A DNA stretch of 64,000 nucleotides from Brachionus manjavacas (Eukaryota > Rotifera > Eurotatoria > Ploima > Brachionidae). Below are positions 1 through 64,000 of the stretch, one piece after another. Within the stretch, counting starts at the first letter, position 1. Every line of letters begins with the position of its first letter. The DNA is taken from the NCBI GenBank assembly GCA_019054805.1, contig JAHQIY010000013.1, positions 2,170,001 to 2,234,000 of the forward strand. Direction: 5' to 3'. Below the pieces are notes generated by a model. That model worked only from the letters and a program-made list of their open reading frames with translations. It was not told the origin of the DNA and searched no databases. The position numbers and the translations under genes were made by a program.

Positions 1-127
1 GAGTGGAAATTAAAAAATGGTTACTAGAATTCGAGGAACTTAAGTAAATAGACTTAAATTTATTGAAAATAAATATTTGTAAAATTTTAAGAAAAGTTTC
101 TTTTTTATTTTAATAAAAATTGACGAT

Positions 128-3100
128 TTATTTTGCCTGAATCAGCTCGACATCATCAAAATATTCTTCTTTTAATTGATGCATTTCTAGCTCATCTACT
201 ATTTGATTTTCGTCTTGATCAAGATTTCCGGACAATCGGCTGGGAACTGTAATAGAAAGTGAAGGCTTTGGCTCAGAGTTTCGAGCACTATTAATCGATG
301 GCTTAAACAACAAAAATTTAATTAAAAACTAATTTATTTTTTATGACTAAATATTTACCAAAACTGTTTTAGTGGATATTCTTGCATCGTTTGTTTGCTG
401 AAACTGCTGTTGTAAACTGGGAGCCTGATTCATCTAAGAACAAAATAAAACAATATTTTAAAATTTTATTTTTTCAAATATTTACAGTATAAGCCACTGA
501 CGCATAAGCTAAATGAGCTGATTGCTTTTGTAGGCTTTGTCTAAGGTACATTTCATGTTTAATTGCATGTAAACTTCCATTTGAATATTAAAAAAAGTTA
601 GCTTAGTGTATTTAGTCGATTACCTGTCTTTTAAAATATCAAATTTTTTTTCCCAAGTCTCATTGTTGCGATGCATTTCTCTTTTGAGACGATTTATTTC
701 TGATTTTAGGTAAGCCTCGTTTGACTTTAATTTGGCAATCAATTCGTTGTCTCTGCTGGCAGCCGACTTGGCAAAAGAGAGCTCTCTTTCTTTATCCCTC
801 TGGATTGATTCAGCAATAGATAGCTGTTCTTTGCGCATACTTTCTTCTTCCATTTTTTTGCTCTTTTTCATTCTTTCCAATTCTTTGTCCTTTTCGACCC
901 TTTCTCTTTCTAGAGCCTCTTGTTGTTGCCTCAGCATCTCCTGGTACTCTTCTTCTTGCCTTTTTCTTTCTTCCATCAGCTCATTTTCTTGCTGTTTTTG
1001 CATTATTTGTTGCTGTTTGAGTTCTTGTTTTGCCGCGCTCATTATCTGCTCGGTTGATTCCTTCATTTTTTCATTAAATTTTGTCTCCATAGCTATCTTT
1101 TGCTTCTCAAACTCTTTTTTCATTTTGTTTTTTTCCTGCTCGGATTTTGCTCTAAACTCGTTAAACTCTTTGCTAATCTGTGGAAAAAAATTATTATTTT
1201 TTAATCAACTCTGATTAGTTCTGTCTCACTTCTTCATTCTGAATTTGCTCTTTTTCTATCTGTGTTTGTAGATTGGTTATATCCGAGTCTAGAAAGCTAG
1301 CTTTAGACAATTCCGAATTGAATTGTAGTGAAATTACTTAATCTTTCTGTCTCTTCTTCTTTGAGATTTAGGGCTTCTTCCAAGCGCTGAATTCTTTTCT
1401 GCTGATTAGTGTTATTTTCTTGAAAGCTGCTTTTTTCTGCTTCTAGTTCCTCGATTTTCCTATCGTTTTCAATCTAATTTAAACAAGGAAATTTTAAATA
1501 ATTATTCAAAAAAAAATCTTAAAGCGCTTCTTGAATAAAGCTCTGATCGAGTGACGTCACACATGCATTTAGATCATATCATTTTAATTAATTTTGATAA
1601 GATTTATTAATTTAGTGATTATCTGAAGATCCTAAAAATTTAAATTTCATAACAACAATTGAATGGAATAAAAGAGGCAGAATAATAATTTCCTTCAATT
1701 AAATAAAGGCATAAAATTTTTCTTTTATTTTATTTTTCAGTTTGAATTCTAATCATATTTAAAAAAATTACTCTAAAAGCGATAAATTAGCCAAATATTT
1801 GCAAATAGTTGAAAACTTGACATTTTTAATTAGATTGTCATTTTTAATTTTTTTTCCGATTTAAATAAACACATTAGATAATTCAATGAAATGCGTTAAT
1901 AATTATAAAATTTAAATTACGAACTATTTTTTTAGATCAAAACAAAAATAAATTTCCTTAAACTAGATTTCATTTTACTTGTTACATAGAATCACAGCCA
2001 AAAATGCATCAGCCTTGCTCGGTGAATGCAATGTTAATTTAGCAGGTGGAAAATAAGTGCAAATACTCAAATCTGATTTTTGGGTTTTAAAATTTAACAA
2101 TTAAAAATTAAATTTAGACTAAAATGAATTTTATTTTTCGAGTAGTAAAAAACATATTTTATAGTGTGGTCCGGACTTTAAAATTAAATAATCTATGTCA
2201 AAAAAAAAAGTTAGATTAAGAGTTAAAATTTAGATCTTGAAAACGAAAAATATTTTCGAATCGATATATAAAATATTTTTAATCAATAAAAAATAATTTT
2301 TTTGATAATTTACAATTTGAAAAATAATGAAAAAAAGGTATTTAATTTTTCAAATTTTTAAGCGAAATGGATCTATCTAGAAATAGAGTGATTTGGAATG
2401 AATTAAATTTATGATAAATAAAGAATCGATTAAGCAAAGTGAATTTTGGAACAATAAAAAAAAAAAACAAAGATTAAAAATTTATTTAACTTTTTTTCAG
2501 ACACTAAATTTGGGTGATGCAACCTTTAAATTTTGTTTTGTTCCAAAGATCAACAACCCGAACGGCATAATGTTTTCTTTTCAGTCCCCTTGCTCGATTT
2601 AAATTTACATTAAATCAAAATTAATAATTAAAGATAAAATTGTCAACATTTTACAAAATTTGCGTAAAAAAATAGAATCAAGTTAGGAGAAAAAACTGAA
2701 TCATTTGACATCTAGATAGTTCTTTTAGTGCAGTCTTTAAGGAAGTAATGAGCAGCCGAAGAAGACATGCCAAAAAATGTACCAAATTAGAATTGGTTAA
2801 TTATCCATTTAAGAACTTTTTTTTTTAAATAAAAAAATGAATACTTTTCAAGACAATATTTGCTATCATTGTTAAAAAATTGGATGCGAGGAGCATTAAG
2901 AACAACCATAGAAGTCTACCTAGTAGGACTTCTCTGCAAGTTTTCTTGCTGCAGCTTTTTAATTTTTTAATTATTATTAAGCTGTGTTTAAGCTAATTTA
3001 TTTTTGTATCACATTGATTCAATCATTTTAAACAGCATTTAAAAAAGCTTACAAATATTTGCAGAGCATTTGAAAAAAATGAAAAAAAAATGTGTAAAAT

Positions 3101-4160
3101 AAATTTTTTTTGTTACCGGTTCTATTATCTATGAGATTATTAAATAATTTCAGCTGTTTAAAATTCTAAATGTGCTTACATTATTGTTCTCGATGGTCTG
3201 TCGGAATTGATCAGTCAAATTTTTGATTGTTATCTCTTGTTCGGCGATTTTTCGCTGCAGCTCTCTAATAAACTCACCAGAGTTGGAAGTTGTACTTTTT
3301 TTTTTCAATTTCTCATTGAGCTTTTCAATTTCGGTCACAAAATGCCGTTTCTGGTCCTGATGAGAACAAAATTAGTAGCGGAAAACAGTTCTTTACCTAC
3401 ACTTACGTCAGATAGTTTTTGAAAATAGGAAATCGCATTAGCTAATTTAGATCTATAAGCATGTCTAATTCGCTCTAAAATCTAAAAACAATTAAAAATT
3501 TTAGATGAAAATTTGAAATCATGTTCCAATTACTTGTTCCTGGTTTGATAGTAGCTCGGAAATTTTCGTGTTAATAGTCTGATAGCTTGATGAAAGAAAT
3601 GAAAGATCAATTTTTAAATATTTAGCTCTAAATTTTCATTACATTTCAATACTCTTGTTGTTAAGCTCTTGATTAAACTGATTATCAGACGAAATTTTCG
3701 CAAACTTTAAATCGCTTTTGACTCTGTTTATTTCCTTAAAGATTTCAAAAATTTATCCAGAAAAATTGACTTGTTGATGGGAAAAATTACGCTGCATAAA
3801 TAATCCAGATTCTCAGTGGCAGCTTTGAGCACTATTATATCAGACTCGTCTGTTTGGGTGCACCTGTCAGTTGAATAAAAGCCAACTTTAAGCTGATCAC
3901 TGATGCTTGGCCTATCATAACATGATAAAATATATTTTCTATGCAAATAATTCAATCACTCACAAATATGTGTCGAAATTTCTCGAATTCAGACTAGTCA
4001 AGGTATTTTCGGCAATTATTTCTTGACTGCCAAGGATTTTAGATTTGCTCACGAGCTGAGACAAGGTACCTGTCACTAGCCGTATCTGCGAGTTGGTTCC
4101 TTTGTCTCCATGACTCGAGGAAAAGAACTGTGATGACTTTGCTAGACTGTTAGATAACAT
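128..4160 (-). CDS. Coiled-coil protein resembling human C10orf67, 12 exons
   Basis: Joining 12 minus-strand exons gives one open frame of 603 codons: 4160-3964, 3911-3791, 3734-3643, 3585-3534, 3481-3407, 3356-3180, 1473-1338, 1300-1230, 1177-624, 573-486, 433-359, 301-128. All introns are GT...AG and all phases agree. The N-terminal part carries SDQLKVGFYSTDRCTQTD, which I recognise from the C10orf67 family. The 1177-624 exon encodes a long Glu/Lys/Gln-rich coiled coil ending in NETWEKKFDILKDR, and the next exon continues with LHAIKHEMYLRQSLQKQ. The largest intron, 1474-3179, shows no further exon. A TTTATT at 104-109 (AATAAA on the coding strand) lies just past the stop. The biochemical role is unknown to me; the coiled coil suggests a structural or scaffold protein. 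Family assignment is from memory of motifs, so moderate. Confidence 0.6.
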
Positions 4161-5279
4161 TGCTTTAATATTCTATGCCATTTTAAGTACCAATATGAGT
4201 TTTTCATTCATCAAGAAAAAATCCGAAATTTTATTCCCATAACAACGTAAACTTTTTTAGAACTTTTTTTAAAAAGTCGACAAAATTTGTTTCTTATCAA
4301 ATTATTTGTTTTGCTCAATTAATTCGTGTTTATTTAGCAAAAGAAAAAAAATTTAATTAAAATCTTAAATTTTTATTTTAGATGTCTGTTTACTGATTTT
4401 TATTTTTATTATTCTTTTTTTTTAATCTGAAGGAGCATTATCTCAGAACTGATATACAATTTAATAATGCGAATAATAATAAAAGACTAAATTATAAATT
4501 CTAGTCTTTTATTTACTTTGTTTGATCTCTTTTTTTTTTACTTATTATTTCTACCATTTGATTTATTATTTAATGAAAAATCAATTGGGTTTTCTTCAAT
4601 TTAACTGAGTCAAATGATAAAAATTCTCTATTGCTCAAAGCATTTTTAAATTCAATCTTCAAATTTAAACAAATGAGAAAAAAAATTAACTATTTTAGAA
4701 AAATTTAAATAAGCCTTTTCAGATATTAAATATAATAGCGTTGGACAGTTCAAAAAACAAAAAATAAAAGATAGCAAAAAAGAAAAGGAAATAGATTTTG
4801 TAAATTTTAAATTGAATGTTAACTGTATTGTCTTTGTCTTTTTATTAAGCGTTATATTTTTGTATAATCAATTTCAGAGTTAAATATTCCTTTTGATTTT
4901 GACTCTAAAAAAGTGTTATATTTTTTGAAGGAATTGTCTAAAGTTAAGTTTTATAATTCCAAAAGCGGTTTAAAGAATTTTTTCAAATAGTAAGATTAAG
5001 TAAGGATTAAGTACTGAAATTTTTAATTCAACTTTATAATTTCTTCCACTAAAAATTTAATCGAGTGAAAATTTTACTAATTTGATTTTATTGAATTATT
5101 TTTTTCAACAATAATCGAAAATTTTTTGGTCCTGTAGACAAAAAAAATTTATGATCTGGAAAGTCATTTGAATTATGATGATTCTCATTGTAGAATATTG
5201 CTTAATCTAAGTTAATAAGTCTAATTTTTTTTAAAAAGTTTAATTAATTTTTTAAGAGTAATTGAACTCCTTTTAAAAT

Positions 5280-5787
5280 GGCAAATTGAAGTTCATGATC
5301 AAACGTAAATTTCAAATCAAAATTTTTAAATTTTTTCTAAATAAAAAGGTATTTTTATCAATTTTTTAAAAATAAATGACAAAACTCTATTAAACATTAT
5401 TTGTTTAATCAATAATTAGATAGAAAATTATATAAATTTTTATCTGAAGTAAATTGAATACTTAATCAATATTTTGAAATTTTACAATACAAAATTTAAC
5501 TTTGTTTCGCCGTATTAAAATATCATTTAAAGCGTTTATTTGAGCCATAATTTGAATACCTAAATGTCGATTTTGAATTTGTCTTTAAGGTTTTCTTATT
5601 TAGATTTTAGAAGAATCAATTAAAGGTCAATTAGAGAAAAAAAATTTGTTTTTTTTTTTAATTAAAATAATAAACATCCTATGTTTAATTTAAAAAAAAT
5701 TAAAAAAATCTAATTTTATCATTTTTATTAAGATTTTAATCAATTAAATTTTGATCATTTGATTATGATCATGAACTTCAAGTTGCC
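5280..5787. mobile_element. MITE family A, copy 1 (GGCAAATTGAAG termini)
   Basis: The left end reads GGCAAATTGAAGTTCATGAT and the right end, reverse-complemented, GGCAACTTGAAGTTCATGAT. The 8 bp on the left (TTTAAAAT, ending 5279) are repeated exactly on the right (5788-5795), a perfect target-site duplication. The interior is AT-rich and shares long stretches with 37270-37813 and 56966-57423. There is no coding capacity, so this is a non-autonomous DNA transposon. An 8-bp duplication is typical of hAT-type and some other transposases. Confidence 0.85.
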
Positions 5788-6638
5788 TTTAAAATTAGTT
5801 TCAAAATTGGTTAAAAAAAAGAAGAAAATTAAAAATGTTTAAATTGTTTATTTTTGAATTTTTAATTAGAAAAAATCTTTGACAAAACATTACAAAAAAT
5901 CGAATGGATACTGAAAAGAAGGCATGAAGCTGTATGGGACAGTCTAAGTGACTAAAAATTTATTCAAAAATATTATTATTAAAAAAAGTTTTTTTAAAGA
6001 CTCATAAATGGTTTTTGGCGACTTATGGATTTCTAATTTCTATTTTATTTATTATTTTCTATTTTTGTAGTGATACCAGAGTAGGTCAAACTCTAGACCA
6101 CTACAATTAAAACTAAAAACCTGGTTAAAATTAATTTTATTTATAAATAATTATTGAAAAAAGTTTATTTTTGTGTTTAATTTTTGGAAAATATTAAAAG
6201 TTAAGGAATGTAAAACTTGGAATGTAAGACTTTTTTTTTAAGAAAAAATCGCTAGAATCTTAATAAGATTAATGAGTATGAGATTGAACTCAATCCAATT
6301 TAATCTGTCTAACTAGCTGTAAAACTTTTGTTAAACTTTGTTTTTTCTTACTGTTCAATCGAAAGACTGTTTCAATTTACCTATCATCTTGAAATAAATC
6401 CTATACTAAAAATTATCGGAATATCCTCTAAAATAATCTTATAAGACAAATTTGTCAAATCTCAAGAGTTTTCAAATTATCTTTTAAGACTTAACTATTT
6501 CTCATTACGTTCTAATGGGTCTTTTTACCTTAAAAACATAATTTTTGTGTTTAATATCTCTTTTAAGAAAAAGATTTATCTAGTATTTAGTTTTAATTTG
6601 AAAAATTCCAAAAGATTTTTATTTAATTGTATTCATAC

Positions 6639-6871
6639 AGTGCCGGAAATTAGCTTGCCACATTATATCATGTGATATCATTTGATATCAGCTAATATTA
6701 GGAAAAAAAATATTTACATTTTTTTACATATAGAAATTCAAATTTTAATTCACCTGATATTATCTGATATCAAATGATAATAGCTGATATCAGCTGATAT
6801 GAGGAAAGTTTAAAAGAATGATTTTAAATGATATCAGATCATATGATGTGACAAGTTGATTTCCAGAACTG
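6639..6871. mobile_element. TA-flanked MITE rich in GATATC
   Basis: The ends form an imperfect inverted repeat of about 43 bp: left CAGTGCCGGAAATTAGCTTG, right (reverse-complemented) CAGTTCTGGAAATCAACTTG. TA dinucleotides flank both ends, as expected for Tc1/mariner-type insertion. The interior has many palindromic GATATC and CATATGAT-like words. There is no ORF. Its CAG termini resemble those of the large palindrome at 23737-24893. Confidence 0.65.
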
Positions 6872-8094
6872 TATTACATTTTTCAGGTTTTTTGATTAAG
6901 AGTAATCAACTATAGAGTCTTTAATATTAAATAATTTTTTTGGTTTTTTACTTTTTAAAAAATAATTTTTTTAACTAAATCGACTTTATTAAGAAATTAA
7001 AGTCTTAACCAAGGTGGTCAAGATGAGACTTAGACTGGTCTTTAAGTTAATTCCCAACAATCCTGTAAATAAATCACAAATTTTTTTAAAATGAATTTCG
7101 AAATGTTTATTATTAATTAGAGATAAAAGTAATTTTTTAGTACATTATTTGAAAAAAGAACTAAAGTCCTAAAAAACTAATGAACGATTGTCTTTTTTAT
7201 CCAAACCTGGAATTAAGAAATAAAACTTTCTTCCAGTCAATGTTGCAATTGGAATCTATTAAGACTTTTAAGGATCCTCTCCATTAGTGAAACAATTAGG
7301 TGTTTCAAAAACAGGTTCATGTCAGAAAGTTAATTCTGCAGGTCAATTGGCTGGTGTCGAGTTTTCTTAGAAACAGAAAGGTCAATTTGAATTGAGGTGA
7401 ATTTTTGAACCAACGACAAAAATTACGATTGCTAACAAATAATTTTAAATTAATAATTTTCGAATAGGAGAGTTGATTTTTTTAGAGTAGCATAGGAAGA
7501 TTATTCAAATTTTTTTGGGAATTTTTCTATTAAATTAAAAAGGACAGAAGACTTAGTTAATGATGTCGTAGAATGACGAAAATTGAACTAAAATAGAAAG
7601 CAAAATGAAAATTAATTTATTATTTTTATTTTAATGTTTCAATCATTTCAGTTATGATAAAATCTCCTAACAAGATTAATAATTAATTCTCAGATTATAT
7701 ATTTTAAAAAAAATATTGGTACATTCAAAAATAAAAAAGATTTTATGCTCAAATATTTTTAGAATAGATAAAAATTTGATTTTGATAGTCTTAATGATTT
7801 TGTATAAGAAATAAAATGAAAAGGTTGATCGTTCCTACCAAATCAATGGGTTGAAAATATATTTTTTTAATTATTTTTTTTTTAAGATCTACATAAAATG
7901 TATTTTAATTTTTTTTTTAAATAGTTTAGGCAAAGCCTTGGCCGGTTGGAATGGAGACTTTGTCCTTTCTATCAGCCACTTGATAGTAATTTTGAAAATA
8001 TAAAGAGAATACATAATTTTGGTAAAATGTTAAGAAAATTGAATTCTTTTTTTTAGGATTTGAAAGATCTTGTGAATGATTACACATAAAATGT

Positions 8095-8214
8095 AAGACA
8101 TGTTACATTAAAATTATCTAAATTAATTCTAATAAAATTTTAACACCGAAAGATAAACACTTTGAATTGAACTGATTTTTTGAATTGATCATAAACTTCA
8201 ATATGCCAAATCAA
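8095..8214. repeat. Dispersed repeat, partial copy (with 30175-30300 and 49025-49150)
   Basis: About 120 bp, ending in GAATTGATCATAAACTTCAA, resemble segments at 30175-30300 and 49025-49150. All share a run of similar blocks (AAGATAAA, then GAATTGATCAT) before the same terminus. The end resembles the termini of MITE family A but the interior differs, so it may be a diverged relative or a second family. Only one end is recognised. Confidence 0.45.
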
Positions 8215-10816
8215 CAATATAAATTTTTATGACAAAATAAAGGATTTTAAATCCAAGCGTTTTTAAAATATAATTAAAATTTTTTTTTTCGTTTAATATT
8301 TTATATTTCAAATAGTTGAAATAAAATTATGGCATGATTTTCTGACATATATAATTGTTAGTGCAAAAATTTTAAATTTTAAATACATGACGATTTCTAT
8401 CATGACGAAAAAAATTTCATTTAAAAAAAAATTTTTCAAAATAGAACAAAAACGTACAAACTTTTAAAATTAGATCATATTATCTCCGATAAGAATTTTC
8501 TGAATTGGATATACTGAATTAATTCCTCACAAATCATTGAGATCCGTACAGAAATTATTAAATAAAGAATTGGAGAGAATTCAAATATCTCCAATTATAC
8601 ATTTGGGTCTTATTAAGAAAAAAAAATTGATATTTTTTATTTAATTAGATTTAAATTTTTCTTTATTAAATATATATTTATAAGAATTTTTCTTATTAAA
8701 ATAAAAAAGAAAAATGACCATTATTTTCAAGAATGGATAAATTCAATTTAAAAAAGACAAATACACTATTGTCTTATATTATATCTTTTATTTTCTATGT
8801 ATTTTCTATTTTTCTATTGATTCATTAATAATAAAAAGACACAAAAGACATTTTTATTTGATTTTTATTGAAACTTGGTGAAATATTAACTCTTTATTCT
8901 AATAAATCAACACCAGTAAATTTGAATTCTGTTCAATTTCTTTTTTTGGCGTAGAACGTTTTTTCATCAGACTCCTAATTTTAATTCAAGGTATTTGATT
9001 TTAAACCAAAGACCCTAATTACTAAAAACATATTTAAAGAGGAAAAACTTTTGGAGCTTAGTGTTAGATTTCTTTTAATTTAGTTAATTAGTTGTGTTCC
9101 GAATTTTAGATTTAACTACTTAAATTTCGTGATTATTCATTAGTTTATTTATTTATTTATTTTATTAAATAACTGGTTTTAATTCACTTTTTTCCATCAT
9201 AATTCTGCCTAATCAAAAAATCATTAAAAACGTTTCTCATAAAAGCTTTATTGAGACTATCATGTGATATCGTGTTCACATTTAAATTTTCCAGAACTAA
9301 AAATTAAATTAGATAATTAAAAAACTAAAATAAAATTCGAATAACCAGTTTTCTAGGAATAATTTTTTGGCTTTCAATTTTTCAACCACTCTTTGTGACA
9401 AGTCAACATACTAAATTTAATAGGAAAATTAAATAAAAAATAAATTAGAGAAACAATTATATAAAGACAGAAATATTTTAAAAATAGAAAATGAAAATTC
9501 CTTACAGAAAAACTATTTTTTGAGTTTTAAAATTAAAGCATGTTATCTAATCCTAATTAGTTTTTGTCTAAAGGGATTTTTAAAAAGATTGATATATTCA
9601 GACGAGTGTATTTGGCCTTGTATAAAAAGTTAAATGAGCCGAATCTAAATTTGATTTCATGGCTGATAACTCAAGTTTGAATTAGAAGTAAATTTTACCA
9701 AAAAATAAGTGAGTAATTATTTGATAAACACTATTGATTTAATGACGCCACAATAAGAAATAATTTCAAAGGTATCTTTTTAAATTGACCTTTTCGTTTT
9801 TATTCAAATAGAATCAGTTTACTCAAAAAAGACTGTTTTATTCTGAAATTTTTTCTAATTTTAGTCGAAAACAAAAATTCAGACAAAAGGAAATAATTTA
9901 AATCTAATGAACATATCATTCCTGTTTTTTTTTTTGCTAATTTAAAGCTTGGCGTTTCAAATTTTGACATCTCAATTAATTTTTTTATTTAATTAAAATT
10001 TTGAGAATTTTTTTTATTTAAATTTTTTAATTAATTCAAATAAATTTTGGGTTTTTTTTTTCTACGAGCATCTTTAAGCAGGTACAGTTATCATTTAGCA
10101 GATTTAAAATTTGAAAAGACAAAATTGTTCAGTCAAATTTCGATTATCCACAAAAGGAAATTTAATTATCAAATTGTCTTTGCCACATTCGCCTCAAGGA
10201 CTAATTTAAAGTTTAATTTTACATTATAGCGTATTTAGAAAAAAGATTTCTAAAAATCAAATACTAGAATGACACTGCTTAAAGCTATTATTTTTATTAC
10301 TTGGATTAAAATAGTTTTGTTATTTAAAACATTAATTTGTATTCAAGTTAAATATAAAAATCTGATAAGCCGTGACTGCTTGTTTCCAGGTGCCTAAAAT
10401 TATTATGCACTGACAAAATCAATTAAGGGATAATAGCAAAAAAAGCTCTGTATTAGCATTAATGGTTTAATGATGCGTCTAATGAAGTGGGTGTTGATGA
10501 AGGAATACGGCTGAAATCAAGAGTTTCTATTTTCATTGCCTTGATAAAAATTAAATTTTTTTTTAGAATAAAAAGTGAATATTAATCAAACTAAATCATG
10601 CAAGCCTTTGAAAAAAGAATTTCGAATTAAATTCTTAGAAATTGTTCTCATATTTTTCATTGTTCTTTCAAATTGGATTCTGAATTTGAAATTGAAAAAA
10701 TGAATTAATTTAAAAAAAATTTCTTTTATTATTTTCTAGAAGAAATATTTAGGCTTCTACTGCAGAAGACTGCATAAGGATCGTGTTTGGTTTGACAAAT
10801 ATTTCTATTTACTACG

Positions 10817-13800
10817 ATGATTTTTAATTCAAGCAACACAAGCAATGATTACATAGCTAGTGAAGATCCTAATATCAGATACAAACTTTACATAATTGTT
10901 CCAATCATCTGGTCGCTAATCATCTTTTTTGGTATAATCGGTAAGTTTTAATTACTAAGCTGGTTTTCTCATAATTACCAAGAGTCTTTTTTAAGGAAAT
11001 GGCCTGATAGTATATGTCATACTCAAGAGGCGCCTTTACAAAAATTCGTGCACTAATTGTTATATCATAAATGTATCAATTGCTGATTTGTGCTTTACAA
11101 TCGCATGTGTACCAGTCACAATGACAGCATATGTATATAATGAGTGGAAATTTGGATCTTTTATGTGCCAATTTCAAAATCTAATAATGTTTGTAAGTAA
11201 ACATTTTTAATATTTAGAATTATTCATTATGGGAATCATTTGAATAATTTCTGATTTATTTTTCCATTAGACTAGCGCATTTGCGTTGTAAAAATCATCC
11301 AAAATAAGGCTAAAGTCATCTGATTTAGACATTTTGCTGATAGACTATTAGATTAGTTAAAATTAACTTAAAAATCAATCTTGTAGATTTTTTTTAAAGT
11401 AAAAAAATACTGATTACTCTTTGTTAATGAGCTTTAAGAAAAAATTACACAAACGATTTCATAAATCTATGAATTCGATTAGGTAATTTTATTATTATCA
11501 ATTATAAAAATGAATTGTTAATTATTAGAATTGATAATAATTTTATTATGGCATTCATTTTTAGATTGTTTTAATAAATTTAGTATTTGTCAAAGTTAAT
11601 TTATAATATATGGCAGAGGGGTTGTTGTCACAGCATACGTCAAAATCTTTACACAATTAAATTCTTTTTATAATACACTAAATTTGTCGAAAGATAATTG
11701 ACTCTTTTAAAAAACTAATGACTTTAATGACATCGTTTTTCCAACCTAAAAAGAAAAAAAATATTTAAATCGATTTTTTTTTAAATTTTATTATCATTTT
11801 GCTTAAGATAAAAAGGCATTTTAAGTTAATAGTCTTTCAAATTTATAATTTTTGAATTAAAGGAATATTGTAACTTTAGTTCTAATTAAAAAAAAATTTT
11901 CGAACTACAGTTCATTTAAATTAAAAAAATGTTAAATTTTAAAAATTTCCTTTAAATTTAATATTTTCAATTCTAAAAAATGCGAGTATGTTTGTGAGAA
12001 ACTATTATGTTTCAAAATTTTAATGAAAATTTTTTATACTTAAACAACTAAAAGATTTTTAAGTATGTTAAAAACACTTTAAATTATATTAATAAATAGA
12101 ATGTAGACTCTAATGTTAAATTTTCAAATAGATAATAATAATAATAATAATAAGCTACAGCAGGAGACCTGTGGAGCGAGACTAGATGTAGTTTCGCTAT
12201 GGTAGCTATCTAGATAATGGGAACAATGTGTCAAGTCTCAAGTTATTTAAAAAAAAAAAAAAATTGTTAACACTAAATTAAATAGAAATTCACTATTTTT
12301 AACTTATTGACACTTTTTATTAAAAAATGATAACAAGTACCTTTAAGAAAAAGTACCAAAATTATGAGAAGAGAAGGTTTGCTAAAAAAAGATAATATTC
12401 AATAAAATCATGTCAGCCATATTTTTCTAGAAAGTTGTTTATGTCATTGAAGTTTTTAGCTTCAACTTTTAATTTAAATAATTTAAAAATCGGAAAATAA
12501 TAACTTTTTGATTATTGCATTTTTTGAAAAATAACATTAAATACATTTTAAAATTTACTCCCTCAAAATACGCCAAAGCTCTAATAGTTTTTCACAAACA
12601 TACTCGCAATTTTTAGAATTGAAAACATTATATTTAAAGGAAATTTTTAAAATTTAATATTTTTTTAATTTAAATGAACTGTAGTTCGAAAAAAAATTAT
12701 TAATTAGAACTAAAGTTACAATATTTCTTTAATTCAAAAATTATAAATTTGAAAGTTTTTTGACTTAAAATGCCTTTTTATCTTTAACATAATGATAATA
12801 AAATTTTTTAATGAAGGTTGAAAAAACGATGTCATTGAATTTTTTTAACTTTGTTATCATTTTTTAATAAAAAGTATCAATTAGTTAAAAACAGTGGATT
12901 TCTATTTAATTTAGTGTTAATCAATTTTTTATGTATAAACTTAATAAATGGGGAATAAAAATAAAAAAAATAAAAAATTTGGGGTTTTTTATTCAAAATT
13001 TTGTGGTATCGATTTTAATCGTTCTTAAAGTTCGCGCGATGCAAAACTTCCACACTATCTCCAGATATGGATTTCGACCTCATTTTTGGATTCTACGTAT
13101 ATGAAAACCTCGGTTTAGCCAAAATTTTAGAGTGGGTCAAAAATTTTTTTTTTGATTTTTGGCTAGGAGGGTCTGAATCTTTACAGCCTTATATGAAGTA
13201 TATCTTATTTAAGCTTTTTTATCTCAGAATTTAATCAATCGAATCTACTCGATCGACACATTTTCTGATAGAGAATTAAATGCTCTATATTCAAAGCTGG
13301 TTATCTTGAAAAACAAAAAAAATTGAAAATTTTATCGGAAAAATTTTGACATTTTTTAACTTTTTCGGGATCTACTTTTTTGCAAACCCCTTAACCTGTA
13401 TATTTTTATACAAATTCTGAAACTAGACAAAATGATGGTTTTAATTTTTTTAGTTTAAAAATTTTTATAATCGCTCAAAAAGAGTCCATTTTTTGAAAAA
13501 AATCTTGAAAATTTTTCAAATTTAAGAAAATAAATGTAAGTTTTTGACATCTTTTTACATAATTATAAAATTTTGAATTCATTTTGAAATTTTTAGTAAT
13601 TTTTTCAGACTTTTGGTAACTTAAAAATGCCATTAAATACTGAAAAGACGCTAGATCTTTATTTTGTAGATGGTGAAAAAATAGGGAAAAGCAAAGGGTT
13701 AAAATTAGATCAAATTAAACAAATCCTATCTCAGCACTCGGCTTTCATGGGGTCTAAAAAACTTGAAATTCTGGGGAAAAAATATGGAATAAAGATCATA

Positions 13801-16800
13801 TTTGTTCCAAAATATCACTGAGAACTAAACCCTATTGAAGGCCTATGGAGTTGTCTTAAACAAAATGTTCGTACTAGAACAGATCACAGTTTTGATAAAA
13901 TGAAAAAGTTGATTGATGATGATGCTCGAGACGATTTTATTAGAAAAGAAATCTATAGAAAATTAGTACGAAGATTTTGGAGGTCAGTTGATGCTTATTA
14001 TTAAGGATCAACTTATGGTGAAGTCCTAAAGGCATATTTTTCAGGTAAAACTAAGGCAACTCATCAACAACATTTAAAAATAACAAATTCATTGCTATAA
14101 TTAATTGAATGTATTTTTTTTGAGTAATAATTACTTAAATTACTTTTAACTTAGAAAGTAAACTTATCTTTTTTCATTTTTAATGCCAAAATATGTGAAT
14201 AAATCTTCCATTTTAAATAATGTCTTCAAGAACAAGATTTTTATTAATTTTATTTCATGGTTATGAATGTTAAAAAAATATTTAAATTCATTAATCTTGA
14301 AAAAATATTTTTCAATCAGCTTGACATAACTGTTTTAAGATTAATTGAATAGTATTTGACCAAATCTTGTAAACAATCTTATAAATTTGAAATGCTAAGC
14401 TTTCTTCTATTTGTAAAATCGCGTTTTTTGACTGATTAAACGACTCGACAGAGATAAATTTAAAAAAATCTGTAAAACACACATCTGGTGTGTTCGGTAA
14501 GGAAGAACCTAACAAAAATAAAGTTAAAAAATTGTTTAAATACAGAAGATGGATTTAAAGCATGTATTAAAATGTGATAGGGCATAAAAACGTGTTTTTT
14601 ATTTCTTAAAACCTGGTTTTAAAACTTAATAAAATGAATAAACGCCGAAAATTATAACTTGACCTCGCATTAAAAATAGAATAGTAAAAGATAAATAATT
14701 GGCAAAAGAAATCAATGAAATTATGGTTCCAGGTTAGCAATTAGGATAAAAAAATTAAATATTAAAAAATGATCTAAAATTTAATAAATATAAAAAATGT
14801 TAATGAACGCTTTTTTTATATAATTTTATTAAACAATAATAAGATTAATTTAAAAGATTCCATTTTACCTTCAATTATTGAATTTCTTTCAAAAATTTAC
14901 CTTTTGTTAGAGAAACTTACGTAAAAATTACTAAAACTAAAAAGTTAATATTTTTTTTTTTAGAAAAAGGAACTAAAAAAATTTTTAATTTTTGAAAATT
15001 AATTACTATTATTATTAATTATTAAAAATAAAGTTTTGAGGTTTATCCCAAGGAACGTCAGAATGGCGTTTGAACCGGCTCTTCTGAATTTCTTTTGTTA
15101 TTTAAAATAGTTTTAAAAAAAAAGCAAAATAGGTTAACTTGAGGATAAAAAAGTTTTAGTTCTTTAAAAAAATTATCAAATGGTGTTGAAAAATATTATT
15201 TTTCAGCCTTTTTTTATTGTATATTTAAATTGTACATTTAATATTCATTAATAAAAAACTTGAATATTTTTTTCTTTTTTTTTCTTATTCCCTAGTTCGA
15301 TTATGCTACACCCCAATCTAAGGCACGCTTTTTGACCATGCACTTAAGTAAATCTCGCCCATGCAAAAACATTTTTGATTAAGAAAGCATGGTCTAATTG
15401 TATTACACGGGTTACAGGGCCGCATCAAACTCTGTCATCAAGTCATCAAGACTTAAGTTTAAGAAAAAAAATAAAAATATTTTTTTTTATTATGCATTTG
15501 AAAATAAAATATTAGAAAAATTAATTTTTTATTATTTCGGTTTTTTTTTAATTTTTTTTCTTAAAATCAAGTCTGGATGACGCATTTCGGAGTTTGATGC
15601 GGCTCAAAACCTGTAATAATACTATTAGGCCATGCATTCTGGTATTTCAAACACAAAACTGTAAAAAAATTAAATAAAAGAAGAAGCAATTATTAAAAAA
15701 ATTTATTTGTTATTACTTTGAATAAATTAAAAACTTAAATATTAAATACAAATTACTTAGAATATTGTTCATCAAGGTAACAAAAAGAAAAGTATTCAAT
15801 GACGTCTTGTCTTAGTTGAATTTTTTCCAGTTCTAAATCACTAGACAGTATTCTAAAACAATCTTACAAAATTTTTTAGTCTTCGGTGCAAGCAACATGT
15901 CTTACTTTGACAGCAATGACAGTCGATCGGTACCTTGCAGTTCTGTATCCGTTTAAATCAATTGAGTATCGAACAACAAAGCTAGCATTCGCAATTAACA
16001 TAGCAATATGGTTGGCATCTTTTTCACTCAACATTCCATATTTTATGTACTACAACCAAGTAAAATTATCGAATGTTACCTATTGTATCAGTAAATTTCC
16101 GGAAAAAGAAATCGAAATCGGTCTTACTTTATACACCGTTCTGATTTCTTACGTTTTACCTTTAATGACCATCATATTTTGCTATATGAGAATGATTTTT
16201 AAAATTTACAGCAAGTCAAGTGATCAAAAGTTAGTCGAGCAGTCAAAAAACTTTTCGGCCAGACAGGAGCAAAATTTCAAAACTAGTCAATACAGAAGGC
16301 CAGAAAGAAACCAGGCTAAAAACGATGCATGTGTCAAATTTGATCAAAATGGTTCCGAAGTGACCAACTTTTTTATCCGGGAGGAGAATTCAGACAATGA
16401 AGCAATTCATCTCGATTCCAGAAAAAAAGGATCACTCAAACTCGACAGATTGAAAAGGAGCAACCTATTAATCAAAGAGGAAAGGAAAAGTTTTGTGTGC
16501 CAAACTAACAGTGCCAAAACAAACACTCATGCTAATTCAGCATTGACCATAAAAAAGCAAAAGTTCAAAATTCTTTTACTGATCGCCACCGTTTCTTTTA
16601 CGTTTGCTCTCACATGGCTGCCAGCACATGTTATCCAAATTTGGAAAGTTGTTTTTAATTCATCATTTCCGTACAATGATGCGATGTATATCATAAAAGT
16701 TATATCCCATACACTCACGTATTCAAATAGTTTGTTGAATCCTTTTATCTATGTTTTCATAGGAGCCAAGTTTCGAAGTCACATATATTCAGAATTTAAC

Positions 16801-16980
16801 GAGTTGTATCAAGTGTACTGTTTGAGGCAAAAAAAGATCAACAGTAAAAATTCGCTCTCTAAAATGTCTTCAGCCGGTTCCAGTATGACAGTTCTAAACA
16901 GAAATAGACTCGACAAATATTCAACTGTATGTGCTATTTCAAATAACAGCTTTAACAAGATAAACTCAAGACGTTTGTGA
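10817..16980 (+). CDS. Class A neuropeptide GPCR (kisspeptin/galanin/allatostatin-A receptor-like)
   Basis: Three exons, 10817-10940, 10996-11192 and 15880-16980, join in phase to 473 codons. Visible rhodopsin-family marks are GN in TM1 (GIIGNGLIVYVILK), the TM2 Asp (NVSIADL), the TM3 Cys (FMCQF), DRY in TM3 (SVQATCLTLTAMTVDRYLA), TWLP in TM6 and NSLLNPFIY in TM7. A long basic third intracellular loop separates TM5 and TM6, and the C-tail is Ser/Asn-rich. Asn-glycosylation sites precede TM1. The TM3 block is closest in my memory to kisspeptin/GPR54-like receptors; galanin and allatostatin-A receptors are the alternatives. It should signal at the plasma membrane through G proteins after peptide binding. 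The second intron is 4,687 nt and transposon-filled. AATAAA lies at 17031-17036. Confidence 0.85.
11724..12926. repeat. Nested inverted repeat in GPCR intron 2
   Basis: An outer pair of arms, 11724-12006 and 12582-12839, is inverted with roughly 85-90% identity by eye; TGCGAGTATGTTTGTGAGAA on the left matches the reverse of TTTTTCACAAACATACTCGC on the right. A second pair, 12262-12336 and 12851-12926, is also inverted, so the two arm pairs interlock. The region between holds a LINE 3' end. Most likely a long-terminal-inverted-repeat DNA transposon that was later invaded. No transposase is visible inside. Confidence 0.6.
12121..12215 (-). mobile_element. LINE 3' end fragment
   Basis: Read on the minus strand, the segment runs through CTCCACAGGTCTCC and then TAGCTTATTATTATTATTATT. 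This matches the layout of the 3' end of the LINE at 31949-36201 (CTCCGCAGACC ... GCAGCTTATTATA). It is a short, 5'-truncated LINE insertion, or only the tail of one, lying inside the inverted repeat of the GPCR intron. No coding part is present. Confidence 0.5.
13627..14100 (+). pseudogene. Dead DDE transposase fragment (Tc1/mariner/IS630-like)
   Basis: The frame encodes a C-terminal DDE-type block: KKYGIKIIFVPKYH, an in-frame TGA (13819-13821), then ELNPIEGLWSCLKQNVR. In working relatives a Cys usually stands where the TGA is (VPKYHCELNPIE), so this looks like a Cys-to-stop change. A second in-frame stop (14002-14004) precedes the conserved tail STYGEVLKAYFSGK. The last catalytic acidic residue is the Glu of NPIE. 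The N-terminal half is not recognisable. It lies in the large GPCR intron, in the same orientation as the host gene. Confidence 0.7.
15388..15635. repeat. Foldback repeat, ~85-bp arms
   Basis: The left arm (from 15388, GCATGGTCTAAT...) and the right arm (ending 15635, ...ATTAGGCCATGC) are inverted copies. Both contain GCCGCATCAAACTC. Arms of about 85 bp surround an AT-rich centre. No clear target duplication is seen. It is probably a MITE in the GPCR intron, 244 bp before the third exon. Confidence 0.55.
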
Positions 16981-19609
16981 ATATGTTTTCATAAGTATGA
17001 AATTCTTTTATAAAAGACTTAATTTTTTTAAATAAAACTTAAAAACATCCTTCCTTTCCTAGAATTTCTCTGATATTATTTAAAAAGGATTAAAAGAGAA
17101 TAAAAAAAAAAGTTTGAAAAAACTTCCAAGGTAAATCAAAAGGCCCCAAAAAAACTATCAATTGAATAGTGTATCTGATTTAGCATTTAAATATTTTTTG
17201 ATTAAAATTTGTAAATAAAATTGAATACAATTTCGAATCTGAATTTGAACTAAAATGATATGAAAAATTAAACAAAAAATGTAAAAGAAATTTAATGACA
17301 CAATGAAGTCTCAAATTTAGATTTTTTAATTATTGTGAGTATTAATCTTGAAGTTATAGCTGACATTTTTTCTTCAGTTGAAAGAACAATTGATTTTAGA
17401 ATTGATAAAATTTTGCAAATAGTTTTTAATTAAAATAATAATACATTAATTTATTAACAAATTTTATTGCTAAACAAATCCATACCTTAAATAAATTTAT
17501 AAATTTAAAAGAATAAAAGGAATTATTTAATATAATTAATTTTTAGTTAAAATTAAAATTCTGACTGAGCTTTAAAAATACAAATAAAATTTATCTTCAT
17601 TTCAAATGCCACAGGTTCGTTTCATAGCAATTTTTTATAGTAGATTTTTCATCGCTGATTTTTTCATCGCAATTATTTCAATTATTTTTTTCTTGGCAAG
17701 TTTCATTGCAAATTTTTTATAGCATAATTTTTTCAAAAAAATATAAAGTAAAAATTTATTAATATAGATAAATAAATAAATTGACAAAAATAAATTGAAA
17801 TTAATTAAAATAAAAAACTATTAATTGGTAAAACTATTAATTTGAAAAACTAATCAATTAATGGTTTCTAATCAATAAACTGTTCTTTATTCATTGATCA
17901 GTTGTATAAAATAGAGTTTCACCGCTTTATTCCGAAAATTCACCCCATTTACGCCAAAAACAACCCATTTAACCGATTTGCACCGATTTTAACCCGTTTG
18001 CCTCAAAATATGCTGTCAGTATTTAACGCAATAAAATTAGTAAAATTACCACAAATTTATATAGAAAATCAACAAAAATTATAAATTTTTATAAATAAAA
18101 CAATTAAATTAATGAAAACATAATATAAAAAATTTTCTTTAAATTTATTAATATTAATTTTTTTAGAATTGATGAACTTCAATGATATTGGCATGGATAT
18201 ACAAGCCAAAGCGAGAATCAAAAAAGAAAACAAGGTCGTGCCTACAACATCAACCAGCGGACTGTATTTAGAACGAAAAGAATGCCATACTTGAATCTGA
18301 AGAAGATTCGGATAAAGAACTTGAACAAGCTCCAACATCATATAAAAGACACAAGCCGAATGATCCAGCTTTATCAATAGAGAATATTTGTAAAACTTAT
18401 AATGCCCCAATGAAGAAAAAAGAGGTTTTTATTGCCCAAATGGTTGTACTAGAAAAAAAAATTAAATTTTTTGATATTTTTTTTTTTTTTTTATTTACTA
18501 AAAATATTTTTTATTATTGATTAAATGGAAAAATTATTTTTTTTTGTTTTTTTGGGTATTCTTACTATTTTTATTTATTTTATATTAAAAAATTGACACA
18601 AAAGTAATATTATTACTTTTTATATATTTATGGGTTTTTTACTATTTCTGTGGAATTTTTACTAAAAATATTGTGCCAAAATATTAAGAGTCCTCAAAAT
18701 ATCATTAATTTTATATTAATTTTGCTAAATTCTGGGATTTAGGTAAATTTTATTTCTTGAGAAATTATTCCCTTAATTTTTAATTTCAATGAATTAATTT
18801 GAATTTGTATTTTATAATTGAAATTAAACTCTTAAGTAAATCAGTCAGTTAGGTGAACCATATGAACCATAGTTCACCTATTATGCGAAATATCTTTGTT
18901 CTCGAGTTTTGTCAATATTTTTGTTTGTTTTTTAATTAGAATAATCTAACAAAAATTAAATCTCAGTTTCGTTAAATCAAAAGTTATTTTTAAAAATTTG
19001 TAAAAATAAGTTGTAAAATAGATAAATCCATATCGATTATATAAAACTTATTGGTGAAATTAATTTTTTATTCCTTTTGAATATAAAAAAAGCGATCTTT
19101 AAAAAAAAACTTAAATTTTCGGGGCAATCGGGTGAAAATTGGCCAACCGGGTTAATATGCGGGCAATCCTACTAAAAAATGGGGCAATTAGGTTAACCCT
19201 ATAAACCCAATTGCCCCTCACTAGGTTAACCATTTGATTGGTCTTTATGGGTGAGTCAAAATCTTGGGGCAAATTAAGTGATCAGATTTCGAATTTTCTC
19301 ACTTAGTTTGCTTAAATTTAAATTATTTTAAAAACAGGTCGCCCGGTTAGGCCATCTTACTAAATAGGACTACTTTTTCATCATGATATCAGCAAACATT
19401 TACTTAATTTTAATCAAATGAAAAATAATAAAAATCCTTTATCATTTTTTAAAAAAGCCTAGGATATATTGTCAAAAGCAAACAATTTTTCATGTGATTG
19501 ATTGCTCTTTTTATTTTTGGATCAAAATCACATGATCAAAAATTTGTGAAAATTATAAATGCATTAAATAAAAAAAATTTCAAAATATTTCTTATTATTT
19601 TTGATAAAT
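16981..19609. other. Intergenic stretch, GPCR to cathepsin Z
   Basis: No intact gene is seen. Around 18170-18440 a broken frame reads through ESEEDSDKELEQAP and APMKKKEVFIAQMV, with a frame change before it. It looks like an eroded exon or transposon fragment that I cannot identify. Around 17600-17740 there are loosely repeated TTTCATNGC words. At 18850-18880 TAGGTGAAC and GTTCACCTA form a 9-bp stem. Confidence 0.4.
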
Positions 19610-20674
19610 ATGCATTCTGAACAAAATCTAATTTTTTTCTTACTTGTCGGAATATTCACCAGTAGCTATGGGTTAGTCTCCAAATATGTTCAAGAGCCAT
19701 GCTATCTAAAACAAGAAAATCCGGAGCCTGGCGTCAAGTATAAAACAAAAAATATTTAAGCAAAATTAAGCAAATTAAAAATTCTATCCAAGAACATATC
19801 CTCGTCCACATGAATATTTAAATATAAATGATTTACCTTCGAATTGGGATTGGCGAAATGTAAATGGAAAGAATTTTTTATCAACAACGAGAAATCAACA
19901 TATCCCTCAATATTGTGGATCATGCTGGGCACATGGAACTACTAGCGCAATGGCTGATAGAATCAATATAAAGAGAAAGGCAGCTTGGCCTCTAGCTTAT
20001 TTATCTGTTCAAAATGTCATAGATTGTGGAAATGCAGGAAGTTGTCATGGCGGAAACATGATTCCAGTTTTCAGATACGCACACCAAAAGGGCATACCTG
20101 ATGAGACATGCAATAACTATCAAGCTAAGGATCAAGCCTGTAATTCTTTCAACGAATGCTACACTTGTCTTAGTTTCAGCGAATGTCATGAGCTACGTAA
20201 TTATACAAGATGGAAAGTTGGTGATTACGGTAGTGTTTCTGGAAGAGAAAAAATGAAAGCTGAAATTTATGCAAATGGCCCAATAGCCTGTGGTATAATG
20301 GCCACTTCAAAATTAGATGATTACAAAGGAGGAATCTTTTCAGAATATCATGTCTTTCCATCAGTATAAAAATATTTTTTTCTTTAAAACTATTTTAGTT
20401 TATTTTTAAAAAAAGATCAATCATGTTATATCAGTTGTGGGTTGGGGCTATGATAACGAAACAAAAATTGAATACTGGATCGGCCGTAACAGTTGGGGCC
20501 AACCATGGGTATAAGATAATACTTTTAATTAATTATCTTTTTCTAAATTTTTAAATTACATTTAAGGGAGAACAAGGATTTTTCAGAATTGTGACAAGTG
20601 CGTATAAAAATGGTGGAAATAAGTACAATTTAGCAATAGAGGAAGACTGTGCTTATGCTGATCCGATTGTATAA
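19610..20674 (+). CDS. Cathepsin Z (cathepsin X) cysteine protease, tandem copy 1
   Basis: Four exons, 19610-19737, 19793-20363, 20416-20508 and 20567-20674, give a complete protein of about 299 residues. It starts with a hydrophobic signal peptide ([15 protein letters not shown]) and a short propeptide with CYLK, then YPRPHEYL at the mature start. The papain-family (C1A) active site is complete: Cys in [10 protein letters not shown], His in INHVISV, Asn in IGRNSWG. The HIPQYC segment before the catalytic Cys is the cathepsin Z hallmark insertion. The enzyme is a lysosomal or secreted carboxypeptidase. AATAAA is at 20725-20730. The paralogue at 26304-27467 has the same order of features but two extra introns. 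Confidence 0.95.
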
Positions 20675-20883
20675 GATATTCTAAAGAATAATTGTAGAAA
20701 AAATTAATTTTATACTAAATTTTAAATAAATTGTTTGAATTAAATTTCTTTATTTTTTTTTTTTTTTTTGCTTTTTTATCGCCGAAAAATAGACTTCTAA
20801 TTAAAAAATCTCAAATTTAAATGAAAAAAATTTGTTTTTTATTAATTTCTATTTTTAAAGTTTGTCTGAATCAATCGTTTGCC

Positions 20884-21211
20884 CAGAGTTGTTTAAAAGT
20901 CCCAAATAAAAGTCCAAGTCCAGACTTTAAATTTTTTTTTTTAAGTCCAACACTCGCTTTGCTTCCATAAAAACCAACTGGGACCGCAAAAATATAATTT
21001 CCTGGAACGGAAGAAATTTCATCTATCCCTTCACATTGATTGAACGCAAAAAAAATCTCACGATCATGTTAAGCAATAAAAATGACTGGAAAAATGCTTT
21101 GATTATATTCATCGTGAAAAAAGAAATAATAAAAGTCTTTGACTCGGACTTTAGAAAAAAAAAGTCCGTCTTTGGACTTGACTTGAGACTTGTGACTTTT
21201 GAAAAACTCTG
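20884..21211. mobile_element. hAT-like MITE family B (CAGA(C/G)TTG termini), copy 1
   Basis: Left end CAGAGTTGTTTAAAAGTC, right end (reverse-complemented) CAGAGTTTTTCAAAAGTC. Repeated AAGTC/GACTT words fill both subterminal regions. Flanks CGTTTGCC and CTTTTGCC agree in 7 of 8 positions, consistent with an 8-bp target duplication. It shares its subterminal words with 43419-43708 and 48480-48957. It carries no transposase. Confidence 0.65.
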
Positions 21212-21349
21212 CTTTTGCCCAAGTTTTTTTCTTTGTTTGATTGCAACCATTTCTTTTTATAATAATTTTATTGCCTGTATTTTAAAAGCCAGATTTTTGA
21301 AACAATGTCTCATGACAGTAACAAAATAAAAAAAACTCTCAACGGAGTA

Positions 21350-21860
21350 AACAGATTGACAAGAAAATCCAAACGGCAATTGGAGTTCTTGCTCGACTCA
21401 AATACAAATTCCAATTCTGGATGACTGATAACATTAGAAGACTCTACACTGCGTTTATAAGACAACATCTTGAATACTGTACAGCAGCTTGGAATCCTCT
21501 GCTAAGAAAGACATTGCTAGGCTGATAAAAGTTAAACGTAGAGCTACAAATCTAGTGCCTAGTCTCACAAGTCTTAACTATCTATCTACATTAGAAAAAA
21601 CCTAGGCTTAAAAAGTAATAAAGAAGAGGTGACGCAATTTAACTTTTCAAAATTTTGAGCAAACAGACCATTGTTCAACATTCCTTCTACGAAGATGCTG
21701 GTGGTGGTTTTCAACTCTGTTTGTCAAGGTCAAGAGAAAAATTCTACACTAACAGAGTAGCATCTGTTTGGAATAAGCTACCGAAATCTGTAATTTCTGC
21801 AATTTCTGCAATTTTAGCAGATGCATTCTAAGACAAATCCGGATCTTGATATTAAAAGTC
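21350..21860 (+). mobile_element. Decayed LINE fragment, C-terminal RT region
   Basis: Frames with stops and shifts encode LYTAFIRQHLEYCTAAWNP, then RRATNLVPSLTSLNYL, then traces of the distal domain. These correspond to LYTAFVRPHLEYSSSAMNP and RRATKLVPTLKHLSYE of the LINE at 31949-36201, in the same order. It is a 5'-truncated, eroded copy of a related LINE. A GACTT-rich block at about 21870-21920 (AAACAACTCTGG end) looks like the end of another family B MITE. Confidence 0.75.
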
Positions 21861-22231
21861 ATTGTGGCGACCTAGTTAAAGTCCAAGTCTGGAATTGGGC
21901 TTGATTTAAGGCCTGTGACTTTTAAACAACTCTGGTAACCACGAGCGTGTTAAAAAATGCAACTGAATACTACATATCAATTGGTGAACAACCAAAGGTA
22001 GGTGAATTAGAAATTAGCAACGTTAAAGAAATACGCTGAAATGCCTTTAGTCATTTAAAAAAGGCTTAGTTTTTTGTTAGGAGATAATTATTTTTTTTAA
22101 GTGTAAAATTTTATTAACAAAAAGGAGATAAAAAAATAAGGGGATAAATTATTTTTGTAGGAGATAATTATAAACCTATAATTGATAATTATTTTCAAAG
22201 AGGGAAAATTAATTTGTGAAGTAGACATTTA

Positions 22232-22280
22232 CAGACTTGTTTTTAAGTCACAAGTCTTAAGTCAAGTCAAGTCAATGATT
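22232..22280. repeat. Partial end of MITE family B
   Basis: CAGACTTGTTTTTAAGTCAC at 22232 is the same terminus as the element at 43419, followed by the AAGTC word repeated several times. The other end was not found, so this is a truncated copy or a solo terminus. Confidence 0.5.
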
Positions 22281-22771
22281 TAATTAATCCATATTTGATA
22301 CCAAATAAGTAGTTGCTTGCAAATTCCTGGCCGTTAATATTGACCTATGTGCTCTATAAATGAAACCAGATTTAGAAAATAATTCTTTCAACTGGTCCAG
22401 ATGAAGCAGGTATTGATAAAATTTTTTATATTTATAAACATTTTAATAGTTTATATTAACATTTTTATTTATTTGTTAACTGTACCGAGCTTAAGCTCTT
22501 TCAGAATAAAATAAAAATTAAGTTAAGTAAAATAAAATATTAATTTTTAATTTCTATAATTATTATTCAAATTGATCTATGCTTAATCTTTTTTTTTTTC
22601 TTAAAAACTCAGATCGACTCCAACCGACTAAAACCAACTCAAACCGACTCAACATTTTCTGCAGAATATATTACATATTTTTTTATAATTTATTTATAAT
22701 TAACCTCCTTTAAGGAGAAGTAAAAAGTTAAAGATACCAAATACAAAAAAAATACAATCAAAGTAATTAAA

Positions 22772-23010
22772 TTTTAAATTCTTTCTCTTTTTGACAATTG
22801 ATCGTTTTCATTGCTTGATTTTTTTGGTCTTCCGCGTTTACGTTTTTTTGAAACTTGAATATTATTTTCGACTTGATCTTGAACTGCTACTGAACTTGAA
22901 GCCAAAACAAGTTGATTTTGATTAGAAACATTAACGATTGAATAATTTACAATTTGAATCTTACTTGCAACCTCTTGTAGAGCTTCGTGTTGATTTAGAT
23001 TTGTCTATCT
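22772..23010 (-). pseudogene. C-terminal remnant with AT-hook-like motif
   Basis: An open minus-strand frame of about 75 codons without a start ends in SKKRKRGRPKKSS and a stop. The RGRP core flanked by Lys/Arg is an AT-hook, which binds the minor groove of AT-rich DNA. The upstream part is Gln/Val/Asn-rich and not recognised. Such tails occur at the C-terminus of some transposases (MULE type). Together with the neighbour at 23210-23385 and the block at 61667-61900 it suggests remnants of a transposon family; that is inference. Confidence 0.4.
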
Positions 23011-23209
23011 GCATGAATCGGAACAATTGAATATCTTTCTAATGCTTATCTTGCCTTTTTTTTCGACCTCTATCTGCATTACATTCGATTGAAAAACGAG
23101 GATGTCTCAATCCGGAAATTTGTTTAGGTTTAAAAAGTGCGAATTTCCGATTATGTGCTTATGTGTTTATCTATTTTTAATTCTCACCATTTGAATCTTG
23201 AATGTACCA

Positions 23210-23385
23210 AATGGAGATGATATATCAGTCAATTGGAAAAAAAGTAAATTGACCTGTCAAACATTTTTAAGCATTTTTATGTGCAAATGTTTAGTGGAAC
23301 CACAACCAGCAAAAGATGTATCGATTGAAGAAAAATACAAAAGAGGATGACCAAATAAAGCAGCAAAAGTTATATTGAAAAATTA
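23210..23385 (+). pseudogene. MULE-like SWIM/AT-hook tail remnant
   Basis: A plus-strand frame reads LTCQTFLSIFMCKCLVEPQP and then KRG, a TGA stop, PNKAAK. The Cys spacing followed by a basic RGRP-type tail resembles the SWIM zinc finger plus AT-hook at the end of Mutator-like transposases. The TGA sits where Arg of the RGRP core (CGA) would be, a one-base change. There is no intact transposase around it. The assignment is tentative. Confidence 0.35.
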
Positions 23386-23736
23386 AATTTTTTTTTTGTT
23401 TAAAATTGTTTTTTTTATTTTACTAGATATCATAATAGCCGACCGGAAAGAAAGATCTGTTTGGGTAAGGGTTTCGGTTTTTACCTGTACACGCATCCAT
23501 ATCCGAAAAACACGTTAATACAAAAAGGAAAAATTATAATTTCATGAAAAGAACTAAAATTTTTGTTTAGTTTAATTTAAGTTGAGAATAGTAATTTAAT
23601 TTTTTTTCAAAAAGAAAAAAAATAGATTTAAAAATCTTTTTTGTTAAATTTTAAACTTTTGCCTTTTTTGTCAAAGTTAATTAAAAAAAAATATTTGCTT
23701 TTTCTAAAACAAAATAAAAATAATAAAACATTAATA

Positions 23737-24893
23737 CAGTGGTGTTCCGGATTTAGTAATTTACGATAATTTACGTAAAAAACAGTAAATTTACCGAATT
23801 TTACGTAAAATATTGTAAATTTACGTAAATTTACAAAAGTAAAAAAACGTAAATTTACTTGATTTTACGTAAAATTTGGTAAATTTCGATCATTTTACGT
23901 AAATTTATGTAAAAAAAAAAATGTCCAAAAAATTGAAATAATTTGGCACTTTTTAAAAAAAATGAATTTTTATTATCCTTCAATATTTATACCCAAAATT
24001 ATGAAAAAAAAAAAATTACCATAATTTACGTAAATTTTGGTAAAATGTAATCAATTTAATGGTAAAAAATAGTAAAAAATGGTAAAAAATGATTATTTAA
24101 AATTTTAAATTAATTTGAAAAAAAATTTTTATTAGGTTGGTTATAATTTTTCAAACACTTAAAGGGTGAAAAATTAATTTTAATTTTCTTTAATTTTTAT
24201 TATTTTTGTTGAAAGGCAAAGATTTAAGTAGAGAGCGCATTTGGGTATTTGAAATTGTTAAAAGAGAAATACCAGGTCAAAAAGATCAGAGAAAATTCTA
24301 AGCTATTTCTAAAGCTCCTTCAAAAATTAATGAATTTATTTTTTTATTTTTTGAAGGAGCTTTAGAAATAGCTTAGAATTTTCTCTGATCTTTTTGACCT
24401 GGTATTTCTCTTTTAACAATTTCAAATACCCAAATGCGCTCTCTATGAGATGTTAGCAATTTTAACTTATAATATTTTTTTAACGTAAAAAATTGAAATA
24501 AAAATTTTTTTCAAATTAATTTAAAATTTTAAATAATCATTTTTTACCATTTTTTACTATTTTTTACCATTAAATTGATTACATTTTACCAAAATTTACG
24601 TAAATTATGGTAATTTTTTTTTTTTTCATAATTTTGGGTATAAATATTGAAGGATAATAAAAATTCATTTTTTTTAAAAAGTGCCAAATTATTTCAATTT
24701 TTTGGACATTTTTTTTTTTACATAAATTTACGTAAAATGATCGAAATTTACCAAATTTTACGTAAAATCAAGTAAATTTACGTTTTTTTACTTTTGTAAA
24801 TTTACGTAAATTTACAATATTTTACGTAAAATTCGGTAAATTTACTGTTTTTTACGTAAATTATCGTAAATTACTAAATCCGGAACACCACTG
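23737..24893. mobile_element. 1.16-kb composite foldback palindrome with TA flanks
   Basis: The outer arms 23737-24132 and 24499-24893 are near-perfect inverted copies of about 396 bp beginning CAGTGGTGTTCCGGATTTAG. A second, independent inverted pair of 97 bp (24230-24326 and 24348-24444) sits around a 21-nt loop at the centre. The segments between (24133-24229 and 24445-24498) do not match. TA flanks both outer ends, as for Tc1/mariner insertions. The outer arms contain many copies of the self-complementary word TTTACGTAAA. No ORF is present. Confidence 0.9.
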
Positions 24894-26303
24894 TAGATAT
24901 ATCTATTAATGTTTTATTATAATTTAATTTTCTCATATTAAAATGCCAAGACAAGGGGGAAAAGAATCGCGATTTTAATTTTTGAAATATACCTTCGAAA
25001 TTACCATGTTCCATTGCTGTTCAAACTCGAGTTAATCAGGGAAATATTCGAAAATATAATAATCGGATATAAAGTGTTTTAAAATAATTTTTTAATATAA
25101 ATAGAACTAGAATTTTCTATTATCTTCATTTTCTATTATAAAGAATAAATAATAAAAATTGTACTTTTTAATAATTATTTTTTTAGATTAGCTTTTTTTA
25201 AGATGATATGTTACTTTTTGAAATTAATATTATAGCTAATTTAACTGGGGTTGAATTTTTTAATTGAGTTAAATTTAATGTTGGTTCTATTCGTCGTTGA
25301 AATTTTCAATCAATCAATTTTATCAATAAAAAATGTAATTTTAGATGTGAATATTGCACAAGATGGTTCTTTTCTCAATTTATAAAGCTTCGAAAAAGAA
25401 GCGTTTGCCATTGATAAATCATGTACTGTTTCAAAAGAAACAATCATCATTTCCTAAAGATATTAAACTTTTTGTTTACTTTTCGATTTTGACTCAAAAA
25501 ACTGACTGGACAATTGGTCACTTGATACCTGGTCTAATCATAATCTTATATGGAACACTTGAAACTGGAAAAAAAAACTTAACGAAGATTCAATAAATAA
25601 ATCATTAAAATCAAAGTTTGAATTTTAACTCAGTTGAAAGATTTATTTGACAGCAGCTTTGTTGAATACGTCATAATTAGAATTATGGTACGAAGAGCCT
25701 TATTTAGAAAAATTCGGAGCCAAAGCAGTTAAAGTTTGGAAAAAACTGCTTTATTCTTAATGAATGAAAAACAAGAATCGAATCAGCCTCGGACTAGTTA
25801 ATCTAAATTTACTCCAAGGCCATATCATATACAATGCAGCTTTTAGAAATTTAGTATAAGTCCAAGTCTTATCAAACTCAGATCGATGTTTCACGAACCA
25901 ATAATTAAACGAAATAAGGATTGAATGTTCATAGTTTTTTAAAAGAGAAAAATTTATTTTTCAAATTAAAAATAAATATCATTTCTGATTGAAAAACAGC
26001 TCATTTGGCTTAAATTTTTTCAAAGACAAATTATTTATTATCTTAATTGATGTGATGTATTTTTTATTTTGTAAAACAAGTTGATATAGTTTTGAATTAT
26101 GATTTAAAAATCTTCTAATATTTGTTCTAATTATAAGTTTATTTCGATTGATCAAAGACGTTAATGAGTATCACTAAACTCAAAAGTTTTCATATGATTT
26201 TTAAATTTTTAAACGTGAATAAACAGTCATGTGATTTGGGAACCTTATTTTTATATTTGAAATTTGCGTCCCAAATTTTATTTTAAATTTGAATAAAAAA
26301 AAT
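24894..26303. other. Intergenic stretch before cathepsin Z copy 2
   Basis: No recognisable gene is seen. A weak 80-codon frame (25354-25596), beginning MHKMVLFSIYKASKK, and broken frames up to about 25860 (EEPYLEKFGAKAVKVWKK) have slightly more balanced base composition than the surroundings. They may be an eroded transposon gene. I cannot assign a family. Confidence 0.35.
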
Positions 26304-27467
26304 AATGTTCTCCAAGATTTTAGCATCAGCAATTGTTTTATTCCAGTTGTTTTTTTTAATTTCATGTGGCGTTCTTAGATTTAACAGAGAACCATGCTAT
26401 ATAAAGAGTAAAACTCCCCATCCAGGAGTAAAGTCAGAAATTTATTACACCATATTTAACAAAACTAATTGTTTATTTTAGAAACTATCCGAGGCCACAT
26501 GAATATTTGAAGATAGAAGAATTGCCCCTAAATTGGGACTGGAGAAGCATAAATGGAATCAATTACTTGTCAACAACCAGAAATCAACATATCCCCCAAT
26601 ATTGTGGATCATGCTGGGCACATGGAACAACTAGCGCAATGGCGGATAGAATCAACATCAAAAGAAATGGATCTTGGCCTTCAGCTTACTTATCTGTACA
26701 AAATGTAATTGATTGTGGAGAAGCTGGTACATGCCATGGAGGTGACATGGTTCCAGTATTCAAATATGCCCATGAAAAGGGAATTCCAGATGAGACATGC
26801 AATAATTACCAAGCTATTGATCAAAAATGGTATTTCTTTTTGGAATTTTGTTAATTTTATTTTAATTTGAACCACAGTAACCCATACAACGAATGCTATA
26901 CTTGTCTGACTTTTAATGAATGTCATCAAGTTGATGATTATAAACGGTGGAAAGTGGGAGATTATGGCTTTATTGCTGGAAGAGAAAAAATGAAGGCAGA
27001 GATATTCGCCAATGGTCCGATTGCTTGTGCTTTGATGGCTACTCCTAAATTCGAAAATTATACTGGAGGAATTTATTCGGAATATTTTGAATCACCAGAA
27101 GTTAGATAAAAATTTTTTAAACAATAATTTAGTATTTTTTTTAATTAACACTAACCAATTAAGATTAATCATGCAATTTCGGTCACTGGATGGGGCTTTG
27201 ATAACAAAACTCAAACTGAATATTGGATCGGAAGAAACAGGTATTTAAATTGTTTTTTTTTAAATGGTTTAAAATTTTTAATTTAAGCTGGGGCCAACCA
27301 TGGGTAACTTTTGATAAAAAAAAACTAATCATTATATAATTTTTTAAAAAAATTTTCAGGGAGAACAAGGATTTTTTAAGATTGTAACTAGTACGTACAA
27401 AAATGGAGGGAATAAATATAATTTAGCCATTGAAACCGATTGTGCTTATGGAGACCCTATTTTTTAA
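26304..27467 (+). CDS. Cathepsin Z cysteine protease, tandem copy 2
   Basis: Six exons, 26304-26432, 26482-26829, 26878-27100, 27164-27240, 27288-27303 and 27360-27467, give about 299 residues closely matching copy 1. A signal peptide ([17 protein letters not shown]) is followed by YPRPHEYL and [13 protein letters not shown]. The catalytic triad Cys, His (INHAISV) and Asn (IGRNSWG) is intact, so both copies should be active lysosomal or secreted carboxypeptidases. Compared with copy 1 it has two extra introns of 48 and 47 nt; the second leaves a 16-nt exon encoding part of SWGQPW. Introns shared with copy 1 are at identical positions, which shows common origin. AATAAA is at 27516-27521. Confidence 0.94.
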
Positions 27468-28852
27468 ATTAATAATTGCAATAAATTGGAATGATTTTTT
27501 ACTAATTTTTAGCAAAATAAATTTTAAAAAAAATTAAAATTTGATTCTAAATTTAATACGATTTAAATTAAATTATTATTTTTGAAAAAAATATATCACT
27601 TTCAAAATCTATATAGTTAAATAAACCTTTTAATGATTAAATTTCAATCTCAGTAATAGCTGAAAGTCTTTTTCAGTTCTTTTATTCTAAAATAAAAAGA
27701 TAAGTAGATTAAATGGAAATTATTTAAAAAAAATTACTTTTGGGAAGATTAATTTAATGATTTTAGATGGCAAAAATTAATGGAATTTTTTTTAGAATCC
27801 TATCTAAAAAAAATTTAAAATTTATCTTAATTAAAAAAAAATTTTGATATGAACTATGTAAAATTGTCACAATATTTTAAAGATCCCGTTTTTATTCTGA
27901 AAGATAAAAAAATGAATAAAATGGAAAAAAAAATATCAGATGAATATTATACGGTTAAGGAATGAGAGAAGAAAAATACGTAAATGTGGTAGGAATGTTA
28001 ATTTAAACTTTAACTTTTAAAATAGACAGAACTGTTGAATTTTTGATTTTTTGTATTTTATTAACTACAACCAAATAAAATATCTAAAAGTTTTCTAATT
28101 TTTATCTTTAGATTAAATTTTTTTTATTTGATGGTATCTTAATTGAATTCAAAAAAGTATTTAATGATTCAACAATAATTCAGATACTACAATAATTCAA
28201 TGATTCAACAAAATGGAACATGTTATTTAAATATGTGACTTTGTTATAAATTTAAAATGTTTGCAAAATCATCTACCGAAGCAGAATAGACATCAAAAGA
28301 AACTTAAATTGAAATCTGCAAAATATCTTCTTATAAATTTTAATAATTTTTCAAAAAAAATTTTAATTAAGGTTTATAGATTTAACAATCAAATAGTGAC
28401 CAAAATTTTTTTATTTGTTTATTTGATAAGAAGACTTATAATTTTTTTAAAATAAAATTAATATATAATTAAAAGTAATTTTTTCTTTTTGTCCATGGAA
28501 CTTTAAAACTTTAATAAACAAATTAAATGTCCCCAAAATTATTTGAAATTATTCGCTTGTGTCCGATAATAGGATTGTAATGCTAAATGCTTTTAATATC
28601 AATCAACTCGATCTTATTCAAAAAAGTCGACTTTTATTTTGCTTTAAATTGAGGCATTATTGACCTAAAAAATTATTATTTTTTATAAAATGAATATTTT
28701 ATAATCTTATTTAATGCTAAATAGCTCTACCCGATTGCAGTTTTTCTATGTAATTCTTTTTTTTCTTTTTTAGTGAGAGCAAAATTAATTTCATTAAAAT
28801 TTTCATAAACAAATTGAGAAATAATTTTGGTAATAATTTTCGAGAGAACAGA
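27468..28852. other. Intergenic stretch, cathepsin Z2 to UBE2W
   Basis: AT-rich DNA with no convincing exon. A good acceptor (TTTCTTTTTTAG, ending at about 28773) and an open frame from there into UBE2W suggest an upstream, possibly 5' untranslated, exon of that gene. I could not place that exon. Confidence 0.4.
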
Positions 28853-29352
28853 ATGGCTCTACGGTTACAGAAAGAGCTAGCCAATTTTATGCGAGACCCC
28901 ATTCCAGGCATGAGTTTGGATCACAACTCTGTGGAAGGCAACATAAATGTCTGGGTGATAAATGTGGCCGGAGCATCAAACACTCTATACGAAGGTGAAA
29001 CTTTCAAATTGCAGTTCAAGTTTCCACAACGATATCCGTTCGATTCACCGTCAGTAATGTTCATCGGCAGCAAAATACCTGAGCATCCACACATTTACAG
29101 CAATGGCCATATTTGCTTATCTATTTTGACAGATGAATGGTCACCAGCTCTGTCTGTTCAATCTGTCTGTCTGTCCATACTGAGTATGTTAAGTAGTTGT
29201 AAAACAAAAACTCGGCCCTCTGATGACGAACGCTACGTTTTAACGTGTCGTGACCCGAGTGATCCTAAAAAAACTAAATGGTTTTTTCATGGTAAATTAT
29301 TTCAATTTTTTTTTCATATTTTTATTTTTATTCTGTAGATGATGATGTGTGA
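28853..29352 (+). CDS. UBE2W: Ubiquitin-conjugating enzyme E2 W
   Basis: Two exons, 28853-29291 and 29339-29352, encode about 150 residues, the usual length of UBE2W (151). The ATG at 28853 gives MALRLQKEL, matching the family start. The UBC fold is evident in YEGETFKLQFKFPQRYPFDS and the catalytic Cys in YSNGHICLSIL, followed by WSPALSVQSVCLSI. The end KKTKWFFHDDDV resembles the WWYHDDTC tail of UBE2W. The family attaches a single ubiquitin to protein N-termini with RING E3 ligases in cytosol and nucleus. The last exon is only 14 nt and its splice completes the HDDD tail. The frame is open upstream of the ATG, so an upstream exon is possible. Confidence 0.93.
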
Positions 29353-30103
29353 ATCAGTGATTTAATGGTTTTAAGATAAAATTTGACTTGAATATTTTTA
29401 CCGTTTTTTAAAATTATTTTTTAAATTTAAAGAATTGAAGATTTATTTTTTGTTTTTATTACGATTATAAATGAAATAATCATGCCATAAATTTTCAATT
29501 TTAGTTTCAATATCAGATTAGATTTAATTGCTTAATTTAATTTTTTTGAATATCAGCCTGGAAGATTTTATGTTATTCTAAATAGTGACTTTATTTACCG
29601 ATGACGAAAAATATTTTGATAAATTATTTGATTTTTAAATTAAAAAGTAAATGATTAAAAAAAGTATTTATTTTTTTGATTTTTACACAAAGTACTGGTA
29701 GAATTTAAAGTTTTGCGAAATTTTACGTAAAAGGACTAAAGAAAATTTATTAATTTTAAAGTAAAAAATGCATAAAAATTTAATTATATAAACTTGATCA
29801 AATATATAAAAAAAGCTAAAATTTGAATTTTGAAGTTTTATTTGGAATATTGCCTTTTATAATTTTTAAAATAGAGGTAACTTTAAAATTAATAATTACC
29901 TAAGATCGTAAGAGCATTATAAATATTAGACTCGAATTGATACAGCCATTTAAATTATTAACTCAACATTTTTAATTTTCATTTAACACTAACTTGAGAA
30001 ATCTTTGTGCTAAAGTTGTTTTAAACTTTCTCCTTTTTATTTTATTGATTTTAAAATAATTATAAAATTATTCTAACGTAATTATCCGAATAACGCTGAC
30101 ACG

Positions 30104-30133
30104 CTGAATTTAGTGACATGTCACTAAATTCAG
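30104..30133. repeat. Perfect 30-bp palindrome
   Basis: CTGAATTTAGTGACA is followed directly by its exact reverse complement TGTCACTAAATTCAG, with no spacer. It lies about 750 bp downstream of UBE2W and 70 bp before a dispersed repeat. Its function is unknown. Confidence 0.9.
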
Positions 30134-30174
30134 TGTTATTATTTAGTGTTATTATTTTTTCAGTTATTTTTTAA

Positions 30175-30300
30175 ATCTACATAACATGTAAAGAATGTTT
30201 CATTAAAATTTTTTAAATTGATTCGAAAATTGATTTTAATATTTGAAGATAAATTCTTCTAATTGAAATGATATTTTGAATTGATCATAAACTTAAAACT
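30175..30300. repeat. Dispersed repeat copy (see 8095, 49025)
   Basis: It shares ATGTAAAGAATGTT, AAGATAAA and the end GAATTGATCATAAACTT with 49025-49150 and 8095-8214. About 125 bp can be recognised. It is probably one end of a MITE related to family A. Confidence 0.45.
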
Positions 30301-30429
30301 ACAAATTTTTTTTTAATATCAGTCTATTTTTTTAAACAGAATTTCAAAACAATAAAAAAAAACTTAAATAATCAAATAATCATCCTGCCTGACAAATCTT
30401 CTTATTTTTTTTTTCGAAAAATAATTTGG

Positions 30430-30990
30430 ATATTAACTCCAGGGCGGTTCCAAGTGGCGTAGATCTTCTCTTCAGCCCTCTTTTTTGGAAATAAAAAGCT
30501 TAATTGAGCACCATTTTAAAGCGAGTCTAAAGGAGTCTAATATTTTGTTTGGTTTGTGGTTTTTTTCGAGTATTCTTAAATTTTTTTTGTCAATTAGACA
30601 GAGGTTTTTTTTTGATTTAAAAAATTTTTTAAATTGTTAAATAGTGCGTTGGTTATCTCGTCGATTTTTTCCATGTTTAGAGTCTTATGTATCGTTTCGA
30701 TGCTTGTTTTTTTCGGGAAAAATTTAATGATTCGAAAAATTTTGTTTTGAAAAATTTGAAGGTCCTTTATAATATTTTGTGTTCCGGTTTGAAGAATTAC
30801 AAAGCAATAGTCGAATAACGATCTAATGAGAGACTTTTATAGCATTTTATTTATGTTGAATGAAGAATTCCATTTGAACCCTTCGACTTTTCGTAGAATG
30901 TTGATTTTGGGTGGCGCTTTCTTGACTAGTTCAAACAAATACTCGGCATATTTTAGTTAAGAGTCGAGTCTAATGTCGAGGAAATTAATA
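30430..30990 (-). mobile_element. Decayed LINE fragment, distal RT region
   Basis: The minus strand reads through KSLIRSLFDYCFVILQTG, NIIKDLQIFQNKIFRIIKFF and further LINE-type text, with several stops and frame changes. This is the region just after the RT catalytic core in non-LTR elements (YKSLIRSLFDY). The copy is clearly dead. Its text differs from the LINE at 31949-36201, so it belongs to another family. Confidence 0.7.
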
Positions 30991-31007
30991 ATTTTTTTTT
31001 ATGTAAC

Positions 31008-31031
31008 TTTTCATTTTCTATAGAGCATGAA
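31008..31031. repeat. Motif repeated inverted at 36497-36520
   Basis: TTTCATTTTCTATAGAGCAT here occurs as its reverse complement at about 36497-36520, with some similarity extending outward. The two copies bracket the whole nested LINE region. They may be the ends of an older element into which the LINEs inserted, or a chance of local duplication. Confidence 0.4.
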
Positions 31032-31582
31032 GCATGTAAAAAAATATAAATTTTTTTATAAGTTTATCTATTATAATGTAAAATAGCATGTGGCAAATTT
31101 TTTTTCTATTTAAGATTTTAATAGAAATAATTGCTTAATTATATTTCAAATTTTAACATGCTAAAGTTTTATATTAAAACTACTATATATTTTTTCTATT
31201 TAAAAAAGTTAAATAGAAAAAAAATGTCTTTAAAAATTAATAAAAAAAAACACGCGTTTTTGTGGATTTTTTTCAGGCGTTTTTTGTTTTACTTGTTTAA
31301 ACAGGAAAATATTCATTTTCCAAAATTTTTTTTGTTTTAATAAAATGATAATAAAGAAGTTTTGAATTTTTCAGCTCTTTCACAAGTTGATTAAGTTGAC
31401 GTTACTTTGCATTGAGAATCAAGGCTCTATTTTTCTACAGTTTAATTAAGTTAAAAGATTGATAACTTCATTGTTTTTCATTTTCCTAAATTGTTTTTCT
31501 AGAATAGAAAATATTAATATTCTTACTTACCATTAGAGATAATTTTATTAAATATGTGAAATACAAAATTATTGACATTATA

Positions 31583-31948
31583 ATAATAATAATAATATTA
31601 AGCTAAGATGGTTTACTCACCAAATGAAAACCCATATAGGGAACGTTATAGTAGCTTAGTGCCTAATACTCCTTTAACAATCGCGACGTATTGATTTTGT
31701 CAACCAATTTCTTAAAAAAGCTCTTTGAACTTGCTTTGACTACCTCAGGAGGCAATCTGTTTAAGTTGTCTACTACTCTGTTAAGTATGAAATGCTCTCG
31801 TTGGTTGATTCTCGTCAGTTGTTTGGACATTCTGTGTTCTGTACCCACATATATTCCTCGCTTGACCAGAACAGCTCAAACAATCGCAAAGTTTGTTTGG
31901 ATTGTGCCAGTTAACTTTAGCTAAACCATTAACTATCTTGAAATATTC
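31583..31948 (-). mobile_element. 3' part of an older LINE split by a younger LINE
   Basis: The minus strand encodes YFKIVNGLAKVNW, then TRINQREHFILNRVVDNLNR and LPPEVVKASS, ending in a TTATTATTATTA tail. This matches the C-terminal end and 3' tail of the LINE at 31949-36201 (NCNQREYFFINRAVPIWNSL). The frame begins exactly where the fragment at 36202-36482 stops (RRGDLVE, then YFKIV), so the two are one element interrupted at 31948/36202. Confidence 0.85.
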
Positions 31949-32002
31949 TATTATAATTATAATCAAAATTTGAAAAAAAAAAAATTAATTTTTTAATTCA
32001 AA

Positions 32003-32806
32003 ATGGTTAATGAAAACCAATATCCACTGGATCTTGTCGGTGTCTGGCCGAGCTTAGGACAAGGAGGTCATTCGGAATGCACTAAGACAATGTTCTTTTG
32101 GATGAAAAACTTGTGTGCATCCGTAAAAGCACTCAAAAACAAAGTCGATACACTTGAATCAAAAGTTGAAACGCTCGAGAGAGAAAAAAACGAATTAACG
32201 GATAAACTAGCAACAATGCAAACTAACCCTCGTCCTTCAGTTGACTGGACAAAAGTCTTTGACAAAAACACAAAAAATACGAACGAAGAAGTTATGATTA
32301 TTGCGAAAGTAGCGCGCGAACTTAAAAGTAAAGAAACTAGAGAAAATAATATAATTATAAGCGGACTAAACGGACTCGAAACTGGAACTGAAGAGGAAAA
32401 ACTGGAATTCGATAAACAAGAAGTGGAAAAAGTTCTAGATGTAATCGGCATCGCTCCGACTAGGGTAAAAAGACGATCAAGAATACGTAAAATTAGACAG
32501 GACAATAAACCGGAACTTATGATTGTCGAATTTGAGGAAAAAACACATCAGGAACAAGCATTATTGAGTAGTAGATTGCTAAGAGAAAAACAAGTATACA
32601 AAAATGTTTATATAAACAAAGACTTGACTCGTAACGAATTGGATGAGGCAAGAGAAAGAAGAAGCGTTATACGAGCGCGAAACGATAATCTTGAAAATGG
32701 AGAAGGGAGGCTTAAATACGGCGTACACAACGGAAAAGAGTTTTATTGGGGCGAACGATTCGGTAATGTTGTTCGAATCGACAAACAGACTAAGCGAGCC
32801 ATCTAA
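32003..32806 (+). CDS. LINE ORF1, coiled-coil nucleic-acid-binding protein
   Basis: 267 residues. Residues about 35-72 form a heptad coiled coil (VKALKNKVDTLESKVETLER). The second half (NIIISGLNG ... KPELMIVEFEE ... KNVYINKDLT) has the layout of the RRM/CTD-type domain of LINE ORF1 proteins, which trimerise and coat the element RNA. No CCHC zinc knuckle is seen. It overlaps the start of ORF2 by 41 nt if ORF2 uses the ATG at 32766. The frame is fully intact, in contrast to ORF2. Confidence 0.8.
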   Translation: MVNENQYPLDLVGVWPSLGQGGHSECTKTMFFWMKNLCASVKALKNKVDTLESKVETLEREKNELTDKLATMQTNPRPSVDWTKVFDKNTKNTNEEVMIIAKVARELKSKETRENNIIISGLNGLETGTEEEKLEFDKQEVEKVLDVIGIAPTRVKRRSRIRKIRQDNKPELMIVEFEEKTHQEQALLSSRLLREKQVYKNVYINKDLTRNELDEARERRSVIRARNDNLENGEGRLKYGVHNGKEFYWGERFGNVVRIDKQTKRAI

Positions 32807-34084
32807 AAAATCGCTCGCAAACTTGGACCCAAAAGCGGCAAAGACGAACAGCAAAAATTTAATTAATAATATTAATAACAAAAAACCTCAACAAAACAAC
32901 AACAATAAATTAAGCTGCTTTTTTACTAACGCTACTTCACTCCAATCATCGAATAAAATTAATCAATTTAAATCTTTAGTATCATCTCTCAACTTCCCGG
33001 ACGTTATCTGCGTATGTGAAACTTGGTTCACTAACAATTCAACACATACATTAAATGGCTACCAAATCTTTTTCAGAAATCGAAAATCTGACTTAGACGG
33101 CGGAGGCGGTGGCGTAGCAATTTATGTCAAACTTGGTCTCACAGCGCATGAAGTAGTAAACAAACGCTTGAATGATCTTAAAATAGAACAAATTTGGTGT
33201 GAAATAATAATTAACGAGAAAAAGGAATCAATAATTATTGGCTGTATCTACAGGCCTCCGCAGTCCAGTAGAGAAACAAATATTGAGATAAATCGATCGT
33301 TTATTGAAGCCAACAGACTCGTTGCCTCTAAAAGGCACACGGGACTCCTAATTGTCGGTGATTTTAACTACTCAGATATCCAGTGGACAGAAACAGGTGG
33401 CTTATGCAAAGGTAGTGGAAGAGCCTCGAGCCTAGAATTTTTAGATAATGTTAACAACAACTATCTTGCACAAGTAGTCAAGGAGCCTACATTTAGGAGT
33501 AATACTCTCGACTTAGTCTTTGTAGATGACCCGAATCGAATTTACTCAGTCGATATTGGCCCTCCAATAAGCGTCTCAAAATTAAATCAATTACACTCGA
33601 CCTTAACTTGGGAATTTCACTTAAAGGAGGAGGCTGTTAAAAATCAAAATAAAGGCAATCGTTTTCTCTACCACAAAGGTAAATATGATCTTTTTAACAA
33701 ATCAATTAATGACATAAATTGGTATGAACTTAATGACGAGTTAAACGAAAACGAAATGTTTGAGTTATTTCTAGAAAAATACGACAAAGCCTCGAACAAT
33801 TTTATTCAAAAGATTAAGGTCTCATCTGGCGTTACCCAAACCAAAGCTAAACCAAAATGGTTTAACTCAAATATCAAAAAATTAACAAGAAATAAATATC
33901 AACTTTGGATTAAATTAAGAGCTAATAACAAAAAAGATAAGAATTTAATCGAAGAGTACAATCGCGTCTCTAAAAGTGTCAAATCTCTAGTCAAAGATTC
34001 TATTGTTAATTACGAAAAATCTATAATAAGCAAAGCAAAAAAACCCAAAACTTCTTTACACATATATAAACGAGCAAAAAAATA
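32766..34084 (+). CDS. LINE ORF2, apurinic-type endonuclease part
   Basis: The frame encodes an APE-like endonuclease domain: FFTNATSLQSSNKINQF, VICVCETWF (catalytic Glu), GGGVAIYVK, IIGCIYRPPQS, LLIVGDFNYSDIQW (metal-binding Asp and Asn) and STLDLVF-type SNTLDLVFV. This nicks target DNA to prime reverse transcription. The open frame starts further upstream (ATG at 32643) inside ORF1; the ATG at 32766 is the more natural start. It ends at a TAA (34083-34085) just after a run of seven A, where the RT continues in another frame, so one base has probably been gained or lost. Confidence 0.8.
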
Positions 34085-35869
34085 AAGGATAGCATTCGTT
34101 CTCTTAGTGTTGATAATAAATTCGTTGTTGAAGATGAGGAGATCGCCAACTGTTTAAGCGACTGCTTCTTTCAGGTGTTTACCAAGCACAACGACGACGT
34201 GGAGTTTCCTCATTTATCAAACCGTGCAAATAATTTATGCTTAATAAAAGAAGAAACTTTTTCTCGCGAAAATATACTAAAAGAGCTTTTACGACTGGAC
34301 GTTAATAAAACAATGGGTGCTGACGCTATTCATCCCTATGTTCTAAACAAGTGTGCTGAAAGCTGTTCACAAGTGTTGGCCCTGATCTTTGCTAAGTCTT
34401 TTAAAAATGGTAAGCTCCCTGAGAAATGGAAAGAAGCCGACTTAACACCGACCTTTAAATCAGGAAATCGAACCGATCCATCTAATTACAGAATAATTTC
34501 TCTGACTTCAGTACCATGCAAAGTTATGGAGCGCCTAATCAAGAGAGAAATGGTTCTGCACCTCATTAGAAATAAGTTAATCTCGCCTGAGCAACATGGC
34601 TTTGTGCAGACGAAATCATGTGCAACCAACTTGTTAGAATCACTCGATATGCTCACTGAGACTTTAAATAAAGGGTTTGCGTTGATTCTTATTTACCTTG
34701 ATTTTGCGAAAGCTTTTGATAAGGTATCACACAGAGCGCTAATCTACAAAGTTGAAAAGTATGGCTTTTGTGATCCACTATTAAGGTGGCTCAAGGATTT
34801 CTTAACTGGCAGGAAACAAAGAGTTGTAATAAATGGTTGCGCGTCAGTTTGGAAAGACGTTCTAAGTGGAGTGCCTCAAGGTTCAGTCCTGGGTCCACTA
34901 CTTTTTGTACTCTTCATAAATGACATGCCAGAAGTCATCAAAAATATATGTAAACTGTTTGCATACGATAGTAAACTCATAACATGTATTAAAAACGAAG
35001 ATGATCGAGCAACCGTCCAACAGGACCTAGACGCGCTATTCAAGTGGTCACAAGATTGGATGATGTGTTTTAACAACAACAAGTGTAAAGTGATGCACAT
35101 CGGCAAAGGAAAAGGTCACAACAAAGTAAACTTAAACTTAGATTTAGCATCATCTTTTCAACTAGAGGAGTCGAAAACTGGACAAAAAATCGCACTGAAA
35201 GAAACAAAAGTTGAAAGGGACCTTGGTGTGTATATCTCGAACGACCTGAAGTGGCATGAACAAGTAAAACACGCTACCGCGCAAGCCAACTCTGTTTTAG
35301 GCCAACTTAAGAGATCAATACAGGTTTGGGACATTAAATCATTTAAAACTCTTTACACAGCATTTGTTAGACCTCACTTAGAATATTCGTCGTCTGCCAT
35401 GAACCCATACAGAAAAAAAGATATTAAGATGCTTGAATCAGTACAGAGAAGAGCCACAAAGCTTGTACCAACCCTAAAGCATCTATCATATGAGACAAGA
35501 TTAGAAAGAGTCGGCCTGACAACATTGGAAACGCGTAGGGAACGTGGCGACGCAATACAATACTTTAAAATAAATTCTGGACTAAATTCAGTCTGCTGGT
35601 ACTATCCAAACAACCAAGTACACTCAATTAACGCTTTGGGTGCAGCAAGCAATGTAAGAGGCAACAATCGTCAGTCTCCAAAAATAAAAAGACAATTTAC
35701 TCGGAATTGTAACCAGAGGGAATATTTTTTTATAAATAGAGCAGTGCCAATCTGGAATTCACTGCCAAGCGAGGTACAGTTATCAAAAACAGTCAACGAG
35801 TTCAACGAGTTCAAAAACAAATACGACGAATTTAAAAACAGCCAGCGAACGATGAGATTCAACATCTAG
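34085..35869 (+). CDS. LINE ORF2, reverse transcriptase part (frameshifted)
   Basis: The frame continues the protein after the A-run: linker, then RT blocks NKTMGADAIHPYVLN, NYRIISLTSVPCKVMERL, LISPEQHGFV, LIYLDFAKAFDKVSHRAL, SGVPQGSVLGPLLFVLFIND. The catalytic block reads KLFAYDSKL, whereas active elements have A-D-D; the first Asp is Tyr (one-base change GAT to TAT). The distal region (LYTAFVRPHLEYSSSAMNP, RRATKLVPTLKHLSYE, NCNQREYFFINRAVPIWNSL) is intact. Combined with the frameshift this copy should not retrotranspose. Confidence 0.9.
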   Translation, partial: KDSIRSLSVDNKFVVEDEEIANCLSDCFFQVFTKHNDDVEFPHLSNRANNLCLIKEETFSRENILKELLRLDVNKTMGADAIHPYVLNKCAESCSQVLALIFAKSFKNGKLPEKWKEADLTPTFKSGNRTDPSNYRIISLTSVPCKVMERLIKREMVLHLIRNKLISPEQHGFVQTKSCATNLLESLDMLTETLNKGFALILIYLDFAKAFDKVSHRALIYKVEKYGFCDPLLRWLKDFLTGRKQRVVINGCASVWKDVLSGVPQGSVLGPLLFVLFINDMPEVIKNICKLFAYDSKLITCIKNEDDRATVQQDLDALFKWSQDWMMCFNNNKCKVMHIGKGKGHNKVNLNLDLASSFQLEESKTGQKIALKETKVERDLGVYISNDLKWHEQVKHATAQANSVLGQLKRSIQVWDIKSFKTLYTAFVRPHLEYSSSAMNPYRKKDIKMLESVQRRATKLVPTLKHLSYETRLERVGLTTLETRRERGDAIQYFKINSGLNSVCWYYPNNQVHSINALGAASNVRGNNRQSPKIKRQFTRNCNQREYFFINRAVPIWNSLPSEVQLSKTVNEFNEFKNKYDEFKNSQRTMRFNI

Positions 35870-36201
35870 GAAAAAGCGTTATTAACTTTAATATTTTAGA
35901 CTATTATTAGCATTAGTATTTATTACATAAATTTTCTAGACAATCGTTAATGCTTATTTATATTACTCTTACTTCTTTTAAACTATTAGTTAATTTAGTA
36001 TTTTCAATTTCTTTTTTCTTACGATATGCTTAGCTATTATTTTAAAGTAAAAATCATTACTACTCATCTTAACCCACTGTAAATTTTTGAGTAGGTCGAA
36101 AGCCGACTCAAAAGCTGCCATAGTGTGAATTCTACTGTTTTCACGCTCCGCAGACCTTGGCAACTTGGTCTGTTGCAGCTTATTATATTATTATATTATT
36201 C

Positions 36202-36482
36202 GACAAGATCTCCTCTCTCTCTTTTCTAGCTCAGGGTAGTTATTCCCAACTTCCATAATCTCTTCTCATATGATAGATGCTTAAGTGACTTTACCAATTT
36301 TGTTGCTCTTATTTGTACCTTCTCGAGTACTAAAATGTCCTTCTTCATGTACGGACATCAATCAGCAACCGCGTACTCGAGATGAGGTCTCACAAATGCC
36401 ACGTAAAGCTTTTTAGAACGTACCAACAGACAATAACTTGAACGCTTTTGATAATTGTCATAACACTTTATTAGCTGTCTTA
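36202..36482 (-). mobile_element. 5' part of the older LINE split by insertion
   Basis: The minus strand encodes KLYVAFVRPHLEYAVAD, a stop, CPYMKKDILVLEKVQIRAT, KLVKSLKHLSYEKRL and TTLS, a stop, KRERR up to GDLVE. It then breaks exactly at the 3' border of the younger LINE. Its continuation is at 31948-31583. The homologous text in the younger LINE is LYTAFVRPHLEY ... KHLSYETRL. The copy is 5'-truncated and carries stops, so it was already decayed or has decayed since. Confidence 0.85.
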
Positions 36483-36615
36483 TTTTCATTTATTTTCATG
36501 CTCTATAGAAAATGAAAATTTATATAAAAAAAAAAACAAAAATAAATGTTTTTTTAAAGTTACGGTAATCGTATTTTTTTAAATTTTTAAAGTTTACTTT
36601 CGCTTACTGAAAAAC

Positions 36616-36738
36616 GAGATGAAGTTTATTCAAAAAATTAAAATAGATTTTATAAGTTGTTTTAAATTCTAAAAATTAAACTTTAAAACATTAGAAATTA
36701 ACTAATTAAATTTTAATTTTTTGAATAAACTTCATCTC
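36616..36738. repeat. Inverted repeat, 29-bp arms
   Basis: GAGATGAAGTTTATTCAAAA (from 36616) and its reverse complement (ending 36738) are arms of about 29 identical bp around a 65-bp AT-rich centre. It is a small foldback or MITE with no coding content. Confidence 0.65.
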
Positions 36739-37269
36739 ATTTTAGAGTAAATTACAGATTGGTAAAATTAAAAAAAAAAATAATATTGAAATTGACTTTT
36801 TTGAATTTTTGAATTTTATTTATCTAAACATTAATGCTAAGACTTAAAGTAGGAGGCCATCGGCCGCAGCAGTAACTTCCAACAGCAATAAACTTTATTC
36901 CTAATAAGCTTTTTTCGTTAATTTATGGAAAAAATATTATAAAAATAAAAAAAATTTTGAATTTTTTTTCGGGCGTTTTTTGTCGTAAAAACGTGAGCGT
37001 TCCAAAAAATACCAGAAAAACTCCAAAAAAAGCTTGCTAAACGCGCGTTAAACATGCGTTAATTACGTCGTTTTTCGTTCTACGGGAACAAGATTTTAAA
37101 CAAATTATTTTCAAAAATTTCTTTTCAACCAATATTTTTGATTTCTCTTACGTTTTCAAATTCTCTAATTATTTTCTCCGGATTACGAGTCAATAACATT
37201 TATTATTTAATAATTTAAATAAAAATTAAATGAAAAATATTTATTTCTTTTATAAATACAAAAAATAAA

Positions 37270-37813
37270 GGCAAATTGAAGTTCATGATCAAATGTAAAT
37301 ATCATATAAAAAATTTTTCCTTTTTGATTTAAATAAAAAGGTATAAAATAAAATGGTATTTTTTATCAATTTTTTAAAAATAAATGACTAAACTTTATTA
37401 AACATTATTTGTTTGATCAATAATTAGATAGAAAATTATATGAATTCTTATCTGAAGTAAATTGAATGCTTAATCAATATTTTGAAATTTTACAATACAA
37501 AATTTAACTTTGTTTCGCTGTAATATAATTTAATTGATATTAAAATATCATTTAAAGCGTTTATTTTAGCCTTAATTTGGATACCTAAATGTCGATTTTA
37601 AATTTGTCTTCAAAGTTTTCTAATAAAGATTTTAGAAGAATCAATTAAAGGTCAATTAGAGAAAAAAAAAATTGTTTTTTTTTAAATTAAAATAATAAAT
37701 ATCTTATGTTTAATTTAAAAAAAATTTAAAAAAATCTAATTTTATCATTTTTATTAAGATTTTAATCAATTAAATTTTGATCATTTGATTAAGATCATGA
37801 ACTTCAAGTTGCC
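37270..37813. mobile_element. MITE family A, copy 2
   Basis: Termini GGCAAATTGAAGTTCATGAT and (reversed) GGCAACTTGAAGTTCATGAT match copy 1, and the interior follows copy 1 closely over most of its 544 bp (for example TTTGTTTCGCTGTAATAT). Flanks AAAATAAA and AAAAAAAA agree in 7 of 8. It ends 17 nt from the C2orf76 stop codon, so it may supply or disturb the 3' end of that transcript. Confidence 0.8.
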
Positions 37814-37830
37814 AAAAAAAAAATTCCTTT

Positions 37831-38372
37831 TCAACCAATATTCACGTATTTGTTAGATTTGTATTCAAGGTAGTCCTGCATCTTGAAGTAAGAAATTTCC
37901 GTCTCATTGACAACAGTATCGGCAAGATTTTGCTCGTTGTGTAATATCAAGCTATCATCATCCTGGCAGTTGATTACCGGGTCGTTAGACTTAGAAAAAT
38001 AATAAATATGTTCATCTGAAATTTTTGATTCTTTTTTAATCTTACCTTAGCCTTGAAAGGCACGTGTTCAATCTTAAGAGTGTCTAAAAATAAGCCATTA
38101 GCTCAAAAAGACACAATTTTGTAGAAATAACAAAAATTACGGACCGTACGTGAATGTTTTAAACGGCGGCGGAAGACTACTCTTTTTTATTTCTAGTTTT
38201 GGTTAAAATTAGAGCTAATAATTCTTGCAAAAAAGCTACCTTGATTTATCATGTCTTTAAGCTCGTGGACAGTGATTTTTCTGTTTACACTTTTCAACAC
38301 CAAATTCTTTAAATTACGGTGATGAAACGAGCGTATCACTCGTATGGTAAGGACCAAATTTTCATCAGCCAT
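37831..38372 (-). CDS. UPF0538 family protein, C2orf76 homologue
   Basis: Four short exons on the minus strand, 38372-38240, 38192-38145, 38083-38046 and 37989-37831, join in phase to 125 codons plus none extra (human C2orf76 is 126 residues). The start MADENLVLTIRVIRSFHHRN, the central SSLPPPFKTFTYD and the acidic end before the stop (QDYLEYKSNKYVNIG) match the family order: N-terminal strand region, LPPPF motif, short C-terminal tail. Introns are 47-61 nt. The molecular function of the family is not known to me. No ORF here exceeds about 50 codons unspliced, so it is easily missed. The first ATG lies about 650 bp from the divergent nuclear receptor start. Confidence 0.85.
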
Positions 38373-38576
38373 TTTTCAACTCAGACTTTAACATTTAAAT
38401 TACCAACAAAAAATTTAGAAGCACAAACTCCTGAACATTTTTCTACAAACTTTTGCATGCACATTGTTCTCGAAATTAGAACTAAATTATTTCAAATATA
38501 ATGATATTTAAAAAATATTTTATTATTATTTAAGAAATTTTTTATTATAAAAAAATAAATCGAGTTTTGTTTACAG

Positions 38577-38699
38577 GTCCAGAATGCTATTCGCGCAGTG
38601 TTCGATGCCCAAACAGTGTCTCGTGTCCAGGTTGCCCCAGTTACTGAAAGTCTCTGCGTCACCTACAAAAAATACCCTGCAAAAATTGGGTCTCGATGA
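38577..38699. other. GC-rich open segment, possible exon of unknown gene
   Basis: After a good acceptor (TTTTGTTTACAG) the plus strand is open for 40 codons (VQNAIRAVFDAQTVSRVQVA ...) to a TGA. The minus strand is also open here, so strand is uncertain. The local GC content is far above the surroundings and similar to the nuclear receptor exon. It may be a terminal exon of an unrecognised gene, a receptor 5' exon or a remnant. Confidence 0.3.
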
Positions 38700-39018
38700 A
38701 ATTCATAGCCCAATTTGAGATATTTTAATTGCTAATTTAAATATAGGATGGATAACTTTGAAAAAATTTCAAATTGTTTGCCAACCTATATTTTCTAACA
38801 ACAACAAAAAGTTACAAAGTTTTATGCATTTGACCTAAAAAATTGATAGATTTCTATTTTTTTGTTGATGAAATTTTTGACTTATTTTAAAAAAAAAATC
38901 TGGCCACGAGACTGCTCCACTGTTGCCCGGAACTACAGCTCCCACAGCTCTGTTCAACTTTTTTTCCTAAATAAAAATAATTTTTTTCTCAATCCAGAAC
39001 TAGAATGTTTGAAATAAA

Positions 39019-42000
39019 ATGAGCGATCCGAGACCAAGTGATACAAGCGGACCAGCAGCAAACGCAACAATGCACAAGAGCAAAACAACAGGAGGCAGAG
39101 CGCGCGGCGCCACCTACGACGGAAACAAGTGCATGATTTGCAGCGACCGCGCGTCCGGCTTCCACTACGGCGTGTTGGCATGCGAAGGGTGCAAGGGCTT
39201 TTTCAAACGCGTGTGCAAAGAAAAGCTCAAATCGGACAGCTCAGGCGAGAGCACAGTGGCCAGCCTTCAGAGCAAAAGGCACTGTGTTTTCGGCGGCAAT
39301 TGTGAAATAAGCGTTCGAACGCGGAACAGGTGCCAATATTGTCGGATCCAAAAGTGCATTGACCTTGGCATGTCCAAAGACGGCATAAAACTGGGCCGAA
39401 GGTCAAAAAAGTTCAAGCAAAATCTCAACTCGGTCATCAACCGAAGACCGGACCAAGCAAGTGCCGACGCTCCGGCAAACTCGGACCTGTACAAGCAGCA
39501 AATAATCGCCATATTGCAAGACAACAAGCTGGTGATCAAAGCCATAGACATTCTTTCTGCTGCGGCAGCAAGTGTGAGCGCTCCACAAACTGGCCATGCC
39601 ACATCGACCGCTCGGTCTTCATCGCTCCCGGTGTCCTTGACAAGCAACAGCGCGCCAAGCTCGTTGGACTTGGCAGAAAATTCAGTAGAAAGTGAACAGA
39701 TCCAGAGTATTGGAGAAACAGTGGCTCAAGCGTTCAGCGATACCAAAGCGGTGTTTTGTGACAATTTTGCCATCAATTTTGAAGAGGAGAACTCGATCAA
39801 ATTGTGCCATGATCTCTGCCAGTTGATTGCTCCGGGCCTAGTGCATGTTCTCAATGGGAGCAAATTTTTGGACCATGCCAACGTGCTAATTGAGAACACT
39901 GTTCTTTTTGCCAAGAATGTGCCGTTTTTTATGACCATTAATGAAGCGGATCGGATCACTCTGCTGAAAAGCTCAGTGTTCGAAATAATATGCTTGAGGC
40001 ACTCGATATTTTACAAGTATTCGTCCAGTTTGTCGAGCCTGAGCACTTTGGCCGACTGCGCCCTGGCTCACGATGGAAGCGAGTCCAGTCTAGTGGAGTC
40101 AAAGTTCTACTTGCCGTTCTTGAACTGCTGGATCACTTGCGACTGGCTGAGTGACAAGTTACATGATGCAAAAAAGTTTTTAAATTTGTTGTTTGAGTTT
40201 TATTTTTATTTGAATTCAATAAGTCTGAGTGAGTTCGAGCTAGCCGTATTCTGTGCTTATTTGCTCTTCGATTCCGGTAAGTTTTAACAAGAGTACTTTA
40301 CTTATACCAGAGTTAAGGTGCGCCTTGGGCAACACCACAGCACTATCTTAATTTTAAATTTTTGCGCACAGTTTAGTTCGGTTATGACGAACACTCTGGG
40401 GAAATAGGAAAATAGTTCATAAAAATTTTTTTTCTAACAGTTAAATAAATTTGGAAATTGGAGAAGTTTTATTACAGAAAAATGTGGCTAAGACACAAAA
40501 ACAGCCTGAGTCTTTTGCTTACTGTCAATAAGCTTAGTGTATTTTTCTTTTTGGTGCAAAGCTATTTTCATTATAAATGATAAAATGGAAAGAAAATTAA
40601 AAAAGATATGTTGAAATAGAGAGACGTATTTAACTATTGCATTGTAGAAAAAAAGAAGAATTGTAAGCTAGGTAGCAATTACAAAAGCCAGTCGGGTTTT
40701 CGATGTTAAGTGGTATTTTTTATGTCATCTAAAATTTATCATCAAAATACACGCAAATTTGAATTAATTAAGTAGAAATGATCCATAAAATTTTTATTTT
40801 ATTAAAATCATTTGCTATGAATTCTTGGGTCTTGTCCAATATGTGATCACTTGATCACCAAAAATGTGATCATTTTAATAATGCTGGTTTTGTGAACAAG
40901 ACTGATCACCAAATCGATGATCACACAATATGTGATCAAAAATATAAAAAGTAAAATTAAGGAAAAAACTTTTGTGATCAATGTTTTTATTTATGTGATC
41001 AAAGTTTTTATAAATACGTAAGAATAAAGTGGCAATATTTATAATATATATAGATCATTAAAATATAAAGTTTTCCCATTAAATTTTCTTGATAAAAAGA
41101 TGTCACATTAATAAAGTTTTATATAGAAAAAAAATTAACATGAAATTTGACTGTGTTTTTTAGCAATATGGAGTTTCTCTGTTTAAATTGTGATCAAAGT
41201 GGAGAAGAATTGAATCAACTGTCTTTGAAACAGTCAACTCGGCAGCCCAAGATCGAATGACAGCCAAAATTATACGAATCGGCTTTTTAAACAATGAAAA
41301 AAACGAGTCCTCAAAGATTGATTTAAATGTTTTACATGAACTACATCGCCATGAAATAATGGCATTCTTGGCATTAGTAGATCTTTTTCTTTGCTTCAAA
41401 TTCATTACTGTACCAAATTTTTTGCAGAAAGTTTTAGAGCATTTCTGATCGTTTTTAATTAAGCCAATCTTAGCTATTTTCTCAAAAAGTTTTAAATCTT
41501 CACTTTTTTTATTATTTGATTCAAGACATTCATTCATTTTATATATTACAATTTAAAGCTTAGTAAGCGTAAGAATGATTATATAAAAAAGATTTCAAAA
41601 CTGAAGCACATATAATTTATATTGCAATATTAATGTGACATCTTTTTATCAAGAAAAGTTGATGAGAAAATTTTTTATTTTGATGATCAATATACATTAT
41701 AAGTTTAAGATTCAAGCGTGATCAGTAAATTTTTTTTAGTGATCGTAGTTTAAATTCTCGTGATCAATCATTTGATCACATATTGTGTGATCATCGATTT
41801 GGTGATCAGTCTTGTTCACAAAACCAGCATTATTAAAATGATCACATTTTTGGTGATCAAGTGATCACATATTGGACAAGACCCGAATTCTTTATTGATT
41901 AGAATAAAAAGTGTCCTCATGTATCTTTTTGTGTCTTTTTGTGTACTTTTGCTATGAATCCTTTTTTGCTTAGATTAAAAGGTGTCCTCTTGTGTCTTTT

Positions 42001-44524
42001 TGTGTACTTTTGCTATGAATCCTTTTTTGCTTAGAATAAAAGCTTATTTATTTAGCAAAGGGTCATTGCTTTTGATTTCCACTCAAGTCGATCTTTTGCC
42101 TTTTGCCTCATGTCCATTACCATTTCAGCGAGCTTTTCGTGATTGTTGACCTCCATGTTGCTGCTGATCGTTGTATCTTACGTCGCTCCTGAGGTGTCCA
42201 TTGAAGCGCTTTTTTTTTAATATTATTTTAGATTTGATTCAGAGAAAAAAATATTAAATGAAAAATTATTTTGTTAAACAATTTTTATTTGTTACAAAAA
42301 AAATTTTTAATGATAAAAGTTTAATTTTGGTGGAAAATTTTTTATTTTGATAATAAAGATGAGTAAAAATTTGTTGCCAAATTCGGATTCATTTGATGAT
42401 GAAAATTTTTATGCTCTTTGAAATATTTTGGTTCGAAACCTCCTTTGTATTCTTCCATCACTCTGACAATCAATGGAACAGAATGACTCAGTCCTGTTCC
42501 AACATATCTCTCACTTAACTCATAAAGCCGATTTCGAGACTGCTAGTAATTTAAGTTTATTAAGAGCCTCGTGATGCACGATGTTGAAAGTCATATCATA
42601 TTTTAACTTATGTATGGATCTGACTGCTGTATTCTGAATTACTTGTAGTTTTTTTATATCATTTTTTGAAAATGAATTCAAGCAAGGAAAAGAATAGTCT
42701 AGAATTGATCCAACTATAGATTTATATTAATTTCCTTTTGTTTTTTGATTATGACTCCATTTTTTGTTTGACAGTTTCTTAATAAGATTTAGCCTTGTAT
42801 TGCAACGTACTTTAACACGAAAACTTTCAACTCCCTGATATTCTTTGCAGTTTAGTTTTCAAACTCTGAGAGTTAATGCAACTATGTATGCTGCACCATG
42901 TTGCATTCACAGTTTTAAACTTAAAGAAAAAGTTATCTAATTATTGTGCTAAATTTCACTTAAATAAATATTGATATCCGATAATTTATCAATTTAAAAA
43001 TTCAGTATTTTTTTCAAATTTTTATAATTATTAAGTTAATATGTTTTTAAAAAAATTTTATTTGCTTCAAAGTTCTTTTGCTTAATAATTTTAAAAAGGG
43101 GCAAACAAAAATAGTATCTTTTTTCTTTGTTATTGAATTAATTTATTCAAAAATTTAAGCTATAAAGAGATAATATTAAAATAAAAATTTAGTTTCTATA
43201 ATCTTAAGTTTAAAAAGTTTTTTTCGAGTATGCGTAGACCTAAAATTGACTACTTATTTTAAAAAATTTCATGATAATTATGTTTTCTGACTTTTAATAA
43301 ATAAAAATTAAAGAAAAATTCTTTCAAAATGTTTTTAAAAATTTTAGAATCTATAATGATGATGTAACCTAGCAAAATAGCATTAGATTAAAACTTGAAA
43401 AAAATGAATACAGATGAGCAGACTTGTTTTTAAGTCACAAGTCTTAGATCAAGTCAATCACTTAAAATTTTTTTTTTATGAAATAAATTTCTAAATAAAC
43501 TATAATCTTAATATTAGTCAAAGTTATCTGCATTTATCCATAAGGTTCAAACTTCAGACAAAAAATATATTTCGTTAAATAACACACATTTATAAATAGG
43601 TGATACATTTCTTAAAGATATGAATTTAATTTTTTAATATTTTATGATTTTTTTTGTTAATTATTAAAAAAATTAAAGCAAGTCATAACTTTGACTTAAA
43701 CAAGTCTGCAGATGAGTATAAAAGAATATAGAAGCCTTCATTTTTTGTTCTGGGTTCGATGGTAAATGCATGATTACATATCTGTGATTCATACATTTAG
43801 TTTAAAAATTTTTATTGGTAATTTTTTAAAAAAAATTGTAAAAAAGTTATAAGTAATAAATTAACTCATGGAAGATAAGTTAATTTATTTTTGTTAGAAA
43901 TAAAAGCTTAAAATGTGAACTTTGCCTTTAAAAATGACCTCTTGTCAGAATTTTATCTAGTTATAGAATTTTCAAAAAAAACAATCTATGATTGTTGGGT
44001 GAACACGGATTAAATACAAAAAAATTCAGAGTTTTTACTCTTTTAAAGCGCGGGAATATGGTCAGTAGTCCTTCTTTTTTAAAAAATTTGACCGGTGGTA
44101 AACGGAAATGTTTTCGGGCTATCTCTAAAAAATTGTCTAGCTAAGTTTTGCAAATTTATAGATTAATGTTTTGAGTTCAAAATTTAAAATAAAGATAGTG
44201 GAGTACTTTTGCCCTTCCATTTTGACAACGAACCTTTCATGGAAATTTTTTTGATATTTTTTTTTAGGTGAGCAAAGCCTGGTGATTTCGGATACAGTGA
44301 AAATGTATAAAGCTATTTATCAGGAAATTTTGTTGACTAGGTTGGAAACAAAGCATGCTCAAATGGAACAAAGCAAAATTTTGAATAAGGAATTTTTAAA
44401 CGTATGGTTAATTAATTGTTGTAAAAAATTAAAAGAGCTGAATGCTGAACACACAAAAATATTAAACAAATTGAAAGATGTTGTTCAGTTTCCGGATCTT
44501 TATTCCGAATTATATAATTTATAA
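39019..44524 (+). CDS. Nuclear hormone receptor (NR1-like), two coding exons
   Basis: Exons 39019-40276 and 44268-44524 join in phase (DSG then EQSLVISD) to 504 residues. The DNA-binding domain begins at CMICSDRASGFHYGVLACEG with P-box CEGCKGFFKR. The second zinc finger is C-x5-C-x9-C-x2-C (HCVFGGNC ... RCQYCRIQKC), followed by a basic extension GIKLGRRSKK. Between the fingers there is a 23-residue linker rich in Ser, about 13 longer than usual. The ligand-binding domain shows the signature FAKNVPFFMTINEADRITLL and ends in an AF-2-like FPDLYSELYNL. It is a ligand- or constitutively regulated transcription factor; the subfamily is unclear (E75/HR3-like and HR96-like were considered). Exon 1 is much richer in GC than its surroundings. 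AATAAA is at 44569-44574. Confidence 0.92.
40827..41884. mobile_element. Merlin-like DNA transposon derivative in receptor intron
   Basis: The element is 1,058 bp. Terminal inverted repeats of about 113 bp start GGGTCTTGTCCAATATGTGA at both ends and look identical by eye. Perfect 8-bp target duplications GAATTCTT lie at 40819-40826 and 41885-41892. The repeats contain many TGATCAC words. A second inverted pair (near 41080-41120 and 41630-41660) lies inside. The single internal ORF (minus, 41160-41537) resembles the N-terminal half of IS1016/ISXO2-type (Merlin) transposase, and Merlin elements make 8-9 bp duplications. The catalytic half is absent, so this is an internally deleted, non-autonomous copy. 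Confidence 0.85.
41160..41537 (-). CDS. Truncated Merlin/ISXO2-like transposase
   Basis: 125 residues on the minus strand. The middle, SWRCSSCKTFKSIFEDSFFS, followed by LAVIRSWAAELTVSKT, has the form of the zinc-ribbon Cys-x2-Cys and first helices that precede the DDE domain in ISXO2/Merlin transposases. A preceding Cys pair (KCSKTFC) could be the other half of the ribbon. The DDE catalytic region does not follow: the frame ends in NRETPYC and a stop. It might bind DNA without cutting. Confidence 0.6.
   Translation of the reverse strand: MNECLESNNKKSEDLKLFEKIAKIGLIKNDQKCSKTFCKKFGTVMNLKQRKRSTNAKNAIISWRCSSCKTFKSIFEDSFFSLFKKPIRIILAVIRSWAAELTVSKTVDSILLHFDHNLNRETPYC
42090..42230 (-). mobile_element. 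RTE-like LINE C-terminal fragment
   Basis: The minus strand reads ALQWTPQERRKIQRSAATWR, very like the ALQWTPQGKRKRGRPKTTWR tail of RTE-type or related LINE proteins. Stops follow quickly. It is a short eroded fragment inside the nuclear receptor intron. Confidence 0.6.
42380..42860 (-). mobile_element. Decayed LINE fragment, distal RT region
   Basis: The minus strand encodes YKSIVGSILDYSFPCLNSFS, NDIKKLQVIQNTAVRSIHKL and HHEALNKLKLL, then the frame shifts and continues (RLYELSERYVGTGLSHSV-like). This is the post-catalytic part of a non-LTR reverse transcriptase. It differs in text from the 31949-36201 family. It lies in the receptor intron, antisense to the host gene. Confidence 0.7.
43419..43708. 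mobile_element. hAT-like MITE family B, copy with perfect target duplication
   Basis: The ends are CAGACTTGTTTTTAAGTCAC and (reversed) CAGACTTGTTTAAGTCAAAG. CAGATGAG stands directly at both flanks (43411-43418 and 43709-43716), a perfect 8-bp target duplication. Length 290 bp, no ORF. The CAG terminus and 8-bp duplication fit hAT transposition. It lies in the intron of the nuclear receptor, 560 bp before exon 2. Confidence 0.85.
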
Positions 44525-46159
44525 ATTTTTATCCAATTTTTATTTATTTGTTTGTTTTACTTTTATCAAATAAAACAGTGGATTTTTTTTTAACACAAAT
44601 TGTGTTGCAATTATTTTAATTATTTTTTTAGAGTAAAAATCTCATTAGAAAATAAAAAAAAATCTTTAAAAAAAGTTAAAAAAATTAAAAAATTCACATC
44701 GATAAATCAAAAATTAAAATTTCAGATTAAATAATCTTGTTCCATGCTTTAACACATTATTTTTTAAAATAAAGTATTTATTTTAGGATACAAAGGATCA
44801 TTTTCATCATTCTTTTTTTGAAGTATACAACAAAATATTCTTTTAACAAAATAAAACCAACTTTTAGCTTGAAAATCCAGAAAACTAAGATCCTAAAGTT
44901 ATTAATTTTAGCGCTAAATGAAAATTGATTAAATTTCCAATTTGGGATTTAGTAATTCAGTTATATAAAATAAAATTATGAAATTATTTACACATAATTT
45001 CAAAATATCATTGACTTAGTCCTAAAAATTACAAATAAAATTTTTATTTTGTAAATGATTTTTAAGAAATTATTTAAATATTTATTTATTATTTATTAAT
45101 TAATTAGGGCAAAATTCCAATTTTAAAGTGTCTAAAAAAATTAGATAAAAAACAAAAACTTTTTCTTTCAATATAAAAATATATTCTAGAAAAATATTCA
45201 TGTAAGATTTGAAATAATTTTTAATTTTTTTTTCAAATTTGGTCATAATAGAAGTGACCTCTTTGGAAAATAGTTAAAGAATACTATAGTTAATTAAAAA
45301 GCTCTCAAACGATATCTTTTTTGTCACATTTTCTATTCATTTAAGATCTTAAATAAAGGGAACAAATTCGCTGTAAACTCGGTAAGGTTATTCAAGTAAA
45401 TTTCGGAAAATTTTTTTTGTTAAATTAATTGCTTAAAATATTGTAAATTATGACTAATTCTTAACTTTAAAAAAAAAAAGCCAATATTCTTCAATATTTT
45501 TTACATTTTTGTTTTTAAAACAATTTACATAAAAAAACAAAAAACGGTACAACACTGTAATTTTCATTTTTAAATTGAGAGGGTCATTTTTTAAGAAAAA
45601 ACTGTAAGTTGAAAATATTGAATATTTATTCTATTAATTTTAGTTTTAATCAAATTTTTATATTTAATCCTAATAATTGAGGAATTAGAGGAAAAAATTA
45701 GAAAATTGGAGAATTTTTTATTTATTTTTGTGGTATTCGAATTAAATATTTCTTTTTTCAATTACTAAATAACAATTACTCTGCCATATTAATTTTGAGT
45801 CTATTTATCTTGGTAAGACTCCAGGAATATTTAAGATTCGTTATTATTTTATTAAAATTCTTTAGTCTCTTCTTTAAATATTTATTAGAAAAAAATATAT
45901 TTTTTTCTAAAATTATCATTATGAAAGTAATGAAAATGTTTGTTTACAAAAAATTTAAAGTTTCTGCCTCTCAAAAGCCCGAAAATTAAATTTCGGGTAA
46001 GTGGCGTGTATACTAGGACCCGTTAACCAGTAGAATAAAAAATATTATTATTGATAATATTAATTTGAGATATTTGAATTCTTTGAAAATTTTTATTAAT
46101 TTTACTAGAAAAAATCTAAAAATGAAGTTACTCTAAGTCTAAAATCTATAAATTCGTTT
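44525..46159. other. Intergenic stretch between convergent NR and IDH genes
   Basis: The two genes converge here. Poly(A) signals mark both ends (44569-44574 plus, 46092-46097 minus). No exon or repeat that I can name lies between; a 64-codon frame at 45795-45989 is low-complexity and not supported. Confidence 0.5.
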
Positions 46160-47601
46160 TTAGCATGACAATTTTTTGCTTAGATTTTCTTGAAGTTTAT
46201 CCAAAAATTCAAAAGTGTTTAAGAAGTCTTTTCGTTCGACGCTAAAAAAAAGAATTGAACCAAAATTAGCAATTGATATTGAAAATTACTTAGTTCCTTT
46301 GATGCAAATAGCCAAATCTTTGGTCATAAAACCCGATTCGATTGTTTCTACACATGTTTCCTCTAGTTTCTTGGCAAAGTTATCCAATTCAGTGTTATTA
46401 TCCAGTTTTGCTCTATGCATAAAGCCTCTGGTCCATGCAAAAATACTAGCGATTGGATTTGTGCTGGTCTCTTTGCCTTGCTGATGCATTCTAAAGTGAC
46501 GAGTAACAGTTCCATGAGCAGCCTCAGATTCAATTGTTTTTCCATCTGGACAAATCAACACTGAAGTCATCAGCCCCAAAGAGCCAAATCCTTGGGCAAT
46601 GCTATCTGACTGCACATCTCCGTCATAATTCTTACATGCCCAAACAAAACCGCCTTCAGACTTCATGGCTGCAGCAACCATGTCATCGATCAAGCGATGT
46701 TCATACCAAATTTTTTTTGCTTCAAACTTTTCTTTATATTCTCTAAAACAAAAAAAAATAGCAATCAAAATTAAAGATGGTCTTTTAAATGTTCATTTAT
46801 ACTTTTGGTAGATTTCGGCAAAAATATCTTTAAAACGTCCATCGTATTTTTTTAAAATGGTATTTTTAGTACTCATGTAAAGAGGCCATTCTTTTTGCAA
46901 GGCAAACTGAAATGAACTATGGGCAAATTCTCTAATTGACTTAAAAAATTATTTTTTAAATTTTAAATTCAATTTAATTTTTGATTTATCACTTCATCAG
47001 TGTTATACATAGCTAATGCAACTCCTCCACCATTGGCAAAGTCAAAAACGGTATACTTTAATTGATTTGATGGATCTTGGGAAGAAGTCCACGAAATTTC
47101 GAGTTTTCCATTTCCCGGGACAACAAAATCAGTGGCTTTGTATTGATCACCGAAAGCATGTCTTCCGATAACAATAGGCTTAGTCCAACCTGGTACCAAG
47201 CGAGGTACATTTTTACAAATAATTGGTTCCCTGAATACAGTGCCGCCAAGGATGTTTCTAATGGTACCATTCGGGGATTTCCACATCTTGGATAAGCTAA
47301 ACTCTTTGACTCTGTCCTCATCGGGAGTAATTGTTGCACACTTAACACCAACATTGTACTTTTTGATCGCATCAGCAGCATCAATTGTAACTAGATAAAA
47401 GATTAAGCAAAAAGAATTTAAAAATAAACTTAATTTACCTTGATCTTTTGTTTTTTCTCTATATTCTATACCCAGATCGAAGAAATGTAACTTCATATCA
47501 AGGTAGGGAAACAAGAGTTTTTCTTTAATAAGGTCCCAAATGACGCGCGTCATTTCGTCGCCTTGAATCTCAACAATATCACCACATTGAATTTTGGCCA
47601 T
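46160..47601 (-). CDS. IDH1: NADP-dependent isocitrate dehydrogenase, cytosolic type
   Basis: Five exons on the minus strand, 47601-47439, 47390-46993, 46939-46803, 46742-46290 and 46241-46160, join to 410 residues (human IDH1 has 414). The enzyme oxidises isocitrate to 2-oxoglutarate and makes NADPH as a homodimer. Visible are [20 protein letters not shown] (substrate Ser/Asn/Arg), [12 protein letters not shown] (the Arg equivalent to human Arg132), [12 protein letters not shown] (Tyr and catalytic Asp), [10 protein letters not shown] and AAHGTVTRH (NADP site). There is no mitochondrial leader before [11 protein letters not shown]. The end LSKKLSC lacks the peroxisomal AKL/SKL signal. AATAAA (minus strand) is at 46097-46092. 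Confidence 0.96.
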
Positions 47602-48479
47602 TTTCAAAAAATTCGATTAAAATAAAATAAATCTATAATAAAAATATTTGAAATTAAACACGCCCTTTATAAAAAAAAGCTTGGTGCATTTTTGATTTTC
47701 ATGTAGCATGGGTCCAAATTAGCATTCTAATATGAACACCAAATTTGAAAAAAATATCTTGCATTATAATTTTCTAAATTTTACTTGATTTTGAATTAAA
47801 AATTTAAAACTTTGATCGACTGTAAGAAAATGTGCTTGTTCCCATAATTTTTTGTTTTATGAAAAAAAACTAAGCGTGGCAATTTCTAATCAAATGACCA
47901 TTCTAAAATTTATCTTCATTTTTGTCGAGATAAAAATTGCAAATTTAAGTTTATTTAAAATTTTAATTTTTGAATAAATTTGCTTAAATTTAAAATTTTT
48001 TATCTAAAAAAATATTTAACTAGTATTTTAGCTTTTTTAGTTTATCGTTTAATAAAGAGATTTAAATGGATTTCTTTAAATAAAAAGAATTTTTGAAACA
48101 TTTACGATAGTTTTTAATTTTTTCAGATCGTGAGATCAACAAAAAAACCAAAAAATTTAAATGATAAAATTTTGGAAATAATTTCCAAATAGCTTTTGCC
48201 GATCTTTAAAGATTCATAAGAAACTCATTGCAAAAAAGAAGAGAAATAGAATAAGATCTATCTAAATTTACCTTAAGCTTTGAAAATTTGATAATAGGTA
48301 ATTTTTGGTAAAATGTCAAATTGAAAAAAATTAAATTTTTAATTATGTTAAACTTGAATATTTTAAATCAAAAATAATTAGAAAATAAAGCTAAACGAGT
48401 CTATTAATTGCAATTTACGGTGATTTTTTATTTTAATTAAGTTTAAGTTTAATTAGTTTGTAAGAAAATCAGTTAATAC
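47602..48479. other. Intergenic stretch upstream of IDH
   Basis: AT-rich, with no recognisable exon or repeat. The promoter of the minus-strand IDH gene must lie in its left part, but no element can be named. Confidence 0.4.
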
Positions 48480-48957
48480 CAGACTTGCATAAAAGTCAGG
48501 AAAAAAAGGCTTAACAAGTCAAAAACTAGTCAAAGTATGACTTGGACTTGAAAATATACTTTTTAAAAATAAAAAGTCTTGACTTGTTTTAAAAATTTAA
48601 AAAGAGAAGTCAAGATTTTTACTTATTTTAAGAATGGAATTAAAATATATAAAAAATTATAAGTATTGAAATTTTTTATTCAGGAAAAAATAAAATAATT
48701 TGTTTAAATTTCTTTTTCAATGTAAATATTGAACCATGATTTTTAAGATAATTCACATAATTGTCATATTCTTTTTAAGTGAATTTATTTAATAAAAATC
48801 AAAAAGAAAAAATTTTTCTTAAAAAATTTTAGAAATAAATTAAACAAGATAAAAAATATATAAAAAATCAAGATAGAAAAAAATTAATTACTTGTAATTT
48901 TTATAATTTTAAAACATGCCAAAGTCCTGACTTGACTTGTGACTTTTTACAATTCTA
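48480..48957. mobile_element. hAT-like MITE family B, 478-bp copy
   Basis: Left end CAGACTTGCATAAAAGTCAG, right end (reversed) TAGAATTGTAAAAAGTCACA. GTTAATAC flanks both ends (48472-48479 and 48958-48965), a perfect 8-bp duplication. AAGTC/GACTT words are repeated in both subterminal regions, as in 20884-21211 and 43419-43708, but the centre is longer. No ORF. Confidence 0.8.
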
Positions 48958-49024
48958 GTTAATACATTTTAAAAAATTGATTTTATCAATAGATGTTTTT
49001 TTCGAAATTTTTTATTTTCTAAAT

Positions 49025-49150
49025 CTGCTTAACACATAAAGAATGTTATTACAATTATTTAGAATAATACAAAGATTCATTTTAATATCTAAAGATAAAC
49101 TCTTTGATTTAAAATGAAACTTGAATTGATCATCAACTTCAAGATGCATA
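49025..49150. repeat. Dispersed repeat copy (see 8095, 30175)
   Basis: It contains ACATAAAGAATGTTATTACA, AAGATAAACTCTTTGA and ends TTGATCATCAACTTCAAGAT, in the same order as the copies at 30175-30300 and 8095-8214. Probably a MITE end. Confidence 0.45.
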
Positions 49151-49256
49151 GAAATCTTTTTTATTTTCGATGGTAACACAATGAAATAAAAGTTGTTTTA
49201 ACTTAAAAGAAAATCCAATATCTAAAAGAATTTAATTTGAATGCGTCACAACATGG

Positions 49257-49414
49257 CAGTGCTTTTATTTTTCAAAAATGTTTGCAATTTTACGTTATCA
49301 TACGTGAGCTGATGTAAACCTACATTAGATTGTGTGTGCATCTTATGTAATAAAATGTAATCTTATGTAAAATTGCACAATTTTTTGTAAGAACCATGTA
49401 AAATAAAAGCACTG
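49257..49414. mobile_element. Short MITE with CAGTGCTTTTATTT termini
   Basis: Left CAGTGCTTTTATTTTTCA and right (reversed) CAGTGCTTTTATTTTACATG form inverted ends; both are followed at some distance by TTGCAATTTTAC or TTGTGCAATTTTAC. Length 158 bp. No clear target duplication, so the family is undetermined. Confidence 0.55.
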
Positions 49415-50029
49415 AAACTAGAGTTGGATACGGTAAAGAAAAATCGGTACAATACTCGAAATGTTTTTACGATCATTAAGCCGGTTATTAGGAATTGTCA
49501 ACTTTCTACAACACTACTGCCACAATTATGTCATGGAAATTTCTGAAAGGTAAGGTAAGCCTTGTTTCGACAGACATATTTTGACAACCAACATTCAGGT
49601 AAGAACTTATTTTAACAAAATTAAATTTCAGAAAATATTATTTCGACTAATAAATGATTTTTCTCAAATGGATGCTTTTTTCTCTAAATTTGATAGCTTG
49701 AATTTGAATTTAATTACTTAAATCTATATATTAAAGTGTGCACTAGTCTTTTACTAAAAATTACACAAATAGAATAAAAAATAAAAATTTAAATATTTGA
49801 AAAAAAAGAAGTAATTAAAAATTAAATTTAAAATTTTAATTGATTTTAAAATTGAGATTTTGAATTAATTTAAAATTGTTTAATTGAGTGGACCAGTCAA
49901 GTTAACAAGAAGGAATTACTCGAACTTGAAAGGATGCCCCTCAAAGAGTTTTTTTCGATTGATGTTGGTCGTATTTGATTTTAAAATAGTCCACCGTCTT
50001 ATTTGCGACTATTTTGTCTGTCCGATTGA

Positions 50030-50400
50030 TTAAGAAGTTGAGTCTTTGCTGAGAAGACGCCAAGATCTCATGCCATTGTTGACTTCTCTTCGTGTCTCTC
50101 GAGGCCAATCAATTTGGCTCGTTGCACCACGTTTTGTCTTCTTTGCTCTTGTAGGTGCAATAGAGTTAGACCTATAGTTCCACCTCCCTAGACACGAGGA
50201 GGTGTTTTGAAGCTTTATATGAGAGCCATCCTTCTTTTTAGCGTATATTACCTGGTTTTTTCTAAATGGTCGTTGCTTCCGATATTCATAACCTAAATAT
50301 TGCTCTCTTTTGCTTCCATCATCCACGTCCAACTCCATTCGGCCACTGCGTCTTATGTTCCAGATATTCCATACTGTTTAAAATGTCTGAGAAATATCAA
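50030..50400 (-). other. Unidentified open frame, probably mobile-element-derived
   Basis: A minus-strand frame of over 110 codons, open upstream of its first ATG, is rich in basic residues (EYRKQRPFRKNQVIYAKKKD, SQIDWPRETRREVNNGMRSW). Its GC content exceeds the surroundings. No domain is recognised and no splice context is convincing. It lies about 0.7 kb from LINE debris on the same strand, so a transposon origin is plausible, but a host exon cannot be excluded. Confidence 0.35.
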
Positions 50401-51099
50401 GATCAATGGTCGGAATTAGTTTGATTGAATAGCCATATATTCTGGAACGCAAAATTGTTTTTAAAAATTTTAAAATAATATTGTTTAATCAGAAAATTTA
50501 CTACTACTATTTAAATTAAATTAAATAATATTAAAAACATTCAAATTTTTGGCTTTTAAAAAACTTTAAAAAATCTTTTTTTTATTTTATGCAAACAATA
50601 ATACTAAGCTATTAACAAATTATTCTAAACTAAGATAATTTTAATCCTATATTCAAGTTAATAAACAAGCTTATTCTTCTGCCTTTAAACGTAAACAATT
50701 CATTTAACTTTTACTTAAATTTCACAGAACAATCAGTTTTTTTTTGAAAAATATTTTCAATTTAGTAAAATTTTATAATAATAAAATAAATTAATGCAGA
50801 ATAAAAAAGAAAAAAAAGATTAGGTGAAGTCTTTAGAGGAGCTAGATATTGGAGGGATATACATTTTCAGAAAATTTATCTGTAATGAAGCAACTGTACA
50901 ATTTAATAGGATTCGATATAAATCTTGCCTTTAATCCTCGAGTATACTCGATTAAAGCCTAAATATCAAGTGATTTTAATTTTTCAAAGCATTAGAGACA
51001 TCCCCAGAGATGAATTGGATTAAGATTTTGGGTGAGAAATTATTTAGATAATATCAAAAATAAGATCGTACAATTTCGGAAATAGTATAAATACTGACT

Positions 51100-51475
51100 T
51101 CCTCAGGACTAAACCGTGTTGTCCTGGAACGATCGCTTTGTTGCTGTAGAGGTGATCCATCATGACGTCTCTTACTATACGCTCCATCTACTTGCAGGGG
51201 ATTGACGTCAAGGAGATAGGTCTGTAGTTACCAGGGGCACTCCTGCTACCTTTCTTAAAGATTGAGTTTATCTGAGCGAGTCTCGAAGCGTCTGGGATCC
51301 TACCACTGGTGTACGAATGGTGAAGATAGCGCTGAGGACCACCAAAAAGGAATCTACGCAACTTTTGACGACGTTTGGGTGGATACCGTCCATGCCAGGC
51401 GATTTCCTGGGGTTTAGGTGCAGTATGTACTTGCGAACGTTGGCGGGCGAGAAGAAATCGACATCCATGTCATGC
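51100..51475 (-). mobile_element. Decayed LINE fragment, N-terminal RT region
   Basis: The minus strand encodes VRKYILHLNPRKSPGMDGIH, PNVVKSC, then after a frameshift near 51300 INSIFKKGSRSAPGNYRPIS, LTSIPCK, a stop, MERIVRDVMMDHL, AIVPGQHG. These are RT blocks 0-2 of a non-LTR element. The GC content is higher than the neighbourhood. The text differs from the 31949-36201 LINE, so it is another family. Confidence 0.8.
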
Positions 51476-52269
51476 TGGGGAAAATGTTAATTAATATTAA
51501 CTTAATTCAATTCAAATGAATTTTTAACTTCTTTAAAAACTCTAAAAATAAAATTCTAATTGTGTTTTTTTATTAATTTGCCCACTAAAAACATCAAATC
51601 AATTATTCTAGCAGAACTTCGTACTGACTGAATGATTCTATTTGTTCTGCATTATTTGGCTAATTCTGACACAGTTCTTCTATTGTAAATAAAAGAAGCT
51701 AATTTAGTAAGTTAAGGTTAGTTTAAGAAATGCATACAAATTATCAAAGTTTAATTTTTTAAGTGCATTTATAACATATTTATCACCAAAAAAATAAAAA
51801 AAATTTATTATCGTAGCAAACTTAATTACCAATATATATAATCTATCAAAATACAAATTGACTATCTGTTTTATAATCCTCTGACTAAATTCTTAAATTA
51901 TCGACTTTAATCTTTTAAAAGATAAATGGCGATAGATAAGAAAAACAATTGTCATAGAAACTAGTCTCATTTTTAAATACAAAAATTGGAATTTAAAAAA
52001 AATTAAATTTAATATTTTTATCTTAGAAGAAAATGCTCAAAAATTTAGGATTTTCGAAAGAAATCAAGTTCGATCAAGTAATATTGGAAAATATTAATAA
52101 AGTAATTGATTGTATTTTATTTCTGGAATAAAAAAAATACTATTTAACAAAGATAACAATTCCAAAGTTAAAAATAAAAAAATCTCGTTGTGCCATTTTT
52201 CTCCCACAAAAAGATGACATGTATTTTTATTTAAATCTCATTTAAAATTTTTACTATAAAAATTCAAAG
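51476..52269. other. Region expected to hold TRPM2-like 5' exons
   Basis: A short open piece from an acceptor near 52027 (ATG at 52030, MLKNLGFSKEIKFDQ) could be part of the 5' region, but its phase does not join the exon at 52270, so I do not include it. The upstream start remains unplaced. Confidence 0.3.
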
Positions 52270-55200
52270 CTGTCTTTGCGGATTGCCAAAAGATAAGCAT
52301 GAAAAAAGTTCAATAACAAGGAATGCAAAAAAAATAGAAATTCCAAAAAAATGGGATCCTGAAACGTGTACTATTGAAGACTTAGATACCGATGCATATG
52401 GCGAGATTCACTTTCAAAATCGAGACAATAGATCCAAGTTTATTAGAGTGGGTCAATTTACTAACATGGAGAAAATGATGCAATTACTATTCAAAGTTTG
52501 GAATCTGGAGCCACCAAAACTAATAATTTCAGTTACCGGAGGTGCCAAAGACTTTAATTTAAAGACAAAATTAAAGAATGCGTTTAAGCGTGGTTTGGTC
52601 AAAGCTGCCCTTAGCACAAGTTTTAAATAAAATAAATTCAATTTGATTTTTTTAAATGTTTTTTTAATAGATGCATGGATAACATCAGGAGGTACCAATG
52701 TTGGCGTGATGAAATATGTTGGAGAGGCGATTGCTAGTGCTTCACTTGATCCGAATCGAAAGCTAGTGGTTTTGGGCATAGCAAATTGGGGAAGCTTAGC
52801 AAACAGAGGACAGCTAATTAGAGATAGCAACACCAAGTCAACTTTAGAATACACCATTTCGTCTAATAAGTCAAAAAATAATGCTTTCTTAGATATGAAC
52901 CATTCTCACTTTGTCTTGGTAGACAATGGACAATATGATGTATTTGGTGGTGAAGTTAAATTTAGAGCCAAATTGGAGAGGCAAATCGCTAATTACAGGA
53001 TAAACAATCGAGCTCAGATAGTTGTTCTTGTTCTAAGCGGTGGAGAAAACACTATTTCAACCGTTTTGAATTCTGTTAAAAATGGATCACCTTGTGTTTT
53101 TATTGAGGTAGGTAGTTAATTAACACTAGAAGCACCAAGATTATTGTAAAAAAAAAACTTTTTATTTAAAAAATCTTTGAAAATATTATTGTTAAGCGGT
53201 TTTTAGAAGAAAAAAAATTAGTTTTGGAGAATTCTTTTAACGCTGCAATGCCAAACTCAAAATAAAACTTTCTTAGAAAATTAATTTACGAAAAATCTCT
53301 AAATAAATTTAAATTTTATTTTTTCTTATAGATTTTAGTATAATGAACAAAAAAGAATACCATAGTGCCTGAAATATTAACTCTGAGGACTAAGTCACTC
53401 GCAACTCAAGAGACTATGGTCTGACTATTGAAAAGGGTGGGTTTCGTGAGTACTGGTAGACCATGGTCTCCTATCTAAAAACATTAACTAGACTAGATCT
53501 ATCGGCTCAGAATAAGTATCTAGATCAGATCTATAAACAAAAAATTACATTTTAGAAAATATATTTTACTAATATTTTTGACAAAATTTTGGGAAAATTC
53601 GATTTAACTATTAGAAAAAAAAAATTATTGTGGATTTTCTTCTTCATTCTCAAAAATATCACGGTCATCAATGAAAATTTCATTAAGAATATCCAAATCT
53701 TCGAGGTATTCATTTAAAACCAAGTCTACATGAATCATTTTACTCAATATCAGATGCAACTTTGAAGTACTTGTTATTCCACATGAGTCAAAACTGTCTC
53801 TAATAAGATCTTCACCACAATTCATCCAAATTTCAGATATCAAATTTATCAAATTCACATAACCAGGGGATCTAAGATTGCCAGCAGCAGTTTCTGAATG
53901 CTCTCCATTAATATACCAACCATTCCAATATTGTTTTATTTTCGATTTAAGTGATTTAAACCAGCAGACACCGGCTGGTTGTAACAAATTGGTCAGCCTT
54001 AGTGGTATTGACTTAATTTTAACATTTTTAAGATGCTGGTAGACTCGTCTGAAAAATTGGTCCCGAATGACAGATAAACTGGCTCTGGATAATCGGGATT
54101 ACGGTTTTGAACTCTTATTTTTGTTAATTTCTCTGGTGTTTTTTCAATTTCCTTTCCTTTTCCTTTTTTTCTTTAGTTGATCAAATTTTTTAATTACATT
54201 AAGCTTAAAAGCTAAACGATATGAATTTTTTACCATTTTTTAAAAGAATGAAAATAATTGCAAAAAATATCTAATTCAAATTAAAAATTAATAATCTTTT
54301 AAAAAAATTAGGACTAGAGAAATTTTTTTTTTTTAGATTAATTTTAAAACCTGGACTTTTAATATTTTGAGTTTGTAGACCATGGATTACTAATATTCAT
54401 GAAACCCAACATTAATTCTAATTTTGGTAAATTTCATATAAAAGAGTTATTTTAAGGGAAACAAATGTAAATTTTGGTTAATTTTTATTACAACTAAATT
54501 TTCAAAAACCAAAATTGCTATAAATTAAAATTAATTTTTTTTCAAAAATTTTTGAAAATATTTATAATAAATTCACTTGAAGGGCTTGGTGCCATACTCT
54601 AAAAAATTAAATAAATAAATTAAAAGCTAAATTTTAATAAAGGGATCAGGAGGTTGTGCCGATTTTTTCGCTTTGGCACTCTCAAGAATAAATGAAAATG
54701 CTGAGCATCATGTCGATAGTGACTTGAGGAATGAATTGATAAATAAGTCACAATCTTTATGGCCGAATAAATCAGCTTCTGATATCGTGGATGATTTAGA
54801 GGATGTACTAAATTATCCACATTTGCTGAGCGCATTTAGTCTAGATTCCGCGAAAAAAGAAAATGAAATAGATGTTGCAATTCTGAGATCACTGCTAAAA
54901 ACCAAAAATGAAGATTCAATTTCTCAATTAGGTCTTGCTTTGACATGGAATCGAATTGATATTGCCAAAGATTATATTCTTACTGATGAAAAAGCATGGG
55001 AGGTATTGAGTTTTAAGATTTTTTAAAATAAAATTTTTTTTTGATTTATTTTTTAGGATAGTGATCTTTATGGTTTGATGGATACTGCGATTTCCACAGA
55101 TAAGCCTAACTTTGTTGAGATTTTCATGGAAAACAATTGTGATATTAGTAGATTTTTGAGTTATAGACGTTTGCTAAACCTTTATAATAAAGTAAAAAAA

Positions 55201-58200
55201 AATTTTTCTTTGAATTAGTTAAATTTTTCAATTAAAGATGCCAAAAAATTGTATATTGTACAAAAGGTTGATTCAAATTCGGCGAATTAGAGGAAAAATA
55301 GATGAGGAGTTGAAATCTTTTAGTTTCAAAGAGATCGGAAATGTAATCGAAAGTTTGCTGGACAATTTGTTCAAGCATAGCTTCTCAAAATTAAAGCTGA
55401 GCACAGATCAAATTAATGATATCAGAAATAAGCCATATCAAAAAGTAAGATTTGAAGAAAGTTTATTTTGAAGAAATTTCTAAAACTCAATTGGAACTAA
55501 AAATAATAAATTTTTAGTTAATTAATTGAATTCTCTGATATGCGATGACTCTGACAATTTCTATTAACTTGTGGTAAATTTTATTCGCTTTGTGATTTTA
55601 GAACAATTAAATGTAAAATAATAATTAAATTTTTGGTAATTTTTTTATTCTATTTATTTGAAAATATAAATAAATTTAAAAAACTCTAAATATTTTTTAT
55701 CAAAAACTTAAATTAAGTTTTCTTTATATAATTCAAGTTTTTCGCACTTTTCTTTAAAATCTTCTTTAAAATTAAAAAATTAAATAATATTTAATTAAAG
55801 GAGCATTCAAAATTACATTTAATTAATATTGATGATTTATGCGTCAATCCTTATTTAGAACTTTTCATTTATTCAATTCTGACAGATAAACCAGAAATGG
55901 CAAATATATTCTGGAACTACAATGTAATTTAACATAATTTTTGTCATACAATCTGTCTATTTATTACAAATTTAGAATGAGATCTCATCAGCTTTGATAG
56001 CTGCGAAAATTTTTAAAGAATATGATAAATTTGTAACAGATAAAGACGAGTCATACAATCAACTAGCCGAGTAACTATTTGAATACAATTTAAGTAAAAT
56101 TAATCAAAATTTTTACTTAAGCTCATATGAAAAGCGAGCTGTAGATGTGATCCAATCTTGCTACGATGAAAACATAGAAGATGCACAACTGCTTCTTTTA
56201 AGGCAAATTCCTGAGTTCGGCAACTCGACTCTGTTGTCGATGGCCTCAGCTTTTGAATGCAAAAATTTTGTCAGTACAACCTGCTTTCAGGATATGCTGG
56301 CCAAACTGTGGTATGGTCAGATATACACTGATGCAAAATGGATCAATGTATTTGTAGTCATAATCATATTGAAAATTTTTAATTTTATTTTTAAGATTCT
56401 CTTTTCCATTATTTTGCCATTATTTTCTCCTCTTTTCCTTGATCTTAATTTTGATAAATACAAGATTAATCTTGAAGTAAGTAAAATAAAGAAATAATTA
56501 AAGTGGTAAAAATTAATTGTTTTTCTCAAGGAAATGAACGCACATGTTGAAACCCAAAATGATTTTGAAATGAAAGAATTAGTCAACAAGTAGGCTATTA
56601 TCTAAATTATCTATTATCTGAATAGCTAAGGTTTTACAAACTAAATGTAGGTTTAAAAATTCTTGGTTTAATTGCTTGGCATATTTTGATTTAAATATTT
56701 CCTTTTCTTTGTGGGCTTTAGCCACTTCACGAACAAAATGAAAGAAAGAAGAATAATATTTAGAAAATTATAAATTTTAATTTTTCTGTTTAAATAAAAT
56801 GAAGAAAACATAAATAAATAAAATAATAACTTCACAGAATGAAAGATTTATGAAAAAAAATTGATGATGAAAAGAATATTGAAGTCGATGATCAATACAA
56901 AATATAATTTCAATTCAAATAGTTTATCTTAAGATATTAATCTTTGAATTAATTTAATCAATTTTGGCAAATTGAAGTTCATTTTACATGTAAATTGAGA
57001 ATCAAAATTTTTAGTTTTTGATTAAAAAAAAGAATTTTTTTTCGATATTTTAAATATTAAATGGGTAAAATTTATTGAACAAGATTAGTTAAATCTTTAA
57101 TTAGGATGAAAATTAGATGAATTTTTATTTGAAGTAAAAAAAAATCTGAATGATCTACAAAATACAAAATTAAACTTTGTTTCACTGTAATATATTTAAT
57201 TAATATTAAAATATCATTTAAAGCCTTAATTTAAATGCTTTAATATGTATTTCAAATTTTTCTTTAAAATTGTCAAATAAAAATTTGTTTTTTTTTAAAT
57301 TTAAATTGTAAAAATTTTGTGTTTAATTAAAAAAATTTTAAAAAGCTTATTTCATTATTTTAATTAAGACTCTGAACTATTTTGTTTCGATAATGTGGTC
57401 ATGATCATGAACTACAAGTTGCCATAATTTTATCCAAAATAAAAGTCAATTAACAAGCTTATGGCTGTTTCTTTATTTTTAATTAAAATATTTCCTAACC
57501 TAAAGATCCATGTAGATTTTTGAAGAATGCTATTAATTTAGCTTAACTAAAAAAAAACTAAAAAATTTTTCAAATTTTGATTTACAAAAGTGACAATCAA
57601 ATTCAATCAAAAAAACGAGGAAATATTGGCTATTGGGACAAATTGTATTACTTTTTTAGAAGTCCGATTATCAAATTCTGTTACAGTCAAGTAAGCTAAT
57701 TTAATCAAGTACAAAATTTTTTGATCTAAAATAAATAAATTTTAGATATTTTTTATCATTTTTCTTATTTTGTTCAGCTACATAATTCTTTGCAATTTTT
57801 TTCCAATTGAACATGTAAATAAAGATGGACTGGAAGTAGGCAAAAACATATCACAGCTCGAATTCTTACTAATGGGATGGGTATTCGTTTATTTCCTTGA
57901 CGAAATAAGACAAGTACGAACAATTTTTTAAAAATATTTGGCAAAATGAAGCTAATGATCAAAATTAATTTCTAAAATTGAGTTAAAATTAATTTTAATT
58001 TAAATATTTTATGCAGAAACATATTCTTTTTAGAAAAATTAATAATACAATCTTTGACAAATACAGAATAAATTGAGTAACTTACATCAAGAATGTGTTT
58101 AAAATTTGAGAAGAAAATCTTTAACTTAAGTATGTCTTCAGTTAGATTTTTTTTCAAATAAATAAGATATGGGACAATTTAGATTAAAATCATAAAAATG

Positions 58201-61200
58201 ATCGTTCTGAGTAAATTCTTGTAGATCTCGATGATTTTATTCAGAAATTATAATAAATTTATTTACAGGATAATCAGCTATTGAAAAATGGAACCTAAAT
58301 GTTACAAAGAGTCAGATGCCAGGGCATCTTTTAAGCTAGACACTTCTAATTTTCACCAAAGTAATATTTTTGTCTATATAATTTGATAACAGTACCGGTA
58401 AATTTAAAAATCAAAATCTAAATTCTTAGTATGGTCACGTTAAGACCTTGGGATTTCCCCTTGCCATTGATCCACCGATCTAAAAAAGAGCTTTTTAATA
58501 TATTGCCAAATGAGATGAACATATTTAACAATAAGATCATGGAATAAATCCTTTCTATCACTAAAAAAATATTAATTGAAAATGAAATAATTCCTATGAT
58601 GTTTTTGGCGAGGATTAGGAACAAAAAAAAAGATAACAAAATACAAAAAAAAAATTTTAATATAATTTAATATAATTCTCTTCTTTTTCATTTGAAATAA
58701 ATTTCTTGTTTTACAGCAGTTTAACTGTCTAATTACTGAATCTTGAAAGATTCTAGGTAGATTTTTTTTTCATCTCCTATATTTAAATTTTTTATTCAAC
58801 AAGAGTTTAGATCACAAAAATTAAAATGAAGATAAATTAGAAAAGGTAAGAACATATTTAGTAAAGGAAAAAAGTGTTTTAGTACCACCTAAAATCTGTA
58901 AATTAATCCATCTTATAAATGTAACCAAAAATTTGCATATGCAGAATTAACCATAACCGTGTAAAGGTGTAGGTATGGGTTGAATAATTAGCATTTCTGG
59001 ATATAATCAGTAAAACCATTCAAAAAATTCCAAAAAAATCCGGTAACCTAACTTATACCCAAATCTAAATAATTAAGATTTTGAGGTTTTTAGAATGGTT
59101 ATACCCATTATACCCAAAAATGCGAATATTTCAACACATATCTACACCTAAGTACCGGAAAAATCAGCACTTTAACCTATACCCATAACAATTAGCCTGA
59201 AAAAAAAAGCTTCTCAAATCTTACCCATATTACTAAAAATTGGGTGGAATGTCTGAAATAAAGTCTGCTTTAAATTAAAAATAGTTAATTAATTAGTTAA
59301 AAATTTGATCATAAATTTTAATTTGCCAACATTTTTGATGTCTGGTGGTTTATGAGAAAGTTTGTTCACTTATTAGGAAGTGAACTTAATAAGTGAACAA
59401 ACGTTCTCAAAAACCAATAGAACCCCTTTTTGATTCTAGTTGCTAAAATTATTCAAAAGCTTTCAAATATCACAAAATTCAAAGAAATAACAGTTGGAAA
59501 ATTTTTCAGTGACTTCTGGAATTTGGTGCAATTGACTTCGATTTTCCTGTTTGGAATTGGAATTGGTTTGCGTTTTGTACCAGATTATAACTTTTATCTG
59601 GCTGCAAGGATAATTCTTTCAATTGATATCATATTTTGGTTTTTCTGTGGCTTACATGGCTATTCAGTAGTTAGAAGTCTTGGTCCGAAGTTGTTGATGA
59701 TTCAAAAAATGCTCAACGAATTGGCTGTTTTTTTACTAATTGTGGTTGTTTTTATATTCGCTTATGGCATATCAAGTCAGTCTCTAATGTACCATAACCA
59801 GGAGTTGGATTTGTCCCTTTTAAAAAGTGTTTTCCTTCCAGCTTATTTCGTAATTGGAGGCGAGTATTTTGAGAGAGAAAAACTCATGGATATTGACGGA
59901 TGTCACTCAAATTTAACTCAACTATTAATTACAGACGCTTACACACAGGAAGATTGTCCAGAAAAATATGGTGCCAATGTCAGTCTCTTTCTTTTAGTTG
60001 TCTACATCATGCTCCTGAACATATTATTAGTTAATCTGTTGATTGCCATTTTCAGCAACACTTACGAGAATGTAGAGTCCGAAGCTGATAAAATTTGGAA
60101 ATTTCAGCGCTACAGATTGGTAAATGAATATTTTCACAGACCATTTTTACCAATACCGTTGACAGTGTTTGATTATTTTTACAAAATCGTCAAGTATTTA
60201 ATTCAGTTTTCGCTAGGAAACTGTCTAAATTTTAAATTTAAAGAAGCAATCAGTTTAAGTATTAATATAATTAATTTATTTGATAATTAACTTAATTTTT
60301 TTGTTCTACAAGATTCGAATTTTTTTGCTACATCCGAAAAAAATAGGCTCAAATTGTGGGAAAGCTTTATTGCTGAAGAGTATATGAATAAATTTCACAT
60401 CCAAATGAATTATCAGGAAGAAAAGAATAAAGAAATTTTGAAAAAGTTGGTTTTATTTAGAAGCCAAAATTAATTTTATAAAAAATATCTTTTTTTAGAT
60501 TTGACACTTTTAATATTAAAATTGATAAGCTAACTGAAATTCAAAATAATTATGAAAATACTTTAAAAATTTTGCAAAAAAAATTTGATTTATTACTAGA
60601 AGGCAAACTCGAGAAATCGGTTGATGAAATTGATGATCAGACTAAGATTTCGAAGAAACCATTAAAGTCGATAGCTGAAAACAATAGAACACAATTTTAT
60701 CCTGAATCCAAAGTTGAAAAAAAAGAAGTTCCGCTTGGCAAGATAAAATGGTCTGATTTATATGTGGAATATTATCCAAATGAATATACTTCAGAAAATG
60801 TATTGTACAATTTGACAGCAGATGAGGAACTTATAAACAAGTATGATAAAGGAGACTTGTTTTTAATTTATCAAATAATCAGTAAAAATAAAAAATCAGT
60901 AATTTTTTCCAGATTTATATATAGATGACTCGTTTAAATACTTATTTGGCATATTAAATTCAAAAATTTGAATTTTTAAATTGAATAATGCTATAAATAT
61001 TTTTGTAACAACATTTGATACAAAAATGGGGTTATCAAAAATTATTGAAGCTGGGACAAAAGAATTTTCTGATTTTAAAATATTATTTTAATATTTTTTT
61101 TAAAAATTCAAAATGATTGCCTTCTTAATATTTTCTGATTTCTTTTTTAAGGAAAAGAATCAGACATTATTTAAACATGTGGTGCCAATCGTTCTATGAT

Positions 61201-64000
61201 TTTTATATCTGACGGAATAAATGAAAGATTAAAAGGAAAAAAAGTGAAAAATTAATTCTAGCAACCTCAAAGTAATAAATTATAAAATTACAAAAATTTG
61301 TTAAAATAAAACTTTGGCAACTACTTTAAAGATTAATTGAAGAACAAATTAGTTTTAAAATATTTATTGAATAAAATAAGGGACATTATTTCTTCAGCTA
61401 GCAAAATTTTATGCTAGCTAATATAATGATAGTAATTATTTTATTCTGCTGGCAATTTTTCACCTGCTTGTAAAATTATGTTTATGATAGAAAAAATAAA
61501 AGTATAAAAAAATAACCAAAATATTTTGATAAAATTTTTTTCATATTAAGTTTGAAAAGAAGAAAAAATAAATTAAGCTTAGTACCGACAAAAAAAATTA
61601 AAATTTCATATGTAAATATCAAATTTAATTTTTTCACTGTCTTTTTGATTATCTGAAAGAATTATTTTCTGTATTTCTTTTTTTAGTTGTAGAACCACGA
61701 GGTCTGCCACGGAGTTTAGGACCATTTGAAGATTTTTGTGCATCAGCTTGATAATTTTGATCAATATTTTAATCATTCGGTTCATCTAATTGCAAAGGAT
61801 TTGATAAGTTTTCACTATTTATAACATTGGATAAATCGTAATACTCTTGAAACGAATTTTCCAATGGAGTAGCTTGTTGCTGTTGCTATTAAGTGTTAAT
61901 TCAAATTGTCGATTAATATTAACTGGTTTTTCTCTTTTATTTATTGTCAAAATTAGCTAGCAGGTATTAATTTTTTAGAAGCATAAAAAAAATTTAGCTA
62001 TCATTAATTAATTTTTTTTTACTAGCAGTTATAAAATAATTGCAAAGCAGAAGAAAAAAATTTACTAGCAGAAAGAAATAGATCTCTAAAATAAGAGTGA
62101 ATAATAAGAACAACGAATAAAGAATAAGTTGTTGCTATTTATAATGAAATTCTTTATGTCTGATTACGGCACAATGTAAATAATTTTGAATTCTTACATT
62201 TCCATATATTTTTATTTTCTAGTATTTTTTGAGCAATATTTAAAAATAAAAAAATGTAAAATTTGCTAATATATTTGTCTAGATAAGGAATTAAATCAAA
62301 TGTAAAATTTATTATTTTATTTTTCAATTGACTATTGGGATAACTTTAAAAAACTGTCTTTTAAAAGCAAATCATCATTTAATGATAATAAAAGAAAAAA
62401 ACACGAATATTGTTGTGTGATAACCAAATTTGTGGAAAAAAACTGGATATGTGAAAATTATTAATTTGTCTTTTTTTTATTAAATTTGTGGGAGTTTTCA
62501 AAATTCTTATCTTCTTACATATAATCCCAAAGAATAATATTTATTTAAAAATTAATAGAAAATAAAGTGATTATTTAATTTTAGTACCAGCAGTAGTAGT
62601 AGTAGTGTAAACTGCAGCTTGGAGTCAACCAAGCAGAGCTCTAATGAGCTATAGCAGTCGCTTTAAATCTTTTCGCCATCCAAAAATCAAGTTTTTTTTT
62701 GTATTCTTAGAGTTGATGATTTCTTCCGGTAATTTTTTCTAATCATTGAAAAATCTTTTAATAAAATAAAGTCTGCTTTAAATTAAAAATTTGATCATAA
62801 ATTTTAATTTTTTTTAATAATCTAGGAAGACAACTCCTTACTTGCTCTCGCGTAAGGTTCTGTCCGTGTCTTCTCAAGTCATATCTTCGATTTTCCATCT
62901 TGGTGTTTAAACTATAATTGATCCCGTAGGTAAAATTAACAATCTTTATTATCTTAAACATTTAAATCAAGTCGCCACGTACTCTTCTTGTTTTTAAGTC
63001 GGTTAAATTTAACTCTGATAGTTCATGAACTGATTTAGACGCTTTTTTTTGTACTTTTTCCAGCGCATTCACATCTTTTTCAAAATAAGGACACCGAGAG
63101 CTAATTTTGATACCGATCGTTTAATAAACCACTTAAAATAAAGTTTTTTTATTTTATAATTTTGTTTTTCAATTAGACCTGATGAATATAGAAAGAAAAT
63201 AAACTTCAATTCATTTGATGATATATCTGGACTTGATCGAACAAGTTGTTTGGGAAATTACATCGTAAAAAATGGCATTCCTTTAAATCCAAAAGGACGA
63301 CAAGGAATTTCAGGTCGCGGCTCTCTCCACTTTTGGGGTCCTAATCATTTCTTTGAGATAATATTCTCAAGGTATAAACAAAAGTTTTATTTTTTATATA
63401 AATATTTAAAAATGATTCATTAAGGCACAAAAAGAATAAATTTGGAAATTATGAATTTGATTTGGAAGGAAAGATAATTCTTGAATTTGTAGTTGCGATG
63501 AAAATGAATTGTAAATGGCGTTTTCCATCAGTAAAATAATTCATCTTTTTTTATTTGATTTAATTCTCTAAAATTTTAATTCCAAAGTTAATGCAAGAGA
63601 AACAATTCAAAATTGAAGAATTAATAGAAGAAAAGCTAATTGGGGAAATTTTCGATATTGACAATGTAGACATTGAAGATATGCGATCAATACTGAACAG
63701 ACCTCTAAATGTTTTTTTTAATTATTTTTTATAAATTGATAAATTTTTTAAAACATGGTCAAAAATTTTAGATTACAAAATACTACAAAGAATCGGGCTA
63801 TAATACAGATAATGCTTGGCTTGAATTTACAGTTTTGAACTATCACGACCAAGGAGATAAAGTTTTCTCTAAATTAAAATTAAAAGTAAATTTATTTTTT
63901 TAAGTTATTAAATTTTTAATTGTTTGACAGGATTTTTATGATGGAAAAAGACTTGAATGGGTCGTAGCCAACGAGTTGACCCTCACAAATTTATCTGACC
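52270..64000 (+). CDS. TRPM2-like cation channel with NUDT9-homology tail (partial at both ends)
   Basis: Nineteen exons join in phase: 52270-52619, 52671-53107, 54643-55002, 55057-55191, 55238-55444, 55801-55923, 55976-56070, 56122-56476, 56531-56589, 57591-57690, 57746-57913, 59421-60252, 60313-60445, 60499-60840, 63177-63371, 63425-63530, 63588-63710, 63772-63885, 63931 to the edge, about 1,430 residues. The N-terminal TRPM homology region shows AWITSGGTNVGVMKYVGEAI and PCVFIEGSGGCADFFA. The channel domain shows FFRSPIIKF before S1, GKFFSDFWNLVQL (S3), ARIILSIDIIFWF (S4) and LLNILLVNLLIAIFSNTYEN (S6), then the TRP helix DKIWKFQRY. The tail has LNPKGRQGISGRGSLHFWGP and NTDNAWLEF, diagnostic of the NUDT9-H domain of TRPM2, which senses ADP-ribose. 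It should be a plasma-membrane Ca2+-permeable channel. The 5' end is unresolved and the 3' end lies beyond the window. Confidence 0.9.
53625..54160 (-). pseudogene. Pogo/Tigger-like DDE transposase remnant
   Basis: The minus strand encodes IPLRLTNLLQPAGVCWFKSL, KIKQYWNGWYING, GNLRSPGYVNLINLISEIW and SFDSCGITS. This matches the distal DDE_1 region of pogo-like transposases, where LTSLLQPxDVCWMR precedes the last catalytic Asp. Here the residue at that place is Gly (QPAG), not Asp. The N-terminal half is in another frame or lost. It lies antisense in the intron 53108-54642 of the TRPM2-like gene. Confidence 0.7.
56966..57423. mobile_element. MITE family A, copy 3
   Basis: Ends GGCAAATTGAAGTTCAT and (reversed) GGCAACTTGTAGTTCATGAT match copies 1 and 2, and the interior shares AAAATTAAACTTTGTTTCAC with them. 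Flanks TCAATTTT and ATAATTTT agree in 6 of 8. Length 458 bp; more diverged than copies 1 and 2. It lies in the TRPM2-like intron 56590-57590. Confidence 0.7.
57940..59327. mobile_element. Possible 1.39-kb relative of MITE family A
   Basis: Left GGCAAAATGAAGCTAATGAT and right (reversed) GGCAAATTAAAATTTATGAT are imperfect family A-type ends. They fill nearly all of the TRPM2-like intron 57914-59420. Flanks AAATATTT and AACATTTT agree in 6 of 8. A smaller inverted repeat (about 58959-58998 with 59120-59160, around GGTGTAG(G/A)TATG) lies inside, perhaps another nested MITE. No transposase is readable. The link of the two ends into one element is uncertain. Confidence 0.4.
59354..59408. repeat. 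22-bp-stem hairpin before TRPM2-like exon 12
   Basis: GTTTGTTCACTTATTA and TAATAAGTGAACAAAC, with GAGAAA/GTTCTC at the base, form a 22-bp stem (one mismatch) around an 11-nt loop. It ends 12 nt before the acceptor AATAG at 59420 that opens the exon encoding S3-S6. In the pre-mRNA it could fold next to the splice site. Confidence 0.8.
61667..61900 (-). pseudogene. AT-hook tail remnant
   Basis: The minus strand reads PLENSFQEYYDLSNVINSEN, LSNPLQLDEPND, a TAA stop, then SSNGPKLRGRPRGSTTKK and ends. RGRPRG is an AT-hook core. The build is like the remnant at 22772-23010 (acidic/Gln-rich stretch, then a basic AT-hook end). It lies antisense in the TRPM2-like intron 60841-63176. Confidence 0.4.
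62575..63115 (-). mobile_element. Decayed LINE fragment with 3' end
   Basis: The minus strand encodes CPYFEKDVNALEKVQKKASK, LTDLKTRRVRGDLI, a stop, MFKIIKIVNFTYGINY and ENRRYDLRRHGQNLTREQV. These are the distal ORF2 parts that follow the RT core in LINEs of the same general type as 31949-36201 (DIKMLESVQRRATK ... RRERGDAIQYFKI). A CTGCAG... and (ACT)n-type tail ends it near 62575-62605. A short foreign block (62763-62815) also seen at 59261-59325 interrupts it. It lies antisense in the TRPM2-like intron. Confidence 0.75.

Follow-up and report, generated by a model that had tools for sequence, protein, structure and literature searches.

Introduction

How small non-coding transposons originate from larger ones is still debated. 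CAGT-type ends are usual for Tc1 transposons, and MITEs in the strict sense are short, usually well under 1 kb. Among the closest described systems are the MITEs derived from the Tc1/mariner-type Bari transposons, which the relevant part of PMC4877112 describes as elements of less than 700 bp with an intervening sequence that is apparently unrelated to Bari. Galileo of Drosophila, in the sections of PMC2775673 that characterise it, is a Foldback-like member of the P superfamily with 7-bp target duplications; of the GalileoN copies reported there, two have repeats whose identity exceeds 99% inside each copy but which diverge by ∼7% from one copy to the other, and another two are chimeric through recombination. 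In yeast, foldback inversions arise via single-stranded DNA hairpins, for which the pertinent passages of PMC7467729 give loops of 4 to 44 nt in tel1 mutants. Plant MITEs have been discussed in connection with small-RNA genes (PMC3237417, in part), and where repeats of Brachionus are treated, one passage of PMC6555955 names MITEs as a class only.

Here we describe a palindromic element of 1157 bp (positions 23737-24893) in a stretch of 64,000 nucleotides of Brachionus manjavacas DNA, which we refer to throughout as the window. Comparison with its relatives elsewhere in the genome suggests, with a probability of roughly three in four, that the palindrome is one of the copies of a chimeric, non-coding element of Tc1/mariner type that was amplified recently and would have arisen by fold-back of a composite element. 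Among the listed titles and abstract openings of the open-licence literature on MITEs, palindromes, template switching and fold-back, none gave a name for this architecture.

Results

Structure of the palindrome

Alignment of the two halves confirmed that the palindrome predicted from the window sequence is real (Table 1). The outer arms, which had been described as near-identical over 396 bp, align over 396 nt each without a single substitution and differ by two 1-nt indels, which fall in A runs. The inner arms are 102 nt long with one mismatch and pair perfectly over their first 98 nt, which bears out the ∼97-bp perfect stem with a 21-nt loop of the original prediction; the segments separating the two layers, put there at 97 and 54 nt, come to 96 and 52 nt with the boundaries set in this analysis. 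The third layer consists of an imperfect palindrome within each outer arm (in the left arm, 23751-23834 paired with 23839-23922).

Table 1. Features of the palindromic element and its flanks, in window positions.
Feature	Position	Strand	Basis or remark
TA target-site copy, left	23735-23736		printed flanks
Left outer arm (terminal inverted repeat), from Tc1-like transposon	23737-24132	+	87-92% to the ends of transposase-bearing L064
Imperfect palindrome in left arm, third layer	23751-23922		84-nt arms, 76%; mirrored at 24708-24879
Filler of ∼18 nt at left spacer-deletion junction	24133-24150		no match in the L066 element; retained in other L-type halves
L spacer, from repeat X	24151-24228	+	within L066 element 690-866
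Inner arm 1, from repeat X	24229-24330	+	arm alignment, L066 and X mapping
Short loop	24331-24343		13 other copies have a 35-38 nt loop instead
Inner arm 2, inverted copy of inner arm 1	24344-24445	-	arm alignment, L066 mapping
R spacer, inner part (positions 27-52 from arm)	24446-24471	-	matches left side of composite relatives
R spacer, outer part (positions 1-26)	24472-24497	-	subterminal sequence, both sides of composite relatives
Right outer arm (terminal inverted repeat)	24498-24893	-	arm alignment
TA target-site copy, right	24894-24895		printed flanks

The ends of the element read CAGTGGTGTTCCGG and have TA flanks on both sides; beyond the TA the printed flanks of the window copy do not repeat one another, unlike the 7-bp target duplications of Galileo. 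The RNA fold predicted for 24133-24497 has an energy of -191.6 kcal/mol, compared with a mean of -64.75 for shuffled sequences, which is far beyond chance (none of 100 shuffles folded as well). No open reading frame of 100 aa or more was found to overlap 23737-24893, so the element does not itself encode a transposase. A search of the arm for another copy of the tip motif found none, which leaves an IR/DR layout unsupported, and there were no exact matches to the nematode SL1 leader. With its 1157 bp the element is larger than a MITE in the strict sense; shorter relatives occur, e.g. L069, which measures ∼0.33 kb from end to end.

We considered a coding origin for the inner segment, which contains a 41-aa reading frame. 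This frame recurs at a minimum of 150 places (best 150 of 563 candidates scored), the open frames around it ranging from 28 to 136 aa, and a Pfam search up to E = 5 gave no match. A coding origin was therefore rejected, and the frame is read as a piece of repeat X, which is described below.

The window has a G+C content of 27%. Ordinary animal genes lie around the element (15886-16980, 28814-29338, 39019-40287, 46969-47607 and 59430-60290), the neighbouring family matches being to a rhodopsin-type receptor, a ubiquitin-conjugating enzyme, a nuclear receptor, an isocitrate dehydrogenase-type protein and an ion channel. At 32643-35869 on the forward strand, adjoining Exo_endo_phos endonuclease and RVT_1 reverse transcriptase frames resemble a LINE-type retrotransposon.

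Copies in the genome

The genome searched was the window's own (114 Mb in 61 contigs), and the counts given here are lower bounds, the best candidates having been scored. Other copies of the ends, on whose existence the original prediction depended, were abundant: the 17-nt end with its TA has 346 genome copies within two mismatches (177 forward and 169 reverse; positions listed for 100 of the 346), compared with 4 for the control. The arms, which were also to be sought elsewhere in the genome, proved to be repeated as well. For the outer arm, at least 41 matches are full-length or nearly so (392-396 nt, 95-100%), including the two in the window, and there are also one match of 239 nt and weaker internal ones (best 40 of 642 candidates scored), and the inner part of the element is likewise repeated (best 40 of 683 candidates scored).

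We fetched 57 loci, among which L053 overlaps L035, and L042 and L067 are probably not independent. Of the 57, 40 have two recognisable ends, and 38 of these 40 retain TA next to each end, a proportion that is biased because the search pattern itself contains TA; L052 and L088 each lack TA on one side. L042 and L067 lie ∼3 kb apart (G000:C1 near 4270636 and 4273665), probably in a local duplication that includes a palindromic copy. By eye, a piece of repeat X in L042 runs into a frame resembling a LINE reverse transcriptase.

Many dispersed, TA-flanked copies resemble the outcome of transposition and not a single locus kept in place, which makes it very unlikely that the window palindrome is a hairpin RNA locus, i.e. 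a source of natural double-stranded RNA that the host would keep for silencing transposons, even with its very strong predicted fold and with arms that match two repeat families. The window also has no Rfam match at the gathering threshold, which is weak evidence in the same direction.

Transposase-bearing relatives with the same ends

Four longer loci with the same ends have Tc1-like transposase (L064, L065, L097 and L100). L064 (2.28 kb) and L065 (3.53 kb) share the ends of the window element and encode pieces of such a transposase, and a 97-aa stretch of the L064 transposase has matches of 96-98% at three further places, L065 among them. In L097 and L100 (91% over 86 aa) transposase matches are accompanied by ends on both sides; within the fetched stretches, element ends were absent from L099 and L102-L105, and L101 had one. 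At ∼988-2246, L065 is ∼1.25 kb longer than L064, apparently through a nested insertion.

Taken singly, the exons of L064 score below Pfam cut-offs. When the predicted exons were joined via two inferred introns, they passed the DDE_3 cut-off (38.7 vs 28.6 bits, 1.2e-09) and matched the Sleeping Beauty transposase 5cr4 at 8.9e-16, this being the only match among solved structures. Read by eye from the predicted exon join and the Sleeping Beauty alignment, with inferred splice sites, the distance from the second D to the E is 34 residues in L064, a spacing that we take to correspond to the label DD34E. The DDE_1 family has 117 matches in the genome, and none of the ten best DDE_1 loci showed element ends.

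The Tc1/mariner-type transposition that had been proposed from the ends and TA flanks of the window copy is supported by these flanks, by the dispersed copies and by the same-ended elements with a transposase like that of Sleeping Beauty. The window element itself appears to be a non-autonomous member of the Tc1/mariner type that presumably depends for its movement on a Tc1-like transposase acting in trans.

Composite relatives and repeat X

The inner segment is present once in nine fetched loci (L066, L077, L088, L089, L090, L092, L094, L106 and L107), all of which also hold arm pieces of the same family; from end to end, these composites measure 1.97 kb in L066, 1.57 kb in L088 and 1.02 kb in L092. 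The interior of L066 is an abundant repeat, here called repeat X, to which most long matches are at 78-94% (best 40 of 1967 candidates scored). Repeat X is ∼1.35-1.5 kb in L110, L111, L112 and L066 999-1969, and is abundant in the genome. Three solo copies, L110-L112, have inverted ends of their own (TGGTTTAATTTTTTGTG-like), and Tc1 tips in convergent pairs are absent from them. In L066, L090, L106 and L107 the right end of X is followed by closely similar sequence ending TAATTAA, beyond which L066 runs on into sequence matching the subterminal region of L064 (76%). The X ends together with the L064-like flanking sequence indicate that the composite form is a Tc1-like element with an X interior, and that the layers of the window copy differ in ultimate origin. 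The suspicion that inner and outer layers are of mixed origin is thus upheld, the outer layer being Tc1-like and the inner one coming from repeat X.

The two ends of L066 are 99.3% identical to each other, and L066 itself may be young or converted. We take the composites to be older than the palindromes because of their wider spread, i.e. the 78-94% of most long X-type matches. In L092, at 764-1203, the two X ends share one flank, which is inverted at one end relative to the other (ATTAATATC / GATATTAAT) and suggests that an X end was duplicated there by a process similar to fold-back.

Mapping of the window copy onto a composite

We mapped the window copy onto L066, numbering both elements from their first position. 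Positions 1-393 of the window copy correspond to 1-410 of L066 and positions 415-592 to 690-866, both directly, and positions 597-710 correspond to 882-767 and positions 714-1157 to 461-1 (88.2%), both inverted; positions 736-1157 alternatively match the right side of L066 directly (87.6%). The left half of the window copy is therefore without ∼411-689 of L066, where it has the ∼18-nt filler instead, and the right half is without ∼462-766. The right spacer, which the MAFFT alignment had misplaced, was read by eye. The window copy probably represents the left half of a composite, duplicated in inverted orientation, with two different deletions in the spacers. As the deletions differ between the halves, the spacers look unrelated; the original description of them as such is correct for the sequence, and the part of it that goes wrong is their history, since the most plausible reading is that a single ancestral arm left a different remnant in each. 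Nor do the two layers appear to be separate, as was first thought: mapped onto L066, they are best read as one interrupted palindrome.

Nested elements would give a similar outline, if a separate short hairpin element with 97-bp arms had inserted between two Tc1 arms, and repeat X of the inner segment does exist without Tc1 arms (in the three copies examined, with many more matches). However, L066, L088, L090, L092 and the three solo X copies each have a single segment to which both inner arms of the window copy map, and the right spacer puts the inner and outer layers on the same side of the composite relatives. We reject nesting as improbable on these grounds.

The side of the composite from which the R spacer came was read from its matches in the nine relatives, with positions counted from the arm. 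In five of the nine, R-spacer positions up to 48 lie to the left of the inner segment; this match directly abuts the arm in L066, L090 and L106, lies beside a truncated arm in L088 and has no arm to be seen next to it in L107. A left-side match was absent from the other four (L077, L089, L092 and L094). On the side of the right arm, the match ends at 26 in L066, L090, L092, L106 and L107, and at 31 in L094. Displaced R-spacer copies (6-48, 6-40 or 16/17-48; 76-88%) are found further inside on the right in six of the nine relatives (L066, L088, L090, L092, L094 and L107), and because of these a right-side origin with one further deletion is possible, less economical than a left-side origin. The inverted duplication of the inner segment, as read from the mapping, stands regardless of the side. 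No palindrome with both spacers intact was found among the fetched loci.

Half types, loops and arm homogenisation

We typed the halves of 32 copies, i.e. the window copy and 31 of the 57 loci, the remaining 26 (composites, degenerate, truncated or duplicate) being left out. Halves like the left and right ones of the window copy (L and R, respectively) occur in all combinations: nine copies are L/R, eleven L/L and nine R/R, and three with one readable half stayed untyped. A variant L half occurs in six of the eleven L/L copies. Plain L and plain R halves have junctions common to the copies, from which we infer that each deletion happened once and then spread between halves. The occurrence of L/L, R/R and L/R copies suggests that halves were exchanged or converted between copies.

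A loop was printed for 22 copies and fell into two recurrent types. It is 35-38 nt long in 13 copies (eight L/L, four R/R and one L/R) and 13-16 nt in seven (five L/R, two R/R and no L/L), and it is lost in the remaining two (L041 and L051, both L/R), so that loop types cross half types. By eye, the longer loop resembles the sequence past the inner segment in L088, and in L081 the direction of the loop relative to the L half is opposite to that in the window copy. The loops bear on whether two defective Tc1-type copies could have inserted head to head and been trimmed to a palindrome later, which would yield inverted arms and permit different deletions on each side. Since the inner arms enter one of the two recurrent loops within X in 20 of the 22 copies, and since no typed copy has more than one end motif per orientation, when such a pair might leave internal ends, we regard this course of events as very unlikely.

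Among 20 complete copies (327 gapless columns), the two arms of one element differ at a mean of 2.0 sites, compared with 3.6 between elements, and none of 20,000 shuffles gave an own-arm mean as low. An element's own arms were strictly nearest to each other in three of the 20 copies, tied in ten and not nearest in seven, and substitutions private to one element numbered six in both arms and 19 in one arm only. Pairwise divergence in 22 copies was 0.42% within and 0.95% between copies. Judged by these comparisons, arm-to-arm homogenisation is real but modest, the latter because own arms were strictly nearest in so few copies and not nearest in seven. Both the young age and the arm-to-arm conversion suggested by the near-identity of the window arms find support in the difference between 2.0 and 3.6 sites.

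Palindromes are prone to mis-assembly. An assembly artefact can be dismissed here as extremely improbable, as copies with this architecture lie at separate places, differ in their flanks and come in distinguishable L/L, L/R and R/R forms.

Discussion

The inverted duplication of a composite that we favour for the window element would be the second of five steps. A transposase-bearing element would first have taken up repeat X and lost its gene. During repair of a break or gap, a strand would then have folded back inside X and been copied, so that a long palindrome resulted, bounded on either side by one terminal repeat and its duplicate. One half would subsequently have lost L066-element ∼411-689 (the L type) and the other ∼462-766 (the R type), conversion or template switching via the shared arms would have generated L/L and R/R copies, and all of these forms would have spread by transposition at TA sites.

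One genome holds transposase-bearing relatives, composites and palindromic derivatives together, with breakpoints that can be read, and the series is legible from inverted duplication through two different deletions to the mixing of halves. Because the relatives co-occur and their breakpoints are readable, the fold-back route to a new element can be tested by comparison of strains or species. The family may also illustrate the birth and spread of a hairpin with the potential to form long double-stranded RNA. As the hairpin joins Tc1-like arms to X, its transcription would give double-stranded RNA against both; that it acts as a mobile source of anti-transposon RNAi, with its halves kept matched by conversion, is an improbable extension of this model.

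The element resembles Tc1/mariner transposons with long inverted repeats, such as the Sleeping Beauty and Bari LIR types, and MITEs in its TA site and long terminal inverted repeats, and relatives that have the ends of the window element carry a DDE transposase matching that of Sleeping Beauty. The window element differs from them in that it is a non-coding inverted duplication, has a further hairpin nested at its centre and is built of halves that can be exchanged, and its 1157 bp compare with the less than 700 bp described for Bari MITEs. Galileo, as characterised in the sections cited above, is similar in its long inverted repeats, within-copy likeness and chimeric copies, but has 7-bp duplications and belongs to the P superfamily, whereas the window element has TA flanks and Tc1 kinship. 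The hairpin priming described for yeast resembles the proposed fold-back step, the longer loops being 35-38 nt here; however, the yeast foldback inversions of those passages are chromosome rearrangements and not the birth of a transposable element. As a chimeric, palindromic, non-autonomous element of Tc1 type, the window element is a neat variant of known mobile DNA and not a new system.
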